This document shows positions 1 to 63,772 of a stretch of 63,772 nt of DNA, piece after piece; within the stretch, counting starts at the first letter, position 1, and each line of letters begins with the position of its first letter. This DNA is from Bacteroidota bacterium (lineage in GTDB: Bacteria; Bacteroidota; Bacteroidia; Chitinophagales; Chitinophagaceae): the NCBI GenBank assembly GCA_013286305.1, contig JABDFW010000006.1:7422-71193 (forward strand). Direction: 5' to 3'. Below the pieces are notes generated by a model, which worked only from the letters and a program-made list of their open reading frames with translations, did no database searches and was not told the DNA's origin. Made by a program: the position numbers and the translations under genes.

Positions 1-1
1 T

Positions 2-436
2 TATTTTAAATTATCGTGGCTTACAACTTTAGTAGAAAAAATTCCGTTTGTATATAAGTACAGGTACCTGATTCAAAACGTTGAAAACTTTCATTGGAAA
101 GAATTAACGGGGATATTAGCATTATCCGTTACAAGGTTTATTGTGTTTATATTGCAGTATTTATTAATGCTGCATATATTTAGTGTAGAGATTTACTGGT
201 TTGATGTTGTGTGCACTACCAGTGTTCTTTTTTTAGTTTTAGCCATTTTGCCAACTATACCGGTAGCTGACCTTGGTATAAGAGGGGCAGCGGGATTACA
301 GTTGTTTGGCCTGCTAAGCACCAATACTGACGGCATTTTTTTTTCAGCGGCAGGTATTTGGTTTTTAAACATTATTATTCCCGCTATAGCGGGAAGTTTG
401 TTTGTATTAAGTATTAAACTTTTCAGAAACAGGTAA
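2..436 (+). CDS. Flippase-like integral membrane protein, 5' partial
   Basis: The reading frame is open to the left edge, so the GTG at 143 is only an internal codon and the gene starts outside the window. The visible 144 residues are hydrophobic, with at least three membrane segments. The stretch PTIPVADLGIRG (about residues 85-96 of the visible part) resembles the conserved motif near the C-terminus of the lysylphosphatidylglycerol synthetase transmembrane family (UPF0104/COG0392), which act as lipid flippase-like proteins. The protein ends with a short basic tail. A DUF3108 gene starts one base after the stop, which suggests an operon. Family assignment is from motif memory; substrate is unknown. 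Confidence 0.7.
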   Translation, partial: YFKLSWLTTLVEKIPFVYKYRYLIQNVENFHWKELTGILALSVTRFIVFILQYLLMLHIFSVEIYWFDVVCTTSVLFLVLAILPTIPVADLGIRGAAGLQLFGLLSTNTDGIFFSAAGIWFLNIIIPAIAGSLFVLSIKLFRNR

Positions 437-437
437 C

Positions 438-1232
438 GTGAAGAGAATATTAACCCTCGTAACTATTTTGTTTGTATGGATGAAGCTTTCGGCTGGCGAT
501 GATTTCTGCGGCATACGGAATACTTCTTTCCAGGCGGGGGAAAGCATTACTTTCAATGTTTTTTATTCGGTAATAGGCGTCTATATTAATGCAGGCGCCG
601 CTACATTTAACACCACCCTGGAAAAGCTGAATAACAAAACAGTCTATCATGTTGTAGGCGACGGCAAATCGAATTCGAGTTATGACTGGATATTCAAAGT
701 TCGCGACCGCTATGAAACCTATTTTGATACCACTAACATGCAACCTTTAAAATTCATCCGTAACATAGATGAAGGCGGCTATAAAAAATATGAAAACGTA
801 ACCTTTAACCAGCAAACAAATACAGCAATTACAACAGCAGGTATATTTAAAGTGCCGGGCTGTGTGCAGGATGTTTTAAGCTCAATATACTACGCGCGCA
901 ATATTAATTTTGATAATTACCAGGTAAACGACAAGATACCTTTCAGTATGTTTCTTGACAATGAAGTTTACAGCCTTTATATACGTTACATGGGAAAAGA
1001 AACTGTAAAAACTAAATATGGCAAGTTCAGGGCTATTAAATTTAAGCCTTTGCTTGTAAAAGGCACCATTTTTTCGGGCGGTGAAAAAATGGTTGTTTGG
1101 GTAAGTGATGATGCTAACCATATACCCCTTAGGATAGAAAGCCCCATTGCCGTAGGCACCATAAAAGTAGATATGATGCAATATAGCAACCTGCGTTACC
1201 CTTTAAGCTCTCTTATTAGCTGGAACCGATAG
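438..1232 (+). CDS. DUF3108 domain-containing exported protein
   Basis: 264 residues starting at a GTG one base after the upstream stop, so it is probably translationally coupled to the flippase-like gene. Residues 1-20 form a signal peptide (basic MKR then a hydrophobic core ending ..LSAGDD). The rest is beta-rich and matches the DUF3108 pattern: FNVFYSVIGVYINAG near residues 39-53 and a C-terminal VVWVSDDANHIPLRIES block. DUF3108 proteins are periplasmic or outer-membrane-associated beta-barrel-like folds of unknown function. No lipobox is seen. Confident for the family, no claim for function. Confidence 0.85.
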   Translation: MKRILTLVTILFVWMKLSAGDDFCGIRNTSFQAGESITFNVFYSVIGVYINAGAATFNTTLEKLNNKTVYHVVGDGKSNSSYDWIFKVRDRYETYFDTTNMQPLKFIRNIDEGGYKKYENVTFNQQTNTAITTAGIFKVPGCVQDVLSSIYYARNINFDNYQVNDKIPFSMFLDNEVYSLYIRYMGKETVKTKYGKFRAIKFKPLLVKGTIFSGGEKMVVWVSDDANHIPLRIESPIAVGTIKVDMMQYSNLRYPLSSLISWNR

Positions 1233-1344
1233 CAAAGCCGGTTGAAATAATGAAAAGAAATTTGTTTTAGTAAAATTTAATAATTTATTAGCCGTATAGC
1301 TGTTAAATTGCCTGAAAAATAACCTTAAACCAAACCCTTAAATT

Positions 1345-1797
1345 ATGGAACAGCAAGATCTTTTAGTGGACATCGAACAGGAAATTTACTTAGAAAGAGC
1401 ATCTGTTGGCGCAAGATTTTTAAATTTCATCATTGATATTATTGTTTTTTATTTAGTAGAAGTTGTTCTACTCGCGATCCTTTACCGTGCAGGAATCATT
1501 GATAGGGAAACGCTTGTTAGCCCGGAAGCAGGTGCATATTTTGAGAGATTGCTTATAGGCACAGTTTTTTTAATTGGTATTTATACTTTGATTGAAGGTG
1601 CCACAAAGGGAAGGACTTTGGGCAAACTTATTACAGGTACGCAGGCGGTAAAACACGACGGCTCCCAAATAACTTTTAAAGATGCTTTCATAAGAAGTTT
1701 ATGCAGAATGGTGCCATTTGAGCCTTTTAGCGCTCTTGGTGGTACTCCATGGCATGATAAATGGAGTAATACACAGGTGGTAAAAGTTAAAAAGTAA
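1345..1797 (+). CDS. RDD family membrane protein
   Basis: 150 residues. The N-terminal part ERASVGARFLNFIIDIIV carries the Arg and Asp that name the RDD family at the start of the first membrane helix. A second helix follows at about residues 72-88, and the TKGRTLGKLITG motif is typical of the family at about residues 91-102. RDD proteins are small polytopic membrane proteins, some linked to ion transport, with mostly unknown role. It stands alone, 112 bp after DUF3108. Start is the only ATG near the N-terminal RDD signature. Confidence 0.88.
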   Translation: MEQQDLLVDIEQEIYLERASVGARFLNFIIDIIVFYLVEVVLLAILYRAGIIDRETLVSPEAGAYFERLLIGTVFLIGIYTLIEGATKGRTLGKLITGTQAVKHDGSQITFKDAFIRSLCRMVPFEPFSALGGTPWHDKWSNTQVVKVKK

Positions 1798-1871
1798 ACA
1801 TCTTTAATTAACATATACCCCGGGGATAATTGGCCAAAACAAGCTGTTTTCATGCCTTCATTAATTTATTG

Positions 1872-1879
1872 TAATTTTG
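1872..1879 (+). promoter_or_regulatory. -7 promoter element (TAATTTTG) for DUF4290 gene
   Basis: The sequence matches the Bacteroidota -7 consensus TAnnTTTG. It lies downstream of the upstream-most ATG of the following frame (1852), so that ATG would not be transcribed from here; this supports a start at 1888 or 1897. A clear -33 TTG at the usual spacing is not seen. Confidence 0.4.
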
Positions 1880-1896
1880 TATCACTTATGGGTAGT

Positions 1897-2694
1897 ATGG
1901 AGTATAACACAACGAGAAATTATTTAAGCATGCGTGAGTATGGGCGCCATATTCAGAAAATGGTGGAATACCTGTTGACGGTTGACGATAAACAGGCCCG
2001 CCAAAGGCAGGCATTGGTGGTTATTGAGCTGATGGGTTTTTTAAACCCGCACCTTAAAAATGTGGAAGATTTCAGGCATATGCTGTGGGACCACCTGTTT
2101 TTTATAAGCGATTTTAAATTAGATGTGGATAGCCCTTATCCTATACCACAGAAAGAAACGTATAAAGCAAAGCCCGATCCGATGGTTTATCCTAAACGCC
2201 ATCCTAAGTTTTCTCATCTCGGGAAAAATCTTGAATTGGTGATAGATAAGGCATTAAAAGAAGAAGATCCTGAGAAGAAAGCCGGTTTTGCCCATTCCAT
2301 TGCCTATTATATGAAGCTTGCTTACAGCAACTGGCATAAAGAATTGGTACATGACGATGCGATAAGAGGTGAACTTGATAAAATTACCGATGGCCAGTTA
2401 GAATTTAGCACTACACCCTATATTAAACACCGAAACCAGAATTTTGAGCGGGACGAATACCCGGCAAGCGGCAGTGGCGGCAGGCGCTACCAGAATTTTG
2501 GGGGGCGTAACCAGCGGGGTGGTGACATGCGTAATGCAGGCGGTGGCCGCAACGATTCAAGAAGTGGCGGCCGTGGTGATTCACGCAGTGGCGGAGGAGG
2601 TGGCCTTGGTAACAGAAGCAATGGTGGCGGTGGGCGCGATACCCGCAATGGCGGCGGTAATAAACGCAACCAGAATTTTAAAAAGAGATTTTAG
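1897..2694 (+). CDS. DUF4290 domain-containing protein with RGG-rich tail
   Basis: 265 residues from the chosen ATG; the frame is open further upstream (ATGs at 1852 and 1888), but the start MEYNTTRN at 1897 fits the family and the promoter at 1872. Residues 1 to about 175 form the DUF4290 helical domain (REYGRHIQKMVEYL, LWDHLFFISDF, YMKLAYSNWHKE), found almost only in Bacteroidota and of unknown function. Residues from about 185 to the end are low complexity, rich in Gly, Arg, Asn and Ser with repeated RGG/GGR units, as in RNA-binding tails. The gene ends in a good intrinsic terminator. An RNA-related role is inference from the tail only. Confidence 0.85.
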   Translation: MEYNTTRNYLSMREYGRHIQKMVEYLLTVDDKQARQRQALVVIELMGFLNPHLKNVEDFRHMLWDHLFFISDFKLDVDSPYPIPQKETYKAKPDPMVYPKRHPKFSHLGKNLELVIDKALKEEDPEKKAGFAHSIAYYMKLAYSNWHKELVHDDAIRGELDKITDGQLEFSTTPYIKHRNQNFERDEYPASGSGGRRYQNFGGRNQRGGDMRNAGGGRNDSRSGGRGDSRSGGGGGLGNRSNGGGGRDTRNGGGNKRNQNFKKRF

Positions 2695-2747
2695 GCATTC
2701 CGAAGATCACAGAATTAATTGTTTAATAAAGAAAACTATAATAAAAG

Positions 2748-2771
2748 GTCCTGCAATTGCAGGGCTTTTTT
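2748..2771 (+). terminator. Intrinsic terminator after DUF4290 gene
   Basis: A perfect 14-base palindrome (CCTGCAATTGCAGG, 2750-2763), extended by one G:U and one G:C pair, is followed directly by six T residues (2766-2771). It lies 54 bp past the DUF4290 stop and 48 bp before murA, so murA probably has its own promoter. Confidence 0.8.
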
Positions 2772-2818
2772 ATTTTCGCTTAGCTAACATATAACCATTC
2801 ACATATCAAATCATCAAC

Positions 2819-4123
2819 ATGGCTTCATTTGAGGTAAACGGCGGTAGAAAATTGCGCGGAGAGATCATTCCGCAGGGCGCTAAGAACGAAGCCCTGCAGG
2901 TTATTTCGGCCGTATTGCTGACACCAGAAAAAGTTAAGATCACCAATATTCCCGATATCCTTGATGTAAACCTGTTGATTGAATTATTGGCAGAGCTTGG
3001 TGTAAAGGTTGAGCGCCCGAGGCAGGACACCTGCATCTTCCAGGCAGATAATGTGGACATAGATTACCTGGGATCTGAAACTTTTCGTAAAAAAAGTGGC
3101 CGTTTAAGGGGAAGTGTAATGATTGCCGGCCCTATGCTGTCGCGGTACAAAAAGGCCTATATTCCAAAACCGGGGGGTGATAAAATAGGCAGGCGAAGGC
3201 TTGATACCCATATAATCGGTTTTGAAAAGCTGGGCGCCCGCTTTGAATACAATGAGGAGCACAATTTTTTTCAGCTTGTAGCGCCAGACCTTAAGGGGAC
3301 TTATATGTTGCTGGACGAGCCCTCTGTTACCGGCACCGCCAATATTGTAATGGCAGCGGTTATGGCAGACGGCATCACCACCATTTACAATGCCGCCTGC
3401 GAGCCATACCTGCAGCAATTATGCAAAATGCTTAACAGCATGGGTGCAAAAATAACCGGGGTAGGCAGCAACCTGTTAACGATTGAAGGGGTAGAGTATT
3501 TAAGGGGCACAGAGCACCGTATGTTGCCCGATATGATAGAAATAGGCAGCTTTATCGGGCTTGCTGCCATGACGCAAAGCGAGATAACCATTAAAAATGC
3601 GGGGTTGCAACACCTGGGCATAATACCGGAAAAATTTCAGCAACTGGGGATTCAGATGGAATTCAGGGGTGATGATATTTATATACCGGAACAGGATAGC
3701 TACGAAATAACCACTTACTTAGATGGTGGTATTTTAACAGTGTCCGATCACCCCTGGCCGGGGCTTACACCTGACCTTTTGAGCATCATGCTGGTTGTGG
3801 CAACGCAGGCAATTGGCAGCGTGCTTATCCATCAAAAAATGTTTGAAAGCCGTTTGTTTTTTGTTGACAAACTGATTGATATGGGGGCGCAAATCATTCT
3901 GTGCGACCCGCACCGTGCCACCGTAATTGGCTTAGGCAGAAAACACCCATTGCGCGGAATTACCATGAGCAGCCCGGATATTCGCGCGGGACAGGCATTA
4001 TTGATAGCGGCCCTTAGCGCCGATGGTAAAAGCACCATTCAAAATATAGAACAGATTGACAGGGGATACCAATACATTGATGAAAGATTAAGGTGGTTGG
4101 GGGCTGAGATAAAACGTAACTAG
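2819..4123 (+). CDS. murA: UDP-N-acetylglucosamine 1-carboxyvinyltransferase
   Basis: 434 residues, usual length for MurA, the cytoplasmic enzyme that transfers enolpyruvate from PEP to UDP-GlcNAc in the first committed step of peptidoglycan synthesis. Visible marks are the PQGAKNEAL block (Lys22-Asn23), the mobile-loop motif PGGDKIGRRRLDTH (residues 118-131), DEPSVTGTANIVMAA and the C-terminal DIRAGQALLIAALSADG. The loop residue that is Cys115 in E. coli MurA is Asp121 here (codon 3179-3181). Asp at this place is known to make MurA insensitive to fosfomycin (for example in mycobacteria). It is followed by an inverted-repeat element. Confidence 0.96.
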   Translation: MASFEVNGGRKLRGEIIPQGAKNEALQVISAVLLTPEKVKITNIPDILDVNLLIELLAELGVKVERPRQDTCIFQADNVDIDYLGSETFRKKSGRLRGSVMIAGPMLSRYKKAYIPKPGGDKIGRRRLDTHIIGFEKLGARFEYNEEHNFFQLVAPDLKGTYMLLDEPSVTGTANIVMAAVMADGITTIYNAACEPYLQQLCKMLNSMGAKITGVGSNLLTIEGVEYLRGTEHRMLPDMIEIGSFIGLAAMTQSEITIKNAGLQHLGIIPEKFQQLGIQMEFRGDDIYIPEQDSYEITTYLDGGILTVSDHPWPGLTPDLLSIMLVVATQAIGSVLIHQKMFESRLFFVDKLIDMGAQIILCDPHRATVIGLGRKHPLRGITMSSPDIRAGQALLIAALSADGKSTIQNIEQIDRGYQYIDERLRWLGAEIKRN

Positions 4124-4260
4124 ACCACGATTTTAGCCTTATTTTTCTGATTACCCTGATATGTAGTTGGGAAAATACGGGTTAAGATCATGTTCAGGTG
4201 AGCAAGTGTATATCACTCCATCCATCAGGGCAATTGGGTAAATAAGGCTAAAATCGTGGT
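4124..4260. repeat. 137-bp fold-back element with 21-bp perfect inverted repeats
   Basis: The segment starts one base after the murA stop. Its two ends, 4124-4144 and 4240-4260, are perfect reverse complements over 21 bases (left arm begins ACCACGATTTTAGCC). A second inverted pair lies inside: CCCTGAT at 4154-4160 and ATCAGGG at 4224-4230. A 12-base piece of the right arm, AAATCGTGGTAA, occurs again directly at 4275-4286, where it provides the GTG start of the next gene. No ORF lies inside. It could be a MITE-like non-autonomous element or a long bidirectional terminator hairpin. Confidence 0.8.
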
Positions 4261-4279
4261 AAGATAAATCCGACAAATC

Positions 4280-4861
4280 GTGGTAAAGTTTGAAATATTA
4301 CAGCAAATAATCATTAACAGGCACAGCACCAAGCCTGCAGCAATGAACGGCAAAAAGATTGATGATGCAATTATTCAGCAATTATTGGAACTCGCCAATT
4401 ATGCACCCACACATGGTTTGACTGAGCCATGGCGCTTTATTGTATATAGCGGTGATGCAGTAAAGGAATTTTGTTATAATCATGCAGAGATATACAAAAG
4501 AGATACGCCGGCAGAAAAATTCAATAGCGGCAAATATGAGAAACAAAAGCATAATGGCGACCATGTTTCGCATATTATAGCTGTTTATATGAAAAGAGGA
4601 ACTAGCCCTAACATTCCCGCGCTTGAAGAAATTTGCGCCACTGCTGCTTCGGTTGAAAACATATTATTAGGCGCTGAAACGCTGGGCGTTGCTGTATTGT
4701 GGAGCACCAGCGGGGCAGTGCATGATGATGCCATGAAAGAATTTTTAGGATTGAATAAAGACGATATAATGATAGGGCTGCTTTATATGGGCTACACCGA
4801 TGAAGTAATTAAAGAAAGCAAACGTACCCCGGTGGAAGATAAAATTACCTGGAAGAAATGA
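4280..4861 (+). CDS. Nitroreductase family protein (YdjA-like)
   Basis: 193 residues, the length of the small single-domain FMN-dependent nitroreductases. The N-terminus has the family pattern IIINRHSTKPAAM (residues 10-22; RxS FMN phosphate contact) and YAPTHGLTEPWRFIV (about residues 41-55), and the C-terminal half has ATAASVENILLGAETLGVAVLWSTS. These enzymes reduce nitro compounds or quinones with NAD(P)H. The start is a GTG; the frame has a stop at 4265-4267, so no earlier start is possible. That GTG lies in a repeat copy shared with the preceding fold-back element. Physiological substrate unknown. Confidence 0.88.
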   Translation: MVKFEILQQIIINRHSTKPAAMNGKKIDDAIIQQLLELANYAPTHGLTEPWRFIVYSGDAVKEFCYNHAEIYKRDTPAEKFNSGKYEKQKHNGDHVSHIIAVYMKRGTSPNIPALEEICATAASVENILLGAETLGVAVLWSTSGAVHDDAMKEFLGLNKDDIMIGLLYMGYTDEVIKESKRTPVEDKITWKK

Positions 4862-4914
4862 CCTCTTTTTCTGCGAACTATTTGCCATGAGCGATGAAGT
4901 CCTTTTCTTTGCAG

Positions 4915-5499
4915 ATGGCTACGCAAAAGCTTATCATTATTACAGCCCCTTCAGGAGCGGGGAAAACTTCTATCACGCATTATTTATTACATAAATACCC
5001 GCAGCTATCTTTTTCTGTTTCTGCGGCAACCCGTAAGCCAAGAGCGGACGAACAGAATGGGGTTGATTATTATTTTATTTCACCCGAAGAATTTCAACAT
5101 AATATAGAAAAAGAAGCTTTTATTGAATGGGAAATGGTTTATGAAGGCAAATATTACGGCACGCTGAAAAGTGAGTTACAAAGAATATGGAATGAAAGCA
5201 AAATACCGGTATTAGATATTGATGTGCAGGGAGCTATTCATGTAAGAAAACAATTCCCTGAAACATCGTTATCCATTTTTATTGATCCTCCTTCTATTGA
5301 AGAATTAAAAAAAAGATTGGAACAACGTAAGACTGAATCGCTTGAAAGCATGCAAACAAGATTGAACAAGGCAGAATATGAATTATCGTTCAAAGAGCAT
5401 TTTGATAAGGTAATAGTGAATGATGACCTTAAAAAAGCCTGCAATGAGGCAGGATCAGCTATAAAAGAATTCTTAGGCTGGCAGGAAGAAGTTGGTTAG
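4915..5499 (+). CDS. gmk: Guanylate kinase
   Basis: 194 residues from the chosen ATG at 4915 (an ATG at 4894 gives seven more residues). It phosphorylates GMP to GDP with ATP. The P-loop is APSGAGKTS near the N-terminus, followed by SVSAATRKPRADEQNGVDYYFIS (GMP-binding Ser/Arg and Tyr), FIEWEMVYEGKYYGT, and DIDVQGA of the kinase core. Length and motif order are canonical. The gene lies 33-54 bp after the nitroreductase, on the same strand. No rpoZ is next to it, unlike in many other phyla. Confidence 0.96.
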   Translation: MATQKLIIITAPSGAGKTSITHYLLHKYPQLSFSVSAATRKPRADEQNGVDYYFISPEEFQHNIEKEAFIEWEMVYEGKYYGTLKSELQRIWNESKIPVLDIDVQGAIHVRKQFPETSLSIFIDPPSIEELKKRLEQRKTESLESMQTRLNKAEYELSFKEHFDKVIVNDDLKKACNEAGSAIKEFLGWQEEVG

Positions 5500-5599
5500 T
5501 AAAGGCCAGTTGAATGGTTGCTTAGTGAAGAATTTTACACCAATTTTGGAGAAGCGATTTTGAGATTTTTGATTTTGAGACTTAGTGATTTCTTTTTTG

Positions 5600-5615
5600 C
5601 CCCGAAATTTCGGGG
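5600..5615. repeat. Perfect 16-base palindrome in AT-rich spacer
   Basis: CCCCGAAATTTCGGGG is fully self-complementary and sits in a T-rich, low-complexity gap (5500-5684) between gmk and the SDR gene. It is of the same type as the CCCCGAAT/ATTCGGGG hairpins at 37.5 kb. It may act as a terminator or be a REP-like unit. A 100-residue frame across this gap shows no protein-like features. Confidence 0.55.
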
Positions 5616-5684
5616 TTTGGAATTTTTCTTCTTTTGGGATTTAAGTTTTGGAATTTTTATTTTAGACTTTTTATTCTTTATTAA

Positions 5685-6503
5685 ATGTTACTCAATAACA
5701 AAACAGTTTTTATTACCGGCGCCAGCAGGGGCATTGGTAAAGCAATCGCGTTACGGCTTGCAAAAGAGGGCGCTAATATTATTATTGCAGCAAAAAGCAC
5801 AGAGGAAGACCCGCGTTTAGGGGGCACTATATATTCTGCCGCTGAAGAAATAGAGCAGGCAGGTGGCAAGGCATTGGCAGTACAAACTGATATACGCAAT
5901 GAAGAGCAAATTATAACAGCAGTTGAAAAGGGGGTTGAAAAATTTGGCGGTATTGACATAGTAGTTAATAATGCATCGGCCATACAACTAACCAATACTG
6001 AGAAAACAGAAACGAAGCGTTTTGACCTAATTCACAATATTAATGTGCGCGGTACTTTTTTAGTGACCAAACATTGCATACCCTGGTTAAAAAAATCAAC
6101 CAATGCACATATACTTACCTTATCGCCGCCATTAAACCTTAATCCTAAATGGTTGGGGGCGCATGTAGCCTACACCATCAGTAAATACAATATGAGTATG
6201 CTTGCATTGGGTTGGGCCGCTGAGTTTAAGAAAGATGGTATTGCATCAAACGCTTTGTGGCCGCGAACAACCATAGCAACCGCTGCAGTAAAAAATCTAT
6301 TAGGCGGCCAAATGCTTATTGACAGAAGCCGTACCACAGATATTATCGCCGATGCCGCTTATTATATTTTGCGCAAGCCATCCGTTGAATGTACCGGTAA
6401 CACCTTTATAGATGAAGAAGTATTAACAGCAGAAGGCATAACCGATTTTGAAAAATATTCTGTTGTACCAGGGGCAAAATTGCAAGTGGATTTGTTTTTG
6501 TAG
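5685..6503 (+). CDS. SDR family oxidoreductase (HSDL2-like)
   Basis: 272 residues. The Rossmann nucleotide-binding motif TGASRGIGKAIA is at residues 10-21, the NNAS motif (VVNNASAI) near residue 98, and the active-site YxxxK as YTISKYNMSM after a conserved Ser region (LTLSPPLNLNP). The PPLNL segment and the C-terminal FIDEEVL match the hydroxysteroid dehydrogenase-like 2 group, whose members oxidise fatty or sterol-like alcohols with NAD(P). Start is an ATG after a T-rich gap. Substrate cannot be read from sequence. Confidence 0.9.
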   Translation: MLLNNKTVFITGASRGIGKAIALRLAKEGANIIIAAKSTEEDPRLGGTIYSAAEEIEQAGGKALAVQTDIRNEEQIITAVEKGVEKFGGIDIVVNNASAIQLTNTEKTETKRFDLIHNINVRGTFLVTKHCIPWLKKSTNAHILTLSPPLNLNPKWLGAHVAYTISKYNMSMLALGWAAEFKKDGIASNALWPRTTIATAAVKNLLGGQMLIDRSRTTDIIADAAYYILRKPSVECTGNTFIDEEVLTAEGITDFEKYSVVPGAKLQVDLFL

Positions 6504-6511
6504 TCATTCGC

Positions 6512-7645
6512 CTATTCTGTCAGTTTTGTATTCTTTACCTCCGATCCATTCCTTATCTCATCGGTTGCTGTTTTAAGCAATGTATCGCCGGGATTTAAGC
6601 TTCCGTAAACTTCTATCTTTCCATTTGATTCGCGGCCGGGTTTCACTTCTACCCATTCGGCTTTGTTGTTTGTTACTCTTATCACAAACATTTTTTCTGT
6701 AGAATTTACAAATGCTGTTTTGGGTACAATAAATGTGCTGTCCTTTGACGGCGTTGGAATATTCACCTCGGCAACCATACCGGGCAATAATTTTTTATTA
6801 TCGTTGTACACATCCATTTCTACGCGCTCGGAACGCAGGCGGTCATCTATAGCACCTGCAAGACGGCTTACCCGGGCGGTAAATTTTTCATTAGGCAATG
6901 CCCTTACCGTAAAAGTTACATTGCTGTTGCCGGTAAGAAAGCTCGTAAAAGCTTCGGGCACAGAAATAACAAGCCGTAGCTTATTTTGTTGTTGCAAGGT
7001 GAACATAGGAAATTCAGAACCTTTGCCTGATGGCCCCACATAGGCGCCTGTATTAACACCGCGACTTGTAATAATGCCGCTGAACGGCGCTTTTATTTCT
7101 AAGTAATCCTTTGTTTCTGAAATTTCATTATACGCATCCTTAGCTGCTTCAAGCTGGGCATAATCAGAATTCTTTTTAGCAAGCGCCTGGTCAAGGTCGT
7201 TCTGCGAAATGGTGCCAGGTGTTTGGCTTGTCTCATAAAGACGGTCGTAATTGGCTTTGCTTGCTATATAGACCGCTTCCTGTGATCTTAAACGCGATTG
7301 CGCGCCTTGCAGTTGAGAGTTAAGTTCAGGCGCTTCCATTTCAGCCAGCAATTGGCCTGTTGCTACCTGCGAGCCAACATCAACATATAATTTTTTTACA
7401 AAGCTGTTTTCTTTTGCGTAAATATCCACCTGCTGGTAAGCAATCAATTCACCGGGTACCTGCAGTGATGAAGAAAGTTTGCCTTTCTGCAAAAGAAATG
7501 TTTCTTTAACGGGCGATTCTTCAGGCGCGGCCTGCGTATTATCTTCTTTACCTGGTGCAGAAGTACAACTGTTTAAAAAACCCGCTATAAAAAAGGCGCA
7601 ACTAATAACCGCACCCGTAAATAATTTATCTATTATTTTATTCAT
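6512..7645 (-). CDS. RND efflux periplasmic adaptor (membrane fusion) lipoprotein
   Basis: 377 residues from the ATG at 7645; a longer frame to 7762 overlaps the pump gene and is rejected. A lipoprotein signal ends at FLNSC (Cys27). The body has the HlyD/AcrA layout: a biotinyl-lipoyl half near YAKENSFVKKLYVDVGSQV, a coiled-coil hairpin at about residues 110-180, the second lipoyl half IKAPFSGIITSRGVNTGAYV, and a beta-barrel and membrane-proximal domain to the end. It links the inner-membrane pump to the TolC-like channel. Its start overlaps the pump stop by 8 bases, so translation is coupled. Third gene of the efflux operon. Confidence 0.92.
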   Translation of the reverse strand: MNKIIDKLFTGAVISCAFFIAGFLNSCTSAPGKEDNTQAAPEESPVKETFLLQKGKLSSSLQVPGELIAYQQVDIYAKENSFVKKLYVDVGSQVATGQLLAEMEAPELNSQLQGAQSRLRSQEAVYIASKANYDRLYETSQTPGTISQNDLDQALAKKNSDYAQLEAAKDAYNEISETKDYLEIKAPFSGIITSRGVNTGAYVGPSGKGSEFPMFTLQQQNKLRLVISVPEAFTSFLTGNSNVTFTVRALPNEKFTARVSRLAGAIDDRLRSERVEMDVYNDNKKLLPGMVAEVNIPTPSKDSTFIVPKTAFVNSTEKMFVIRVTNNKAEWVEVKPGRESNGKIEVYGSLNPGDTLLKTATDEIRNGSEVKNTKLTE

Positions 7646-10600
7646 ACAAGGATGGAATATAGTGTTTACTTTCTTTGTCTTCAGGATCAAGCGATACAGA
7701 TTCAGTAGATGTTTTGCCCTGCACCCATGAAAATACCAGTGGCAGTATAAACAATGCTGCAAAGGTTGAAGCTATCAACCCACCTATCACTGCTCTTCCC
7801 AATGGTGCTGCCTGGTCTGACCCCTCGCCAAGGCCAACTGCCATAGGTATCATTCCCACAACCATTGCCACACTCGTCATTAATATTGGCCGCATACGAA
7901 GGGCAGCAGCTTCTTTTGCTGATTCCAGTGCATTGCCATTATGCATACGCAAATGCTCAGCATTGGTGATAAGCAATACAGCATTGGCGATTGAAACCCC
8001 TACAGACATGATCATGCCCATGTAAGATTGCAGGTTAAGCGTTGAGCCTGTAAGTTTCAATATCAGCAATGAACCCAGGAGCACAGCCGGAACAGTTGAC
8101 AGAACAACCAATGAAACTTTAAATGATTGAAAATTTGCAGCCAGCATTAGGAATATTACGATGATGGCTGTAAGCAGCCCTGTTTGTAAACTGTCAAGCG
8201 TGGCAGTAAGCGTTTGGCTAAGCCCTTTTGTTTCTATAGTAAGGCCGCGCGGCAATGTACCCAGGGATTCAATAGCCTTATTAACATCTACGGTAGCTGT
8301 GCCTAAGTCTTTTTTATACAGGTTGGCCGTTACAGATAATACGGGTATTGCGCCGATATTATCATCCTGCCCGTATATTGTGTCGCGTGTAATTGAAGCT
8401 ACATCACTCAATACAGGGCGCGTTGCATCGTTTAATACAGGTATCTCGCCAATATCGTTGATGCTTGACATCTCATTTTCCGGAACTTCAACCTGCACAC
8501 TGTAACTTAACCCTGCTTTTGAATCAAGCCATACATTTTTTTCTGTAAAGCGCGATGATGAAGTGGAAGCAATTAATGAACGGGAGATGTCAGAAACATT
8601 TACACCAAGTTGCGCTGCCCTGATGCGGTCAATATTAATATTTATAGCCGGGTAATTAACAGGTTCGTCTATTTGTATATCCCGCAGATAACTTACCTGT
8701 TTCAATTTATCAATTACTTTATTGGCGTACTCTTCATTCAGTTTTTTATTCTTCCCGGAAACTTTTACTTCAATAGGAGTTGGCGAGCCCTGGCTTAAAA
8801 CTTTATCGGTAAGCTCAATGGGTTCAAAAGACAGTTTTACATCAGGCAAAGCTTCTTTCATTTTTTTCCTGAAACTTTCTTTAAGATCATCAAGATCAAC
8901 CTTATAATTTTCTTTTAAAGCTACCTGCAGAACACCTTCCTGCGGGCCACTTAAGAAAAGATAGATGGGGCTGGTAGAAAACTGGCCAGGGTGTTGCCCC
9001 ACCATAGCGGATGTTACTGCTATATTTTCTTTGCCCACCAATTTATATAAAACATTAAGCGCGGTAACCATTGTTTGTTCTGTTCTTTCAAGCCTTGTTC
9101 CCGCAGGTGCACGAAGCCTTACCTGGAACTGCCCTGAATTTACTTTTGGCAATACATCACGCCCCAAACTTTTCAGCAGCAGCACAACAGCACCTATGGT
9201 AAGTATAACATATACTGCCACCAGTATCTTTCGCCATGCCAGCATCCTGTCGAGAAACCGCAAAAACCTGTTACGTAATTTTTCAAAGCCGGTAAGTTTG
9301 CCGTTTTTCTTACCCTCAATCAACATTTTCTTCTGGTCCCATGTATCTTTTTCGTGCGATTGAGCGACGGCAGATGCAGCATATTCTTCTGCATCTGTTT
9401 TATCTTTTCCATGATGCCCTTTCATTAACCAATTGGCCATAACAGGAACAAAAGTCTGTGCCAGCAGGTAAGACGTGATCATAGAAAAAGCAATAGCCAA
9501 AGAAAGCGGGAGAAATAAAGACCGGGTTATACCCTGCATAGTAAATGCCGGTGCAAATACCGCGAGGATACAAAAAAGTATTAAAAGTTTTGGGAAAGCA
9601 ATTTCTTTACAGGCATCCCAGATGGCGAGTGCTTTAGGCTTGCCCATATCAAGGTGCTGGTGAATATTTTCTATGGTTACTGTTGATTCATCCACCAAAA
9701 TACCAATAGCAAGCGCGAGGCCGCTTAACGTCATGATATTGATGGTTTGATTGAAGAGGTATAAAAATAGCACCCCGGAAATTATAGATGTGGGGATAGT
9801 TAAAATAACGATCAATGCCCCGCGCGCATCGCCTAAAAACAGCAGCACCATTAACCCGGTTAATACTGCGCCAATTGCACCCTCGGTCATTAAACTTTTC
9901 ACGGCATTAATAACATATACTGACTGGTCAAATTCATAAGATAATTTTACATCTTCCGGTAACAAACTCTGAAAGTGCGGGATCGCCTTTTTAAGATTTT
10001 GCACTACTTCCCAGGTTGAAGCATCCGCCGATTTTGTTATAGGCAAATAGATAGACCGTTTACCATTTACCAGCGCATAGCTAACGGTAATATCGGCGCC
10101 ATCTTCCACAGTGGCAACATCTTTTAAATAAAGATTTTGCACACTACCAGAAAACAATGGAATGTCACCAAACTCTTTTATCGTTTTAAGGCTTGTGTTA
10201 GATGGCGTTAGATAGTTCAAATCACCAATGCGTACATTGCCCGCGGGCGTAGCCTGGTTGTTAACTCTTATGGCCGCTACTATTTGATCGGGCGTAAGAT
10301 TATGCGAACGCAATAATACAGGGTCAACTTTTATTACAACAGTACGCACGTTTCCGCCAAATGGTGCAGGCGCAATTAGACCGGGAATTGACGTAAAAGA
10401 TGAACGCACATAAACGTTTGCAAGATCAAGCAGCTCGTTATTGGAACGTTTATTACTGCTTACAACCAATTGCCCGATAGGCAACGTGGAAGCATCGAAC
10501 CGTATGATGAAGGGAGGATTACTCCCCGGTGGAAATATAGCCTGCGCACGGTTGCTGAAAGCGGTAACTTCCGCAGCAGCCTGCGCCATATTGGTACCTT

Positions 10601-10889
10601 CGTAAAACGTAAGCTTAATAAGGGTAAGGCCCTGTATATTTTTTGTTTCAATGCTTTTTACACCCGATACAAACAACAGCAGGTTTACATATTGTTTGCC
10701 AAAATAAGCTTCCATCTGGTCAGGTGTAAACCCGCCATACGGATGCGAAAGGTAAATTACCGGCAAATTAAGATCGGGGAAAATGTCAATCTTAATATTA
10801 CGCACAGCATTAATACCAAAGAAAAACAACCCTGCAACAAGTACAAGTATTGATATAGGTTTTCTAAGCGCGGTTCGTATTAATCCCAT
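7638..10889 (-). CDS. Efflux RND transporter permease subunit
   Basis: 1083 residues, normal for an AcrB/CusA-class pump. The N-terminal helix is followed by a large periplasmic porter domain (about residues 35-335), helices 2-6, a second porter domain (about 600-890) and the last membrane block. The proton-relay motif in helix 4 reads GILVDESTVTIENIH with Asp400, and Glu instead of the second Asp seen in AcrB. Both FxxGxIxxT-type turns are present (for example PMAVGLGEGSDQAAPLGRAVIGG near the C-terminus). Substrates may be drugs, metals or lipids; the sequence does not decide. Central gene of the operon, overlapping the adaptor gene. Confidence 0.93.
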   Translation of the reverse strand: MGLIRTALRKPISILVLVAGLFFFGINAVRNIKIDIFPDLNLPVIYLSHPYGGFTPDQMEAYFGKQYVNLLLFVSGVKSIETKNIQGLTLIKLTFYEGTNMAQAAAEVTAFSNRAQAIFPPGSNPPFIIRFDASTLPIGQLVVSSNKRSNNELLDLANVYVRSSFTSIPGLIAPAPFGGNVRTVVIKVDPVLLRSHNLTPDQIVAAIRVNNQATPAGNVRIGDLNYLTPSNTSLKTIKEFGDIPLFSGSVQNLYLKDVATVEDGADITVSYALVNGKRSIYLPITKSADASTWEVVQNLKKAIPHFQSLLPEDVKLSYEFDQSVYVINAVKSLMTEGAIGAVLTGLMVLLFLGDARGALIVILTIPTSIISGVLFLYLFNQTINIMTLSGLALAIGILVDESTVTIENIHQHLDMGKPKALAIWDACKEIAFPKLLILFCILAVFAPAFTMQGITRSLFLPLSLAIAFSMITSYLLAQTFVPVMANWLMKGHHGKDKTDAEEYAASAVAQSHEKDTWDQKKMLIEGKKNGKLTGFEKLRNRFLRFLDRMLAWRKILVAVYVILTIGAVVLLLKSLGRDVLPKVNSGQFQVRLRAPAGTRLERTEQTMVTALNVLYKLVGKENIAVTSAMVGQHPGQFSTSPIYLFLSGPQEGVLQVALKENYKVDLDDLKESFRKKMKEALPDVKLSFEPIELTDKVLSQGSPTPIEVKVSGKNKKLNEEYANKVIDKLKQVSYLRDIQIDEPVNYPAININIDRIRAAQLGVNVSDISRSLIASTSSSRFTEKNVWLDSKAGLSYSVQVEVPENEMSSINDIGEIPVLNDATRPVLSDVASITRDTIYGQDDNIGAIPVLSVTANLYKKDLGTATVDVNKAIESLGTLPRGLTIETKGLSQTLTATLDSLQTGLLTAIIVIFLMLAANFQSFKVSLVVLSTVPAVLLGSLLILKLTGSTLNLQSYMGMIMSVGVSIANAVLLITNAEHLRMHNGNALESAKEAAALRMRPILMTSVAMVVGMIPMAVGLGEGSDQAAPLGRAVIGGLIASTFAALFILPLVFSWVQGKTSTESVSLDPEDKESKHYIPSLYE

Positions 10890-10902
10890 AATATCTTTTT
10901 AT

Positions 10903-11207
10903 GCTAAGAGATTAAAAAAGGAAAAGGAGCTAAGAGATTGAAAGAGAGAAAAGAGTGCTTGGGCTAAGAGATTAAAAGGGGGAAAAAGAGATAAAGACGG
11001 TTCTTATCCTACCTGGCTACCTCTTTATTTTCTTTTTCTTCTCTCTTTCATCTCTTTCAACCTCTTAGTTTTATTTTCTTTCTCTTCCCCTCTTTCATCT
11101 CTTTTAATCTCTTAGCTTTTATTTTCTTTCCCCTATCCCCTCTTTCATCTCTTTTAATCTCTTAGCTTTATTTTCTTTCTCTCTTTTCCCTCTTTCAATC
11201 TCTTAGC
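10903..11207. repeat. Polypurine/polypyrimidine fold-back repeat array
   Basis: This fills the 320-bp gap between the TolC-like and RND genes. The left part is purine-rich and holds three copies of GCTAAGAGATTRAAA (10903-10917, 10929-10943, 10963-10977). The right part is pyrimidine-rich and holds the reverse complement: a 47-50-base unit repeated in tandem at 11044-11090, 11091-11140 and 11141-11190, plus a partial fourth copy ending at 11207. Each right unit carries a form of TTTNAATCTCTTAG. The strand asymmetry flips at about 11000-11030. The RNA of the operon would form alternative long hairpins here. No ORF is present. Confidence 0.85.
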
Positions 11208-11209
11208 CC

Positions 11210-12610
11210 CTAAAACTCGTTTATAAAAATTCCAAAATCACCCACAGCGGCAGCTTTTAATAACAGCGATTGCCAAACATTATCTTCTGAAATAGCCTTA
11301 TCCGTTTCTGCCTGGTTCAAAGCATAAAGCGCCTGTGTTACATCCACAATATTGCTAAGCCCATTTTTATATAATACTGATTTTTGTAAGTAGGCATCTG
11401 ATGCTGCTTTAACCTGCACAGGCGCTTCAAAATAAGCCGCAACAGCATTTTTTATTTTTGATTCAGCAAGCGCTAACTGATTTTTTAACTGTTCGTCAAC
11501 CAGGTTGTATTCATCCTGCAAACCTTTCGAAGTAAACTTCTGGGCCAATACCTGCTGTTGAACACGCAATGGCGAAGTAAGGTTCCAAATAACGCCTACG
11601 CCCAAAAGGTAATTGCCCGCCACCGGGTTTATGCCCTGCCAATAGTTATGTGTATAGGCATTGGGGTTTGCCACGCCATAATTATAGTCAAACCCTGAAC
11701 CCCTGCCCTGTAATATACCAAAAGCGGAAAAAGTGGGATAATTAAATGTATGGTAATACCGGGCTATTTCATCACTTAAATTTATACGGCTCTTATAGTA
11801 TTGCAACAATGGGTGAGTTTGTTGGGCAATAGTTACGGAATCCTGGAATGCCCCTGGTATGCGTGTTATAAAAACAGTATCCAGTACAAAATTTTGCTGT
11901 TGCACGTTCATTAATATCGCAAGCTGGCTTGCCTGTTCCTGCTCATAATCCATTGCCCTTAATAAAGCAATTTTCGCATTGGAAACTTCCGCATTGGCAA
12001 GTGAAGAATCTACTCCAGCGTTCAAACCATTTTTTACACGGGGCACTACGGCATTTCTTAGTGCTATAGCCCTGTCAAGATTATCCTGTTGTGACCTTGT
12101 AAGGCGCTGTGCAGCCAGGAGGTTGAGATAAGCGCCCGCCACTCTTATTTGCTGTTGAAATTTTTCCTGCAACAAGTCACTCTCATTCAGTGACAATTGA
12201 GAAGAGGATACTTTAATTTTTTCCTTTGCTTTACCAAATGCAAAAAAGTCCCAGTTAATATTAGCAAGGTACAATGCACCGAATGCCGAGCTCCAGTTTG
12301 AAGATGCCACCGGGGGTCCTGACGAAGCAGTACCAAAACCTTTAAACCCATAAGCCGGGCCATTTAAGCCATTAATGGTACCGTAATCCTGTTGTGCAGA
12401 AACATTTAAGTCTGGTAAATATTCTCTTTGTGTTTCTTTAACCAGTGCCTTGGCCGCATTTACATAATTAGCTTTCGCTTTAATAGTGCCGTAATTATTA
12501 AGGGCTGTTTCAACAGCACTCTTCAGCGTAAGCACCTGTGCATCAAGCCTTAAACAAATACCGGCTGTTATTAAAACAAAGAGCGTAAAAACTAAAGGTT
12601 TATTAAACAT
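11210..12610 (-). CDS. TolC family outer membrane efflux channel
   Basis: 466 residues with a signal peptide (residues 1-24, ..CLRLDAQ). It has the two tandem outer-membrane-efflux repeats of TolC/OprM: ALNNYGTIKAKANYVNAAKALVKETQREYLPDL in the first half, and a second, weaker copy in the C-terminal half ending near SNIVDVTQALYALNQAETDKA. It forms the trimeric outer-membrane duct for the RND pump encoded next. First gene of the operon; a repeat-filled 320-bp gap separates it from the pump, so expression of the downstream genes may be tuned there. The stop TAG is at 11210-11212. Confidence 0.9.
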   Translation of the reverse strand: MFNKPLVFTLFVLITAGICLRLDAQVLTLKSAVETALNNYGTIKAKANYVNAAKALVKETQREYLPDLNVSAQQDYGTINGLNGPAYGFKGFGTASSGPPVASSNWSSAFGALYLANINWDFFAFGKAKEKIKVSSSQLSLNESDLLQEKFQQQIRVAGAYLNLLAAQRLTRSQQDNLDRAIALRNAVVPRVKNGLNAGVDSSLANAEVSNAKIALLRAMDYEQEQASQLAILMNVQQQNFVLDTVFITRIPGAFQDSVTIAQQTHPLLQYYKSRINLSDEIARYYHTFNYPTFSAFGILQGRGSGFDYNYGVANPNAYTHNYWQGINPVAGNYLLGVGVIWNLTSPLRVQQQVLAQKFTSKGLQDEYNLVDEQLKNQLALAESKIKNAVAAYFEAPVQVKAASDAYLQKSVLYKNGLSNIVDVTQALYALNQAETDKAISEDNVWQSLLLKAAAVGDFGIFINEF

Positions 12611-12637
12611 GCTTTTTTATATACTGCAATTAGGCCG

Positions 12638-12645
12638 CAAAGCTA
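12638..12645 (-). promoter_or_regulatory. -7 element (TAGCTTTG) for the efflux operon
   Basis: On the minus strand this matches TAnnTTTG, 27 bases upstream of the TolC-family start. No clear -33 TTG is seen at 19-21 bases. It overlaps the oppositely oriented element at 12644-12651 by two bases, so the divergent genes may compete for RNA polymerase. Confidence 0.4.
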
Positions 12646-12651
12646 CATTTG
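12644..12651 (+). promoter_or_regulatory. -7 element (TACATTTG) for the LysR gene
   Basis: Matches TAnnTTTG, 55 bases before the LysR start, back-to-back with the minus-strand element. The -33 region is weak. AT-rich dyad sequence between 12665 and 12690 (ATTTTATAAAAT) could be a LysR operator. Confidence 0.35.
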
Positions 12652-12706
12652 CATTTATTATGAATAAAATGAATTAATTTTATAAAATACATTACTATTT
12701 TTACTG

Positions 12707-13675
12707 ATGATGAATATTGCGCTGCACCACTTCAGGCTGGTAAACACCATTGTTAAAGAAGGCACACTAACCAAAGCAGCAGAAACACTGCATTTAACCC
12801 AATCTGCACTTAGCCACCAGCTAAAGGAACTTGAAAAAGAGCTTGATATACCCGTATTTTACCGGAAAGGTAAAAAATTACAGTTGTCAAATGAAGGCCA
12901 GCGCTTTTTAATTAGCGCTGAAAAAATTCTTAGCGAGCTTACCCTGCTTGAGGCGGATATAAAACATTACAAGCAAGGCGAAACTGGCACACTTAAAATT
13001 AGTACCCAGTGCTATACAGCTTATCACTGGCTGCCGCGTATTATAAAATATTATAAAGGAATTTGCCCCGGTATTGATATTCATGTGGTGTCAGGCGCCA
13101 CTTATTTGCCGCTTGAATATTTGCTGAGAGGCGAGCTTGACGTAGCTATTATCCGCAATAAGCTTGATAACCCTAACATTCAATACGAACCAATTTTTGA
13201 AGACCAGTTATTGGCCATCATTTCCAATGAACATACACTTGCAAAAAAGCGGTCCATTAAAATTACAGATCTTGAAGGAGAAGAATTATTCCTCCCATTC
13301 AATGACCCTGCATCAGGAAATATTCCTGTTATAGAAACCCTTATGAAACAGCAGCAGGTGAAAGCGAAACATATTCACCGTATACATTACACAGATGCCA
13401 TTATTGAAATGGTAGATGCCAATTTAGGTGTAAGTGTATTGGCCGACTGGATAGTGCAGCCTTTTCTTGAAACAAAAAATATCCTCGCAAAACGCTTGCC
13501 ACCTGAAGTTGCAACGCGTACCTGGTATGCTGCTACGTGCAGAAAATCGCCTGCTATTAATAACTTTCTTGATTGTTTAAAACTGCATTTTTCTGATATG
13601 CATGTTTCATTGAATGATAAGGAGGCTATACATCAGCCTGCTTCTGCAAGGCAGGTTTTGCTGGCGGTAAGTTAA
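12707..13675 (+). CDS. LysR family transcriptional regulator
   Basis: 322 residues. The N-terminal winged helix-turn-helix (residues 1-65) has the family pattern LTKAAETLHLTQSALSHQLKELEKEL, then PVFYRKGKKLQLSNEGQRF. The effector-binding domain follows from about residue 92 (GTLKISTQCYTAYHWLPRII) in two periplasmic-binding-protein-like lobes. Overall it resembles MetR-type regulators. It is transcribed divergently from the RND efflux operon, a usual position for a regulator of that operon; this link is inference. An ATG at 12710 is an equally possible start. Confidence 0.92.
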   Translation: MMNIALHHFRLVNTIVKEGTLTKAAETLHLTQSALSHQLKELEKELDIPVFYRKGKKLQLSNEGQRFLISAEKILSELTLLEADIKHYKQGETGTLKISTQCYTAYHWLPRIIKYYKGICPGIDIHVVSGATYLPLEYLLRGELDVAIIRNKLDNPNIQYEPIFEDQLLAIISNEHTLAKKRSIKITDLEGEELFLPFNDPASGNIPVIETLMKQQQVKAKHIHRIHYTDAIIEMVDANLGVSVLADWIVQPFLETKNILAKRLPPEVATRTWYAATCRKSPAINNFLDCLKLHFSDMHVSLNDKEAIHQPASARQVLLAVS

Positions 13676-13693
13676 CAGATACGTTGTAAATAT

Positions 13694-14107
13694 TTAAAAG
13701 ATCAACACGAGCGTTCCTGAGATAATAAGCAATGCACCTGCAGCAATTTTCCAGGTAACCACTTCACCAAGAAAAACTACGGAAAGAATAATGGCTAATG
13801 CCACGCTAAGTTTATCAACCGGCGCCACCTGCGATACTTTGCCTATCTGCAAAGCCTTAAAATAAAACAACCATGATAAGCCGGTGGCGCAACCGGAAAG
13901 CACTAAAAATAACCATGTTTGTTTTTGCAGGTTTTGTGCAGATGGTACAACACCCTTAAAAAAGGCAATACCCCAAACGAGAATGAATATTACGGTTGTG
14001 CGTATAGCAGTTGCCAGGTCTGAATCAATATTTTTCACACCCACTTTTGCAAAAACGGCTGTAAGTGCAGCAAAAAGCGCTGAGAGCAAAGCGTATATCC
14101 ACCACAT
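13694..14107 (-). CDS. EamA/DMT-type small membrane protein
   Basis: 137 residues from the ATG at 14107; a frame open to 14170 adds a non-conserved leader. Four or five hydrophobic helices make a single EamA half-unit: MWWIYALLSALFAALTAVFAKVG at the N-terminus and VDKLSVALAIILSVVFLGEVVTWKIAAGALLIISG at the C-terminus. Single-repeat DMT proteins act as dimers in small-metabolite export. It is convergent with the LysR gene (18-bp gap). Substrate unknown. Confidence 0.85.
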   Translation of the reverse strand: MWWIYALLSALFAALTAVFAKVGVKNIDSDLATAIRTTVIFILVWGIAFFKGVVPSAQNLQKQTWLFLVLSGCATGLSWLFYFKALQIGKVSQVAPVDKLSVALAIILSVVFLGEVVTWKIAAGALLIISGTLVLIF

Positions 14108-14247
14108 ATTAAATAGTTTGTGTAAAGGTAAAACCTTTGCGGCTGCTGCATACCATTTTTGAAGGGACATTATTAGTACCCCCTTTTATCATTTTCTTTT
14201 TTGTAATAGAAAGCGGCATTGTATATTCATCTAATAAATTTAAGTTT

Positions 14248-17200
14248 ATGAAACCAAAATGGCTGCTGGCCGCATGCTTGTTTTTTTGTGTTGCGGCAAC
14301 CGCGCAAAACAAGGATGCCTATTTCCTTTCTCAACCTTGTCTTACTCCCGATGGCCAAACGGTGATCTTTAGTTTTGAAGGCGATCTTTGGAAAGCCAAT
14401 ATTAAAGATGGCAATGCATCAAGGCTAACAGCCATGCAGGGGTATGAAACAAATGCAAGAGTTTCGCCAGATGGTAAATGGATAGCTTTTACCGGCAGGC
14501 AGTACGGCAATGCAGACGTGTTTTTAATGCCTGTTGATGGTGGCGATATAAAACAACTTACATTTTACAGCGGTACCGATGAAGTAAGCTCCTGGAGCTG
14601 GGATTCAAAATACATTTATTTTACCAGCAACAGGGATAGCCGGCAATCATCCTATAAAGTAAGCATTAATGGCGGCACAGCCCAGCGCGTGTTTGGAGAC
14701 AATTATTTTTTATACGACCATAATATTTTTGAGCATCCCTCAACAGGTGAATTGTTTTTTAACGATACCTGGGAAAGCAGTAACCAGGTGCAGCGCAAAA
14801 GGTATAAAGGCCCTTTTAACCCCGATATACAATCGTATAACCCCGTAACAAAAAAATACAAAAGATATACTGACTGGATTGGTAAAGATTTTGGCGCTAC
14901 GCTTGACAAGAAAGGCAATATATATTTTGTTTCCGATGAAGCAAACGGGGAGTACAATTTATACACGTTTGATAATGGCAAAAAAGTCGGGCTGACAACG
15001 TTTTCGTCTTCCATCAAAAACCCGATAGTAAATGCAAACGGCGGTGAGGTAGTTTTTGAAAAAGATTACCAGTTGTGGATGTATGATGTTGCCACAAAAA
15101 ATGCGCAGAAGCTGCATATTTCAATTGTGCGCAATAATGTGCTGCCAAAGGAAAAAGATTTTGAGGTGAAGCAAAACATTACCGCCTTTGATGTTTCGCC
15201 CGATGGGAAAAAACTGGCCTTTGTTTCAAGGGGTGAATTATTTGTGAGTGATATTGAAGGTAAGTTTATTGAGGAGGTACAGCGTGGTTCTGCTGAAAGG
15301 GTGGCGGATGTTAAATGGATGAGTGATAACAAAACATTGCTCTTTAACCAAACCTTAAACGGATTTGAAAATTTGTACACAATAGCTGCAGATGGCAGCG
15401 CAGCGTTAAAGCAGCTTACAACTGATAATGCCAATGACCGTGCTTTTGTTTTGAACAAGAAAAAAACAATGGCTGTTTATTTAAGCGGGCGCAACGAAGT
15501 ACGCCTTCTTGACCTGAAAACTTTGCAAAGCAAAACGCTGGTGAGGGATGAAGTTTGGGGCTTTGAAGGCAGTGGCCCTGGTTTTTCGCCCAATGATGAA
15601 TATGTGGTATTTACAGCACACAGAAATTTTGAAGAAGATATATTTATTCACAACTTAAAAGACAATAAAACTACCGACCTAACTAATACTGCCGTTACAG
15701 AAGCAAACCCGATTTGGTCGCCGGATGGCAAGTATATTTATTTTATTTCTTCGCGCCTTAAACCCGCGTATCCTACAGGACTGCAGGAACCGCATATATA
15801 CCGGTTGCCATTGCAAAAAATGGACGAACCTTACCGGATTGATAAATTCAATGATCTTTTTAAAGAAGAAAAAAAAGATACTACAACTAAGAAAGACAGT
15901 ACGGTTAAAAAAGATACGCTAATGGCGCCTATAAAAATTGATGCCGCCAGGATAATGGAACGCATACAACAGGTAGGCCCGTCATTTGGGTCGCAATACC
16001 TGTTAAGTGTGTTACAACATGACACTAAAACTTATGTACTATATATAAGCGATAAGATAGATGGCAGCCCTGCTTTATACAAAACAATGCTTGAACCCTT
16101 TGAAGCCGATAAAACAGAAAAAATAAATGGCGCCGACGGCGGCAATATTGGTATTGTAGCTGTGAATGAAAAATGTTTTGCATTGGTAAATGGCAATATT
16201 TACAAACTGAATATTGATGCAAACAAGGTTGACCCAATAGCGATAAGCAAAACTTTCAGAAGAAATTTATCTGCTGAATTTAACCAGGTATTCTACGAGG
16301 CATGGGCGCAAATACAGGAGAATTATTATGATGAAAAATTTCATGGGCTTGACTGGAATAAAACCAAAACATATTACAGCGGCTTTTTGCCTTACCTGAA
16401 TAACAGGAACGATCTTAGGGTTGTATTAAATGATATGCTGGGAGAATTAAATTCCTCGCACCAGGGCTTTAGTTCCTTCGGTGATGATGAAACCATTGCT
16501 CTGCGCAATACAACCATGCAAACAGGTATTGTGTTTGACAACAATGATCCTTACAAAGTAGATCATATCCTTCGCAATACTGCTGCAGATAAAGAAAGCA
16601 TTACTGTTATGCCGGGGGATATATTGGTAAAAGTGAATGATGAAACGGTTGACCCGGCACAAGACCGTTTTTATTATTTCACACGGCCATCATTAGACAA
16701 AGAATTACAGCTGACTTTTAAAAGAGGCGCAGAAACATTTACCGTAAAAGTTCATCCGCAATTCAGTGTGCAGGACGACTTGTATAATGAGTGGATAGAT
16801 AATAATCAAAAGCGCGTGGACGAAAAAAGCAATAAGCGCATTGCTTACTCCTGCATGAAAAATATGGGGCAGGGAGAGCTTGAACATTTTGTTACTGACA
16901 TGACGGAACAGTTGGTAAACCGGGATGCCCTGATACTTGACCTTAGATACAATACAGGCGGCAATGTACACGATGAAGTATTAAATTTTTTATCGCAGCG
17001 GTCATACCTGCAATGGAAATACAGGGAAGGGCAATTAACCAAACAACCCAATTTTGCACCCAGCGATAAACCAATTATACTGTTAACAAATGAACAATCC
17101 CTAAGCGATGCGGAAATGACCGCCACAGGTTTTAAAGCCTTAAAGCTTGGCAAAATTGTTGGGAACGAAACGTATCACTGGATCATTTTTACCGGTGGCG

Positions 17201-17388
17201 CGGGGCTTGTGGATGGGTCTTTTATACGGCTTCCATCATGGGGATGTTATACCCTGGATGGCAAGGATATTGAGTTCAATGGTGTACAGCCGGATATAAA
17301 AGTAATTAACACATTCGAAGACAGGGTTAATGGCCGCGACCCGCAACTGGATGCCGCTATAGATGAGATAATGAAGCAATTAAAATAA
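14248..17388 (+). CDS. Tricorn-type S41 protease with PD40 propeller, exported
   Basis: 1046 residues from the ATG at 14248 (MKPKWLLAACLFFC, signal peptide ending ..TAQNKDAYF); a longer frame from 14137 overlaps the EamA gene. Residues about 25-560 are a WD40/PD40-like beta-propeller (repeats of SPDGKWIAFTG type), followed by a Lys/Thr-rich linker (about 535-555). Next comes the tricorn C1 region with Ser737-His738 (LNSSHQG), then a PDZ domain (about 770-850), then the S41 core with Ser953-Asp954 (SLSDAEM). This order matches tricorn protease, in which a Ser-His pair and a later Ser-Asp form the active site. The signal peptide implies periplasmic peptide degradation. It stands alone. Confidence 0.9.
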   Translation: MKPKWLLAACLFFCVAATAQNKDAYFLSQPCLTPDGQTVIFSFEGDLWKANIKDGNASRLTAMQGYETNARVSPDGKWIAFTGRQYGNADVFLMPVDGGDIKQLTFYSGTDEVSSWSWDSKYIYFTSNRDSRQSSYKVSINGGTAQRVFGDNYFLYDHNIFEHPSTGELFFNDTWESSNQVQRKRYKGPFNPDIQSYNPVTKKYKRYTDWIGKDFGATLDKKGNIYFVSDEANGEYNLYTFDNGKKVGLTTFSSSIKNPIVNANGGEVVFEKDYQLWMYDVATKNAQKLHISIVRNNVLPKEKDFEVKQNITAFDVSPDGKKLAFVSRGELFVSDIEGKFIEEVQRGSAERVADVKWMSDNKTLLFNQTLNGFENLYTIAADGSAALKQLTTDNANDRAFVLNKKKTMAVYLSGRNEVRLLDLKTLQSKTLVRDEVWGFEGSGPGFSPNDEYVVFTAHRNFEEDIFIHNLKDNKTTDLTNTAVTEANPIWSPDGKYIYFISSRLKPAYPTGLQEPHIYRLPLQKMDEPYRIDKFNDLFKEEKKDTTTKKDSTVKKDTLMAPIKIDAARIMERIQQVGPSFGSQYLLSVLQHDTKTYVLYISDKIDGSPALYKTMLEPFEADKTEKINGADGGNIGIVAVNEKCFALVNGNIYKLNIDANKVDPIAISKTFRRNLSAEFNQVFYEAWAQIQENYYDEKFHGLDWNKTKTYYSGFLPYLNNRNDLRVVLNDMLGELNSSHQGFSSFGDDETIALRNTTMQTGIVFDNNDPYKVDHILRNTAADKESITVMPGDILVKVNDETVDPAQDRFYYFTRPSLDKELQLTFKRGAETFTVKVHPQFSVQDDLYNEWIDNNQKRVDEKSNKRIAYSCMKNMGQGELEHFVTDMTEQLVNRDALILDLRYNTGGNVHDEVLNFLSQRSYLQWKYREGQLTKQPNFAPSDKPIILLTNEQSLSDAEMTATGFKALKLGKIVGNETYHWIIFTGGAGLVDGSFIRLPSWGCYTLDGKDIEFNGVQPDIKVINTFEDRVNGRDPQLDAAIDEIMKQLK

Positions 17389-17482
17389 CTTCAATTAAAA
17401 GCTGCATAAAAGAGAAGCCACTGTTTTGAAAACTGCCTTCTTTTACACACAAATTAAACAGGATGTTGTTATTTATTGAATC

Positions 17483-17490
17483 TACTTTTG
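17483..17490 (+). promoter_or_regulatory. -7 element (TACTTTTG) next to the M23 start codon
   Basis: Matches TAnnTTTG and ends only four bases before the ATG at 17495, so the transcript would be leaderless or nearly so. A TTG lies at 17466-17468, but the spacing (14 bases) is shorter than the usual 19-21. Confidence 0.35.
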
Positions 17491-17494
17491 TACA

Positions 17495-18230
17495 ATGGAA
17501 AAAACCGACCCGCTTATTTACTCTCTTATTAAACGCAAGCAAACTTTTTATAAAGTTGTACCCTTTGACGCGGCAAAAGATAAGCTTCTGCTGATGAATT
17601 TTACTGCTTCAAATACTGATCTTTCAGATGATATACTAACTGATGTGCAAAAGTTCAGCAACTATATAGAGAACTTGCTGCAAACCCATGATTGCAGGTA
17701 TGGAATTGGGGGATATAACGAACGCCGGACTATTTATACAAGAAGTGAAGTATTTAATGACTATAAGAATGCAGTACATAAAAAAAATGAAGTGGTAGAA
17801 CCCAGAACGCTGCATTTAGGCATAGATATATGGGGAAAGGCAGGCACGCCTGTTTCCGTGCCGATGGGAGGCGTTATACACAGCTTTGCTTTTAATGAAC
17901 AATATGGCGATTACGGCGCTACTATTATTTTGCAACATCAACTGGAAACTATTGTTTTTCATACATTGTACGGGCATCTTTCTTTAAAAGACCTTAATGG
18001 TTTGAAACCGGGAAAATTTATAAGCCAGGGTGAAGTGATAGGGCATTTTGGTGAACCGAATGAAAATGGCCAGTGGCCGCCTCATTTACATTTTCAAATA
18101 ATAAAAGATACGCGGGTACAGAAGGGCGATTATCCCGGTGTGTGCAAAATTTTCGGAGCGTGAACATTATTTAAGCAATTGCCCGGACCCGGACCTGATC
18201 TTACAAATGATGCAGTATGCGAAGAGTTAA
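17495..18230 (+). pseudogene. M23 family metallopeptidase with a 3' frameshift
   Basis: The uninterrupted frame gives 222 residues, ending at 18163. It has the LytM-type zinc site HLGID (His107, Asp111), His161 in YGHLS, and PPHLHF (His197, His199), so the catalytic domain is complete. It belongs to peptidoglycan or cell-wall endopeptidases of the M23 group. After GDYPGVCK the frame reads IFGA-stop. Shifting by one base at the run CAAAATTTT (18145-18153) instead gives SEREHYLSNCPDPD followed by LILQMMQYAKS and a stop at 18228-18230. A Cys-Pro-Asp-Pro tail of this kind is usual at the end of Bacteroidota relatives (from memory). The break may be real or a homopolymer sequencing error. No signal peptide is seen. 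Confidence 0.8.
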
Positions 18231-18411
18231 GAGTTGCAAAAGATAGATGCGAAATGATCATCTGCAACAAAACATTTGGTGGCCATTTTATATGAACCCC
18301 CTTAATTAGAATCCGAATACCTGGCCTTAAAGTTTTCACGTTTGCCGTTTCACTTCCCGGAAATTTCGGGATCACAATTACCTTCACTTTTCACCTTTCA
18401 CCTTCACTTCC

Positions 18412-20823
18412 TCATTTTACGTTTACAAAAAACGTTTTGCTGCCTGCTCTTCCTGATGGGGTAATACCTTGTATAACTATTGCAAATTTTCCTTTAAGGT
18501 CAGAAGTATAAAAGCTGGCACGCGTTTTACCTGTTGAACCTGTTTTTACATCCGGCGACCAATACAGCACATCTCTTAAATCAGGTAACCTGCTGCTTTG
18601 TTCTTTAGGCGTATCGTATTTGGGAACATAAAACTCTCTCTGCAATTGCATACCATCATATTCAACAACGATGGAAGAAGGGTCTAATTGAATTCCATCG
18701 AGGTCTCCTTTATAAGTGGTATAGCTATCAACACCTGCCAGGATAAGCGGGCCCAAATAATATTTATTCGTAACTACATCCAGTTTACGAATTTTAAGCG
18801 GGTTAAACCCGATCACCGTATCCATATTAAAAAACGGCACACCGTCAACCAATACCAACGGGTTATCGTCAAAAAAAGTATTATGCGGGTCGTCGAGGTT
18901 TAACAGGTGAAATCCATCCCTGTGTTTTCGCACTGCAATACCGGGAACATATTCACGCAGCACTTCCTCCATCGTATTAAAGCGGGTATAATCATCCAGC
19001 AAATAGCTTTGCGATGGGGTGCCGAAAAAAGGAACCGTGTCAACATCCACGGCAAAAAACTGCCGTATTTTTTCACCATTGAATGCATTTTGGGCTTGTG
19101 TGCCAATGCTGTGCTCTACCAGCGAATTTTGAACGTTCCCGGAAATTTTAAATTCAGGCAGCGGGATAGCAGAAAATTTTTCGGAGAAGGGGTTAGCTAT
19201 ATCAATCCTGTATGTACTATCCTGCTGTTGGTTGGTTTGTAAAATAACAGCGTCGCCACCAACATAATCTTTCACATTAAACTGTACTACGCCATTATGG
19301 TCGCTTTTACTTACAGCAAGCCTGAAATTTTTTCCGGGCACTGAAAGATACGCTACAATGTTCTCTGCGGGAACGTTGGTTCTTTTGTCAATGATCTTTC
19401 CTTTTACCAGGTGCCCTTCATACTCAGGTACAAATTCAAAAGCCGTTTGTTTACCAGAAAGAACATCAGCCCATTTAAACCTGCTCCATCCATGTGTTAG
19501 CATAACATTATCCAAAGCTTCATTTGTTTCAGCATCCTTGTTAGTAAAATAATAAGCCGGCGATTCTACGTTTCCTTTCAGGTCTGATGTAAGCAACAGG
19601 CTGCTAACGATATCCTGGTCATCCGTTGTTTGAAGCGAATCGAGACGGTAAACGGACATAGACATATCTGCTAATTGAGCAGCGCCGTTCTCGTCTTTGG
19701 TATTAATGTCAATATTAATTTTTCCCCTTGAATAATAGTCTTGCTGATCTGCTGTTGCATCTACCAGGAGTGTTTGCACGGGCTGTTTAAAATATAAACG
19801 TTCACATACCGGTTGCTGTGCATTATCAAAGATCGTGAAATGTGAAATGCCATCACCCAGCCCGGCCTTATCGACCGTAAACACAGCCGTACTATTCTGA
19901 AGTGGTTTGGCCTCGGCTACTTTTATCGTTTTGCCTGTATGAACAACCAAATATACAGGGAGGTTATTAGATGCGGGTGAAGAAGAACTGACATTAACAC
20001 TTACCGTGGTGCCTGCTTCTGATACATGCATTGCATAGCCGCTACTGAGAGCCTGGGGCAATGGCTGCGTGAAAGATTTACCACCTACATTAACAACCGC
20101 TGTGTAGGAGTTACCCGGTGCCGGCGTGAAAGAAAAACTGCCTATGCCAAACTTAAGGGGTTTAAAAGTGCTAACCGTATTATTATTCTTATCAGTAACA
20201 GTACCATTGCAATCAACGCCTTTACCATGTATATCGGTAATTCTAAAAGCTACTTTTGAGGGTATATTATTAACGAGGTTACCGCCTTCGGGGAAGAACT
20301 GAATATCATATGCCTGTGAACCGGCATCGTCATTTGCAATATCAAGTGATTTAAAGGTATTTACAATGGTTATAGGTTTCGAAAAATAAAGATCGGGGCC
20401 AAAATTTTTCATCCATGCTGTATATGCCCGTATTGTGTAGTTGCCTGAATTAATAGAAGTGGGTAATTGGAAAGACCCGTTGCCGCTGCCGGCCATCAAT
20501 CTTATTTTAGCCTGCAATACCGGCTTTTTATCGCGGTCTATTACTTCTATGTATGCCACTTTGCTTAGCGCAGTTGCTTTATTGCCATCATCGCGCGCAT
20601 AAATTTTGAACCATACAATTTCACCCGCAACAAAAAAATTTTTATTAACATGAACAAATAATTTCTCCTGGGGATTTTCCTTAGTATATGCCTCAAATTG
20701 ATTGGTGATATTGGCCGCCTGTGCAAAGCCGGTATAACAACAAAATATTGTAATAGTTAAGGCTACAGCTAATTTTATATGTTTAACTATAATGCCGCTT
20801 AAATATTGCTCTATTTTTTTCAT
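18412..20823 (-). CDS. MG2-domain outer-membrane-associated protein with plug-like C-terminal segment
   Basis: 803 residues, last gene of the four-gene outer-membrane operon. A signal peptide occupies about residues 20-36. An MG2 (macroglobulin-type) beta-sandwich follows: EKLFVHVNKNFFVAGEIVWFKIYARD near residues 53-78 and SGNYTIRAYTAWMKN near 125-139. Further Ig-like domains fill the middle. Residues from about 640 read like a TonB-receptor plug (TMEEVLREYVPGIAVR, NPLVLVDGVPFF, IRKLDVVTNKYY), yet no outer-membrane barrel follows. Such proteins occur beside TonB receptors in Bacteroidota. They may bind or present a polypeptide or glycan ligand; the function is unknown. Confidence 0.8.
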   Translation of the reverse strand: MKKIEQYLSGIIVKHIKLAVALTITIFCCYTGFAQAANITNQFEAYTKENPQEKLFVHVNKNFFVAGEIVWFKIYARDDGNKATALSKVAYIEVIDRDKKPVLQAKIRLMAGSGNGSFQLPTSINSGNYTIRAYTAWMKNFGPDLYFSKPITIVNTFKSLDIANDDAGSQAYDIQFFPEGGNLVNNIPSKVAFRITDIHGKGVDCNGTVTDKNNNTVSTFKPLKFGIGSFSFTPAPGNSYTAVVNVGGKSFTQPLPQALSSGYAMHVSEAGTTVSVNVSSSSPASNNLPVYLVVHTGKTIKVAEAKPLQNSTAVFTVDKAGLGDGISHFTIFDNAQQPVCERLYFKQPVQTLLVDATADQQDYYSRGKINIDINTKDENGAAQLADMSMSVYRLDSLQTTDDQDIVSSLLLTSDLKGNVESPAYYFTNKDAETNEALDNVMLTHGWSRFKWADVLSGKQTAFEFVPEYEGHLVKGKIIDKRTNVPAENIVAYLSVPGKNFRLAVSKSDHNGVVQFNVKDYVGGDAVILQTNQQQDSTYRIDIANPFSEKFSAIPLPEFKISGNVQNSLVEHSIGTQAQNAFNGEKIRQFFAVDVDTVPFFGTPSQSYLLDDYTRFNTMEEVLREYVPGIAVRKHRDGFHLLNLDDPHNTFFDDNPLVLVDGVPFFNMDTVIGFNPLKIRKLDVVTNKYYLGPLILAGVDSYTTYKGDLDGIQLDPSSIVVEYDGMQLQREFYVPKYDTPKEQSSRLPDLRDVLYWSPDVKTGSTGKTRASFYTSDLKGKFAIVIQGITPSGRAGSKTFFVNVK

Positions 20824-20837
20824 TGTTCAATTTAGAT

Positions 20838-21989
20838 TTATGGCCAAAAAGATGGTTTAATATTTGTTCCTCCGTGTGTTCTGCAATCCAAACAATCAAC
20901 AGGCATAACTAAATACCCGCTTCCAGCGGTGGGCTGCCCGTATAAAACATAGTTACGCTGCCCGGTGGGCGGTAGAAAATAATCTATACTGTCTGCCGGC
21001 ACCGTCCTGATATCACATAAGTGAGCCGGAAATTCATTATAGTAGGGTACGCTAAACCAGTAATTAACGTCTCCATTATTTATAAATATCCTTTTTGTTT
21101 GCAGTGAGGCAACGCTTACAAAACCTACAACAACTTCACCCGGGTTGGAAACACAATGAATATTGCTTTGTAATTGTGCGGGCTGGGGGTCGAAGAGGGT
21201 ACCTAATTGTTCGGTAGTGGTTTTAAGTGTTTGCCAAAATTCATAAGCATCCTGCGATAACGCATACTGTTTTACGAGGATGCTGTATTTTGAGGCAATT
21301 TTTTCAGATGAATTATTGACCAGTGCAACCGGCGCCTGGCTAATTACATCCTGTGCAAGTTTGGCTGAAGAAGCGACATTTATGGATGATGAATTGTTAT
21401 ATGACCAGCAGTTATAAAGCTGCTGATCAGGTGAACGCACCACAATTTGTTCGTTTACCCAGTCAAAAAGTGTTTGGTTAGGTGCATGATATTGCCAGGT
21501 CTCTATATAATTCCATTGATAATACCGGGTGTTGTTTGCGGGGTCGTGGGTATTTACATAAATTACCACATTATGGTCGCTGTCCTGCCTCCAGCCAAGG
21601 CTGTCGATGGGTGGTGTTAGTTTTGCGGTAACAAGGTCTGACAAGTATTGCTTGCCGTCTGCAGTACTTATTTTAAGCTGGTATTTTTGATTTATACTAA
21701 GGTTTAACCCGGGTGAAACATACATGCCGTTACCCGTTTCCGTTAAAGGGTGGGGGTCGTTGCCTTCGCCAAGTACCGTCACCTGTGCGCCCAGTTCAGG
21801 GTTCGGCAAAATTGTGTCACTAATGTTGGAAGTACGGCTTAACAGAACAATGGTTGAATCGCTGCCGGTAACAATTGTTCCTTCTACCACCAAATAGTTT
21901 TTATTGGTACTTATGGCAGGGGGCGTGTACTTCTCCTTGCAGTTGCAAAACAGCAGTATTAATACCCAGTATAATTTTTTACTCTTCAT
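20838..21989 (-). CDS. DUF4249 domain-containing lipoprotein
   Basis: 383 residues. A lipoprotein signal ends in FCNCKEKYTPP (Cys about 15-17). The conserved DUF4249 start follows (NYLVVEGTIVTGSDSTIVLLSRT, residues about 31-53), then the LTETGNGMYVSPGL beta region and the C-terminal FVSVASLQTKRIFIN block. DUF4249 proteins sit next to TonB-dependent receptors in Bacteroidota and are probably surface lipoproteins partnering the receptor. The stop lies 15 bp before the MG2 protein start, so they are co-transcribed. Confidence 0.88.
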   Translation of the reverse strand: MKSKKLYWVLILLFCNCKEKYTPPAISTNKNYLVVEGTIVTGSDSTIVLLSRTSNISDTILPNPELGAQVTVLGEGNDPHPLTETGNGMYVSPGLNLSINQKYQLKISTADGKQYLSDLVTAKLTPPIDSLGWRQDSDHNVVIYVNTHDPANNTRYYQWNYIETWQYHAPNQTLFDWVNEQIVVRSPDQQLYNCWSYNNSSSINVASSAKLAQDVISQAPVALVNNSSEKIASKYSILVKQYALSQDAYEFWQTLKTTTEQLGTLFDPQPAQLQSNIHCVSNPGEVVVGFVSVASLQTKRIFINNGDVNYWFSVPYYNEFPAHLCDIRTVPADSIDYFLPPTGQRNYVLYGQPTAGSGYLVMPVDCLDCRTHGGTNIKPSFWP

Positions 21990-22157
21990 TGTTTAATATT
22001 CTTTGCATCATATTTAAATAGCATACTATCTTTTATGGCATAAAATCCGGTTTTACAGTGGTGCCACCCTGAACTCTGCAATGGCATTTATATAGCACCG
22101 TTGTAAACCAGCATACCCAATGTTTTAAATTTTTTGCCCTGCTGCTTATTTGCATAC

Positions 22158-24932
22158 TTAAAATTTAAAATTGTAAGTGACAAATGGTATGACAGCACCA
22201 AAGATGGAGAGCTTATACCCGTTTACAACTCCATTCTCCGACGTAAAATAAACTGAGTATGGGTTTTTTCTACCCGTCAGGTTATAAAGCCCTAATGTCC
22301 ATGAACTATGGGCCAGCTTTTTTATTTTGTGACTGCCTTCAATATTGATTGAAAAATCTGTCCTGAAATAATCGGGTATCCGGTATTGATTCCGGTCTGA
22401 ATAAAGTACGCGGTACGACCCGTTGTAATAATATTCAGCAACCGGCAGAGTTATTGGGCGCCCGGTGCTGTAATTAACATTAAGCGAAATACTAAAGCGG
22501 TGTGAAAAACGGTAGTTACCAATAAAATTCAAAATATTGGGTTTGTCGTAATCACTGGGATAATATTTTCCATTATTGGTAGGTTGGGCTACTAAAGGAT
22601 CATTTGTTCTGAGCAAGGTTCGGGAATAAGTATAGCTGATCCATCCATTAAGTTTGCCTTCCGTTTTTTTAATAAAAAACTCCGCGCCATACGCATATCC
22701 CTCTGCATTTACAATGTCTGTTTCTATATGATGATTAAGTATAAGTTGTGCCCCGCTTTTATAATCAAGATAATTATTCAGCCTTTTATAGTAAACCTCA
22801 ACAGAGGTTTCAATAGTGTTTGATTTAAGGTTTTTATAAAAACCAAGTGAAACCTGGTCGCCCGATTGTGGTTTTATATATTGGTCGCTAAGCTTCCATA
22901 TATCGGTTGGCGATATGGCCGTAGTATTGGAAAGCATGTGAATATACTGGCGCAAGGTATTATAACTGATCTTTATTGAAGTGTTATCACTCAGAGAATA
23001 CCGTGCAGACAGCCGTATCTCCGGCCCCTGGTATGTTTTAATATTTTTGCCTTTGCCATAATTTACCGTATCGGTTATGTTGCCCACTTCTCTTGGCAAA
23101 CCCGGCGCATAATCATATACCTGCTGTGGCCCCAGGTAATTAAATATGGAATAACGCAGCCCGGCGTTTATAGAGAATTTAGAAGTAACATCGTAATGGT
23201 CGCCAATATATATAGCTGTTTCCAATGCCTGCTCTGCCTGCACAGTATCAGGAACCACTAACGATTTATCGCTGTTTGGCGTATAAGTGCCGGGGTGTAA
23301 TTTGTAGAGAATAGAGTTTAACCCAAAATCAATGGTGTGTTTATTATTTGGTGCATAATTAAAATCTGCCCTAAAAGTTTCCTGGTTAACATCAAAGGCA
23401 AACTTATAGGCGTTTACGGGGTTTAAGCTGCTTGAAATAGCAAAGTTGTAACTGTCAATACCACCTGTAAATACCCCGTAGAGTTTGTTGTTAAAGATAT
23501 GTTTCCATTTAATGTTTGCGTTCTTGTTGCTATATTCATATAGTGTATCGCTGTTAAGCCTGAATTTATCCTGGCTTAAATAACCCATGATATACAAACT
23601 GTTTTTCGCATTAAATTCATGGTTTATGTTAAGGTTAACATCGTAAAATGATGCGCTGCTGCGGCTATAATCAGAATTAGGGATTTGTTTTAAAATCCAG
23701 TCTGAATAAGTTGTACGTCCCCCAATAATATAAGAGGTTTTCCCGCTGCTGTCAAGCGGCCCCTCGAGCGTTAACCTGCTTGTTAAAGGCCCTATACCAC
23801 CTTCCCCGGAAAATTTTTTCTTATTACCTTCCCTGCTGGTTACATCAAGTACCGATGCTAAACGGCCACCGTATTTTTCGGGAATGCTGCTTTTATATAA
23901 TTCTACGTCTTTAACCACATCCGGATTAAATGCTGAAAAGAAGCCAAAGAAGTGCGAGGGGTTATAAATGGTAGCATCACTAAAGAGGATAAGGTTTTCG
24001 TCGGCGGCCCCGCCACGCACGTTAAACCCTGTGCTGCTTTCTCCAACGGACGTAACCCCGGGCATGCTAAGCACTACCCTTAATATATCGGCTTCACCAA
24101 AGGCAGTAGGTATTTGCTTTATGTTCTTGATAGTTATTTTTTGAACACCCATGTCAACCCCTTTTACATTCACTGTTTTATCAGCGCTTACCACTACTCT
24201 CTTAAGGCTTGGTACATATTCGTATAATTCGATGTTAAGTTTACCTTCGGAGTATAACACTACCTGCCGCCTGGTATCACCCATACCAATACTGGTAATA
24301 AGCAAAACGTGCCTGCCTTTTGAAAGGGTTAAAGCAAAGTATCCAAATTGGTCAGTAACAGTACCGGACTTCCTGTCTTCGGTAAATATATTTGCCCCAA
24401 TGATGGCTTCTCCCGTTTTTGCATCGCGCACATAGCCCGCTATAGTTGCTGTGCCCTGGCCAATATTATTGGTTTTAATACCTATTTCAAAAAGCTTGTT
24501 TTCCAGGGAAGACTTCAACTTGTTTTTGGCGTTTTCCTTTTCAAAGTCTTCAGGTTCAGCTACCGCGAAAGTTGTAGTATCTCTCGTCTTTTTCCTCCCA
24601 AAAAAATCAGGCGGCAAACTTGTATAAATAGCAGCACCCTTTGTTATAAACACCCTCCCGTCCGCATCAATACTATAACGCAGTTCCGTAGCGCGTAATA
24701 TACCGTCAAGTATTGAATTAAGCTGCTCATGATCTGCCCGGTAAGTTACTTTAATGGTATCCGTTGTGGTTGAATCATAGTAAAAATGAAACCCGGTTTG
24801 GGATTCAACTTCCTGTACAAATTGGCTAAATGGCACATCGATAAAATTGCCGGTGACAAGTTTGGCTGATTGGGCATAAGAGCTGTTGGCAAAAAGGGCA
24901 ACAGCACAAAAAATAAGCAGGTAGTATCGCAT
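22158..24932 (-). CDS. TonB-dependent receptor with STN and carboxypeptidase-like domains
   Basis: 924 residues from the ATG at 24932 (24941 is also possible). A signal peptide (..LFANSSYAQ) is followed by an STN domain (about residues 30-85, SQFVQEVESQTGFHFYYDS). A CarboxypepD_reg-like domain lies at about 165-245 (AGYVRDAKTGEAIIGANIF) and a plug at about 270-360 (ILRVVLSMPGVTSVGES..FNVRGGAADENLILF). A 22-strand barrel then extends to the aromatic C-terminus VTYNFKF. The STN domain usually contacts an anti-sigma factor, but no sigma/anti-sigma pair is next to it. It takes up a ligand across the outer membrane using TonB energy; the ligand is unknown. Confidence 0.93.
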   Translation of the reverse strand: MRYYLLIFCAVALFANSSYAQSAKLVTGNFIDVPFSQFVQEVESQTGFHFYYDSTTTDTIKVTYRADHEQLNSILDGILRATELRYSIDADGRVFITKGAAIYTSLPPDFFGRKKTRDTTTFAVAEPEDFEKENAKNKLKSSLENKLFEIGIKTNNIGQGTATIAGYVRDAKTGEAIIGANIFTEDRKSGTVTDQFGYFALTLSKGRHVLLITSIGMGDTRRQVVLYSEGKLNIELYEYVPSLKRVVVSADKTVNVKGVDMGVQKITIKNIKQIPTAFGEADILRVVLSMPGVTSVGESSTGFNVRGGAADENLILFSDATIYNPSHFFGFFSAFNPDVVKDVELYKSSIPEKYGGRLASVLDVTSREGNKKKFSGEGGIGPLTSRLTLEGPLDSSGKTSYIIGGRTTYSDWILKQIPNSDYSRSSASFYDVNLNINHEFNAKNSLYIMGYLSQDKFRLNSDTLYEYSNKNANIKWKHIFNNKLYGVFTGGIDSYNFAISSSLNPVNAYKFAFDVNQETFRADFNYAPNNKHTIDFGLNSILYKLHPGTYTPNSDKSLVVPDTVQAEQALETAIYIGDHYDVTSKFSINAGLRYSIFNYLGPQQVYDYAPGLPREVGNITDTVNYGKGKNIKTYQGPEIRLSARYSLSDNTSIKISYNTLRQYIHMLSNTTAISPTDIWKLSDQYIKPQSGDQVSLGFYKNLKSNTIETSVEVYYKRLNNYLDYKSGAQLILNHHIETDIVNAEGYAYGAEFFIKKTEGKLNGWISYTYSRTLLRTNDPLVAQPTNNGKYYPSDYDKPNILNFIGNYRFSHRFSISLNVNYSTGRPITLPVAEYYYNGSYRVLYSDRNQYRIPDYFRTDFSINIEGSHKIKKLAHSSWTLGLYNLTGRKNPYSVYFTSENGVVNGYKLSIFGAVIPFVTYNFKF

Positions 24933-24944
24933 GCACAGCATGTT

Positions 24945-25670
24945 TTAATGCGTTAATTGGTCGTAATATTCTGCCATTTTAGTCATGGCGTATTCCGGAG
25001 TTTTATTAAAACTTATTTTATTCTGTCTCAGGTATTTGGCAATGTCTTTCTTTTTGTCTTTAAATACACTTAAAACAGAGCCTCTGTCACTAACCGGATG
25101 GTACACGTTATTTTTGTAAATAAAATACCCGTCTTTTTCCGTAAAGCTTCTTTCAAAAGTATTAGGGTCTTCAGTTAGTATTTTTTGCCGTTTTACAAAT
25201 ACCGTAGTGTTGCCATTATAAATACGGTCGTAGAATCCGTCGCTTATATCAATATTGGCACTATCGGGTACCAGGTGGATAAACGTATGCCCAAACATGG
25301 TGAAATAATCAATTTTTTCATTTACCAGGGTTATCAAAACTCCCTGGCCATATTGTCTTATTACCACTTGCTCACCTAAAACTTCATAAAGCATAGGCAC
25401 ATTTTGATACAAAGTACCGTCGTAAAAAATGACCCCCGGCTGAAGGTCGGCCACATTAAAATAGGGGTCGCCCTTAATCCTGGGGTCGTACTTAATGTAT
25501 TCGCGCCCGTTAAATAAATGCGCATTTTCATTAACTGACTGATAAAAGAGGCCGATGGCTTTTTGGGTACCATCTATGCTTGTATCTGACGATTGAGGCT
25601 GTGCAGAGATAATATTAACCCTGCAAAACAAAAGGCAAAGCATACCTGTAAAAAGAAGCGGTTTCTTCAT
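24945..25670 (-). CDS. Secreted protein of unknown function, first gene of TonB operon
   Basis: 241 residues from the ATG at 25670 (MKKPLLFTG). A signal peptide ends near ..IISAQPQSS. The body is beta-rich with several aromatic motifs (KGDPYFNVADLQPGVIFYDGTLYQNVPMLYEV, FTMFGHTFIHLVPDS) and a C-terminal helical part (AKYLRQNKISFNKTPEYAMTKMAEYYDQ). I do not recognise a named domain. It ends a few bases before the TonB-receptor start, so the two are co-transcribed; it may be a periplasmic partner of the receptor. Confidence 0.75.
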   Translation of the reverse strand: MKKPLLFTGMLCLLFCRVNIISAQPQSSDTSIDGTQKAIGLFYQSVNENAHLFNGREYIKYDPRIKGDPYFNVADLQPGVIFYDGTLYQNVPMLYEVLGEQVVIRQYGQGVLITLVNEKIDYFTMFGHTFIHLVPDSANIDISDGFYDRIYNGNTTVFVKRQKILTEDPNTFERSFTEKDGYFIYKNNVYHPVSDRGSVLSVFKDKKKDIAKYLRQNKISFNKTPEYAMTKMAEYYDQLTH

Positions 25671-26084
25671 GTGTGGCAATTAGTTCTTTAAAAATCCTAT
25701 CCGGGGCTATTGCATTGAAAGAAGGGCAGGGTCAACCAAAAAAATTTGCCCTGGCAAGCCTTATTTTGTCAGCACAACAGTTAGTTTTATTAAATTACCC
25801 TTGAAACGTAAATTTAAGCATTATATTAAATTGGTATGACATAATCTTTAAAATTACCAGGCAAGAGTACTTGTTCTTCTTTTAAAGTTAAGAGCTACGT
25901 GGAAGGGTTAACCAAAATTTCGCCCAATTGCCTGAAAGAAAAGGTACAATCCATTTATCAGCGACGGAACACCCTGTGATAGTAGTGTTTATTTTTTGAA
26001 TAATAGATAATATAAGAACTCTTCTTCCTGTTTTACGACAGATTTTTCTATTTTAGCGCTGCAATTCAACTTAAAACAGCGCTT
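25671..26084. other. Divergent intergenic region
   Basis: About 410 bp between the TonB operon (minus) and a small plus-strand membrane protein gene. I saw no ORF, tRNA or recognisable riboswitch, and no cobalamin-type box upstream of the receptor. The last 30 bp hold a hairpin just before the small gene. Confidence 0.5.
26055..26083 (+). promoter_or_regulatory. Hairpin touching the start codon of the small membrane protein gene
   Basis: AGCGCTG (26055-26061) and CAGCGCT (26077-26083) are reverse complements with a 15-base loop. The right arm ends one base before the ATG at 26085, so folding could hide or position the start codon. Confidence 0.4.
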
Positions 26085-26252
26085 ATGTCTTCACATGAAT
26101 TTGACCAAACCGGTGATACCAAAAAATTTACTCTTACAGCATTTCTTGCCTTTGCAATTGTTTTTGCCTTTGTAATGCTGATGTCGCAATGCAGGGGCGC
26201 CTTTAACCCTTCCGCAACGGGCGCTGATACACAGTCAACTATCGCTAAATAA
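26085..26252 (+). CDS. Small single-pass membrane protein (55 aa)
   Basis: ATG to TAA encodes 55 residues: a polar N-terminus MSSHEFDQTGDTKKFT, a single hydrophobic helix (about residues 16-34, LTAFLAFAIVFAFVMLM) and a short polar tail with SQCRGAFNP. Short proteins with a similar FDxTGDTKKFTLTAFLAF start occur in Bacteroidota (from memory), which supports a real gene. The cytoplasmic N-terminus and single helix suggest a subunit of, or adaptor for, a membrane complex; no function is known to me. It is convergent with the next gene (13-bp gap). Confidence 0.7.
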   Translation: MSSHEFDQTGDTKKFTLTAFLAFAIVFAFVMLMSQCRGAFNPSATGADTQSTIAK

Positions 26253-26265
26253 AACTTCCAGTAAT

Positions 26266-26550
26266 TTATAAAAGCGCTTTTGTAATAGCTTGCCATTCAT
26301 CCTGTAAAGAAAGGGTTGGACGGGTTTTACCGGCTTTCCGGTACCAGTAATCAGCATTTCCTATATCGCCTTCTTTCCTGTGCAGGTAAGCATGCACCCA
26401 GCAGGCGTCTGCGTCGTCAAGCGAATCAACACTGTTATGTGCTGTATGCCAGTCGCCCTTTGCATCGTACCATAAAGCTTTAAGGCAAATAGATAATGAA
26501 GCCGGTGGCTCATTGTCTTTTATACTTGTAACAAAGTCATTGTATTCCAT
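26266..26550 (-). CDS. Conserved helical hypothetical protein (94 aa)
   Basis: 94 residues, cytoplasmic and helix-rich. Key conserved block: ALWYDAKGDWHTAHNSVDS, then WVHAYLHRKEGDIGNADYWYRKAG (residues about 50-73). The layout resembles one to two TPR-like helical repeats. This short family is widespread in bacteria, often annotated as hypothetical. It is upstream of the aldo/keto reductase stop region but in its own unit. Function unknown. Confidence 0.8.
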   Translation of the reverse strand: MEYNDFVTSIKDNEPPASLSICLKALWYDAKGDWHTAHNSVDSLDDADACWVHAYLHRKEGDIGNADYWYRKAGKTRPTLSLQDEWQAITKALL

Positions 26551-26614
26551 AATTTACAAGTTTAGTAGTATTTGTTGCCAGCCGAACTGCACTCTAAAGG
26601 ACCGTTGTGAACCA

Positions 26615-26627
26615 GCCTGCGGCAGGC
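26615..26627. repeat. GC-rich palindrome
   Basis: GCCTGCGGCAGGC folds into a 6-bp stem with a one-base loop, between two minus-strand genes. It may terminate the aldo/keto reductase transcript or be a short REP-like unit. Confidence 0.35.
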
Positions 26628-26654
26628 AGGTTTATTCGGGGAAGATCAGAGGGC

Positions 26655-27674
26655 CTATCGTTTTTCAATCTTGTCGTAAAAGCCTCCAAAATTGTTCAAC
26701 CGCACTCTCTCTTCTTTAAAAAAATTACCGGGGAAACCAAGATCAATCTCACTCGCTTTGTCAAGCTTTTGCATATCTTCTTCCGAAATTACCAAGCCAA
26801 CCGTTTTTAAATTTTCTTCTAGTTGGCTAACCTTTGTAGCGCCTACAATGGGAATGCAGGAAAAGCCTTTTTGCATCGTCCATTTTAAAGCCACGTGAGA
26901 GGGTTCAACCCCCAACTTTTCTGCAATAGCCATTACTTCTTTTGTAATAGCGATGCTTGTTTCATTCAGCCGGTTGCTGCCCGGTTTTATTCTGCCTGCA
27001 TCGCCGCGTAAATATTTGCCTGTAAGAGCCCCGCCTGCCAAAGGGGCCCAGGGCGTTAACGTCATTCCAAAATGTTGTGCCATGGGTATAAGGTCTCTTT
27101 CGGGGCTTCGCTGCAATAAGCTATATTCTACCTGCAGAGCAATAAACTGGCTCCAACCCATCAGTTCAGCCATGGTATTGCCTTTGGCAACTATCCATGC
27201 AGGCGTATCGCTTATGGCAGCATAATTTACTTTGCCCTGCTTTATAAGATCGTCCAGCCCTCTCAGTACTTCATCAACAGGCGTAAGGTCATCCCAAATA
27301 TGCAGGTACAGTATATCAACAAAATCTGTTTGTAATCTCTTTAAGCTACCCTCTACACTTCGCATCATATTTTTCCGGTTATTACCCGATGCGTTGGGGT
27401 TGGTATAGTTATCTTTTAAAGAATACTTGGTAGCGATGACAAAATAATCACGGTCGCGCGGGCTAACAAATTCCCCTATGATCTTTTCACTGGTGCCCAA
27501 TTTATAAATGTTGGCAGTATCAACAAAATTACCGCCCGCATTTGCGAATGCCTCCATAATAGCAAAACTTGTTTCTTTATCTGCGCCCCAGCCTGCCTCT
27601 GTGCCAAAACCCATGGTGCCGAGGCAAAGTTCAGATACCTTTAAGCCAGATCTTCCCAATAATTTATATTTCAT
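26655..27674 (-). CDS. Aldo/keto reductase
   Basis: 339 residues, a TIM-barrel NADPH-dependent carbonyl reductase. The start MKYKLLGRSGLKVSELCLGTMGFG is typical. The catalytic tetrad is visible as Asp in FVDTANIY, Tyr in the same motif, Lys in IATKYSL and His in LYLHIWD. The coenzyme-phosphate region IPIVGATKVSQLEENL is near the C-terminus. Closest in type to the YghZ/Kv-beta-like branch. It stands alone; substrate unknown. Confidence 0.92.
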   Translation of the reverse strand: MKYKLLGRSGLKVSELCLGTMGFGTEAGWGADKETSFAIMEAFANAGGNFVDTANIYKLGTSEKIIGEFVSPRDRDYFVIATKYSLKDNYTNPNASGNNRKNMMRSVEGSLKRLQTDFVDILYLHIWDDLTPVDEVLRGLDDLIKQGKVNYAAISDTPAWIVAKGNTMAELMGWSQFIALQVEYSLLQRSPERDLIPMAQHFGMTLTPWAPLAGGALTGKYLRGDAGRIKPGSNRLNETSIAITKEVMAIAEKLGVEPSHVALKWTMQKGFSCIPIVGATKVSQLEENLKTVGLVISEEDMQKLDKASEIDLGFPGNFFKEERVRLNNFGGFYDKIEKR

Positions 27675-27720
27675 AGTATGTTAGTGTTTTGTATAGTGCT
27701 TAAATGGTTTGCACTTGCAG

Positions 27721-27728
27721 CAAAGCTA
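27721..27728 (-). promoter_or_regulatory. -7 element (TAGCTTTG) for the aldo/keto reductase
   Basis: Minus-strand match to TAnnTTTG, 47 bases upstream of the start. No clear -33 TTG is seen at the expected distance. Confidence 0.4.
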
Positions 27729-27836
27729 AGTAAAGTGATGACATGCTGTAAAGACGACCTGGCCCGGTAACATAAAATAGGTTTGTTTTTTTGGAAGAAG
27801 TTTTGCATTTTTGATTATGATCCCAAACCATCATTT

Positions 27837-27929
27837 ATGAAGAAAATAACCTTAATGCCCTTATTGTTTTTGCTTGTTTTAAGCTGCTTAGCCGAAAGAG
27901 TATCTTTTTTAAATTTAAATTTGTTGTAA
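27837..27929 (+). pseudogene. Possible lipoprotein remnant (30 aa)
   Basis: ATG to TAA gives MKKITLMPLLFLLVLSCLAE followed by ten residues. This is a complete lipoprotein signal with lipobox LVLSC but almost no mature part. It may be the stump of a decayed lipoprotein gene or chance. The promoter-like TAAATTTG at 27916 lies inside it and probably serves the next gene. Confidence 0.25.
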
Positions 27930-27943
27930 ATTAATCAAAACTT

Positions 27944-28421
27944 ATGTGGAAAGTTGAGCGTTTTGATATTAGCGAAGTGGGACAAGCGAACAGCCCCACC
28001 GAGAGGGTTTTAGAAGTGAATTTTAAAAAAAAAAGTATTAGCAGTATTACTATTGTCGTTTATCATTTTTGGTGTGGATATTGGTTGGGCAATAGCATTA
28101 GGCAAGTATAAGACAGCTTTTGGAGTATTGTTTCTGTTGCTATTTTTTTTATTAAAACGGTTACCCTGGTATATTGCTTCAATTAGCAAAAACAACTATC
28201 TTTCAATTGATCCGGAAGGGATTACTTATAGGAAAAGTAAACTGCGGTGGGGTGACATTGAGAAAATTTTATTTTATCCGGCAGCAACCGGTATAGATTA
28301 CGATATTCTGTCAATATCTTTAAAAAAGAAAAAGGTGATTGATATAGGACTTCCTAAAAGCTATATTAATAGCACGGTTGAAATAATTGCGTCTTATATT
28401 AACAAATACAGAACTGCCTAA
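27944..28421 (+). pseudogene. PH-like two-helix membrane protein, frameshifted at an A10 run
   Basis: The ATG at 27944 starts MWKVERFDISEVGQANSPTE and reads to VNFKKK, then runs out of frame to a stop at 28109. One base less in the run of ten A (28025-28034) joins it to a frame reading KVLAVLLLLSFIIFGVD and on to 28421. The second part has two helices (about 28035-28170) and then a soluble domain, SIDPEGITYRKSKLRWGDIEKILFYP, like bacterial PH/bPH domains. The second frame has no ATG at its beginning (TTG at 28053 only), so the fusion is the likely native protein. It may be a real frameshift, slippage or assembly error. Confidence 0.6.
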
Positions 28422-28452
28422 ACGATATTTTTTTAACTTATAATTGGATTTT

Positions 28453-28971
28453 ATGAATAAAATTTTTACGATGCCTACGTGGCTAGTATTTATCCTTTTG
28501 ATGCTGCCGGCGGTTTTTCCTTCTTCTGCAATTGGCTATGTACTTGCAATAATTTGGTTAACAGGCTTGTTAGGGTATATTTATTTTCTTGCTAATAGCC
28601 TGTTTCTAAAGCTTCCTTTGGTACATGACCTTAAAATTAAAAGGTTCAGGTTTAATTTTTTCTTTGTTTTGGTGTATTCAGTATTTATAATAGTATTTTT
28701 TAAAGGTGGATACGTGATTAGCCAGGATAATTTTAAGGATTATGGCTGGATGCTTGCAATCATTATTCCAGCGCACCTTTACACAATGTTTTGTGTGTTT
28801 TATATAATTTGGTTTATAGCAAAATGTGTTGCAACAATTGAGAATAATAAAATAGTTGGTTTTGAAAGTTATGCGGGGATTTTCTTTTTGTTATGGTTTT
28901 TCCCGGTGGGTATTTGGTGGGTTCATCCAAAAGTTAAAAAAATATTTGCAATTGATATTGATGAGGCGTAA
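28453..28971 (+). CDS. Hypothetical four-helix membrane protein
   Basis: 172 residues from the ATG at 28453 (a TTG at 28444 adds three). Four or five hydrophobic helices: about residues 7-25, 28-46, 65-85, 100-125 and 145-160. There is no recognisable domain; a WW-rich C-terminal loop (FFPVGIWWVHPKVKKIF) is notable. It is probably co-transcribed with the preceding frameshifted PH-like gene (31-bp gap), which suggests a two-gene membrane unit. Function unknown. Confidence 0.65.
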   Translation: MNKIFTMPTWLVFILLMLPAVFPSSAIGYVLAIIWLTGLLGYIYFLANSLFLKLPLVHDLKIKRFRFNFFFVLVYSVFIIVFFKGGYVISQDNFKDYGWMLAIIIPAHLYTMFCVFYIIWFIAKCVATIENNKIVGFESYAGIFFLLWFFPVGIWWVHPKVKKIFAIDIDEA

Positions 28972-28987
28972 GTAAGAATAGTGCTTA

Positions 28988-29024
28988 TAACGGATGACAT
29001 CTTTTAAAAAGATGTCATCCGTTA
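28988..29024. terminator. Perfect 18-bp-arm hairpin between convergent genes
   Basis: The arms 28988-29005 and 29007-29024 are perfect reverse complements (TAACGGATGACATC...GATGTCATCCGTTA) around an A/T core. The position between two convergent genes fits a bidirectional terminator, although the arms are unusually long and the sequence inside is a T4/A4 core rather than a U-tail. Confidence 0.65.
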
Positions 29025-29087
29025 ATTATAAAAGCGGCATTGCGGTTCTTCTAATTATTATTTGCAGGGCGCTACCTGGCGCCATTC

Positions 29088-30932
29088 TTATGCCGCTTCA
29101 GGTATAGTAAAAATAAAACTTGTGCCATTGGCTACTTCCAGCTTTTCTGTTGCCCGCAACTGGTTGCACAATGCTTTTACTAATTGCCTGCCGAAAGAAG
29201 TATTGCGTTTATCATTCCATTCTCCCGGCTGTATGCCTTTGCCATTGTCTTTTACCTCGAGTGTAAAATTACCTTCAGCATGTTTAAAGGCTATCCGCAG
29301 GCGGGGATGTTCAATGCCGGTAAAAGCATATTTAAAGGCATTGGTGAGCAGCTCGTTCAATATAAGGCCCAGCGGCAGGGCTTTGTCAATATCCACCCAA
29401 TCCTCTTCAACATCCAGTTCTGTTGTAAAATTATCAGGGCCATAACCGTAGGAAGTTGCAAGAAAGTCTGCCAGCTCCCGAATATATTCTTTCATGTTTA
29501 TGCGGGTGATATCATCGGTTTTATATAGCCGCTGGTGTATAAGCGACATAGCCTGCACCCTGTGCTTGCTTTCCTGTACGGCATTTATGGCGCTTTCCTC
29601 TGTAAGCCGCATGCTCTGTAAATTAAGCAGGCTGGTTACTATCTGGAGATTGTTTTTTACACGGTGGTGCAATTCTTTCATCATTACAGAAAGCGCTGTG
29701 CTTTGTTTGGAAAGCTCATCCCGCTGTGCCGAAACAGTCCGGTTAAGCCTGGCAGTTTTACGCAGGTTGTAATAAATAAAGCCGGCAATAAGTAAAACGG
29801 CAAAAGCGCCGGCTCCCAGTATAATGTTAAGTTTTTTATTGTAATTTATCTGTGCCTGCTGCGATACAATTTGTTTGTCTTTATTATCGGTATCGTATTT
29901 TTCCTGCAGGTCTTTTAGCTGGAACGATTTGTCTTTGTCAAAAATACTGTCTTTGAGGCCTGAAAGCATTGTTGCGTAAGCCAGAGCGTCTTTATAATTT
30001 CCTTGTTTTTCATATATTTTTCTTAATAGTATGTACATGTCTAATCTTGTGCGGTCAAGTCCCCCGGGTATTTTACTACCAATTTGAATGGCGTCCATTG
30101 CCGTTTTTTCGCTTAAAGGCAACTGCTGCATTTCATAATACAGGTTTGCCTCGTTGGTTATAATATAAGCTTTAAAAAGGTCTGAAGAAACTGAATCGGC
30201 AATGTGCTCTGCCTGCTTGTAAACTGTGAGCGCATTATTATATTCTTTATTGTTCTTGAACGAAATACCCATATCCAGCAGAAGTGACACTTTCAGCTGT
30301 GTAATTTTTAGATCGGCCGACTTTGCCAAAGCCTCTTTATAGGTTTCAATAGCTTTATTGTGCATTTTTTTAAGATCGTAAATAATACCCTGGGTAATTA
30401 AAAGGCGTACTTCCCTTTCTTTAAGATGGTGTTCGCGGGTTATGGCAAGGCCTTTCTGTATGTAGTCATTTGCTTTATCAAAATCGGCGGGCGTGTTATC
30501 TGTTTCACCAGTGGTTTTGTATATCCACGCAATAGCCTGAAGTGCAATTGCCTGTGTTCCAAAATCATTAAAGTGTTCCGCCATACCCAATTCTGTTAAA
30601 TAACTTTTAAGGGCTGCAGGAAAATCGTTTAGTGTTGAATAATTTCCACCAAGATATTCGTATGCCAGCATAACCGCGGTATCCGCATGGGCAGCGGTGG
30701 CAGCAGCCAGTATAAGGCTGCCTAATTTAACCGATTGCCTTGGCGTTATACCCGGGAATTTTTGAAGCTTTTGCAGTTGATGTAAGCGTGCAGAGTCCGG
30801 CATAACCGACTGCGTTACTTTAAGAGAGCTATCAAAAGAAACCTGGGTTTGTGCTTTTGAAAGCCCGGACAATAATGTTACCATGATGAAGCAAACGGAA
30901 GCAGTTATATTGGTTTTTAACGGGGATAGCAT
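29088..30932 (-). CDS. TPR-containing sensor histidine kinase (HisKA_2 type)
   Basis: 614 residues. A signal peptide or first helix (residues 8-26) is followed by about 300 residues of TPR-like helical repeats (for example HNKAIETYKEALAKSADL, EYNNALTVYKQAEHIADS). Next are a transmembrane helix at about 369-389 and a HisKA_2 dimerisation domain with the phosphorylated His in ELHHRVKNNLQIVTSLLNLQ (about 420-439). An HATPase_c domain follows (ILNELLTNAFKYA; DNGKGI). Periplasmic or extracytoplasmic TPRs probably receive the signal. No response regulator is adjacent, so it is an orphan kinase. Confidence 0.92.
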   Translation of the reverse strand: MLSPLKTNITASVCFIMVTLLSGLSKAQTQVSFDSSLKVTQSVMPDSARLHQLQKLQKFPGITPRQSVKLGSLILAAATAAHADTAVMLAYEYLGGNYSTLNDFPAALKSYLTELGMAEHFNDFGTQAIALQAIAWIYKTTGETDNTPADFDKANDYIQKGLAITREHHLKEREVRLLITQGIIYDLKKMHNKAIETYKEALAKSADLKITQLKVSLLLDMGISFKNNKEYNNALTVYKQAEHIADSVSSDLFKAYIITNEANLYYEMQQLPLSEKTAMDAIQIGSKIPGGLDRTRLDMYILLRKIYEKQGNYKDALAYATMLSGLKDSIFDKDKSFQLKDLQEKYDTDNKDKQIVSQQAQINYNKKLNIILGAGAFAVLLIAGFIYYNLRKTARLNRTVSAQRDELSKQSTALSVMMKELHHRVKNNLQIVTSLLNLQSMRLTEESAINAVQESKHRVQAMSLIHQRLYKTDDITRINMKEYIRELADFLATSYGYGPDNFTTELDVEEDWVDIDKALPLGLILNELLTNAFKYAFTGIEHPRLRIAFKHAEGNFTLEVKDNGKGIQPGEWNDKRNTSFGRQLVKALCNQLRATEKLEVANGTSFIFTIPEAA

Positions 30933-31018
30933 GGCCGCTAATTTGTTGTTATGGAAAGATAAGAAAATGTATATTATACGGGCGCGTATTATTTAGAGGA
31001 AACCGCCAGGTAATAATA

Positions 31019-33493
31019 TTATTCCACTATCCTCAACTTAGCATAATTAAGCATGATCTTTTTTTCGCCATTTACATCAAATTTTACGGTAGCTATGGGG
31101 TTATGGGCGCTGCCTTCCATTTTGGTAACCAGGCCAAAGCCAAACTTCTGATGCTCTACTTTTTGGCCTGCCTGTAAATTACTGGTATCACTTGCCACAA
31201 AATCAGCAGACGGGATATGATTTACCGGTTGTGGCTTTGGTGCAACAGGCAGGTATGAAGGTTTCTGGTTACTGGTTGCAGGTTTTTTTGAACCGGTATC
31301 TGAGTATTGGTAATTACTTTCATTGCCAAAGCCCCGGTGCATTCTTTCAAATGCACTGCCCATGTTAACCCCGCTTTGGTTTCTTGCACCACCGCCTGCA
31401 TAGCTTTTATCAATATGCTCAGCAGGCAGTTCTTCTAAAAAACGGCTCGGTTCATTCTGTACCAGGCTGCCAAAACGGTAACGGGCGTTGGCATAGGTTA
31501 TCCATAAACGTGCCTTAGCCCTTGTTACCGCTACATAAAACAAGCGGCGCTCTTCTTCCAACTCTTCACGTGTATTGATACTCATCGCGCTGGGGAATAA
31601 TGTTTCTTCCACGCCACCTACAAATACAACAGAAAACTCCAACCCCTTGGCAGCATGTATGGTCATCAGTTTTACAACATCGCCATTCCCTTTATCTTCA
31701 TCTGCATCTGTTAACAGGGTTATTTGCTGAAGATAAGAGCCAAGAGATACCTCACCCCCCTGCCCCCTCTCCACAGGTGGAGAGGGGGTGAGACCGCCTT
31801 CTCCGGTTATCACGCCATCGTCACCAGCCGGCTGGCTGGCTGGTGACGATGGTGTGATTGTAATATCATTGGTTATGAAACCATCTTCATCTATCTGCGC
31901 ACGGTTAACCCTGTCGTCCACCCACTCTTTTATTGAGTTCAATAGTTCCTGAATATTTTCATACCTCGCTAATCCTTCAGATGTTTTGTCGCTAAAAAGT
32001 TCTTTTACCAGGTTTGTATGCTTACCTACCTGTACCGCTACATCGTATGCATTCTTTGTTTTAAGCATGCTTTGAAAATAGCGTATCATGGTGGTGAAAT
32101 TCTGCAGTATCTCTAGCGTACCTGCTTTAAAACCGAACTCTGCGGCACGCATCAGCACTTCCCATAAAGTAATATTTTGTTCATTGGCTATGATGACCGC
32201 TTTTTCAATAGTTGTTTTACCAATGCCGCGGACCGGATAATTTATAATTCGTTTTAATGCTTCTTCGTCCCTTGTATTTACAATTACGCGCAGGTATGCC
32301 AGCAGGTCCTTTATCTCCTTGCGCTGGTAAAAGCTTACACCGCCATAAATGCGGTAAGCGATGCCCATTTTGCGCAGGCTTTCTTCAAAACTGCGGCTTT
32401 GCGCGTTGGTACGATATAGTATTGCAAAGTCTTTATTATAATAATGGTTGCGCAGCTTTTGCTCTTGTATGGTATCTGCAACAAAACGCCCCTCCTCATT
32501 ATCCGTCATGGTGCGGACAAGACGAATTTTTTCACCGTTTTCATTCTCTGTCCACAAAGCTTTTGGTATCTGGCCTTTATTATTTTTTATAACTTCATTA
32601 GCTATGTTTAGAATGCTTTGCGTACTGCGGTAATTCTGTTCAAGCTTCACCACTTTAACATCGTCATAATCTTTTTGAAACTGGAAAATATTTTCAATGG
32701 TTGCACCCCGAAAGCTATAGATGCTTTGGGCATCATCGCCCACAACACAAATATTCTCATGTACCGCAGCAAGCAACTTAGTGATTTGATATTGCACAGC
32801 ATTGGTATCCTGGTACTCGTCTATCATGATGTATTTAAACTTGTGCTGGTATTTGTACAGCACTTCAGGAAAATCTCTCAGCAACTCATACATTTTCAAC
32901 AACAGGTCATCAAAGTCCATGGCGCCATTCTTAAAACAACGCACTGAATATGCCTGATAAACCTGCGCAATGGCGGGGCGGTTAGAGCGCATATCTTCCT
33001 GCTGAATATAATAATCTGTGGCATATTCCGCTGGCCCGACCAGCCCATTTTTTGCCTGAGAAATACGGTTATGCACTATGTTAGGCTTATAGTGCTTATC
33101 GTCGAGATTAAGTTCGTTGATAACGGTTTTTAATACAGAACGGCTGTCATCAGTATCATAAATGGTGAAGTTATTTGGAAAGCCGATCCGGGGTGCTTCA
33201 GCACGCAATATTCTTGCAAATACGCTGTGAAATGTGCCAATATATAAACTACGAGCTTCTGTATTGCCCAATATTTTTTCTACACGCTCCTTCATCTCAG
33301 CGGCGGCCTTATTTGTAAAAGTTAACGCCAGTATATTAAAAGCGTCCACGCCATTTGCCATAAGATGCGCAATCCGGGTAGTTAGTACCTTGGTTTTACC
33401 ACTGCCAGCGCCCGCTATTATCATTAAAGGCCCGTTTAAATGCGTAACTGCTTCACGCTGTGGTTCATTCAACCCCTTCAAATATTCCTGCAT
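31019..33493 (-). CDS. pcrA: ATP-dependent DNA helicase, UvrD/PcrA/Rep type
   Basis: 824 residues. All SF1A helicase motifs are present: I (IAGAGSGKTKVLTTR, residues 27-41), Ia (LTFTNKAAAEMKER), II (DEYQDTN), III (GDDAQSIYSFRGA), IV (YRSTQSIL), V (TIHAAKGLEF) and VI (FYVAVTRAK). A Tudor-like C-terminal end (QKVEHQKFGFGLVTKMEG) is typical of PcrA for RNA polymerase contact. Its role is nucleotide excision repair and removal of DNA-bound proteins. Residues about 546-581 are an in-frame, low-complexity insertion (TPSSPASQPAGDDGV..TPSPPVERGQGG) encoded by two palindromic DNA repeats, in a region between motifs IV and V. Confidence 0.95.
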   Translation of the reverse strand: MQEYLKGLNEPQREAVTHLNGPLMIIAGAGSGKTKVLTTRIAHLMANGVDAFNILALTFTNKAAAEMKERVEKILGNTEARSLYIGTFHSVFARILRAEAPRIGFPNNFTIYDTDDSRSVLKTVINELNLDDKHYKPNIVHNRISQAKNGLVGPAEYATDYYIQQEDMRSNRPAIAQVYQAYSVRCFKNGAMDFDDLLLKMYELLRDFPEVLYKYQHKFKYIMIDEYQDTNAVQYQITKLLAAVHENICVVGDDAQSIYSFRGATIENIFQFQKDYDDVKVVKLEQNYRSTQSILNIANEVIKNNKGQIPKALWTENENGEKIRLVRTMTDNEEGRFVADTIQEQKLRNHYYNKDFAILYRTNAQSRSFEESLRKMGIAYRIYGGVSFYQRKEIKDLLAYLRVIVNTRDEEALKRIINYPVRGIGKTTIEKAVIIANEQNITLWEVLMRAAEFGFKAGTLEILQNFTTMIRYFQSMLKTKNAYDVAVQVGKHTNLVKELFSDKTSEGLARYENIQELLNSIKEWVDDRVNRAQIDEDGFITNDITITPSSPASQPAGDDGVITGEGGLTPSPPVERGQGGEVSLGSYLQQITLLTDADEDKGNGDVVKLMTIHAAKGLEFSVVFVGGVEETLFPSAMSINTREELEEERRLFYVAVTRAKARLWITYANARYRFGSLVQNEPSRFLEELPAEHIDKSYAGGGARNQSGVNMGSAFERMHRGFGNESNYQYSDTGSKKPATSNQKPSYLPVAPKPQPVNHIPSADFVASDTSNLQAGQKVEHQKFGFGLVTKMEGSAHNPIATVKFDVNGEKKIMLNYAKLRIVE
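31751..31858. repeat. Two palindromic repeats inserted in frame in the helicase gene
   Basis: Module A, 31751-31792: CCCCCTCTCCA (31763-31773) pairs with TGGAGAGGGGG (31778-31788) around a CAGG loop, and the outer CTCACCCC pairs with GGGGTGAG. Module B: arms 31809-31829 and 31838-31858 pair over 21 bases with one G:T mismatch (core CCATCGTCACCAGCC). Both are read through as helicase residues about 546-581, with no stop. Module A resembles intergenic GC-rich palindromes that recur in Bacteroidota genomes (from memory). Confidence 0.85.
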
Positions 33494-33600
33494 GGGTGCA
33501 AGTTAAGTTGATTGGGGGAATGAGGGATGGGTGGATAAAGAGAAAGTAATTTTTTATCAATTTATAGGGATTTTTTGTGCAAAAAAATATTGTAATATAT

Positions 33601-33826
33601 CTACGAACTACGAATCAATACGAATTAGAAGACAAGTCCATCTACGAATTACGAATCAATACGAATATACGAATTGGAGAGTGCCGGTATGATCAGCACA
33701 AGTTTGAAACCACAAACTTAACTAATAAAAGCTTTGAATATATATGAATGCGAGAAACTCTACAGGGCTTACATCGCATCGTTCTTTATTCGTAAATTCG
33801 TACTAATTCGTATTTCGTAGGACTTG
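33601..33826. repeat. ACGAAT-rich imperfect inverted repeat pair
   Basis: Two direct copies of about 28 bases (33601-33628; 33642-33677) are built from TACGAAT units. At 33788-33826 the reverse complement of the same pattern appears (ATTCGTAAATTCGTACTAAT...). CAAGTCC beside the left copy and GGACTTG beside the right copy are also inverted, so the arms extend to about 36-40 bases with indels. The enclosed about 110 bp hold no ORF. The right arm ends next to the DUF983 promoter. Confidence 0.75.
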
Positions 33827-33849
33827 AACGCTATGCTATAATCTATTAT

Positions 33850-33857
33850 TAACTTTG
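33850..33857 (+). promoter_or_regulatory. -7 element (TAACTTTG) for DUF983 gene
   Basis: Matches TAnnTTTG, 20 bases before the ATG at 33877. The nearest TTG (33824-33826) lies in the edge of the inverted-repeat element, 23 bases upstream, slightly longer than usual. Confidence 0.4.
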
Positions 33858-33876
33858 CAGCTATAAATTTCATATC

Positions 33877-34332
33877 ATGAGCAGCAGTAAACCATCCTAT
33901 TTGTGGAGTGTGATATGTAATAAATGCCCCCGGTGCAGGGAGGGTGATCTTTTTATAACCAACAATGCCTATGCTTTTGGGCATGGTAAATACATGAAAA
34001 TGTTTGATCACTGCCCTGTTTGCGGGCAACGCACCGATATTGAAGTTGGCTTTTATTACGGCACCTCTTTTGTGAGTTATGGGTTAACCGTTGTTTTATC
34101 AGGTATCACTTTTGCATTGTGGTGGTTTTTATTTGGCTTTTCTATAAATGATAACAGTATTTTTTGGTGGCTGGGCGTAAATTCTTTTTTACTGCTTATT
34201 ATGCAGCCCTTATTCATGCGCGTCTCACGCACTTTATGGCTTGGCTGGTTTGTTAAATACGACCCGGATTGGAAAGACCATCCTGCACCGCCCCCGGAGC
34301 GTATTGTAGAAGATGAAATGAATAACTGGTAA
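33877..34332 (+). CDS. DUF983 domain-containing membrane protein
   Basis: 151 residues. A cysteine-rich head has CNKCPRC (Cys14, Cys17, Cys20) and HCPVCG (Cys46, Cys49), likely metal-binding. Two hydrophobic helices follow (about residues 66-90 and 94-120). The pattern of Cys pairs followed by two helices is the DUF983 family, which is frequent in Bacteroidota and Alphaproteobacteria. Function unknown. It is convergent with the GH78-like gene (5-bp gap). Confidence 0.88.
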   Translation: MSSSKPSYLWSVICNKCPRCREGDLFITNNAYAFGHGKYMKMFDHCPVCGQRTDIEVGFYYGTSFVSYGLTVVLSGITFALWWFLFGFSINDNSIFWWLGVNSFLLLIMQPLFMRVSRTLWLGWFVKYDPDWKDHPAPPPERIVEDEMNNW

Positions 34333-34337
34333 TTTAC

Positions 34338-36734
34338 TTACTGCAATAACAATTTTGTTTGCCCGCTTTGTAAGACATATTCTTTTGCCTTCCAAACAAA
34401 TGTTCCGGTAATATGCGATGGCAATGTTATAACAATGTTCCATTTTTTGGCTACTTCATTATATTCATAACCTGTTTCTATTTTACCTGCAGGGTGGGGC
34501 ATAAAACCGGATGCTTTTTTTAGATAGCCAAGATGCGGCTCAATTTTTACTTTCGCAAATCCCGGCGCATCGCTGTCAATCCCCAACACTATCCTGTATA
34601 GCTCAATATTTGGGCTGCTGCCCCAGGCGTGGCAGTCGGAACGTGCACGGTTAATATCATCCCTCTCTGCCCAGGTGGTCATCCCCATTTCAAGGTTGTT
34701 CCTCCATATACCTAACTGGTCAAGATATTTATTTCCTAACCCTGCTTTATTATAAGCCCTGTGCACATAATACCTGAAATAAATAGATGCTTTGCTAAGT
34801 GTTGTATCCGTCATCACTTTTTCTGCAAGCGCAGTTGCTTCCACTCCATTTATTAAACCGGTAAGAATTGCCAGCGTATTGGTGTGTTGAGAAAAAGCAT
34901 TTTTTTCTTTGGTATCTGCATATAGGTGCCTGGTGTTATCCCAATAATTTTTATGGATGCTTTGTTTTAACAGCGCCACCTGCTGCTCATATTCCGTGGC
35001 CAATTCCTTTAAGCCAATTTCTTTCTCAAGGCCCGCAGCCGTTTCATACGCCATAAGCAATTGCAGGTCAAGCATGGCAGATGAGCCATCAATGCCAACA
35101 GGTGCAATTCCATCATGCCACCCTGTTCCCTGGCACCAATCAGAAAATATCCAGTAAGGCACATTTCTAAGGCTTCCGTCTGGCTGCTGGAGATGCCGGA
35201 AAAAGTTAAGTATCATCCTTGATACCATTAGATTTTTTTGAATGAACGAGGTATCACCACGGTACATCCAGTAGTCATGCACCATGCCTATCCATATCAA
35301 AGAAAAGGTAGGTATCTGTTGCGCATTAGCTGTTGGGTAACGGCTGAGTGTAATGCCCTCGGGCATGAGTGAATTGTATATTTGGGTAATGGCATTGCGC
35401 ACGAGCCTGTCGTCGCCGCTGTTGTATAATGAAACCAGGGCCTGTATGCGCGTGTCACCTATATACTGCAGTTGCTCGTAATAAGGGCAATCAGTATAGG
35501 TTTCCTGAGCATCTAACCGTGCGGTACGCCATCCTGTTTCCAATATTTTAGAAAGGCTTTCATCATCACTTGAAAATCCGGCATTATATTGAAAAGGGTA
35601 TCCTGTATATAATCCATAAAAGTCATGTACGGTTATGGCATCATCTTTTGTAACGATGTCGAGTTTTATATAACGAAATGTCCTGAATGCAAGCGGTGAA
35701 AATGTTATATCACCACCATTGCAAATTATTTCATCCTTTGTGCCTACAAAACGTTTGCCTTCAATTTCGTTGCGGTTACCTTTTTGGTTTTGGGTGTGCC
35801 AGTCTTTGTTTGGCCCTTCATCTATATACAGCCCTTCCGCATAGCTTATATCTATAACGCTGTTCTTTCCTTTACTGAATTGTAATACCGGGAAAGCTGT
35901 TGTTAAAAATGACTGGTCTATAAGCAAGCTCACTTTTGTGTTTGCAGGAACAGTAAAATCATTGCCCCCTTTCAAAAAATCGCTAGTGACTAAAATACCG
36001 GTTGATGAACGAACAGATTGCAGCCGCTGTTCAGTAAGTTCCATTTGCGGAATGGGCCTCGGCACCAGCATCCAGCCCAGGGTATAAAAGAAAACACCTT
36101 TTGGCAAGCCCCGGAATAACTGCTGCGCCATTTGCCAGTTGGTATCATCATACCCGGTTTGCTGCCAGCCTGACGGGTAGCTGTTGTAATCTATTTTATC
36201 GGTTGGCCCGGCGGCGTAATAGGCACGTATAAGATCGGGTTGTAATGGGCTGTATGCTTTATCCTGTATGCATTTCCAGGTATTGTTGGTATTTACCAGT
36301 GCTTCGCTTGCAGTGTTGCCCAGTAATATAAAACCTGTTTGAAAAGATATTTGCGCTTCCTGCCGCACTTCACCAAAATTCCAAACAACCGCAGCAATAC
36401 AGTTTTTACCAGGCTGCAATTGCGGGGCAATATCAACCGTTTCAAAGTTCCAGTTGTAAACATCCGCCCTTGCTGGGCCAAATGAAACCTGCGTGCCATT
36501 AACGAAAAGCTTATACCTATTATCTGCAGATACATGAATAATAAAATGGCCAGGCTTTTGAGCAAGCTGAAATGTTTTTCTAAAATGATATACGCCGTAT
36601 TCATGTGCAGTTGCACCCGGAACAGTCAGCCAAAAGGCATCCCATCTTTTATGCAATATATCATCTGCTATTTGTTGCGAATAAGCATTTATAAAACATG
36701 GGATGGCAGCAATAGATAACAACATTTTTTTCAT
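34338..36734 (-). CDS. Alpha-L-rhamnosidase-like glycoside hydrolase (GH78), exported
   Basis: 798 residues with a signal peptide (..CFINAYSQQ). The N-terminal domain is a jelly-roll carbohydrate-binding type (VSADNRYKLFVNGTQVSFGPARAD). A second beta domain precedes an (alpha/alpha)6-barrel whose acidic region reads YTDCPYYEQLQYIGDTR (about residues 412-428), the GH78-like active-site block. Further marks are IFSDWCQGTGWHDG and RSDCHAWGSSPNIELYRIVLG at the C-terminal side. It probably removes terminal rhamnose or a related deoxysugar from plant or bacterial glycans in the periplasm. No SusCD pair is next to it. Confidence 0.88.
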   Translation of the reverse strand: MKKMLLSIAAIPCFINAYSQQIADDILHKRWDAFWLTVPGATAHEYGVYHFRKTFQLAQKPGHFIIHVSADNRYKLFVNGTQVSFGPARADVYNWNFETVDIAPQLQPGKNCIAAVVWNFGEVRQEAQISFQTGFILLGNTASEALVNTNNTWKCIQDKAYSPLQPDLIRAYYAAGPTDKIDYNSYPSGWQQTGYDDTNWQMAQQLFRGLPKGVFFYTLGWMLVPRPIPQMELTEQRLQSVRSSTGILVTSDFLKGGNDFTVPANTKVSLLIDQSFLTTAFPVLQFSKGKNSVIDISYAEGLYIDEGPNKDWHTQNQKGNRNEIEGKRFVGTKDEIICNGGDITFSPLAFRTFRYIKLDIVTKDDAITVHDFYGLYTGYPFQYNAGFSSDDESLSKILETGWRTARLDAQETYTDCPYYEQLQYIGDTRIQALVSLYNSGDDRLVRNAITQIYNSLMPEGITLSRYPTANAQQIPTFSLIWIGMVHDYWMYRGDTSFIQKNLMVSRMILNFFRHLQQPDGSLRNVPYWIFSDWCQGTGWHDGIAPVGIDGSSAMLDLQLLMAYETAAGLEKEIGLKELATEYEQQVALLKQSIHKNYWDNTRHLYADTKEKNAFSQHTNTLAILTGLINGVEATALAEKVMTDTTLSKASIYFRYYVHRAYNKAGLGNKYLDQLGIWRNNLEMGMTTWAERDDINRARSDCHAWGSSPNIELYRIVLGIDSDAPGFAKVKIEPHLGYLKKASGFMPHPAGKIETGYEYNEVAKKWNIVITLPSHITGTFVWKAKEYVLQSGQTKLLLQ

Positions 36735-36854
36735 GGCAGAAAAATGAGTGATTGAAAGTAAGAAATTGTTTGATGCTGATCCGTGTTTTTTACATTTTAC
36801 AATTTTCTATCTTCACAAAATGATAAAACCGAACGTATTGTATAATAAAATAAA

Positions 36855-37235
36855 ATGCAATCTATGCGCGCATTAAAAACAATTTTGTTTCTGTTCATTT
36901 CCAACACATTTATGACGTTTGCCTGGTACGGGCATTTAAAGTTCAAAGAATTTTCATGGGGCAAAAACCTGGGACTTTTCGCGGTGATCTTAATTAGCTG
37001 GGGGCTGGCTTTTTTTGAATACATGTTCCAGGTGCCTGCTAACCGTGCCGGATTTAAGGAAACTGGCGGCCCTTTTAGCCTGGTACAATTAAAAACAATA
37101 CAGGAAGCCATTACATTAACCGTTTTTATCATCTTCACTACCATGTTTTTTAAAACGGAGAAACTTGGGTGGAACCACCTCGTTGGGTTTTCTCTTATTG
37201 TGCTTGCGGTATTTATTATTTTTAAAAAATGGTAA
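36855..37235 (+). CDS. DMT family protein (DUF486)
   Basis: 126 residues with four hydrophobic helices. The family signature is NTFMTFAWYGHLKFKEFSWGKNL (residues about 17-40), then SWGLAFFEYMFQVPANRAGF and FSLVQLKTIQEAITLTVFIIF. DUF486 proteins are single-repeat drug/metabolite transporter-like proteins of unknown substrate. It is followed by a 499-bp repeat-rich gap. An ATG at 36864 is an alternative start. Confidence 0.9.
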   Translation: MQSMRALKTILFLFISNTFMTFAWYGHLKFKEFSWGKNLGLFAVILISWGLAFFEYMFQVPANRAGFKETGGPFSLVQLKTIQEAITLTVFIIFTTMFFKTEKLGWNHLVGFSLIVLAVFIIFKKW

Positions 37236-37289
37236 GACTAGTTTTTGTGAATATTTAATAAACTGCTTAAAATTTTATTTAAAAATACA

Positions 37290-37305
37290 TCCCGCACGTG
37301 CGGGA
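37290..37305. repeat. Perfect palindrome TCCCGCACGTGCGGGA
   Basis: Sixteen self-complementary bases, 55 bp after the DUF486 stop. It may work as its terminator or be an isolated member of the palindrome family in this gap. Confidence 0.5.
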
Positions 37306-37345
37306 CCAATACCCGCGATTTTGTATAACCCCAGCTTTAAAGCCA

Positions 37346-37659
37346 AATGTCGTTTAGTTAAGGAAAAATGGTGTTAATTTATTGAATAATTGTTTGATCA
37401 TTGAACCCCTTACAGGGGTTCACGAAGCAATTTTATCTGTGACCCCGGATAAAATCCGGGGCTATTCAAATTCAACCCCGTTGGGGTTGAAGTCATGCTA
37501 CATTGAACATTTTGACATTTATTCTAACCCTGAAAGGGTTGAATTTGAATAGCCCCGAATGAAATTCGGGGGTAAGAATTTAAAATGAACCAGAACCCCA
37601 ATGGGGTTCAATAAAAACCTATTATTCTATAAATAAATTTCTCTTAACTAAACGGCATT
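37346..37659. mobile_element. 314-bp non-coding element: 17-bp inverted ends enclosing a hairpin array
   Basis: The ends 37346-37362 (AATGTCGTTTAGTTAAG) and 37643-37659 (CTTAACTAAACGGCATT) are reverse complements with one T/C difference. Inside are at least six hairpins: GAACCCCT/AGGGGTTC (37403-37421), CCCCGGAT/ATCCGGGG (37443-37461), TTCAACCCC/GGGGTTGAA (37471-37491), AACCCT/AGGGTT (37526-37540), CCCCGAAT/ATTCGGGG (37553-37571) and GAACCCC/GGGGTTC (37593-37609). In addition 37458-37479 and 37535-37556 pair with each other over about 20 bases. No ORF is present. It fits a non-autonomous, MITE- or BIME-like element. Confidence 0.7.
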
Positions 37660-37734
37660 GTGACTTGAGAAATATAAGAATTCACCAGTAAAATAGTTAC
37701 TGATAGTAGAATGCTTTTATAATATCTTCATTGC

Positions 37735-38850
37735 ATGAAAACTATTTTCATTTTATTTTTTGTCCTGGCAGCAGCCAATGTTAAAAGCCAGGTTAACGAT
37801 AACCGCCTGCATTCAGCAGATTCGCTTCTGCAAACGATGTACAAGGCAAATGAACCGGGTATCTCCATTACAATTGTACAAAAAGGAGTAACAGTTTTTA
37901 AAAAAAGTTACGGCGTTGCAGATATCAGTACACAGGAAAAAATAACCTCCTCTTCAAATTTTAATATTGCATCGCTTACAAAGCAGTTCACGGCGCTGGC
38001 CATTTTGCAATTAGAGCAGCAGGGCAAGCTTTCGCTGGAAGATACGCTAAGCCGCTTTTTCCCAACTTTGAATAAAAAGGTTGCAGATGAAATAACCATA
38101 AAGCAATTATTAACCCATACTTCCGGCATCGTTGATTCTTACGACTATACAAATACCAAAAATATGCGGCATGCACATATTGCCGATGTGCTTGATGCTA
38201 TAAAAGATGTTGACTCAACTTATTTTATACCCGGCAGCCGTTTTCATTATAGTAATTCAGGCTTTTGTATGCTTGCCCTGGTTATTGAAAAAATAAGCGG
38301 TATGACGTATGCCGGGTATATGCAAAAAAATATTTTCAACCCTGCAGGGATGGGCCATACCGTTATATGGAATGAAAACGCGAACATCCCTTTTAAAGTA
38401 ACGGCGTATGATCTTGATTCAGCAACAAACCGTTTTAAAGTTTCCGGCCCTGACGAAAGTATTTTCTTTTCTACAGAGGGGGATGGCGGTATCTATACAT
38501 CTATAGACGATTACACTAAATGGTTTAATGCATTACAATCTGGCAAGATATTTTCCGCGGCTATTGTAAAAGAGGCGCGTTCAATGCAGTTTAAAATTGA
38601 AAAGAAAAAAATGTCCGGTTATGGCTTTGGTTGGTTTATTGATGAAAGCAGTACGCCTTCAAAGGTGTACCACAGCGGCTCAAATGGTGGTTTCCGAACT
38701 TATAGTTTTACTATTCCAGAGGATGGTTATATGATACTTATTTTCTCTAACCGTTCAGATATTGATCTTGAAGAACTGATGAAAAAAATAAATGATATTT
38801 TGACGCCCGGAAAAAGTGGATTTACAAAAATTGAGGAGTTGACATCTTAA
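37735..38850 (+). CDS. Serine hydrolase (class C beta-lactamase/PBP-like), exported
   Basis: 371 residues with a signal peptide (..AAANVKSQV). The penicillin-binding fold motifs are clear: SxxK as Ser80-Leu-Thr-Lys83 (NIASLTKQF), YxN as Tyr172-Ser-Asn174 (FHYSNSGF) and HxG as His313-Ser-Gly315 (KVYHSGSNGG). Proteins of this group are D-Ala-D-Ala peptidases, esterases or beta-lactamases in the periplasm; the sequence does not separate these. It is a single gene next to the hairpin-array element. Confidence 0.92.
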   Translation: MKTIFILFFVLAAANVKSQVNDNRLHSADSLLQTMYKANEPGISITIVQKGVTVFKKSYGVADISTQEKITSSSNFNIASLTKQFTALAILQLEQQGKLSLEDTLSRFFPTLNKKVADEITIKQLLTHTSGIVDSYDYTNTKNMRHAHIADVLDAIKDVDSTYFIPGSRFHYSNSGFCMLALVIEKISGMTYAGYMQKNIFNPAGMGHTVIWNENANIPFKVTAYDLDSATNRFKVSGPDESIFFSTEGDGGIYTSIDDYTKWFNALQSGKIFSAAIVKEARSMQFKIEKKKMSGYGFGWFIDESSTPSKVYHSGSNGGFRTYSFTIPEDGYMILIFSNRSDIDLEELMKKINDILTPGKSGFTKIEELTS

Positions 38851-38922
38851 TGAAAATCTGCAAGGAAAAATAAAAATTCAAAAGAATAGTGTTTCTGAGT
38901 GCCGTCCGGTTGATTGAAACGC

Positions 38923-39426
38923 TCAAAGAGCATAACCAGTGTTTTTTTTGCGGCTAGGTTTTGAAGGCCGTATATGCATTGCATCACTATAAAGATCTCC
39001 AAGTTCAAACCCCTCTTGATTTCCCTTAAAAAGCAATGGATATTTATTTCCTCCAATAGAAAAAATTAAATTCATCAATTGATATTTATAACCTGATTTT
39101 TTAATATATTTTAGATTTGCGGGAACACAGGAAATAATCAAAGAATCATTAAAATACCGACCTCTAATTGAAGAATCTTCATTTCTGACTCTTATTTTTT
39201 GCGCTTTTTGGAACAATTCATAACTATTAAGACCGGTATATAGTTGCAAACCTGTGTCTGGTTTTGATTTTAGGAAGTCCTCACAAGTGGTCAGAGTTGT
39301 TTTGAAGAATATCATTCTATCATCAGAAAAGATCAATATACCCTTTTCACTAATTTCATTTCTTTGAGAATGGCTCGAATAGACAAACATGAGAAATATG
39401 CAGGTAACCGAAAATTGTTTTAGCAT
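38923..39426 (-). CDS. Secreted hypothetical protein (167 aa)
   Basis: A signal peptide (MLKQFSVTCIFLMFVYSSHSQ) precedes a mature chain of about 146 residues with two cysteines and a basic C-terminal tail. No known domain is recognised. Codon use is more AT-rich than in flanking housekeeping genes. It is the most downstream of four minus-strand unknowns (38.9-41.4 kb). Function unknown. Confidence 0.65.
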   Translation of the reverse strand: MLKQFSVTCIFLMFVYSSHSQRNEISEKGILIFSDDRMIFFKTTLTTCEDFLKSKPDTGLQLYTGLNSYELFQKAQKIRVRNEDSSIRGRYFNDSLIISCVPANLKYIKKSGYKYQLMNLIFSIGGNKYPLLFKGNQEGFELGDLYSDAMHIRPSKPSRKKNTGYAL

Positions 39427-39561
39427 TTTTATAATCAGCTTTAAAGTTCAGGGTAAATTTAGAACTCTTTTTTCTTTTCGGACAGAGTGCTCTTTGCATT
39501 GGCATTGTGAGCAGAAAGGGGCACCTGGATGACGTTCAGACGTGCACTCTGCCTTGTTATT

Positions 39562-40500
39562 TCATTTAAATATTATAGTATTAGAAAGATTTCTAAATTC
39601 AACTAAAATACTATCTTGAACCTTGGTTGAAACTCCAGCTATTACAGCTCTCTTAGTGTCGTTTTCAGCTAATAGCTGATATATTAAAATTGCCACTCCA
39701 TTACTAATCCCGTTTGCTACCAATTCATATGACTTAAATCCATTTACTTGAGACGCAGAACTACTTTCAATTTGTATATTAGAAATCCCTTTGGTAAAAA
39801 ATTTTTTAAGCATGATAGTAGACAAATCATGTAAGCTCATTGAAGAATCTTTTGGAATTGTCACCAAATTTAAATAGGGGGCTGATAAATCATTTTTTAT
39901 GCCATTAAAAGAATATTCATACATCATAGCGGAATAGTGTTCCAATTTCATCTTAGACTTTCTATCATCAAGTTTAAAACCCTTGATATTAGGTATAACG
40001 GTAATTACACTCTTATCATAATAAGCGCTTAATACAGCATCCTCTGCTTGATCTTCTAAAACATGTTCTCCTTTAGGAACAATTGCAATTATTTTTTCCG
40101 AAAAAGAAGAATCTCCAAACAATAAGTAATATTGTTTAAATCCTGAACTTTCAGCAATTATAAACAGTGATTGATAATTATCAAAAAGAAATTCTTGTTG
40201 CGTTTTAACTTTCAATCCTTTTACACTACGAATGTCTTCTAAAAAAATTTGTGATTTATTTTTAAAGTCAGTTTCAATATTATCAAATATATAAATTTGC
40301 GCATTTTTATCATTAAACAATCCGGTGTAGTTATCTGATAATTTGAAATTGCCAGTAGGATTGATGTATAATCTTGTACCAGGAACAAGGATATGCTTAT
40401 TTGTACGGCTGTTTATTATTTTATCTGGAATATTTTCATTCTTATATCGTGTACAGCCAAATAAAGTTAAAATAAATATGTAAGAAAAATAATTTTTCAT
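39562..40500 (-). CDS. Hypothetical lipoprotein (312 aa)
   Basis: A lipoprotein signal ends at LFGCTRY (Cys16), so the protein is membrane-anchored. The mature part is beta-rich and has two similar-looking halves: each has a NGFKSYEL/NYQSLFII-like strand followed by an Ile/Ala-rich strand (IIAIVPKGE, RAVIAGVST), which might be a duplication. No known family is recognised. AT-rich gene; part of the accessory group beside tRNA-Ser. Confidence 0.65.
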   Translation of the reverse strand: MKNYFSYIFILTLFGCTRYKNENIPDKIINSRTNKHILVPGTRLYINPTGNFKLSDNYTGLFNDKNAQIYIFDNIETDFKNKSQIFLEDIRSVKGLKVKTQQEFLFDNYQSLFIIAESSGFKQYYLLFGDSSFSEKIIAIVPKGEHVLEDQAEDAVLSAYYDKSVITVIPNIKGFKLDDRKSKMKLEHYSAMMYEYSFNGIKNDLSAPYLNLVTIPKDSSMSLHDLSTIMLKKFFTKGISNIQIESSSASQVNGFKSYELVANGISNGVAILIYQLLAENDTKRAVIAGVSTKVQDSILVEFRNLSNTIIFK

Positions 40501-40559
40501 TTAGACCTTAAGTTTTTTGTTCTAATATAGATTTTAAATTTCTTTATTACACTTTTTCT

Positions 40560-40949
40560 TTATTTGAGTAAAGATTTTTGATTAGAAGTTAGCTTTTTCG
40601 CTTGGTATAACGCGGCAAAGCTTAACATCAGAAACATTACAATTAAAATCATATCCGGATATATTGGATTCTCATGGGGAGACAAAAAATAATCTTCATG
40701 TCCATTCAAATACCTAAGAGTGAGGGTATCCCCAACATTAAGAGAAGGTGGCATATCAACAAGGTTTTTTTCATAGATGCTTCCATTTAATTTAAATCTC
40801 ATGTCTCCGGTAGTGTTATTTGTAGAAATGACTCGGACACTAACCAAAGTTCCTTTAGAATAAACTTGATAATCGTTGCTAAATTTTATTCCAAATGGAA
40901 CAATTGCGCAAAATCCAAGTATCGAACATATGATTAATAACAATTTCAT
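40560..40949 (-). CDS. Hypothetical two-helix membrane protein (DUF3592-like layout)
   Basis: 129 residues from the ATG at 40949 (MKLLLIICSILGFC); the frame is open to 41090 but the extra N-terminus is not protein-like and overlaps the next gene. One N-terminal helix, a periplasmic beta-rich loop (about residues 25-90, SVRVISTNNTTGDMRFKLNG, VGDTLTLRYL) and a second helix (about 98-118). The two helices around a small beta domain recall DUF3592 proteins, but this is only a layout match. Function unknown. Confidence 0.6.
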   Translation of the reverse strand: MKLLLIICSILGFCAIVPFGIKFSNDYQVYSKGTLVSVRVISTNNTTGDMRFKLNGSIYEKNLVDMPPSLNVGDTLTLRYLNGHEDYFLSPHENPIYPDMILIVMFLMLSFAALYQAKKLTSNQKSLLK

Positions 40950-41025
40950 TATTTGGTTGGTTTTTGGCGGGGAAAATGTGGTAAATTTTGCGAACTTAGC
41001 GAAGATAAAACGAGGCCCCAGTGAT

Positions 41026-41403
41026 TTATTTATCCGGAGGATCATAAGTAGAAAGGAAATATTTAAAATATTTTTTAACGGTACATGCAAGTAAAAATTG
41101 AACTTTATAATCTGATGAGACTAATTGTGCCCACCCACCAGCATTTAACTCATACATGTATTTGGTTCCATTGTAAATCACTTCACCAGTAATTGCACAA
41201 TGTTCATAGTTGTAACAGCAATGATGAGTTTCCCCCGCCAATGGCGTCATGTTTTCCAAAATTATGGCGATGCTGTCTTTATTTATATTCCATTGACAAG
41301 TGTCAAGGTCTAATTTCGATGTTAGAACTTTAACTGTATTTTGAGAAAATCCAATAAAGCATAACAAAAGCGCACTAAAAGTTAGCATTAATTTCTGTTT
41401 CAT
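41026..41403 (-). CDS. Secreted hypothetical protein with HHCC motif (125 aa)
   Basis: The ATG at 41403 gives MKQKLMLTFSALLLCFIGFSQ, a signal peptide. The mature part has one dense motif, ETHHCCYNYEHCAITGEV, with three cysteines and three histidines in 14 residues, a likely metal or disulfide site. The C-terminal part has a CTVKKYFKYFLSTYD end. I recognise no family. It is the first gene of the minus-strand group and lies 133 bp from tRNA-Ser. Confidence 0.6.
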   Translation of the reverse strand: MKQKLMLTFSALLLCFIGFSQNTVKVLTSKLDLDTCQWNINKDSIAIILENMTPLAGETHHCCYNYEHCAITGEVIYNGTKYMYELNAGGWAQLVSSDYKVQFLLACTVKKYFKYFLSTYDPPDK

Positions 41404-41535
41404 AAAATTGCATATTTTAATTGCCAATCCTTTTAACTATGTCACGGTAGTATTCGCAAGTGAACGATATGATGAAAATAAAAAGTCCTTTACAGAATAA
41501 AGTAAGGCAGGAAATTAAAATCATTAGCAATTTTG

Positions 41536-41622
41536 CAGAGAGGAAGGGATTCGAACCCTCGATACGCTTTCACGTATACACACTTTCCAGGCGTGCTCCT
41601 TCAACCACTCGGACACCTCTCT
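41536..41622 (-). tRNA. tRNA-Ser (anticodon GGA)
   Basis: 87 bases. The acceptor stem AGAGAGG (5', 41622-41616) pairs with CCTCTCT (41543-41537), discriminator G. The D-loop has GAGTGGTTGAAGG, the anticodon loop is CTGGAAA with GGA, a long class-II variable arm is present (TATACGTGAAAGCGTAT), and the T-arm reads GGTTCGAATCC. No CCA is encoded. It lies at the edge of an accessory-looking gene group, a usual position for integration events. A -7-like TATTTTTG lies 17 bases upstream. Confidence 0.96.
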
Positions 41623-41657
41623 GTTTCTTACGGGGCTGCAAAAATAATCGTTACAAC

Positions 41658-42425
41658 TCACTCCCCGAATATTTTTTCTGCATTGGCGGTAGTTATCCTT
41701 GCTACTTCCTCTACGCTTACCTTTTTCACTTCCGCCAGCTTTGCTGCAATATATTGCAGGTAACTGCTCTCATTCCGTTTGCCCCTGAATGGTACCGGAG
41801 TTAAATAAGGCGCATCAGTTTCAAGCACTATATTATCCAAACTAATTTTTTCAATCGCTTCAGCAACGCCGGAATTTTTATAAGTAATTACGCCGCCGAT
41901 GCCAAGATAAAAGCCCATATCTATAACCTCTTTCGCCTGTTCGTAATTGCCGCTAAAGCAGTGAAATATCCCCTGCAACCCTTTATCAGCAAAAGGCTTT
42001 ACAGTATTTATCGTTTCCTGCATAGCATTACGGCAGTGGATAACAATAGGCATGTTGCGCTGTAATGCCCACTGCATTTGGGTTTCAAAGGCTTCATATT
42101 GCTGCGACGTAAATGTTTTATCCCAGTAAAAATCAAGGCCTATTTCACCAATAGCGGCAAATCTTCTTTTATTCAGCCATCCTTCCACAATAGTCAATTC
42201 GTCTTTATAAGTTGCCTTTACCGAGCATGGGTGCAGGCCCATCATTGCAAAGCACTTGCCCTTGTACTTTTCTTCAAAAGCAAGAATATCTTCTATTACT
42301 TCGCTGTCAATCGCTGGCAAATAAAACCTTTGTACCCCAATGCTTTCGGCACGCTGCATTACCTGGCTAATATCATCTTTAAATTCAGGGAGATATAGGT
42401 GGCAATGAGTATCAATTAAATACAT
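41658..42425 (-). CDS. TatD family metal-dependent hydrolase
   Basis: 255 residues from the ATG at 42425 (MYLIDTHCHLY). Metal ligands are the HxH of IDTHCHLY, Glu of AIGEIGLDFYWD, His of IVIHCRNA, His of IFHCFSG and Asp of LETDAPYLTP. These are the TatD/YcfH motifs of a TIM-barrel amidohydrolase acting as a 3'-5' DNA exonuclease in DNA repair or quality control. The ATG at 42431 is an alternative. The gene runs towards tRNA-Ser and may be co-transcribed with it. Confidence 0.94.
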   Translation of the reverse strand: MYLIDTHCHLYLPEFKDDISQVMQRAESIGVQRFYLPAIDSEVIEDILAFEEKYKGKCFAMMGLHPCSVKATYKDELTIVEGWLNKRRFAAIGEIGLDFYWDKTFTSQQYEAFETQMQWALQRNMPIVIHCRNAMQETINTVKPFADKGLQGIFHCFSGNYEQAKEVIDMGFYLGIGGVITYKNSGVAEAIEKISLDNIVLETDAPYLTPVPFRGKRNESSYLQYIAAKLAEVKKVSVEEVARITTANAEKIFGE

Positions 42426-42627
42426 ACACAATATTTGATGCGCAAAAATCGCTTAGAAACACTTAACCCAAATTTTTTTAACAATTGCTGAACGGCCGGG
42501 TAAAAATTAACGTAACGATAAACAGGGATTTTGGACTACGGCAACGGCGATTGCGATAATAAAGCACTTTAACAATAGGTACAAAGTATATAATATAATT
42601 TTGTAATAAATTTTAAGATATTTAAAC

Positions 42628-42658
42628 TTGGTTTAAATAATATTAAATATTACTTTTG
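42628..42658 (+). promoter_or_regulatory. Good Bacteroidota promoter without a downstream gene
   Basis: TTG (42628-42630) is followed after exactly 20 bases by TACTTTTG (42651-42658), a -33/-7 pair at preferred spacing. It points to the plus strand, where the next 1 kb holds only a minus-strand gene. Confidence 0.5.
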
Positions 42659-42665
42659 AATAGTT

Positions 42666-42732
42666 TTCATAGGGTACGGATTAAAAACGGGCTGAGGTTT
42701 CCACCTTGGCCTTTTTTTTGGGCTTTATCCGT
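42666..42732 (+). ncRNA. Candidate orphan small RNA with terminator hairpin
   Basis: Downstream of the promoter at 42628-42658. GGCTGAGGT (42690-42698) pairs with ACCTTGGCC (42703-42711) through nine pairs, two of them G:U, with loop TTCC, and is followed by eight T (42712-42719). An outer stem ACGGAT (42676-42681) with ATCCGT (42727-42732) could close a larger fold. A transcript would be about 55 nt if it stops at the T-run. It is the only structured feature I saw in the 400-bp gap. Confidence 0.35.
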
Positions 42733-42824
42733 TAGGCGGCTGTTAATGGCCGTGTAGACAAGATTTTGCACTTAAGTGGTTATTATTCAACGCCAAAGAG
42801 AAGCAAACCTGCTGTGCTTTCACA

Positions 42825-43451
42825 TTATTTTGTTCCAAGAGATTTAAATAAGAACCCTTTTTTGGTAAAATGGCCAAGTACACGGGGCAGGGCATAGCTT
42901 AACCGGTTAAAAGCCTTAGCGCTATCGTGAAAAACGATTATAGAACCTGGTTTTGCGTTGTTTACCACATTTTTAAGGCAGTCTTCAGGAGAAATAGAGG
43001 CATCAAAATCGCCGCTTAAAACATCCCACATAATTATTTTAAACTGGCTATCCCGCTGTAATACCTTTGACTGAAAACGTGTTATCCTTCCATAGGGTGG
43101 GCGAAACAATTGGGATTTGATATGCTTTGCCGCTTCCAAAATATTTTGCAGGTAAGCATCACCGTTCGTTTTCCAGCCATTTAAATGGTCGTTTGTATGA
43201 TTACCGGCTGCATGGCCTTCTTCCAAAATTCTTTTATAAACAGCAGCATTATTCACCACATTTTTTCCAATACAAAAAAAGGTTGCTTTGGCGTTGTACA
43301 GTTTCAATTGATCTAATACAAAGGCAGTGGCCGTTTCGTGCGGGCCATCGTCAAAAGTCAGGTACAATGTTTTATCCCCGGCAGGCATATCCCATACCAG
43401 TTTGGGATACATTTTTTTTAGCCACCACGGCGTTTTTACGAGATAAAACAT
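42825..43451 (-). CDS. Polysaccharide deacetylase family protein (NodB-like)
   Basis: 208 residues from the ATG at 43451 (MFYLVKTPWWLKKMYP); a longer frame to 43508 is less likely. The NodB motifs are LTFDDGPHE (Asp34-Asp35, residues 31-39), GNHTNDH (His85, His89) and LFRPPYGR; a C-terminal GSIIVFHDS carries the last motif His. It removes N-acetyl groups from a cell-wall or surface polysaccharide. The first helix may anchor it in the membrane. Stand-alone gene. Confidence 0.93.
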   Translation of the reverse strand: MFYLVKTPWWLKKMYPKLVWDMPAGDKTLYLTFDDGPHETATAFVLDQLKLYNAKATFFCIGKNVVNNAAVYKRILEEGHAAGNHTNDHLNGWKTNGDAYLQNILEAAKHIKSQLFRPPYGRITRFQSKVLQRDSQFKIIMWDVLSGDFDASISPEDCLKNVVNNAKPGSIIVFHDSAKAFNRLSYALPRVLGHFTKKGFLFKSLGTK

Positions 43452-43678
43452 GCTGTAAAAATAAGGGAAAGTAACGCCTTTTATCTTAGTAACCCGGCCG
43501 TGCAACAAGTGAACAGGCTTTTTATAAAAGGTATTTACGTGCTTTTTAAACTAACCGTTATACTTTGATGCTTACAAAGAATTTAGTGTATGTTTTACAC
43601 TTTTGTATTGTTTAATTAGTTTTATGTAGATTAGCTGTTAATTATTGGTTACCCTTTTTAATTTTTCTTCGATTGCTT

Positions 43679-44383
43679 ATGACAAGATATTCACGCCAAA
43701 CAAGGATATTGGTTGCTGTAGATTGCATAATTTTTGGATTTGACGGACAGGAACTAAAGCTGTTGCTGGTAAAGCGTCATATTGAGCCCGAAAAAGGCAA
43801 CTGGAGCCTGATGGGAGGCTTTGTAGAGCCCGGCGAAAGTTTTGAATGCGCTGCAACAAGGGTACTGAAAAAACTTACCGGTTTGGAGAATGTTTATATG
43901 GAACAATTGTCAGCATTTGGCGACCCCGAACGCGACCCTATAGAACGTACCGTTTCTGTTGCTTATTTCAGCCTTATAGATATTAATAAATATATTCAGC
44001 AAATAAGCCATGAGTACGATGCCGAATGGTTTCCTATAAAAAAATTACCTGAAGTAATATTCGATCACAGTAATATGATTGAAATGGCAAAAGAGAAGCT
44101 ACGCTATAAAGCGGCTTTTCACCCCATATTATTTGAGCTGCTGCCCGAAAAATTTACATTGCCCCAACTGCAAAGCCTGTATGAAGGTATTTATGACGCT
44201 GCCTTGGATAAGCGCAATTTCAGCAGGAAAATTTTATCTACAACCTTGTTGGTAAAACAAAAAGATAAAGAAAAAGAAACTTCAAAAAGGGGCGCATTTT
44301 ATTATAAACTTGACCGGAAAAAATACGCGAATAAATTTAATGCCTTTCTTAATTTTATTCCCAATCCTCAGAAATTAAAATAG
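43679..44383 (+). CDS. NrtR-like transcriptional regulator with inactive Nudix domain
   Basis: 234 residues from the ATG at 43679. The N-terminal Nudix fold (residues about 8-145) has a box GGFVEPGESFECAATRVLKKLTGL (residues 46-69). The REUxEE core reads RVLKKL, so all three acidic residues are lost and hydrolysis is unlikely. The C-terminal winged helix (about 150-225, FTLPQLQSLYEGIYDAALDKRNFSRKI) matches NrtR/AraR-type repressors, in which a dead Nudix domain senses a sugar or nucleotide ligand. Target genes are not obvious; no NAD or arabinose genes are adjacent. Confidence 0.88.
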   Translation: MTRYSRQTRILVAVDCIIFGFDGQELKLLLVKRHIEPEKGNWSLMGGFVEPGESFECAATRVLKKLTGLENVYMEQLSAFGDPERDPIERTVSVAYFSLIDINKYIQQISHEYDAEWFPIKKLPEVIFDHSNMIEMAKEKLRYKAAFHPILFELLPEKFTLPQLQSLYEGIYDAALDKRNFSRKILSTTLLVKQKDKEKETSKRGAFYYKLDRKKYANKFNAFLNFIPNPQKLK

Positions 44384-44543
44384 TGCAGGCCATTGGTTTA
44401 GTGCAATATTTTTAATTGCAACCCTGCAATGGCTTTTATATATTAGCATAGAGTTTTGGCATTTTGTGAAAATAAAACTGCTATTTCTTTTTATACTCAC
44501 CAAACAGTATTAATAAATTCCCCATCAAGCTTAAATTTTATAT

Positions 44544-45053
44544 ATGCCTGAAACATTTACATACGATTGGTCACGCTTTGTAAAAAGAATGAACATAAGG
44601 GCTGAAATAAGCGAAGTTTATAAAGCCTGGGCAACCCGCGAAGGGCTTGAACAATGGTTTTTGCGTTATGCAGGTTTTACAGCAAAAGATAAAACCCCGC
44701 GTGATCGTCACCAATTTGTGCAGGAGGGCGATACCTACGAATGGCTTTGGCATGGTTATGATGACAGCACTGTTGAAAGCGGAGAAATACTGGAGGCGAA
44801 TGGAAAGGACGTATTGAAATTCATTTTTGGAAAAGCAGGAGTTGTAACAGTAACTATAAAAGCAGAGCACAATGAAACCATAGCTGAATTGCTGCAGGAA
44901 CATATACCCGCAGATGAAAAGGGCAACGCTTATTTTCATGTAGGTTGCAGTACCGGGTGGGTGTTTTACCTTACCAATTTAAAATCAATACTTGAAGGCG
45001 CTCATGACCTGCGCAATAAAAATATAGCGCTTAAGAATGTTGTAACTGCGTAA
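44544..45053 (+). CDS. SRPBCC domain (AHSA1-like) protein
   Basis: 169 residues. The START/Bet v1-like fold is suggested by IRAEISEVYKAWATREGLEQWFL (residues about 17-39), VEGxI-type central strands (DTYEWLWHGYDDSTVESGEI) and the C-terminal long helix CSTGWVFYLTNLKSILEG. AHSA1-like SRPBCC proteins bind hydrophobic ligands or act in stress-related roles; function is not defined. Stand-alone gene, convergent with the next. Confidence 0.88.
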   Translation: MPETFTYDWSRFVKRMNIRAEISEVYKAWATREGLEQWFLRYAGFTAKDKTPRDRHQFVQEGDTYEWLWHGYDDSTVESGEILEANGKDVLKFIFGKAGVVTVTIKAEHNETIAELLQEHIPADEKGNAYFHVGCSTGWVFYLTNLKSILEGAHDLRNKNIALKNVVTA

Positions 45054-45058
45054 GAAGC

Positions 45059-45085
45059 GGCTTAAAAAGATAATGCCTTTAAGCC
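45059..45085 (+). terminator. Possible terminator hairpin between convergent genes
   Basis: GGCTTAAA (45059-45066) and TTTAAGCC (45078-45085) form an 8-bp stem with an 11-base loop, six bases after the SRPBCC stop. The downstream tract is AT-rich but not a clean T-run. Confidence 0.3.
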
Positions 45086-45139
45086 TTAAGCAATAAAATT
45101 ATATAGTTGCTTTGGCAGCGTTTTAGCAGGTAATAATAG

Positions 45140-45505
45140 TTAACCCTTTTTTTTACTTTTTGTGGGCTTTGGCTTTACTGAGCTTACGTATTTATAGCTT
45201 AAGTCAAAATATTTTTTCAGCTCGCTTGTTTTTTGCAAAAGGCTGTCAGGAACTGCAACATATTCCTTTTGCACAATACCATACGCAACAGTCAATGTAG
45301 TTTTATATTTTTCCAAAAAGGTGGTTCTTATATCTTCCGGCAACCTAAGGTTTAAGGCGCCTTCTTTAGATAAATAACTGTACATATTCCCGTTAACCGA
45401 AGTGTAAGGCATGGTATCGCCTTTGAGTATTGCATTCGGGTTAGTTTCAACCAGCTTTGTGTAAAGCTCAATTTTGTCCTCACGCGAAATACTTTGTTTT
45501 GCCAT
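45140..45505 (-). CDS. TfoX-like conserved hypothetical protein (121 aa)
   Basis: 121 residues, cytoplasmic. Conserved pieces are MPYTSVNGNMYSYLSKEGALNLRLPEDIRTTF (about residues 31-62) and KKYFDLSYKYVSSVKPKPTKSKKKG at the end. The pattern of a short alpha/beta domain with NGxMxxxLxKEGxLxLRL resembles TfoX N-terminal domain proteins common in Bacteroidota. The basic C-terminal tail suggests nucleic-acid contact, which is inference. Function unknown. Confidence 0.78.
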   Translation of the reverse strand: MAKQSISREDKIELYTKLVETNPNAILKGDTMPYTSVNGNMYSYLSKEGALNLRLPEDIRTTFLEKYKTTLTVAYGIVQKEYVAVPDSLLQKTSELKKYFDLSYKYVSSVKPKPTKSKKKG

Positions 45506-45721
45506 ATTTATAAAATTAAATATTGGTTATAAGCAGAAATGCCGGCAGTTAAGTTGAATAACTTTTAAAATTAATAATAATCCAGTGTTAAAAAAACAGC
45601 CTTTCTTAAGGCAAGTACAGCCACTGGCATTTAAAAGTTTTGCGAAAACCCAAATGAATAAGCAGGAAATGTTTAAAACCATTATTTTTGCAATCCTTTT
45701 AATAGAGGCTTCTAAATTAAT

Positions 45722-45793
45722 GGTCCCGTAGTTCAATGGATAGAATAGAAGTTTCCTAAACTTTAGATACAGGTTCGATTCCTGTCGGGACTA
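45722..45793 (+). tRNA. tRNA-Arg (anticodon CCT)
   Basis: 72 bases. The acceptor stem GGTCCCG (45722-45728) pairs with CGGGACT (45786-45792, one G:U), discriminator A. The D-arm is GTTCAATGGATAGAAT, the anticodon loop TTCCTAA carries CCT, and the T-arm is ACAGGTTCGATTCCTGT. The CCT isoacceptor gene is a frequent integration target in Bacteroidota, and unusual direct repeats follow it. Confidence 0.96.
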
Positions 45794-45826
45794 CTATAAA
45801 ACTATATATCATATAGTTATAAGAAT

Positions 45827-45857
45827 AAACCAACTCTAATTCAGGGTTGGTTTTTTT
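45827..45857 (+). terminator. Terminator of tRNA-Arg
   Basis: AAACCAAC (45827-45834) pairs with GTTGGTTT (45846-45853), and the T-run continues to 45857. It lies 34 bases after the tRNA end. Confidence 0.7.
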
Positions 45858-45859
45858 AT

Positions 45860-45949
45860 TTCAGGACAATTTCAGGACAATTATTTGGTATTTACTACAC
45901 AATCACTTCCTGTTAAATTCAATTAAACCCAATTAAATACAATTAATAA
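45860..45949. repeat. att-like direct repeats downstream of tRNA-Arg
   Basis: TTCAGGACAAT occurs twice in tandem (45860-45870, 45871-45881). Further on, three 10-base units CAATTAAACC, CAATTAAATA and CAATTAATAA follow head to tail (45920-45949). This could be an integrase arm-site remnant, a decayed attachment site or simple AT-rich drift. No integrase gene is in the window. Confidence 0.4.
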
Positions 45950-46027
45950 TCATTAGTTTAACCTTGATTACTATAAACTAACCTCTATTAAAATTAATAA
46001 TTTTATCCAATTTAAATCCATTAACAT

Positions 46028-46035
46028 TAGATTTG
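46028..46035 (+). promoter_or_regulatory. -7 element (TAGATTTG) for the methyltransferase gene
   Basis: Matches TAnnTTTG, 52 bases before the ATG at 46088. No clear -33 element. Confidence 0.35.
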
Positions 46036-46087
46036 TGTAATCTCCATTAAGCAAAATATCCTAAGAAATAAATAAAAAACCAGAATA

Positions 46088-46717
46088 ATGTCTAACTCTC
46101 TCATAAATACATTACGGAGAAAAAGTAAAACCTTGTGGATAGATTTTTACATTCAACGAAAATCCCTGCGGGGAACAGTAGCTAGTTTAGACGGAAATAA
46201 AATGATGTATGATACTGCCAGTACCAGCTATGATATGATTAAAATTATTTTTTTTAATTATTTTAAATTAGCTGATAGAGATATAATTGTTGATGTCGGC
46301 TGTGGTAAGGGCAGAGTATTTAATTATTTGCTTTACAGGGGCCTTACGAACAAAATGATTGGTTATGAAATCAATGAGATGGTTGCTAATGAATTAAAAC
46401 AAAATCTGTCCCGATACAAGAATGTTGAAATTTTAAGTGAAAACATATTTGAGAATTTTCCAACACATGCTAATGTTTTCTATATGTTTAATCCGTTTAA
46501 GGAGGGTATGATGCAGGATTTTAAAGAGTGTATTTGGAAAATGAAAGATAATAACCCGGTAATATTATACTATAATCCAACTTGTTTAAATGTTTTCGAT
46601 GATAACAGGTTTGTTTATGACATAAAAACAATATCAGGTATTATGAATGATTCGAAACAAGCCGGATGGCATTATGATAAACTGGCTATCATAAGGATAA
46701 AACCTGTAAATAGTTAG
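46088..46717 (+). CDS. Class I SAM-dependent methyltransferase
   Basis: 209 residues. The SAM-binding motif I is IVDVGCGKGRVFNYLLYRG (residues about 67-85), with motif II-like VEILSENIFENFP and the post-motif NVFYMFNPFKEGM (NPF at the catalytic-loop position, which in some families marks N-methylation of amides or bases). The substrate is not evident. The gene is clearly more AT-rich than its neighbours and lies between the tRNA-Arg repeats and the AhpD-like gene, so it may be a horizontally acquired cargo gene. Stand-alone. Confidence 0.75.
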   Translation: MSNSLINTLRRKSKTLWIDFYIQRKSLRGTVASLDGNKMMYDTASTSYDMIKIIFFNYFKLADRDIIVDVGCGKGRVFNYLLYRGLTNKMIGYEINEMVANELKQNLSRYKNVEILSENIFENFPTHANVFYMFNPFKEGMMQDFKECIWKMKDNNPVILYYNPTCLNVFDDNRFVYDIKTISGIMNDSKQAGWHYDKLAIIRIKPVNS

Positions 46718-46960
46718 TTACTTTATTCCTAAAATACGAGACTCCCATAATTCGCCTGTTTTACGCCCAGTGAAGCAGGCTTTTTTATATATATTATTGC
46801 AGGCATAGCTGTAAACAACCATACGATAGAAATAGGGGTAGTTTAAAACAATGCTTAAATTTGGGGCTATTAATAATTTTATTTTCTACATTTAATTTTC
46901 CTGGCTGGTGGCCCGGAGGCAAATTGAAGTTTTGTTAAAATTTATACCCTAAAAAACAAT

Positions 46961-48241
46961 ATGGTAAAAACATTAGCCGAAGGTTTAAAACCTGCATCCG
47001 TAAACTTTGAAACACTACACAAACAGTACAATCCTTTGTTAGGGCTCGTAAGAGAGTTGATAGGTATTGTTCCGAATTGCGACCCGGTCTTAGAAATATG
47101 GCCTGCAGGTTTCAGAACATATAACCTGCTTGTGCCAAACATGTTCAACTTGCCCGGCACTCTTTTCGGCAATAAGTCTTTTAAAGCATCCATGGGGCTT
47201 GCAATGTATGCGTCAAGCAAGGCAGCATGCGCCTATTGCACGGCGCATGCCTGTTCATTTGCGCTGCGCAGGGGTGCAAGCAACAATGCCATTACCGGCC
47301 AGCGCACGCCAAAGGAACAAGCTGTTGTCGCATTTGCGGAGCGCTTGTCAGCCGTACCTTCACAACTAACCCTTGCAGATGTTGAGGCAGTAAACAAGTA
47401 TTTTTCAAAGCATGAAACTGAGTGGCTGGTATATTCAATCAGCATGATGGGTTTCTTAAATAAATTTATGAATGCAATGGGTATTGAGCTGGAACAAGAG
47501 GCAATTAATGATACCGCCGCATTGCTCTCGCAAACCGGCTGGCAAGCGGGCATACACGCCACTAATGGCTATAGCTTTACCAACAACACTACACCTGAAA
47601 AAGACAATTTGTTCACCTATCTCAGGGTCCTCCGTCACGCGCCCGGCGCTGTTCTTTGGGAAAAGCAATGGGTAAAAGGTGTGCCTGCTGATTACGAAAA
47701 AGCTGCTGAATACCTTAACCAACATACTGGCTATAGCTTCCCCATTCTAAAACCAATTAGCAAGCCCCGGGTAATACGCACATTAACCGCTGCCCTTCGT
47801 GATAATCTAAGCAATCAACAAACGCACACAGGGCTTAAAATAAAAATGTTTGCCGCGGTAATTTTTAGCGGGCAGGTATTAAACAGCACGCTAACTGCCG
47901 AAATAAAAAACATGGCCAGCCATATTACTCCCGGGTTGACTGACGATAAATTTAACAGCCTGCAAGAGCTTGCACGAATAGAAATACCGGCAGAAGGGAG
48001 TGCCTGCAAGGCATTAGTGGCTGCTGTGCAACAACGATTTTTTATTACTGAAACCGAGGCTGCCTTAATGCTTTTAGCCATAGCAGCAAGCCATAGCCCC
48101 GCGCTTATTAATGGTGCTGTAATAGAAACTGTGCTAAAAATTGTTGAGCCAGCCGGTATTGTAGAAATGGTGGTGTGGCTGTCTGTTCTTCAATTGTTAA
48201 ACAGGCTAAGCAATTATTATGCTGTGGCACTCAACCCGTAA
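46961..48241 (+). CDS. Two-domain AhpD/carboxymuconolactone decarboxylase-like protein
   Basis: 426 residues, helical. The redox site CAYCTAHACSF (Cys90, Cys93, His96) is the CxxCxxH motif of AhpD-type peroxidases, with a GLAMYASSKAA helix before it. A second CMD-like half (about 260-420, LKIKMFAAVIFSGQVLNSTL; AALMLLAIAAS) lacks the CxxC, so one active site remains. AhpD-like proteins reduce peroxides with lipoyl-type donors; that role is a family-based guess here. The start at 46961 follows a 240-bp gap. Confidence 0.82.
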   Translation: MVKTLAEGLKPASVNFETLHKQYNPLLGLVRELIGIVPNCDPVLEIWPAGFRTYNLLVPNMFNLPGTLFGNKSFKASMGLAMYASSKAACAYCTAHACSFALRRGASNNAITGQRTPKEQAVVAFAERLSAVPSQLTLADVEAVNKYFSKHETEWLVYSISMMGFLNKFMNAMGIELEQEAINDTAALLSQTGWQAGIHATNGYSFTNNTTPEKDNLFTYLRVLRHAPGAVLWEKQWVKGVPADYEKAAEYLNQHTGYSFPILKPISKPRVIRTLTAALRDNLSNQQTHTGLKIKMFAAVIFSGQVLNSTLTAEIKNMASHITPGLTDDKFNSLQELARIEIPAEGSACKALVAAVQQRFFITETEAALMLLAIAASHSPALINGAVIETVLKIVEPAGIVEMVVWLSVLQLLNRLSNYYAVALNP

Positions 48242-48304
48242 AGCCTTACATTCCATTCAAGATTGTTTATTCTGAAATTTTTTTAACGAGGAAAGAGGCA
48301 CTCC

Positions 48305-49018
48305 CTATCTTTTCAGCAAACGCTGGTGCACTATCCGCATTACCATATCCCGGTAATTACGGCTCATAGGCAACGACTTGCTGCCAACCTTTATCTCGTT
48401 GCCTTCTATTGCATTTATTTTTGCAGAGTTTACGAGGTACGACTGGTGTATCTTAATAAAGTCATCCACCGGCAACTGCGACTCAAGGCTCTTCATTGTA
48501 AGGTAGGCAATTATCTTTTTGGTGTCCGTATAAATACTCACATAGTTACCAATACTCTCCGCATAGAGAATATCACTCAGCTCAATTTTCTCTATCCGCT
48601 TATCGCTCTTGATAAAAATGTAGGTAGAGGGCAGGGTGTTGGTTGCCACATTCTTCATTTGGTAATAGTCCCTTGCCTTTTGAACAGCTTTAAGAAACCG
48701 GCTAAGGGCAAAAGGCTTTAGAAGATAATCTATAATATCCAGTTCGTACCCTTCCAGGGCATATTTGGGAAAAGCAGTGGTAAGTATCACCAGCGAGTTG
48801 ATATCCATTTTTTGCAGCAACTGCAGGCCCGATACCTTTGGCATTTCAATATCAAGAAATATAATATCGGGGGTATTGTTTTTTAAAAATGTTTCTGCCT
48901 GCATGGCATTCTCAAATTTGCCCTGCATATCTAAAAAGGGTACCTGCTCCACAAATTCATTTAGTATTTTACGGGCCACGGGTTCATCATCTATAATTAT
49001 GCAACTTAGTTTTTTCAT
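48305..49018 (-). CDS. LytTR family response regulator
   Basis: 237 residues. Receiver domain at 1-120: acidic pocket IIDDEP, phospho-Asp in DIIFLDIEMPKVSG, Lys in LLKPFALSRF. LytTR DNA-binding domain at about 135-235: FIKSDKRIEKIELSDILYAESIGNYVSIYT and DFIKIHQSYLVNSAKI. It starts 4 bp inside the kinase gene (49015-49018), so kinase and regulator are translationally coupled. Together they form a LytS/LytT-type two-component system. Confidence 0.95.
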   Translation of the reverse strand: MKKLSCIIIDDEPVARKILNEFVEQVPFLDMQGKFENAMQAETFLKNNTPDIIFLDIEMPKVSGLQLLQKMDINSLVILTTAFPKYALEGYELDIIDYLLKPFALSRFLKAVQKARDYYQMKNVATNTLPSTYIFIKSDKRIEKIELSDILYAESIGNYVSIYTDTKKIIAYLTMKSLESQLPVDDFIKIHQSYLVNSAKINAIEGNEIKVGSKSLPMSRNYRDMVMRIVHQRLLKR

Positions 49019-50058
49019 GGGGTAATGGTTAGGTGAACATGATAAATGCTGTGTTCCTTTTTAATATCAAGCTTGTAATGGTCTTTATATAAAAGTTCCA
49101 GCCGCCTAACCGCGTTATTAAGGCCAATGCCGCCCGATGCAGCTTCCGCTTCATCATACGTGTTATCGCAGGTAAAATCAATGCGGCCATCTTTCTCATT
49201 CAACTCTATGGCAATGGTATTAATGGCATTGTCACCCCTTGACGCATACTTAAAAGCATTCTCCACAAAAGCCATGAATATCAGGGGCGCTATTTTAACA
49301 GCCCCGTTTTTATAGTTCACCTTCAGGGCTACTTTCATATTATCGTTGCTGCGGGCTTTTTGCAGGGCTACATAGTTTTGCAGGTACTTTATTTCTTTTT
49401 CCAACTCTATCATATCCACATCTGCCTCGTACAGGTTGTACCGCAGCAGGTCTGAGAACTGCACCATGGTATCACGCGCCTGGCTGTTGTTCATATCAAT
49501 ATAACCATAAACAGTATTCAGGCCATTAAACAGGAAATGGGGGTTTATCTGCGAGCGCAGGTATTTCAGTTCCGTTTGCAACTGGTTTATCTGTATGTTC
49601 TTAACCTGCTCCCGTTGCTCCGACCATTTTTGCGTTATATACAACATTGATGAAATAACGGTACAGCAGAGTGCGTAAATAAAATTTTCCAGGAAACCGG
49701 CGCCCGGGCCTTCGGCCTTGCTGTGAAAAATAGCACCATGAATATATTGGCTATACTTGCCGGTAAAATATGTGTACAATACAATTAAAGTAATGAGGCC
49801 GGCAATGTACATGCGAAACCGTTTCTTTTCCAGCAGGTAAGGTATTAAAAACAAGTTGTTGGCTAATATCATAAACAAAAACAGCGTAAAATGCACCAGC
49901 AATTTGGGCAAGTTGGCCATGCAATTGGCGTTGTTTGAAAAGTCGGGTTTCTCAATCACCAGCGCCCCGATATATGCGAGTATAAAAAGTAAATAAATGG
50001 TATATCGTTTCAAAACATTGCCCTGCCGGGACTTTTTAGTAAGATAAATATATTTCAT
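49015..50058 (-). CDS. LytS-type sensor histidine kinase
   Basis: 347 residues from the ATG at 50058 (MKYIYLTKKSRQG); a longer frame starts at 50106. Four membrane helices lie at about 18-130 (YLLFILAYIGALVI; LVHFTLFLFMILANNLFLIPYL). A coiled-coil linker leads to the His_kinase domain with QINPHFLFNGLNTVYGYIDM, the phosphorylation site. The HATPase domain has VPPLI-type APLIFMAFVENAFKYA and GGIGLNN. No extracellular sensory domain is present, so the signal may be membrane-related. Confidence 0.93.
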   Translation of the reverse strand: MKYIYLTKKSRQGNVLKRYTIYLLFILAYIGALVIEKPDFSNNANCMANLPKLLVHFTLFLFMILANNLFLIPYLLEKKRFRMYIAGLITLIVLYTYFTGKYSQYIHGAIFHSKAEGPGAGFLENFIYALCCTVISSMLYITQKWSEQREQVKNIQINQLQTELKYLRSQINPHFLFNGLNTVYGYIDMNNSQARDTMVQFSDLLRYNLYEADVDMIELEKEIKYLQNYVALQKARSNDNMKVALKVNYKNGAVKIAPLIFMAFVENAFKYASRGDNAINTIAIELNEKDGRIDFTCDNTYDEAEAASGGIGLNNAVRRLELLYKDHYKLDIKKEHSIYHVHLTITP

Positions 50059-50390
50059 TACTGTGACAACCGGAAATATCCGTTTGAGCCGGATGCAGGT
50101 TTTCACGAAAAATGATACAGCTATCCTGCTACTGATGCATTATATCAAATAAACTTTTTTTGCTGCCTGTTTTACTATAGTTGTATTTAATTGCTGAACT
50201 TTATAAGGCACACGCTATCAGCGTATTGTTGTATGCCTTAATGGTTTTCATGGAAAATGGTATAGTTGCGTAGAATATGTTAACGGTTATCACATAAATT
50301 TCTGTATCGCATAAACCTCATCTACTTTTATTATGTAAAAACAAAGAAGGGGTTTTTAGATCAACTTATAAATCGCTAAAAAATTGTAAT
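50059..50390. other. Divergent intergenic region, no clear features
   Basis: About 330 bp between the LytS-type kinase (minus) and DUF4395 (plus). A TACTTTTA just before the DUF4395 gene differs from the -7 consensus by one base. I saw no repeats, RNA genes or ORFs. Confidence 0.4.
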
Positions 50391-51056
50391 ATGGGTAACA
50401 CAATAAAATTTGGGGAAGATGTACCAGGCTACAATATTCCCGTTTTAAATGAAAGGGAAATAAGGGCTGCCGCGGGCATACTGTTCTTAGCCACATTCAC
50501 CTCCCTGATGCTCATCCTGTTTAACAATGATTTTGTAATGGCAAAATATGTTATAACAATATTCTTTGCCGATTTTATTATACGGGTATTTATCAGCCCA
50601 AAATTTTCTCCGTCATTAATAGTGGCGCGTTTAATAGTTAGTAACCAGGTGCCTGAATATGTTGGTGCGCAGCAAAAAAAGTTTTCATGGATCATTGGCG
50701 TAGCACTGTCAGGCATTATGTTCATTTTTATGGTGGTGGTTAATTCATACAGCCCAATAACAGGCCTTACCTGCTTAGTTTGCCTGATATTCTTGTTTTT
50801 TGAGTCTGCTTTTGGCATTTGTTTGGGGTGCAAAGTGTATGCAATGATCTATGGCGAAAAGGCGCAGTATTGCCCCGGCGAAGTTTGTGATGTAAAATCA
50901 AAACAGGATATTCAAAAAACATCGCCGGTTCAGTTTCTTATTGTTGTAATGTTTATCTCGTGCATGTTTATTGCCGGCTATCTCTTTAACAATCAGTTCA
51001 GTAAAAAACCTTATGACCTGTTTGGTATGTTCACCAATACTGCACAAACTAAATAA
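50391..51056 (+). CDS. DUF4395 domain-containing membrane protein
   Basis: 221 residues. Four hydrophobic helices (about 27-45, 52-70, 102-125, 128-150) are followed by a Cys-containing segment FGICLGCKVYAMIYGEKAQYCPGEVCD, then a last helix (about 180-200). The FGICLGC...CPGE pattern is the DUF4395 signature. The two cysteine pairs suggest thiol or sulfur chemistry, which fits the class V aminotransferase gene next to it, but that link is inference. Function unknown. Confidence 0.88.
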   Translation: MGNTIKFGEDVPGYNIPVLNEREIRAAAGILFLATFTSLMLILFNNDFVMAKYVITIFFADFIIRVFISPKFSPSLIVARLIVSNQVPEYVGAQQKKFSWIIGVALSGIMFIFMVVVNSYSPITGLTCLVCLIFLFFESAFGICLGCKVYAMIYGEKAQYCPGEVCDVKSKQDIQKTSPVQFLIVVMFISCMFIAGYLFNNQFSKKPYDLFGMFTNTAQTK

Positions 51057-51153
51057 AAGAAAGGCTAAACATTTCGGATACATACGGGTTAGTCTGTGCC
51101 AGGCACGGACGGCGGATTCTTATGGCACATTTGTACAACACGCAACAAACATT

Positions 51154-52782
51154 ATGACTTCTGCATTGCATATAAAATTACTTCCGGAACTTGAGATCGT
51201 TAAAGATGATGGGGAAGCAATGCTATGCACATACAAAAAAAGCGCATTGGAAAATTTCTTCTCTAAATTCCGGAAGAACATAATCGGCCATCAACAAACT
51301 TTTGAATCACCTTTTGGAAAGAAAGAGATCATTTATGCAGACTGGACCGCAAGCGGCAGGGCTTATGAACCCATTGAAGAATATTTGCAAAATAAAATAA
51401 TGCCCTTTGTAGCCAATACACATACTGAAACTACCATTACAGGTACATTAATGAGCAAAGCTTATGAGGAGGCTAAGATTATCATTAAACAACATGTTAA
51501 TGCAAACAGCGATGATGTATTGATCTTTTGCGGCAGCGGAACTACACATGCTATAAATAAACTGCAAAGGATATTGGGGTTGAGAATGCCGGGGCGAATG
51601 ATGGATTACGTTAAAACGGAACCCCTTGAAGAGTTGCTAAAGCCTGTTGTTTTTGTAACCGAAATGGAGCACCACAGCAACCAGCTATCCTGGCTTGAAA
51701 CCGTTGCAACTGTTGAAATAATTAAGTGCGGTGAAAATGGGAATGTTGACCTGGAATACTTCCGAAATTTATTAGAGCAATATAAACACCACAAAACTAA
51801 AATAGCTGCGGTTACTGCCTGCTCAAATGTTACAGGCATTCAAACACCCTATCACGAAATTGCAAAACTGGTACACGAATATGGCGGGTTATGTTTTGTT
51901 GACCTTGCCTGTTCTGCCCCATATATTAACATCAATATGCACCCCAAAGAAAAGGGCGCGCATTTAGATGCTATTTATTTTTCACCTCACAAATTTTTGG
52001 GTGGGCCGGGCACGCCGGGTGTTTTGATCTTTAATAAAAAAATGTATAATAATACAGTGCCCGACCAGCCGGGCGGAGGTACCGTGGTGTATAGCAACCC
52101 GTGGAAGGTTCATGAATATATTACAAACATAGAGCAGCGGGAAGATGGCGGCACCCCTCCATTTTTGCAGGGCATAAAAGCAGCAATGTGTATAAGATTA
52201 AAAGAGGAAATGGGTGTTGAAAATATACTAAAGCGCGAAGAAGAAATATTGCAGATCGTTTTTAACAGGTTCTCAAAAATAAAACAGGTTGAGATATTGG
52301 AAGGGCATATAAAAAAGAGGCTGGGCGTAATTGCGTTTATTGTAAAGGGGGCGCATTATAATTTGATCGTAAAACTGCTGAATGACCGGTTTGGCATTCA
52401 AACAAGGGGCGGCTGCTCCTGTGCAGGCACTTATGGGCACAAGTTGTTGCGGGTTGATGAAGCTACGTCTTACGAAATATTGCATTCCATCCGCGCAGGA
52501 GACCTGTTGTGCAAACCGGGGTGGGTCAGGTTATCTGTGCATCCAACTATCTCCAATATAGACATTGAGTTTATTATGGATTCGATTGAATCGACTGCGT
52601 TACATTTCAGGGAGTGGATGAAAGATTATGTGTACAATCCGGCATCCAACGAATACTTATTTAAAGGTTTTGAGGCCGAAGAACAGGGCGTAGTTAACGA
52701 TTGGTTTAATCCCTCCGCCTGGAGCAAATCCGGCGCCACCGAACTAACCGGGGCTGGCACAATTTCATTCCAAAAAATATAA
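51154..52782 (+). CDS. Class V aminotransferase / cysteine desulfurase-like protein
   Basis: 542 residues from the ATG at 51154 (the frame is open to 50971, but the leader is not conserved). The PLP lysine is Lys280 in FSPHKFLGGPG; further PLP contacts are CGSGTTHAIN, TEMEHHSNQLSW (His173-His174) and VDLACSAPY (Asp250). The C-terminal part contains RGGCSCAGTYGH with two cysteines in place of the usual single desulfurase Cys. Longer than SufS (about 400 aa) by about 140 residues. It probably removes sulfur or selenium, or acts as an isopenicillin epimerase-like lyase; not resolved. Confidence 0.88.
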   Translation: MTSALHIKLLPELEIVKDDGEAMLCTYKKSALENFFSKFRKNIIGHQQTFESPFGKKEIIYADWTASGRAYEPIEEYLQNKIMPFVANTHTETTITGTLMSKAYEEAKIIIKQHVNANSDDVLIFCGSGTTHAINKLQRILGLRMPGRMMDYVKTEPLEELLKPVVFVTEMEHHSNQLSWLETVATVEIIKCGENGNVDLEYFRNLLEQYKHHKTKIAAVTACSNVTGIQTPYHEIAKLVHEYGGLCFVDLACSAPYININMHPKEKGAHLDAIYFSPHKFLGGPGTPGVLIFNKKMYNNTVPDQPGGGTVVYSNPWKVHEYITNIEQREDGGTPPFLQGIKAAMCIRLKEEMGVENILKREEEILQIVFNRFSKIKQVEILEGHIKKRLGVIAFIVKGAHYNLIVKLLNDRFGIQTRGGCSCAGTYGHKLLRVDEATSYEILHSIRAGDLLCKPGWVRLSVHPTISNIDIEFIMDSIESTALHFREWMKDYVYNPASNEYLFKGFEAEEQGVVNDWFNPSAWSKSGATELTGAGTISFQKI

Positions 52783-52900
52783 AGCTTTCTGCTTAACCGA
52801 AATATTTAGCCCCGCAGGTAATTATAATATCATTGTTAATACCAGGCCGCAAGAATTGCCGGAATATATTTATCTTTTCGGTAAATAGCTGCCGGGTATC

Positions 52901-53374
52901 ATGCGCAATCCTTTTTCTAAAAATAAATTAGTCATCTTGTACGGCGCATCGCTTGCGGGGATATTGTTGTTGCTGAAATGGCTGGAGTTTCGCTTTGTGA
53001 TCATAGATCATGCCTTTGAAATATATATCGGCGCTATTGCCCTCATCTTTACCTGCCTGGGTATATGGCTGGCAGTAAAGTTAACCAAACCAAAAACCAA
53101 CACTGTTATTGTTGAAAAGGAAGTGTACATTACAAAACCGGCCGCAGGTATTATGCCGGATGAAAAAACATTGTTGAAATTTGGCATAAGCAAACGGGAG
53201 TGGGAAGTATTAGCACTAATGTCTGAAGGGCTTAGTAACCAGGAAATTGCCGAACGTTTATTTGTGTCTCTAAATACCATCAAAACCCATTCTTCGAATC
53301 TTTTTGAAAAATTGGATGTGAAAAGAAGAACACAGGCCATTGAAAAAGGAAAAAGGCTGGGTATCCTTGCCTGA
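52901..53374 (+). CDS. Membrane-anchored LuxR-type regulator
   Basis: 157 residues. Two hydrophobic helices (about residues 10-28 and 38-58) are followed by a short linker (VIVEKEVYITKPAAGIMPDEK) and a C-terminal LuxR-type helix-turn-helix (about 93-155, LLKFGISKREWEVLALMSEGLSNQEIAERLFVS..TIKTHSSNLFEKLDVKRRTQAI). There is no receiver or autoinducer domain, so the membrane part probably senses. The adjacent DUF4199 gene is on the same strand, 118 bp downstream. Confidence 0.9.
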   Translation: MRNPFSKNKLVILYGASLAGILLLLKWLEFRFVIIDHAFEIYIGAIALIFTCLGIWLAVKLTKPKTNTVIVEKEVYITKPAAGIMPDEKTLLKFGISKREWEVLALMSEGLSNQEIAERLFVSLNTIKTHSSNLFEKLDVKRRTQAIEKGKRLGILA

Positions 53375-53491
53375 CTTGCTCAATCTTTTGAGTGAAATTT
53401 TATGTTGTGGATGAAAATCACCCGAAAGTATGAGCCCAAATTGGCCGGAAGATTTGAATTTTATAGCCGTCATTCACCAAAAAACAAAAAA

Positions 53492-54034
53492 ATGAGAAAG
53501 ACCATACTTATTTGCGGTTTAATTGCCGGGCTCATCAGCACTTCCTTATTTATCGGCCTGATGATATTGGGTAAAGGGGGCGATGGAAATTTTAAGAACG
53601 GGATGCTCTACGGGTACACCCTGATGATACTTGCTTTCTCGTTCATCTTCGTGGGCACCAGGATCACAAGAGATAAATATAACGGCGGAGGCATTTCTTT
53701 TGGAAAAGCATTCCGGGTGGGGTTGTATATAACCCTGGTAGCGTCCACCATTTACGTGCTTGTTTGGATGATTGACTATTATTTTTTCGTCCCGGATTTT
53801 GCAGAAAAGTATGGGGCCCATGTATTGGAAAACCTTAAAGCTTCGGGTGCCAGCCAGGCAGAGATAGCGAAAAAAACAGCAGAGATGGCCAGTTTAAGCG
53901 AAATGTACAAAAATCCGCTGTTTATTGCCCTTCTTACCTATGCAGAAATTGTACCTGTGGGATTGATCGTTTCGCTGATAAGCGCACTCGCATTAAAGAG
54001 AAAGAAACAGGAAGAGTATCCAGTGGCCGCCTAA
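53492..54034 (+). CDS. DUF4199 domain-containing membrane protein
   Basis: 180 residues from the ATG at 53492 (MRKTILICGLIAGLIS); a longer frame from 53402 is less likely. Four helices (about 4-24, 34-54, 70-92, 145-165) with the family segment GISFGKAFRVGLYITLVASTIYVLVWMI. Helix-connecting region is rich in Glu/Lys (ASGASQAEIAKKTAEMASLSE). DUF4199 is common in Bacteroidota and often adjacent to LuxR-type membrane regulators (from memory), which suggests a functional pair. Function unknown. Confidence 0.88.
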   Translation: MRKTILICGLIAGLISTSLFIGLMILGKGGDGNFKNGMLYGYTLMILAFSFIFVGTRITRDKYNGGGISFGKAFRVGLYITLVASTIYVLVWMIDYYFFVPDFAEKYGAHVLENLKASGASQAEIAKKTAEMASLSEMYKNPLFIALLTYAEIVPVGLIVSLISALALKRKKQEEYPVAA

Positions 54035-54151
54035 TGTTGGCAATATAAAAGATTTCGCTTTGGAGCTTTATTCGGTAAAGGTATCGGAGAGTTAATTTCG
54101 GGGAATGAAAAAGAAATGAAAAAAGGGGGAATATCCGAATGAAGGCAAGGA

Positions 54152-54544
54152 TTACCAATTTTCCAATGTAATTTCTTCTATCTCCAAAAAATGATCGTCC
54201 CGCGAAACTAAAATTAAATCATGCTCTGTAGCTATAGAAGCAATCCAAATATCATTTTCAGGTATAGGTTTACCTTTACGCCGAAGAGAAGCTTTTATCA
54301 AACCGTAATGCTTACATGTATTTTCAGTAATTAACAACACATCGTAATGCTGGACAAGTTTTGAAATGCTCTCGATATTCTCATGAACTTTTGTGGAATA
54401 TTGTGCCCCATAATACATTTCGCCCAATACCGTAACAGGTATAAATATTTTAGAGGAATTTTCAATTTTTTCCGCAATTTTAATATCATTCTTCAACCAC
54501 GCGGAAATAATATTGGTATCAAGTAAATATCTATTTCCAATCAT
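54152..54544 (-). CDS. VapC-like PIN domain toxin
   Basis: 130 residues from the ATG at 54544 (MIGNRYLLDTN). PIN nuclease residues are Asp9 in LLDTNIIS, Glu in VTVLGEMYYG, Asp in ENDIWIASIATEHD and Asp in SRDDHF. These four acidic positions bind Mg and cut RNA, often tRNA. The start overlaps the antitoxin end by 14 bases, so they are coupled. Second gene of the VapBC-like pair. Confidence 0.92.
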   Translation of the reverse strand: MIGNRYLLDTNIISAWLKNDIKIAEKIENSSKIFIPVTVLGEMYYGAQYSTKVHENIESISKLVQHYDVLLITENTCKHYGLIKASLRRKGKPIPENDIWIASIATEHDLILVSRDDHFLEIEEITLENW

Positions 54545-54755
54545 CTGGATGAATTTTCTCGCAACCTTCTTCAATCGCTTTTTCCATCAGTTCCCCATCT
54601 TCCTTACTAATGATTCCGGCAAAATCATAAGCTGAAAATTTCTTTTCTGCTTTTTTTGATTGGTTTATTATGTCCTCAAATTCTAAGAATATCTTTTCAT
54701 CGTCTGTATTGAGAACCGCCTCAATAATATGTAATTTACGGCTATCGGTAACCAT
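54531..54755 (-). CDS. VapB-like antitoxin
   Basis: 74 residues, acidic and lysine-rich, helix-prone: KLHIIEAVLNTDDEKIFLEFEDII then a linker and a C-terminal HPDDWK, which would clamp the PIN toxin. It precedes and overlaps the toxin gene, as in type II modules. No classic DNA-binding fold is visible, so autoregulation is uncertain. Confidence 0.8.
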   Translation of the reverse strand: MVTDSRKLHIIEAVLNTDDEKIFLEFEDIINQSKKAEKKFSAYDFAGIISKEDGELMEKAIEEGCEKIHPDDWK

Positions 54756-54838
54756 GGTGTTTAAATATTTTTCATAAAGATAATAAATTGAAAATTACTA
54801 TAGGGATATCAGGCAGGCGGGATGTTTAGAAAAAAAAT

Positions 54839-55141
54839 CTAATTTTCAACTTTTGTACATATTCCATAAATAGTGTTTTTAGTTATCCAGCCATTGGTCC
54901 TACCTGTATTGTTCCCTATCTGGTACCTGTTTCCCTGTATGGCCTTTATTAAATGCAGGTATTGCGAGCCATTTACCTTGCAAAGAACAATATCATCTTT
55001 TTGCAGTTCCTTTTCAGCAACCGGCTCTATTGTTACCAGTTGCCCAGAGGATATTTTACCTTTCATCGAATTACCCCGTGGCCTGAACTGCACTGTTTCA
55101 CCGAGCTTTAATTTTTCAATATAGTGATTGGCCCAACTCAA
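54839..55141 (-). CDS. Stand-alone S24/S26-type peptidase-like protein
   Basis: 100 residues. The motif RPRGNSMKGKISSGQLVTIEPV (about residues 20-41) matches the S24 active-site region around the catalytic Ser (NSM), and DIVLCKVNG (about 49-57) lies where the Lys partner of LexA/UmuD-type peptidases is found. No helix-turn-helix is present, so it is not a complete repressor. It may be a remnant of a phage-type repressor or a small self-contained peptidase. It stands between the VapBC and HigBA modules. Confidence 0.65.
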   Translation of the reverse strand: MSWANHYIEKLKLGETVQFRPRGNSMKGKISSGQLVTIEPVAEKELQKDDIVLCKVNGSQYLHLIKAIQGNRYQIGNNTGRTNGWITKNTIYGICTKVEN

Positions 55142-55196
55142 ACTGTATGCTCTTAATTTCTAATTTTTATCCTAATAAAAGCCGCCTTTTTTAACC

Positions 55197-55526
55197 CTAT
55201 ACCATCTTTGACAAAGAAGATTTGCCTGATTTCCAAAATACGCGAATGCTTCTCATATCAATCTTCTTTCGCGCTTGGGCAAGATCATAGTTTTCCTGCA
55301 CACGCATCCAAAACTCGGCTGTATTGTTAAACGCCTTTCCAAGCTTTAAAGCCATTTCCGGCGACACTCCCTGCTTGCCGTTAATAATAGCCGATATTGT
55401 TTTACGGGTAGTGCCCAATCCGTTGGCCACTGTTTCAATTGTCAATTTTTCTCCTGTCTCCTCACGTATCCCTTCAAGAGTTTCGCGAATCAATTCGCCT
55501 GGATGGGCGGGGTCATACATAGCCAT
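55197..55526 (-). CDS. higA: HigA family antitoxin
   Basis: 109 residues. The HigA signature DPAHPGELIRETLEGI (residues about 5-20) precedes a XRE-type helix-turn-helix (VANGLGTTRKTISAIINGKQGVSPEMALKLGKAF) and the NTAEFWMRVQENYDLAQA end. It neutralises HigB and represses the operon. Toxin-first order. Unlike almost all genes here it has a strong Shine-Dalgarno (AAAGGAGGAGATAATG, minus strand 55539-55524), overlapping the toxin stop; this suggests origin from a foreign host. Confidence 0.94.
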   Translation of the reverse strand: MAMYDPAHPGELIRETLEGIREETGEKLTIETVANGLGTTRKTISAIINGKQGVSPEMALKLGKAFNNTAEFWMRVQENYDLAQARKKIDMRSIRVFWKSGKSSLSKMV

Positions 55527-55538
55527 TATCTCCTCCTT

Positions 55539-55817
55539 TTAATGATAATCTAAATAATCTACATCATGTGCGTTTTCATTATCAAAACGGAAAATAATAC
55601 GATAATTTCCGCTTACCTTAACCGACCAAAATCCTTTTAAGTTACCGGTAAGGGGATGAAGGTTATAGCCTGGCACCTGCATCATTTCCGGCATTGTTGC
55701 TGCATCAAGGCGGGTAAGGATCAGCCTTATTTTGCTTACATGCTGTGGTTGCAACCGGGAAGCATCGCCTTTTTCATAGTATAGTTTCAATCCTTTATGA
55801 CGAAAACTCACAATCAT
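55539..55817 (-). CDS. higB: HigB family toxin (RelE superfamily)
   Basis: 92 residues from the ATG at 55817 (MIVSFRHKGLKLYYEKGD); the frame is open to 55832 but that start lies in the promoter. RelE/HigB fold: SRLQPQHVSKIRLILTRLDAA, then LHPLTGNLKGFWSVKVSGNYRIIFRFDNENAHDVDYLDYH with the C-terminal Arg/Tyr/Asp set of the family. HigB toxins cleave mRNA on the ribosome. First gene of the module, 12 bp before higA. Confidence 0.94.
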   Translation of the reverse strand: MIVSFRHKGLKLYYEKGDASRLQPQHVSKIRLILTRLDAATMPEMMQVPGYNLHPLTGNLKGFWSVKVSGNYRIIFRFDNENAHDVDYLDYH

Positions 55818-55820
55818 ACA

Positions 55821-55852
55821 CAAATGTAACATGAAACGTGCCAGGTGTCAAA
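55821..55852 (-). promoter_or_regulatory. HigBA promoter (TTTG-N20-TACATTTG)
   Basis: Minus strand: TTTG (55852-55849), 20 bases, TACATTTG (55828-55821). The -7 box ends three bases before the HigB ATG, so the mRNA would start at or just inside the start codon (leaderless). Confidence 0.6.
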
Positions 55853-55911
55853 AAAAACACTTACATAAGGCAAAAATTTTATAGCCACTTTTTGTAAATC
55901 CGTCTTTTCGC

Positions 55912-57396
55912 TTAAAACTGCAAATACACCGGCCTTATTGCCTGCGCCTGTTTAAGTTCTATTGCAATATAAAGACAAAACAGGAAATAAGAGACCATAA
56001 CCATTAACGGCCATTTTGCAATACTTAGCTGAAACCTGCTCTCTGTTTTTACAGGAATACTGTGTAATGCAAAAGCGATAATAAGCACGATGAACACATT
56101 TTTATATTGTGCAAATAAAGCGCCTGCAACATCCGGCCTGAAGTTGAATAATATACGGTCAATAAACACCCAGCTATCATGAAACGTTTTACAATGAAAG
56201 AATATCCAGCACAAGCAAACGAAATGAAAAGTGATAATTATGCCAATGGCTTTTCTTAAGCCATTAGGCAGCCTGAATGGTGACCGCAATTTTTTAAATG
56301 TGGCTATGCGCCATTTATCAAGCGCCAATGCTATGCCATGCAGGCCGCCCCAAAAAATAAAGTTCCAGCTTGCGCCGTGCCAAAAACCGCCCACCAGCAT
56401 GGTGATGAACAGGTTTTTATACGTATTAAATTTACCTTTCCTGCTGCCACCCAACGGAATATATAAATAATCTTTAAGCCAGGATGACAGAGATATATGC
56501 CAGCGCCGCCAAAACTCAGTAATAGTAGATGACTGGTAAGGCGAAAGAAAATTTATATTAATATCAAACCCTATCCATTTAGCTATGCCGCGCGCCATAT
56601 CGGAATATCCTGAAAAATCGCAATAAATAACCATCGCGTACCCATATATGGCAAACAGGCATTCAATACCGGTATGCTTGCCGGGGTCGTCAAAAATGTA
56701 CATTACAAAATTGGCGTTTATATAATCGCTTATCACCATTTTCTTGATAATGCCCGAACATATAAGATATAAGCCTTCGCTAAGCTGGCTGTTATTTATA
56801 AACGGCTCTTTATTGATTTGAGGTATAAAGTCCGACGCCCTTACAATAGGCCCCATCATTAATTTTGGGAAAAACGAAAGGAAAAATAAATAATCAATAA
56901 ACCGGTTTACCGGTTTAAACTTACCCCAATAAACATCAAGTGTGTAGCTTAGGTTTTCGAATGTATAAAACGAAATGCCTATAGGCAACACAAGTTTCAA
57001 CGGGTTAACCTTAAGTGATGAAACATCGTTTAGAATATCTATAAAAAAGTTGGTGTATTTAAAATAACCCAGGAAAAGCAGGTTAACGAGAATGCTTATT
57101 GTCACCAAAAGCTTCTTCTTATTTTTATTGGTTTCGGTGTATATATAAGGGCTGATGGTATAAGTGAAAATAGCGGCAAGCAAAATAAAAACTACATACC
57201 AACCGGATGCTTTATGAAAAAAGTATAAAGAGAAAATGGTCAAAAAATAAATTCTTACTGTATTAAATTTATACAATGCGAGGTAAATTAAAAGAAACAG
57301 CCCGAAGAAAATAAGGAAAAAAGAGCTGTTGAAAAGTAACGGGTCTTTACTGTCGTACTTTAATATGTCGAAAAACTTATGAGGGTCTATTTTCAT
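55912..57396 (-). CDS. MBOAT family O-acyltransferase (AlgI/PatA-like)
   Basis: 494 residues, about ten membrane helices, with the N-terminal loop LLFNSSFFLIFFG. Family marks are PIGISFYTFENLSYTLDVYWGKFKP, RWHISLSSWLKDYLYIPLGGSR, and the catalytic-His region GGFWHGASWNFIFWGG. MBOAT proteins of this type move acetyl groups across the membrane for O-acetylation of alginate (AlgI), peptidoglycan (PatA) or lipoteichoic acid D-alanylation (DltB). Here it is followed by SGNH and glucosaminidase genes on the same strand, so a cell-wall polymer is the likely acceptor. Last gene of the operon. Confidence 0.93.
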   Translation of the reverse strand: MKIDPHKFFDILKYDSKDPLLFNSSFFLIFFGLFLLIYLALYKFNTVRIYFLTIFSLYFFHKASGWYVVFILLAAIFTYTISPYIYTETNKNKKKLLVTISILVNLLFLGYFKYTNFFIDILNDVSSLKVNPLKLVLPIGISFYTFENLSYTLDVYWGKFKPVNRFIDYLFFLSFFPKLMMGPIVRASDFIPQINKEPFINNSQLSEGLYLICSGIIKKMVISDYINANFVMYIFDDPGKHTGIECLFAIYGYAMVIYCDFSGYSDMARGIAKWIGFDININFLSPYQSSTITEFWRRWHISLSSWLKDYLYIPLGGSRKGKFNTYKNLFITMLVGGFWHGASWNFIFWGGLHGIALALDKWRIATFKKLRSPFRLPNGLRKAIGIIITFHFVCLCWIFFHCKTFHDSWVFIDRILFNFRPDVAGALFAQYKNVFIVLIIAFALHSIPVKTESRFQLSIAKWPLMVMVSYFLFCLYIAIELKQAQAIRPVYLQF

Positions 57397-57439
57397 AGCT
57401 GGGAAGAGTTACAGGAAGAAAAACTATTTTTTTTAAAGC

Positions 57440-58765
57440 TTAATTTTTACGGGGTTGTAATAATTTATTTAAAAATATTCCGGCCACTTTGTCTGCGCCA
57501 CGTTCGTTAACATGCATATAATCCTTGTAGGCATACACCGTGTCGCCTTCTACCCAATTTGCAATGGTATTTTCGCCACCCATTGAATAGTATAAATTCC
57601 AAAACGCTACTTTATTTTTTTGCGCAATTTCATTTTGCTGTTTTACCAGCAGGGGTACGCCGGGGTCGGTTATATAAGTCCCTTTCTCATTATAGGCAAC
57701 ATCACTTGCGCTTATAAGAAGAATGGGTACGCCCGGGTAATCGCTTTTTACTTTATTTATAAGTTTACACATCGTGCGGTTAAACCATTCATAATTGGTT
57801 TGGCCATGCTCAATTACATTCAACCCATAATGTATAATAATGAGGTCGTACTTAAAGTAAGTATTAAACTCCTTCATAACATCATCAGGTATTTGTAACG
57901 ACAACAAACCGGTATTGCCCCTAAACCCATAATTATCAACATACACACCCGCACTGTCTTCAATGCTTATACCATATAAAGGCAGGCTTGTATTCGCACA
58001 ACTTAGTTTAAACCTGTTAACCGGTGTTCCGCAGTTTAGTATTGTCTGATTTATAATTCCGTCGTTATTAACAACAATATCTTTTTTTTGCCCGTCTTTC
58101 TCAAGTGCAATTGTGGCGGAGCTATCAGGTGTTTTACCGGTATATAAATTTATGCATTCAAATTTTTTATTCAATGATGAGTATTGGCACCAGGAATCGC
58201 CCTTTGAGTAAAACACGTGCCCCATAAGGCCCAAAGAGTATTTTTGCGGGTTATCGTGAAAATTGTAATCTGTCCAGGATGTATTGTTATTAAACTTTAT
58301 GGAAACATAATCATCTGCAACTATAGATTGTACAGGTACAAAGCCAATACCGTTGCCACCATATATTTGCTGCAATTTATTTCTTAGCTCACCGGTTATA
58401 TAGTCACCTTCTATAAAAGAATCCCCAAAGTATGCTATACGCACTTTGCCTTTGGCTGTTTTAAGGCTATTCAATTTTTTATAAAAAGCCTTCATCATAA
58501 TAAGTGTATCATCTGCATAATCAGCTATCAAAGAGCTGTCGATAACATTACTACCCGGTGCAATAGTTTTAATATCAGCAGCAGGCATCTTTGCCCTGGC
58601 TGCAATAACAGGTTTTTTATCAGAAGGTTTAATATCCTTTAACAGGTCAATATTTCTATAACTGTTGAGGTAAGGGATTATCGGGAGCTTAACCGACGAC
58701 AACAATAAAAGCATTACAATAGCAAACCAAATAATTAAAACAGGGTGGGTTATCTTATTTTTCAT
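57440..58765 (-). CDS. SGNH/GDSL hydrolase-type acyltransferase or esterase, membrane-anchored
   Basis: 441 residues from the ATG at 58765 (GTG at 58774 also possible). An N-terminal helix (about 8-25) anchors it. The SGNH active site is IAYFGDSFIEGD (Ser116, block I), the Gly/Asn blocks are GNGIGFV and IIHYGLNVIEHG, and block V is KDYMHVNERGADK (Asp and His). This matches PatB/AlgX-type partners of MBOAT acyltransferases, which finish the transfer to the polymer in the periplasm. The start overlaps the glucosaminidase stop by 11 bases. Confidence 0.88.
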   Translation of the reverse strand: MKNKITHPVLIIWFAIVMLLLLSSVKLPIIPYLNSYRNIDLLKDIKPSDKKPVIAARAKMPAADIKTIAPGSNVIDSSLIADYADDTLIMMKAFYKKLNSLKTAKGKVRIAYFGDSFIEGDYITGELRNKLQQIYGGNGIGFVPVQSIVADDYVSIKFNNNTSWTDYNFHDNPQKYSLGLMGHVFYSKGDSWCQYSSLNKKFECINLYTGKTPDSSATIALEKDGQKKDIVVNNDGIINQTILNCGTPVNRFKLSCANTSLPLYGISIEDSAGVYVDNYGFRGNTGLLSLQIPDDVMKEFNTYFKYDLIIIHYGLNVIEHGQTNYEWFNRTMCKLINKVKSDYPGVPILLISASDVAYNEKGTYITDPGVPLLVKQQNEIAQKNKVAFWNLYYSMGGENTIANWVEGDTVYAYKDYMHVNERGADKVAGIFLNKLLQPRKN

Positions 58766-59168
58766 CTTCAGCACAATTGAGAGGGGCTTGTATTTTTACT
58801 TTTTGAACTTGACTTGAATAACTGAAATCTTTATATCCGCTGTAATTGATCCGCTGCAAAAAATGATAATAATCTTCTTTATCATTTGTGTAATGCTTAT
58901 CCTGCCATCTTTTATAATAATCAACACAGTCTTGCCATGTTTCAAACGACTTGTATATTATGCGGCTTCTAAAGCCAAACAGGTTATTTTTTTTAACGCA
59001 GTTTGCCGATTTAAAATGGCCACTTTCATAAATGGCCTGTTTTAAAACTATTTCAGGGTTTTTAATGCCTGCCTTTTTTATATAACAGTACACCTCATTT
59101 TCATCAAGGCCGCATAAGGCTTTAATGCATATAAAAAGTAATAAGGTTACTATTATCAATATTTTCAT
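58755..59168 (-). CDS. Small exported glucosaminidase (lysozyme-like)
   Basis: 137 residues. A signal peptide (MKILIIVTLLLFICIKALCG) is followed by a compact lysozyme-like domain: ILKQAIYESGHFKSANCVKKNNLFGFR (active Glu in QAIYESG, then NNLFGF), SFETWQDCVDYYKRWQDK and YHFLQRINYSGYKDFSYSSQVQKV. The order and the NNLFG(F) motif match GH73-type endo-beta-N-acetylglucosaminidases. It cuts peptidoglycan glycan strands. First gene of the operon, coupled to the SGNH gene, which fits a peptidoglycan-acetylation or remodelling module. Confidence 0.85.
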   Translation of the reverse strand: MKILIIVTLLLFICIKALCGLDENEVYCYIKKAGIKNPEIVLKQAIYESGHFKSANCVKKNNLFGFRSRIIYKSFETWQDCVDYYKRWQDKHYTNDKEDYYHFLQRINYSGYKDFSYSSQVQKVKIQAPLNCAEDEK

Positions 59169-59622
59169 GTGCTATTTACAATCAGTTTCAATCACTTACC
59201 TGGCTGTTTACAACAACCCGACAGCAGATTTGACGGTTTACTGCGTGTAAATATAGCAATGTAGATTATAATGTAAAAATTGCAGGGAAATTATCCGGGG
59301 AGAGGCACTTATCCGAATTCCATAAAGGTTATAGTTGATTTGTGATTTAACACCATAAATCTACCGCTGTTTTTAAATAAAACAAATAACAAAATGGGCT
59401 TTTACAAATATTTATGAAATGGAGTGAATTGCTCCGGATCTTCAGTGCGGGGATAAATTATATTAAAGAATAACTAACGGCTCTGCCCAACTATTCGAAA
59501 CATGCTTAGTTTTTATTTTTTACTTTTCCTGTACGGATATGAAATGGGCTAAAGCCCGATAATTCTAGTGTTTATTCAATCCCCGCCCTAAAGGCGCGGG
59601 GCAATTTTAATTTGAACCTCCT
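59169..59622. other. 454-bp gap with palindromes near its end
   Basis: No ORF, tRNA or clear promoter is seen. From 59546 to 59601 two hairpins occur: GGGCT/AGCCC (59546-59557) and CCCCGC...GCGGGG (59581-59601, arms CCCCGC-CCT and AGG-CGCGGGG with one bulged base). They resemble the palindromes at 37.4 kb in type and probably belong to the same class of intergenic repeats. Confidence 0.45.
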
Positions 59623-60840
59623 TTACACTACAGCGAGCTTCTTTTCTAAAACTTCCCGTACAACAGCTACTATTTTATTTCCTTTTTCCTGTAATTGTTC
59701 TTCGGTTGAGGATAAATTAATTAAGGTGGAAATACAGCGGCCCATAATAGCATCGCTTGCTGAAAAGTCAGTGTCATTCAGTCTGCTTAAAGCTGCTGTT
59801 TGTGCATTGTTTAATGCCCCCAGGGCATTAGCATTTTTTAAATGCTGCCACCTGCGTATATAATGCCAGTTATTATCGTACCAATAAAAGTTACCTGCAT
59901 AAATATTACGGGCTTTTAATTCGCTTACAACTTCGCGGGTAATTTCTTCAGTAGGTAAAAACCAACTGAGAAAAGTACAACTGTCGCCATTTTCATCTAG
60001 TATTACACGGAAGGAAATTTCAGGCACTTGCAATAAAATGTTCTTTAGGATGGTGTGGTTTTTTTTCTGGATAGATAGAAATGTATCCAGTTTTCTAATT
60101 TGCGCCAGCCCCACCGCAGCGTGCAGCTCACTGATGCGAAAATTATAACCGATAAAAGGATGCAGGTCAGCGCCACGGTCAACACCCATGTGATCGTGGC
60201 CATGGTCGGAATACCCGTCACATTTATCATAAATGTCTTCACTATTGGTTAAAACTGCACCACCTTCAGCGCAGGTAATGGTTTTTACAAAATCAAAAGA
60301 AAAGGCCCCCGCATGGCCTATAGTGCCTAATGCCCTGCCTTTGTAAGATGCGCCAATACTCTGGCAGGCATCTTCCAGTAAAAACAGTTTATGTTCATTG
60401 CATATTTGCGTTAATGCGTCAAGGTTTGCCATACTGCCGCACATGTGCACCGGCATTATGCACCTTGTTTTTGGGGTAATGGCCTTACGCACAGCTTCAG
60501 GCTTGAGGGTAAGAGATTCATCTATATCAACAATAACGGGCACGGCGCCTACGCTTAACACGGCTTCGAAGCTTGCAACAAAGGTGAACGAAGGCATGAT
60601 AACCTCATCACCCGCGCCAACACCTAAAGCTGCAAGGGCTGTAGTTAACGCAGCCGTTCCGCTGGATACTAATTGCGCATATTTGCTCCCAAAAGTTTCT
60701 GTGATCACTTTTTCCAATTCCTGTGCTTTCCATATTCCTTTGCGTGGCCCGTCAAATCCGTAGCGCATCAATATGCCTGTTTCCAGCACGTCATTCACTT
60801 CTTTTCTTTCTTCATCGCCAAATAATTCAAATCCCGGCAT
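59623..60840 (-). CDS. DegT/DnrJ/EryC1/StrS aminotransferase
   Basis: 405 residues from the ATG at 60840 (MPGFELFGDEE). Longer frame to 60870 is rejected because the promoter lies there. PLP lysine is Lys186 in FDFVKTITCAEGG; other marks are SSGTAALTTALAALGVGAGDEVIMPSFTF, LLEDACQS and GYNFRISELHAA. Enzymes of this family aminate nucleotide-bound keto-sugars for surface polysaccharide, or are GDP-perosamine/lincosamide-type enzymes; substrate not resolved. No other sugar genes are adjacent, so it is a single-gene unit with its own promoter. Confidence 0.92.
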   Translation of the reverse strand: MPGFELFGDEERKEVNDVLETGILMRYGFDGPRKGIWKAQELEKVITETFGSKYAQLVSSGTAALTTALAALGVGAGDEVIMPSFTFVASFEAVLSVGAVPVIVDIDESLTLKPEAVRKAITPKTRCIMPVHMCGSMANLDALTQICNEHKLFLLEDACQSIGASYKGRALGTIGHAGAFSFDFVKTITCAEGGAVLTNSEDIYDKCDGYSDHGHDHMGVDRGADLHPFIGYNFRISELHAAVGLAQIRKLDTFLSIQKKNHTILKNILLQVPEISFRVILDENGDSCTFLSWFLPTEEITREVVSELKARNIYAGNFYWYDNNWHYIRRWQHLKNANALGALNNAQTAALSRLNDTDFSASDAIMGRCISTLINLSSTEEQLQEKGNKIVAVVREVLEKKLAVV

Positions 60841-60867
60841 AACGTTGTTTTTTTGAAGATTAGCCTG

Positions 60868-60899
60868 CAAAGGTAAACAGGGAAAAGTGAAAAGTCAAA
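60868..60899 (-). promoter_or_regulatory. DegT gene promoter (TTTG-N20-TACCTTTG)
   Basis: Minus strand: TTTG (60899-60896), 20 bases, TACCTTTG (60875-60868), 27 bases before the ATG at 60840. It supports the shorter start. Confidence 0.6.
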
Positions 60900-60934
60900 T
60901 GTGAAAAGTCAAACGAAGACGAACTTCAAAGCAA

Positions 60935-61034
60935 GGCATCTCTTGAGTTTAAAAAGCATGCCACTTAAAAATTCTTAAAAAGATATTATCTCAACAAATG
61001 CGTTCACTGTTGAGATGCCTTCCTTCGAAGGCAT
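60935..61034. repeat. Nested hairpins between DegT and DUF2971 genes
   Basis: ATCTCAACA (60988-60996) pairs with TGTTGAGAT (61008-61016); ATGCCTT/AAGGCAT (61015-61034) forms an overlapping second hairpin; and GGCATCTC (60935-60942) is inverted at 61012-61019 (GAGATGCC). Mutually exclusive folds are possible. The first part of this gap has GTGAAAAGTCAAA twice (direct repeat). Confidence 0.5.
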
Positions 61035-61102
61035 GGCAGCCCGGCATTTACATTCTTAGGTTCTTTGTTTTAGGTTTTGTGTTCAAAATTCAGGGGTTCT
61101 TA

Positions 61103-61903
61103 TTAGCGATTCATTGCCGGAATACCCAGTATCTGAAGCATTTCATCCTGTCCTTTGTCGCCATGTGCTTTGTATGCTTTGAAGTCATTGGACCAGGTTA
61201 CAAGAGCTTTTTTAAGTTTGTATTCATAATTCTCCGGTTGAAATTGCGAGAATGAGGTATTTGGATAACCGAATTTTTGAATTAAGTGCATGATGTCTGT
61301 TGTTTGGTGGGTATCACATTTAAGGCCAAAAATTAGTTCTATAAGTGCCGATTTGGGGAAACTGAAAGGACCGTTTTTCTTAACTATTATTCTGATTTCT
61401 CTTTCGGATTTCCAGTGAGTTGATTTTCTGGTTAAAAGTTTGTCAATAATTTCATTGGCTGGTCTTTCGTAGTTTACAGGCTTAATTTTATTAGTATAGG
61501 TCACATAACTTATATTAGAAAAAAACTTTTGCAGTTCGGCGACATCAAATTTTAAGATTAACCCTTTGTGCTTGTCACCATAATGTGACCACATTATTAG
61601 GTTATCGTGCACTGTTGAAAAGCAAGATACTCCCATCTCATTTCTGAGCTGTTCGAGCTCGTTGCGAAATATTATCGGACGTACAGTTTTTGATTGTTCT
61701 TCTTTTGTTAATTCTCGATTCGGTTCCCTAAATTCTATTTTTTTGTAAGTTTCAATGGCAAAGTCGATTGGTAAGAAAGAATCAAATGGATCGTTGAAAT
61801 GAGCCGGGGGATTAAACCAAAGCTCACCTCGAATTAGTGTTTCGAAGAGAAACTTATTAATTGAGGTATATTTGTAGATGTATTGAGGTAGTGATCTTAC
61901 CAT
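61103..61903 (-). CDS. DUF2971 domain-containing protein
   Basis: 266 residues. Family marks: IYKYTSINKFLFETLIRGELWFNPPAHFNDPFDSF (N-terminal), VSCFSTVHDNLIMWSHYGDKHKGLILKFD (residues about 92-120) and KSEREIRIIV. DUF2971 proteins are widespread in bacteria and phages, of unknown function, and sometimes found with defence genes. Stand-alone; the convergent 125-bp region on its 5' side holds nothing recognisable. Codon use is somewhat unlike neighbours. Confidence 0.85.
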   Translation of the reverse strand: MVRSLPQYIYKYTSINKFLFETLIRGELWFNPPAHFNDPFDSFLPIDFAIETYKKIEFREPNRELTKEEQSKTVRPIIFRNELEQLRNEMGVSCFSTVHDNLIMWSHYGDKHKGLILKFDVAELQKFFSNISYVTYTNKIKPVNYERPANEIIDKLLTRKSTHWKSEREIRIIVKKNGPFSFPKSALIELIFGLKCDTHQTTDIMHLIQKFGYPNTSFSQFQPENYEYKLKKALVTWSNDFKAYKAHGDKGQDEMLQILGIPAMNR

Positions 61904-62028
61904 CTTCCCTACATTTTGTGGATATATTGCTTGATTTCTGAATAATAGGCCTCTCTGTTGAAGTGGTTAATAGCCTCCCTGATTATTTGCCCTACAGATG
62001 GTTAGTCCATGGAGAGGGGTTTATTGTA

Positions 62029-63771
62029 TTAGAAACAATACTTTCCCTCCGCTACCAGTTTTTCAGAGATCCTTCTCCGTGAATCTTTAGTATTAAGTGG
62101 CTCTACTTTGGTAAAGCGCTTCAGGCCAATATGCATCATGCGCAGTTCATCGCCGTCGGCAAAACTGTTCAGCGCATCTTTGCCCGCCTTATTTATGCGG
62201 TCTGCTGCATCATATAAATAGGTGCGCATCATATCAATATGCAGGGCAGTTGCTGCTTCGCCATTTTTATCAGCCAATTTCATTACCCTGAGAAGAGCGC
62301 TTTCAGTATGAAAGGTTTCAATAGCCATATCCGCAATATTCATCAACACCTCCTGCTCTTTATCCAGCTTCATCATCAGCTTTTGCACGGCAGCCCCCGC
62401 TACCATTAATACAGCTTTTTTAAAGTTGATGATGTATTTTTTCTCTTTGGCAAATGGGGTGTCATCATCACTGCCAAAATCAGGAATGCTCATCAATTCT
62501 TTGCTAACTGCCATTGCAGGGCCCATAAGATCGAGCTTACCTTTCATGGCTCTTTTTAAGGTCATATCCAGCGTTAATAAACGGTTTATTTCGTTGGTGC
62601 CTTCAAAAATGCGGTTTATGCGTGCATCCCTGTACGCTTTTGAAATAAGGTATTCATCACTAAAGCCATTGCCGCCATGCACCTGTACGCCTTCATCCAC
62701 CACAAAATTTAGCACCTCGCTGCCGAAAACTTTTAAAATAGCACATTCAATCGCGTATTCTTCCGCCGCGCCCAACAAAGCTTTTTCAACCGGTAAGCCT
62801 GCAGCCTGCATTTCTTCTTCCTTATCATTTATCCATTTTGCGGTACGATACACACCGCTTTCGCCCACCCAAATGCGTATGGCCATTTCAGCAAGCTTAT
62901 GTTTTATAGCGCCAAAATTTGCAATGGAAGTTTTAAACTGTTCGCGGGCTATGGCATACTGCACGGTGGCAGTAGTAGCGCGTTTGCTGGCGCCCAAAGC
63001 GGCAGCGCACAATTTAAGGCGGCCAATATTTAAAATATTAAATGCAATGATGTGGCCTTTGCCAATTTCTCCGAGCACATTTTCAACCGGCACTTTACAA
63101 TCCTGGAAATACAACTGCACGGTAGATGACCCTTTAATGCCCATCTTATGTTCTTCAGGGCCTTGTGTAAAACCTTCATATCCTCGCTCAATTATAAAGG
63201 CTGTAAACTTATCGCCGTCAATTTTTGCGAAAACAGTGTATATATCTGCAAAGCCGCCGTTAGTTATCCAGCATTTTTGCCCGTTCAATAAATAATATTT
63301 CCCATCATCACTAAGCTTTGCTGTTGTTTTCGCGCCCAGCGCATCGCTTCCGCTGTTGGGTTCAGTTAATCCATAAGAACCTTTCCATTCGCCTGTTGCC
63401 AGCTTTGGAATATACTTTTGCTTTTGTTCATCTGTTCCAAAATAGAGTATAGGCAGGGTGCCAATGCCTGTATGGGCGGCAACTGCAACCGAAAATGAAT
63501 AACCTCCGCCTAAGCCTTCATTTACAATGGTAGAAGTAACAAAATCCTTACCAAGGCCGCCATATTGCTCCGGCAGCACTGTGGAAAGCAAACCCTGTTC
63601 ACCCGCTTTTTCAAGCAGGGATGGCATAAGGCCTTTTTCAAGCTTATCAATACGGTCAATAACCGGCAACACTTCCGTATCAAGAAACTGCGCACACATT
63701 TCCATCACCATCTTTTGTTCCTCATCAAAATCTTCCGGTATAAAGGTGTCGAAAGCATTGCTTTCTTTTAC
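62029..63771 (-). CDS. Acyl-CoA dehydrogenase, 5' partial
   Basis: The frame is open to the right edge; the ATG at 63711 is internal, because in-frame upstream codons read VKESNAFDTFIPEDFDEEQK, typical of the conserved N-terminus. The visible part is about 580 residues. FAD-binding and catalytic regions: YGLTEPNSGSDALGAKTTA, CWITNGGFADIYTVFAK, QVHGGNGFSDEYLISKAYRDARINRIFEGTNEINR. A C-terminal extension (about 160 residues) is typical of Bacteroidota long acyl-CoA dehydrogenases. Role: first step of fatty-acid beta-oxidation. Confidence 0.94.
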   Translation of the reverse strand, partial: VKESNAFDTFIPEDFDEEQKMVMEMCAQFLDTEVLPVIDRIDKLEKGLMPSLLEKAGEQGLLSTVLPEQYGGLGKDFVTSTIVNEGLGGGYSFSVAVAAHTGIGTLPILYFGTDEQKQKYIPKLATGEWKGSYGLTEPNSGSDALGAKTTAKLSDDGKYYLLNGQKCWITNGGFADIYTVFAKIDGDKFTAFIIERGYEGFTQGPEEHKMGIKGSSTVQLYFQDCKVPVENVLGEIGKGHIIAFNILNIGRLKLCAAALGASKRATTATVQYAIAREQFKTSIANFGAIKHKLAEMAIRIWVGESGVYRTAKWINDKEEEMQAAGLPVEKALLGAAEEYAIECAILKVFGSEVLNFVVDEGVQVHGGNGFSDEYLISKAYRDARINRIFEGTNEINRLLTLDMTLKRAMKGKLDLMGPAMAVSKELMSIPDFGSDDDTPFAKEKKYIINFKKAVLMVAGAAVQKLMMKLDKEQEVLMNIADMAIETFHTESALLRVMKLADKNGEAATALHIDMMRTYLYDAADRINKAGKDALNSFADGDELRMMHIGLKRFTKVEPLNTKDSRRRISEKLVAEGKYCF

Positions 63772-63772
63772 C

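Follow-up and report, generated by a model that had tools for sequence, protein, structure and literature searches.

To our knowledge, few Bacteroidota other than Bacteroides and Flavobacterium have had their regulatory RNAs characterized. The closest described systems are the GibS and FopS small RNAs (sRNAs) of Bacteroides thetaiotaomicron. GibS is reported to combine a conserved single-stranded 5' end with a terminator and to pair at start codons (PMC7366714), and FopS is described as a family of 14 members sharing a conserved motif, to which the RRM protein RbpB binds (PMC11697453). The latter report also describes the Bacteroidota model genus as being without classical sRNA chaperones (PMC11697453).

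The window (the whole stretch of DNA analyzed, 63,772 nucleotides of a Chitinophagaceae genome) contains a locus that, going by its sequence, is very probably the gene for an ~57-nt noncoding RNA of a multicopy Chitinophagaceae family. As described, FopS and GibS resemble this RNA in being paralogous, with several members per genome, and mostly intergenic; in having a housekeeping Bacteroidota promoter, a conserved 5' part, and an intrinsic terminator; and in occurring in genomes with RRM proteins and, by report, in a phage (PMC11697453). However, GibS has 145 nt and two extra hairpins (PMC7366714), compared to ~57 nt here, and FopS is reported within the Bacteroidaceae, whereas the present RNA was found in Chitinophagaceae; the likeness is one of description. 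Rfp18 of Flavobacterium psychrophilum, another conserved sRNA of the non-Bacteroides Bacteroidota with strong secondary structure, was considered as a match and set aside. By description, Rfp18 contains three or more stem-loops, and pairing is predicted to involve the third of them (PMC9723704). Outside the phylum, the cyanobacterial sRNA families Yfr1 and Yfr2 are similar in that each has a conserved motif and both are described from nearly all of a large lineage, but they differ in sequence. Yfr1 is also very short and ultraconserved. A short RNA whose 5' end hardly varies in a large environmental family offers an entry to posttranscriptional control in Bacteroidota, and the presence of paralogues under different promoters and on phages adds to its interest.

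The candidate gene is free-standing between two minus-strand genes (Table 1), which Pfam matches identify as tatD and a deacetylase gene, as the initial annotation had proposed. The same annotation had recognized a promoter pair at 20-bp spacing, and 20 bases do separate the TTG and TA of the two elements. It had also recognized a hairpin with a TTCC loop and T8 at a distance of 53 bases, which is the distance from the -7 element to the T-run. These features were confirmed in the sequence. The stem has 10 pairs (42689-42698 with 42703-42712), and T8 occupies 42712-42719. The statement that no plus-strand gene lies within 1 kb was marginally off, as a gene for a NUDIX/NrtR-type regulator (43673-44383, plus strand; NrtR_WHD, NUDIX, and AraR_C domains) starts ~950 bases downstream, adjoining the deacetylase gene on the opposite strand. 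Since TAnnTTTG occupies positions -12 to -5 in F. psychrophilum (PMC9723704), +1 is predicted at 42663. Transcription would start near this base from a housekeeping-type promoter and end at the hairpin and U-tract. Positions 42663-42722 contain no ATG or GTG, and TTG is confined to the terminator region.

Table 1. Positions in the window of the candidate sRNA gene, its predicted signals, and the flanking genes
Feature	Position	Strand	Basis or remark
-33 element TTGG	42628..42631	+	Bacteroidota housekeeping-type promoter, read from sequence
-7 element TACTTTTG (TAnnTTTG)	42651..42658	+	Sequence pattern
Predicted transcription start (A or following G)	42662..42663	+	Promoter placing and edge of conserved block
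Conserved 5' segment GTTTTCATAGGGTACGGATTAAAAAC	42663..42688	+	Proposed working part of the RNA
Terminator hairpin GGGCTGAGGT TTCC ACCTTGGCCT and T8	42689..42719	+	Folding, terminator scan
tatD (upstream neighbor; context; points away from the RNA)	41658..42431	-	Pfam TatD_DNase, E 1.8e-78
Polysaccharide deacetylase gene (downstream neighbor; context; convergent)	42825..43508	-	Pfam Polysacc_deac_1, E 3.2e-24

On both strands of the 63.8-kb window, the promoter pattern TTG-N17..21-TAnnTTTG occurs at four places, including the candidate, and a 9-pair stem with at least 5 G-C pairs directly before T7 occurs only at the sRNA locus. A generic scan of a 3-kb stretch gave no more terminators than chance (2 found versus 3.3 expected in shuffles), and the plus strand folds moderately better than shuffles (z -1.5 to -2.1), with weaker folding of the hairpin on the minus strand. 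It is conservation, rather than terminator count or folding, that raises the candidate above chance.

BLAST of positions 42560-42830 against 59 genomes, including that of the window, gave matches at E < 1e-6 exclusively within the window's family; two of the matching genomes, G006 and G035, had two places each. The matches take in the 5' segment together with all or most of the hairpin, and several also include the promoter. In an alignment of 20 sequences (the window and 19 BLAST matches), no base differs among the first 24 that follow the predicted start. In 301 of the 394 family genomes, a covariance model built from these 20 sequences found 1 to 11 matches (E <= 0.01); conservation in relatives, absence of which had been named beforehand as refuting the candidate, is thus borne out. 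The carriers are related soil and water bacteria, most of those examined having one or several copies. The 80 carrier records listed are mostly labeled Chitinophagaceae, Chitinophagales, or Bacteroidetes, and the genera among the matches listed include Niabella, Flavihumibacter, Ferruginibacter, Sediminibacterium, Flavisolibacter, and Parafilimonas. One metagenome-assembled genome labeled as the actinobacterium Williamsia (L149, JADCRZ010000047.1) carries a sequence of the window type (class A, below) and is probably misbinned or mislabeled.

In a phylum-wide sample, 30 of 345 genomes matched the covariance model, 11 of them within the family. The 19 matches elsewhere were weak (best E 1.7e-6) and, read singly, were mostly bare terminators; in L221 the resemblance is limited to the 5' end, and in L207 to part of that end. 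A broader model applied to the order matched 37 of 198 genomes, comprising 31 in the family and 6 weak matches (E 2.8e-6 to 5.4e-4). One of the six, in sister family genome G036, has a clear GGUUUUUCAUA 5' end, so the RNA family may extend slightly beyond the Chitinophagaceae. The broad model found six matches in the window's own genome; a weak second match within the window (49009-49065, 18 bits) was discarded, as it has no terminator on reading. No Rfam 15 family was matched at its gathering threshold; the best match had an E value of 0.74 and 20.8 bits, against a threshold of 59. Positions 42600-42760 had one chance-level match in a plasmid collection (E 0.003, Borrelia) and none in a collection of phage records. 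Among the papers listed in searches of the open literature, by topic and by 5'-end sequence words, none describes the RNA; the sequence words led to two unrelated papers. By these literature and Rfam searches the family is new, although its kind, paralogous sRNAs of Bacteroidota, is already known.

The window copy is assigned by its sequence and position to class A, the syntenic and usually single member of a paralogous family (two copies in G006 and five in G375). Among 168 class A loci, which are partly redundant and not all independent, the deacetylase BLAST cluster supplies the nearest downstream open reading frame (ORF) in 145, and one of the two upstream ORFs belongs to the tatD cluster in 133. 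Column by column, conservation sets in no more than one base from the predicted start, continues into the T-run, and then drops. Upstream peaks comprise a T-rich stretch at approximately -35, TAYCTTTA at approximately -12 to -5, and A-rich patches between and before them. The -7 element, counted within one base of the same position and with at most one mismatch in six fixed bases, is present in 104 of 152 distinct sequences (mean of shuffles, 8.3), and TTG at -37 to -31 is present in 111 of the 152 (mean of shuffles, 15.9). The sequence signals thus place a putative promoter belonging to the RNA itself at a fixed distance from the conserved 5' end.

Covariation of the stem, which the annotation had proposed to check, was mixed in the first 20 sequences: two-sided pair changes did not exceed those of shuffles (113/500), while the covariation score did (2/500). 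Among distinct hairpin stretches, 95 of 96 fold into a hairpin with a 4-base loop and two-sided pair changes, and pairing is kept through G-C, A-U, U-A, and C-G exchanges in the 95, percentages that hold partly by construction because the loops were located by folding. One stem position is A.A or A.C in 51 of the 95, and the loop is N-U-Y-N in all. Its compensatory changes mark the hairpin as a conserved, predicted Rho-independent terminator, which would serve mainly to end and protect the RNA. A pseudoknot between GGGUA of the 5' segment and UACCC of the hairpin was considered. Its columns are too invariant to test in the first 20-sequence alignment, and it was rejected, as class A members with other hairpins (GAAG/CTTC and GGAT/ATCC) still keep GGGUA.

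In 154 of 165 class A loci, the first ORF downstream is read from the opposite strand, which argues that class A is not a leader of the following gene. The same convergence could mean that the hairpin is only a bidirectional terminator, placed between the convergent deacetylase gene and the opposite strand, with no functional RNA; in the class A consensus, the minus-strand hairpin is indeed followed by GTTTTTA. We regard this as very unlikely, since it leaves unexplained why the bases ahead of the hairpin are invariant, why the -7 and -33 elements keep a fixed distance, and why sequence-related copies occur elsewhere, and 25 of 67 class B copies (below) have a downstream neighbor on the same strand. 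Bidirectional termination may nevertheless be a second role of the hairpin of an sRNA gene.

Membership in a multicopy family goes beyond the initial interpretation of the candidate. Fifteen genomes viewed in detail have several paralogues each with a conserved 5' segment, 94 copies in all: four of the class A type, 70 of class B, and the remainder of rarer forms. The class B 5' end is GGTTTTTCATAGGATATTGGA or a one-base variant of it, and rarer forms include GTTTTTTAAGGGTTTAGGGTTG, GTTTTAAAGGGTACGATCAAC, and TGTTTTTCATAGGTTA. Paralogues share the class A 5' segment in altered form, with differences between classes at several positions. In nearly all of them, the 5' end, near-invariant as GGUUUUUCAUAGGAUAUUGG, is followed by a hairpin and T-run of varying sequence; in a genus represented by G008 (g7), the 5' end GGUUUUUCAUAGGAUAU is kept and the hairpin is quite different. 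Copies also occur in tandem, as five at ~95-base spacing (L393, G026:C234:4696-5136) and three at 190-base spacing (L058, G261:C3:325854-326297). Some paralogues occupy the same place in several genomes, e.g., beside uvrC or ndk, as read from ORFs. Promoter, 5' segment, hairpin, and genomic position are strongly conserved across the Chitinophagaceae, and together with the paralogues they support the annotation's reading of the locus as a free-standing small RNA gene.

The promoters of the paralogues differ, with housekeeping, sigma-54-like, and GGTATTG half-site types. Among the 70 class B copies, the -7 element is at the right place in 42 (2.7 in shuffles), sigma-54-like GGCAY-N5-TTG is present in 6 (0.1 in shuffles), and the GGTATTG half-site is present in 12 (0.2 in shuffles). 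Copies with a sigma-54-like -24/-12 motif in the upstream 50 bases are L381, L382, L383, L369, L378, and L385. GGTATTG lies at approximately -42 to -33, near the -33 region, in L414, L404, L361, L400, L418, and others, and a GGTATTG/TACC dyad is weaker (7 versus 2.0 in shuffles, with a shuffle maximum of 6); the half-site is a possible shared operator of class B genes. Vibrio Qrr sRNAs are comparable in having several paralogues with a shared invariant core, and the 6 copies with a sigma-54-like promoter add to the likeness. Qrr sRNAs are ~100 nt, sigma-54 driven, and Hfq dependent. Of the class B copies, 42 have a downstream neighbor on the opposite strand and 25 have one on the same strand, and 9 of the 70 copies lie inside an ORF of at least 80 codons. 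A gene directly downstream on the same strand, as expected of a cis-acting leader or attenuator, was thus found in only 11 of 165 class A and 25 of 67 class B loci, and the frequency of opposite-strand neighbors in both classes excludes a leader role as a rule.

The reading that we favor, with moderate confidence, is a stand-alone, trans-acting sRNA of ~57 nt that resembles GibS and FopS, with its 5' end as the active part and with help from an RRM-type protein. The near-invariant 5' end would be the acting part. It is mostly unpaired by prediction in the window RNA, and a weak GUUUU/AAAAC stem is predicted to be possible in the class A and B consensus RNAs. Most likely, this largely unstructured end would meet partner RNAs, as in Bacteroides GibS and FopS, and an RRM-type RNA-binding protein probably helps it to pair. 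RRM_1 proteins, the kind of protein on which FopS relies, were found in all 10 genomes searched, with 3 to 9 matches each. In one genome, three RRM_1 matches lie within ~1 kb on alternating strands (G109:C1:784805-785856).

The reverse complement of the 5' end (CCCTATGAAAAC; TATCCTATGAAAAACC) resembles a start region, as in GibS and FopS, and start-codon targeting was therefore tested. In 1.2 Mb of G006, exact antisense matches of at least 11 bases occur at 40 places, 8 of them near a candidate ORF start, counts obtained without a shuffled control; the longest, of 15 bases, is not at an ORF start. By duplex energies, the class B 5' end was better at G006 gene starts than 12 of 12 shuffled versions. 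By mean energy, 2 of 60 shuffles were as good, and at non-TonB gene starts none of 120 was. Windows around internal AUGs did equally well (1 of 60 shuffles as good by mean), so the start pairing of class B points to CAU alone. Pairing of class A was weak, with 3 of 60 shuffles as good at gene starts and 8 of 60 at internal AUGs.

Across 117 genomes, the antisense 15-mer TAYCCTATGAAAAAR was no more frequent than its scrambled control (34 versus 35 places; reversed patterns, 13 and 15), nor was it more often at ORF starts (14 of 30 loci versus 15 of 30). So that the RNA genes would not be counted, starts with the sequences ATGAAAAC and ATGAAAAAC are left out of the pattern; one of the 34 places (L298 in G128) is a class B gene itself. 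No complementary 7-mer was outstanding in 1439 start regions under a high-order model (largest z 1.5). Under a lower-order model, 7-mer totals were raised (512 versus 410 and 792 versus 665) but 9-mers were not (28 versus 25 and 50 versus 55). Exact matches, duplex energies, 7-mers, the genome-wide pattern, and match positions thus gave no specific enrichment, and start-codon masking was set aside. A hint of SusC/TonB targeting (1 of 60 shuffles as good for 27 genes; 1 of 120 for class B with 67 plug genes alone) was also dropped, as the difference from other genes was reached by 21 of 120 shuffles. Specific start-codon or SusC targeting of the FopS type is therefore unsupported for this RNA. 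An antisense look-alike of a start codon (UUUUUCAU) need not mean start-codon targeting, and the pairing tests are compatible with an RNA that may have a few specific mRNA targets.

The main rival to pairing is that the RNA is a real sRNA whose invariant 5' segment would be a protein-binding site, so that the RNA acts as a sponge or scaffold rather than by pairing with mRNAs; the bound protein could be, for example, an RRM protein or a component of the machinery for transcription or translation. In class B orthologues, in paralogues, and in phage copies, some 17 to 22 bases at the 5' end stay near-invariant although the hairpin changes; the invariant stretch exceeds the length needed for a short seed, which counts against pairing, and the lack of specific complementarity at gene starts and the RRM proteins of all 10 genomes fit a bound protein as well. 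Yet FopS, as described, acts by pairing although its conserved motif is also long (PMC11697453), and between classes the 5' segment varies at several positions, a degree of change that one protein site would not necessarily accept. Protein binding accordingly appears somewhat unlikely, and because of the FopS analogy, RNA pairing is in our analysis the likelier mechanism of the 5' end, if only moderately so.

Among 2.9 million viral contigs searched, five stretches have the class B 5' end and one has the class A 5' end; the broad model finds a matching RNA in each of the six. Three of the five class B stretches represent one lineage with identical pieces (L476/L478/L475). In this lineage and in L479, the RNA copy lies <1 kb from a tyrosine-integrase-like gene in similar surrounding sequence, pointing to a possible role of the 5' module as a phage attachment or integration site as well as cargo. 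We also entertain, as a serious possibility that falls short of probable, that the RNA is a global riboregulator widespread in the Chitinophagaceae, with the 5' module UUUUUCAUAGGRUA common to orthologues, paralogues under several promoters, tandem arrays, and temperate phages, and with a mechanism other than FopS-type pairing at start codons. If so, phages would carry this module or integrate at it.

In one phage lineage, the RNA copy follows at ~10 bases the end of a gene for a Ro60 protein (TROVE and vWA domains; L476:4247-5695). A TROVE gene is also present in the genome of the window (G000:C24:35836-36597). These observations could make the RNA a Y-RNA-like partner of Ro60. However, TROVE genes are rare in the family, at 3 of 37 genomes searched, comprising 1 of 20 RNA carriers and 2 of 17 genomes without a covariance match, and this distribution led us to reject the partnership as barely credible. 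The RNA copies on phage contigs are located at L476:5706-5770, L479:10110-10174, L477:5815-5874, L478:2242-2300, and L480:12408-12469.
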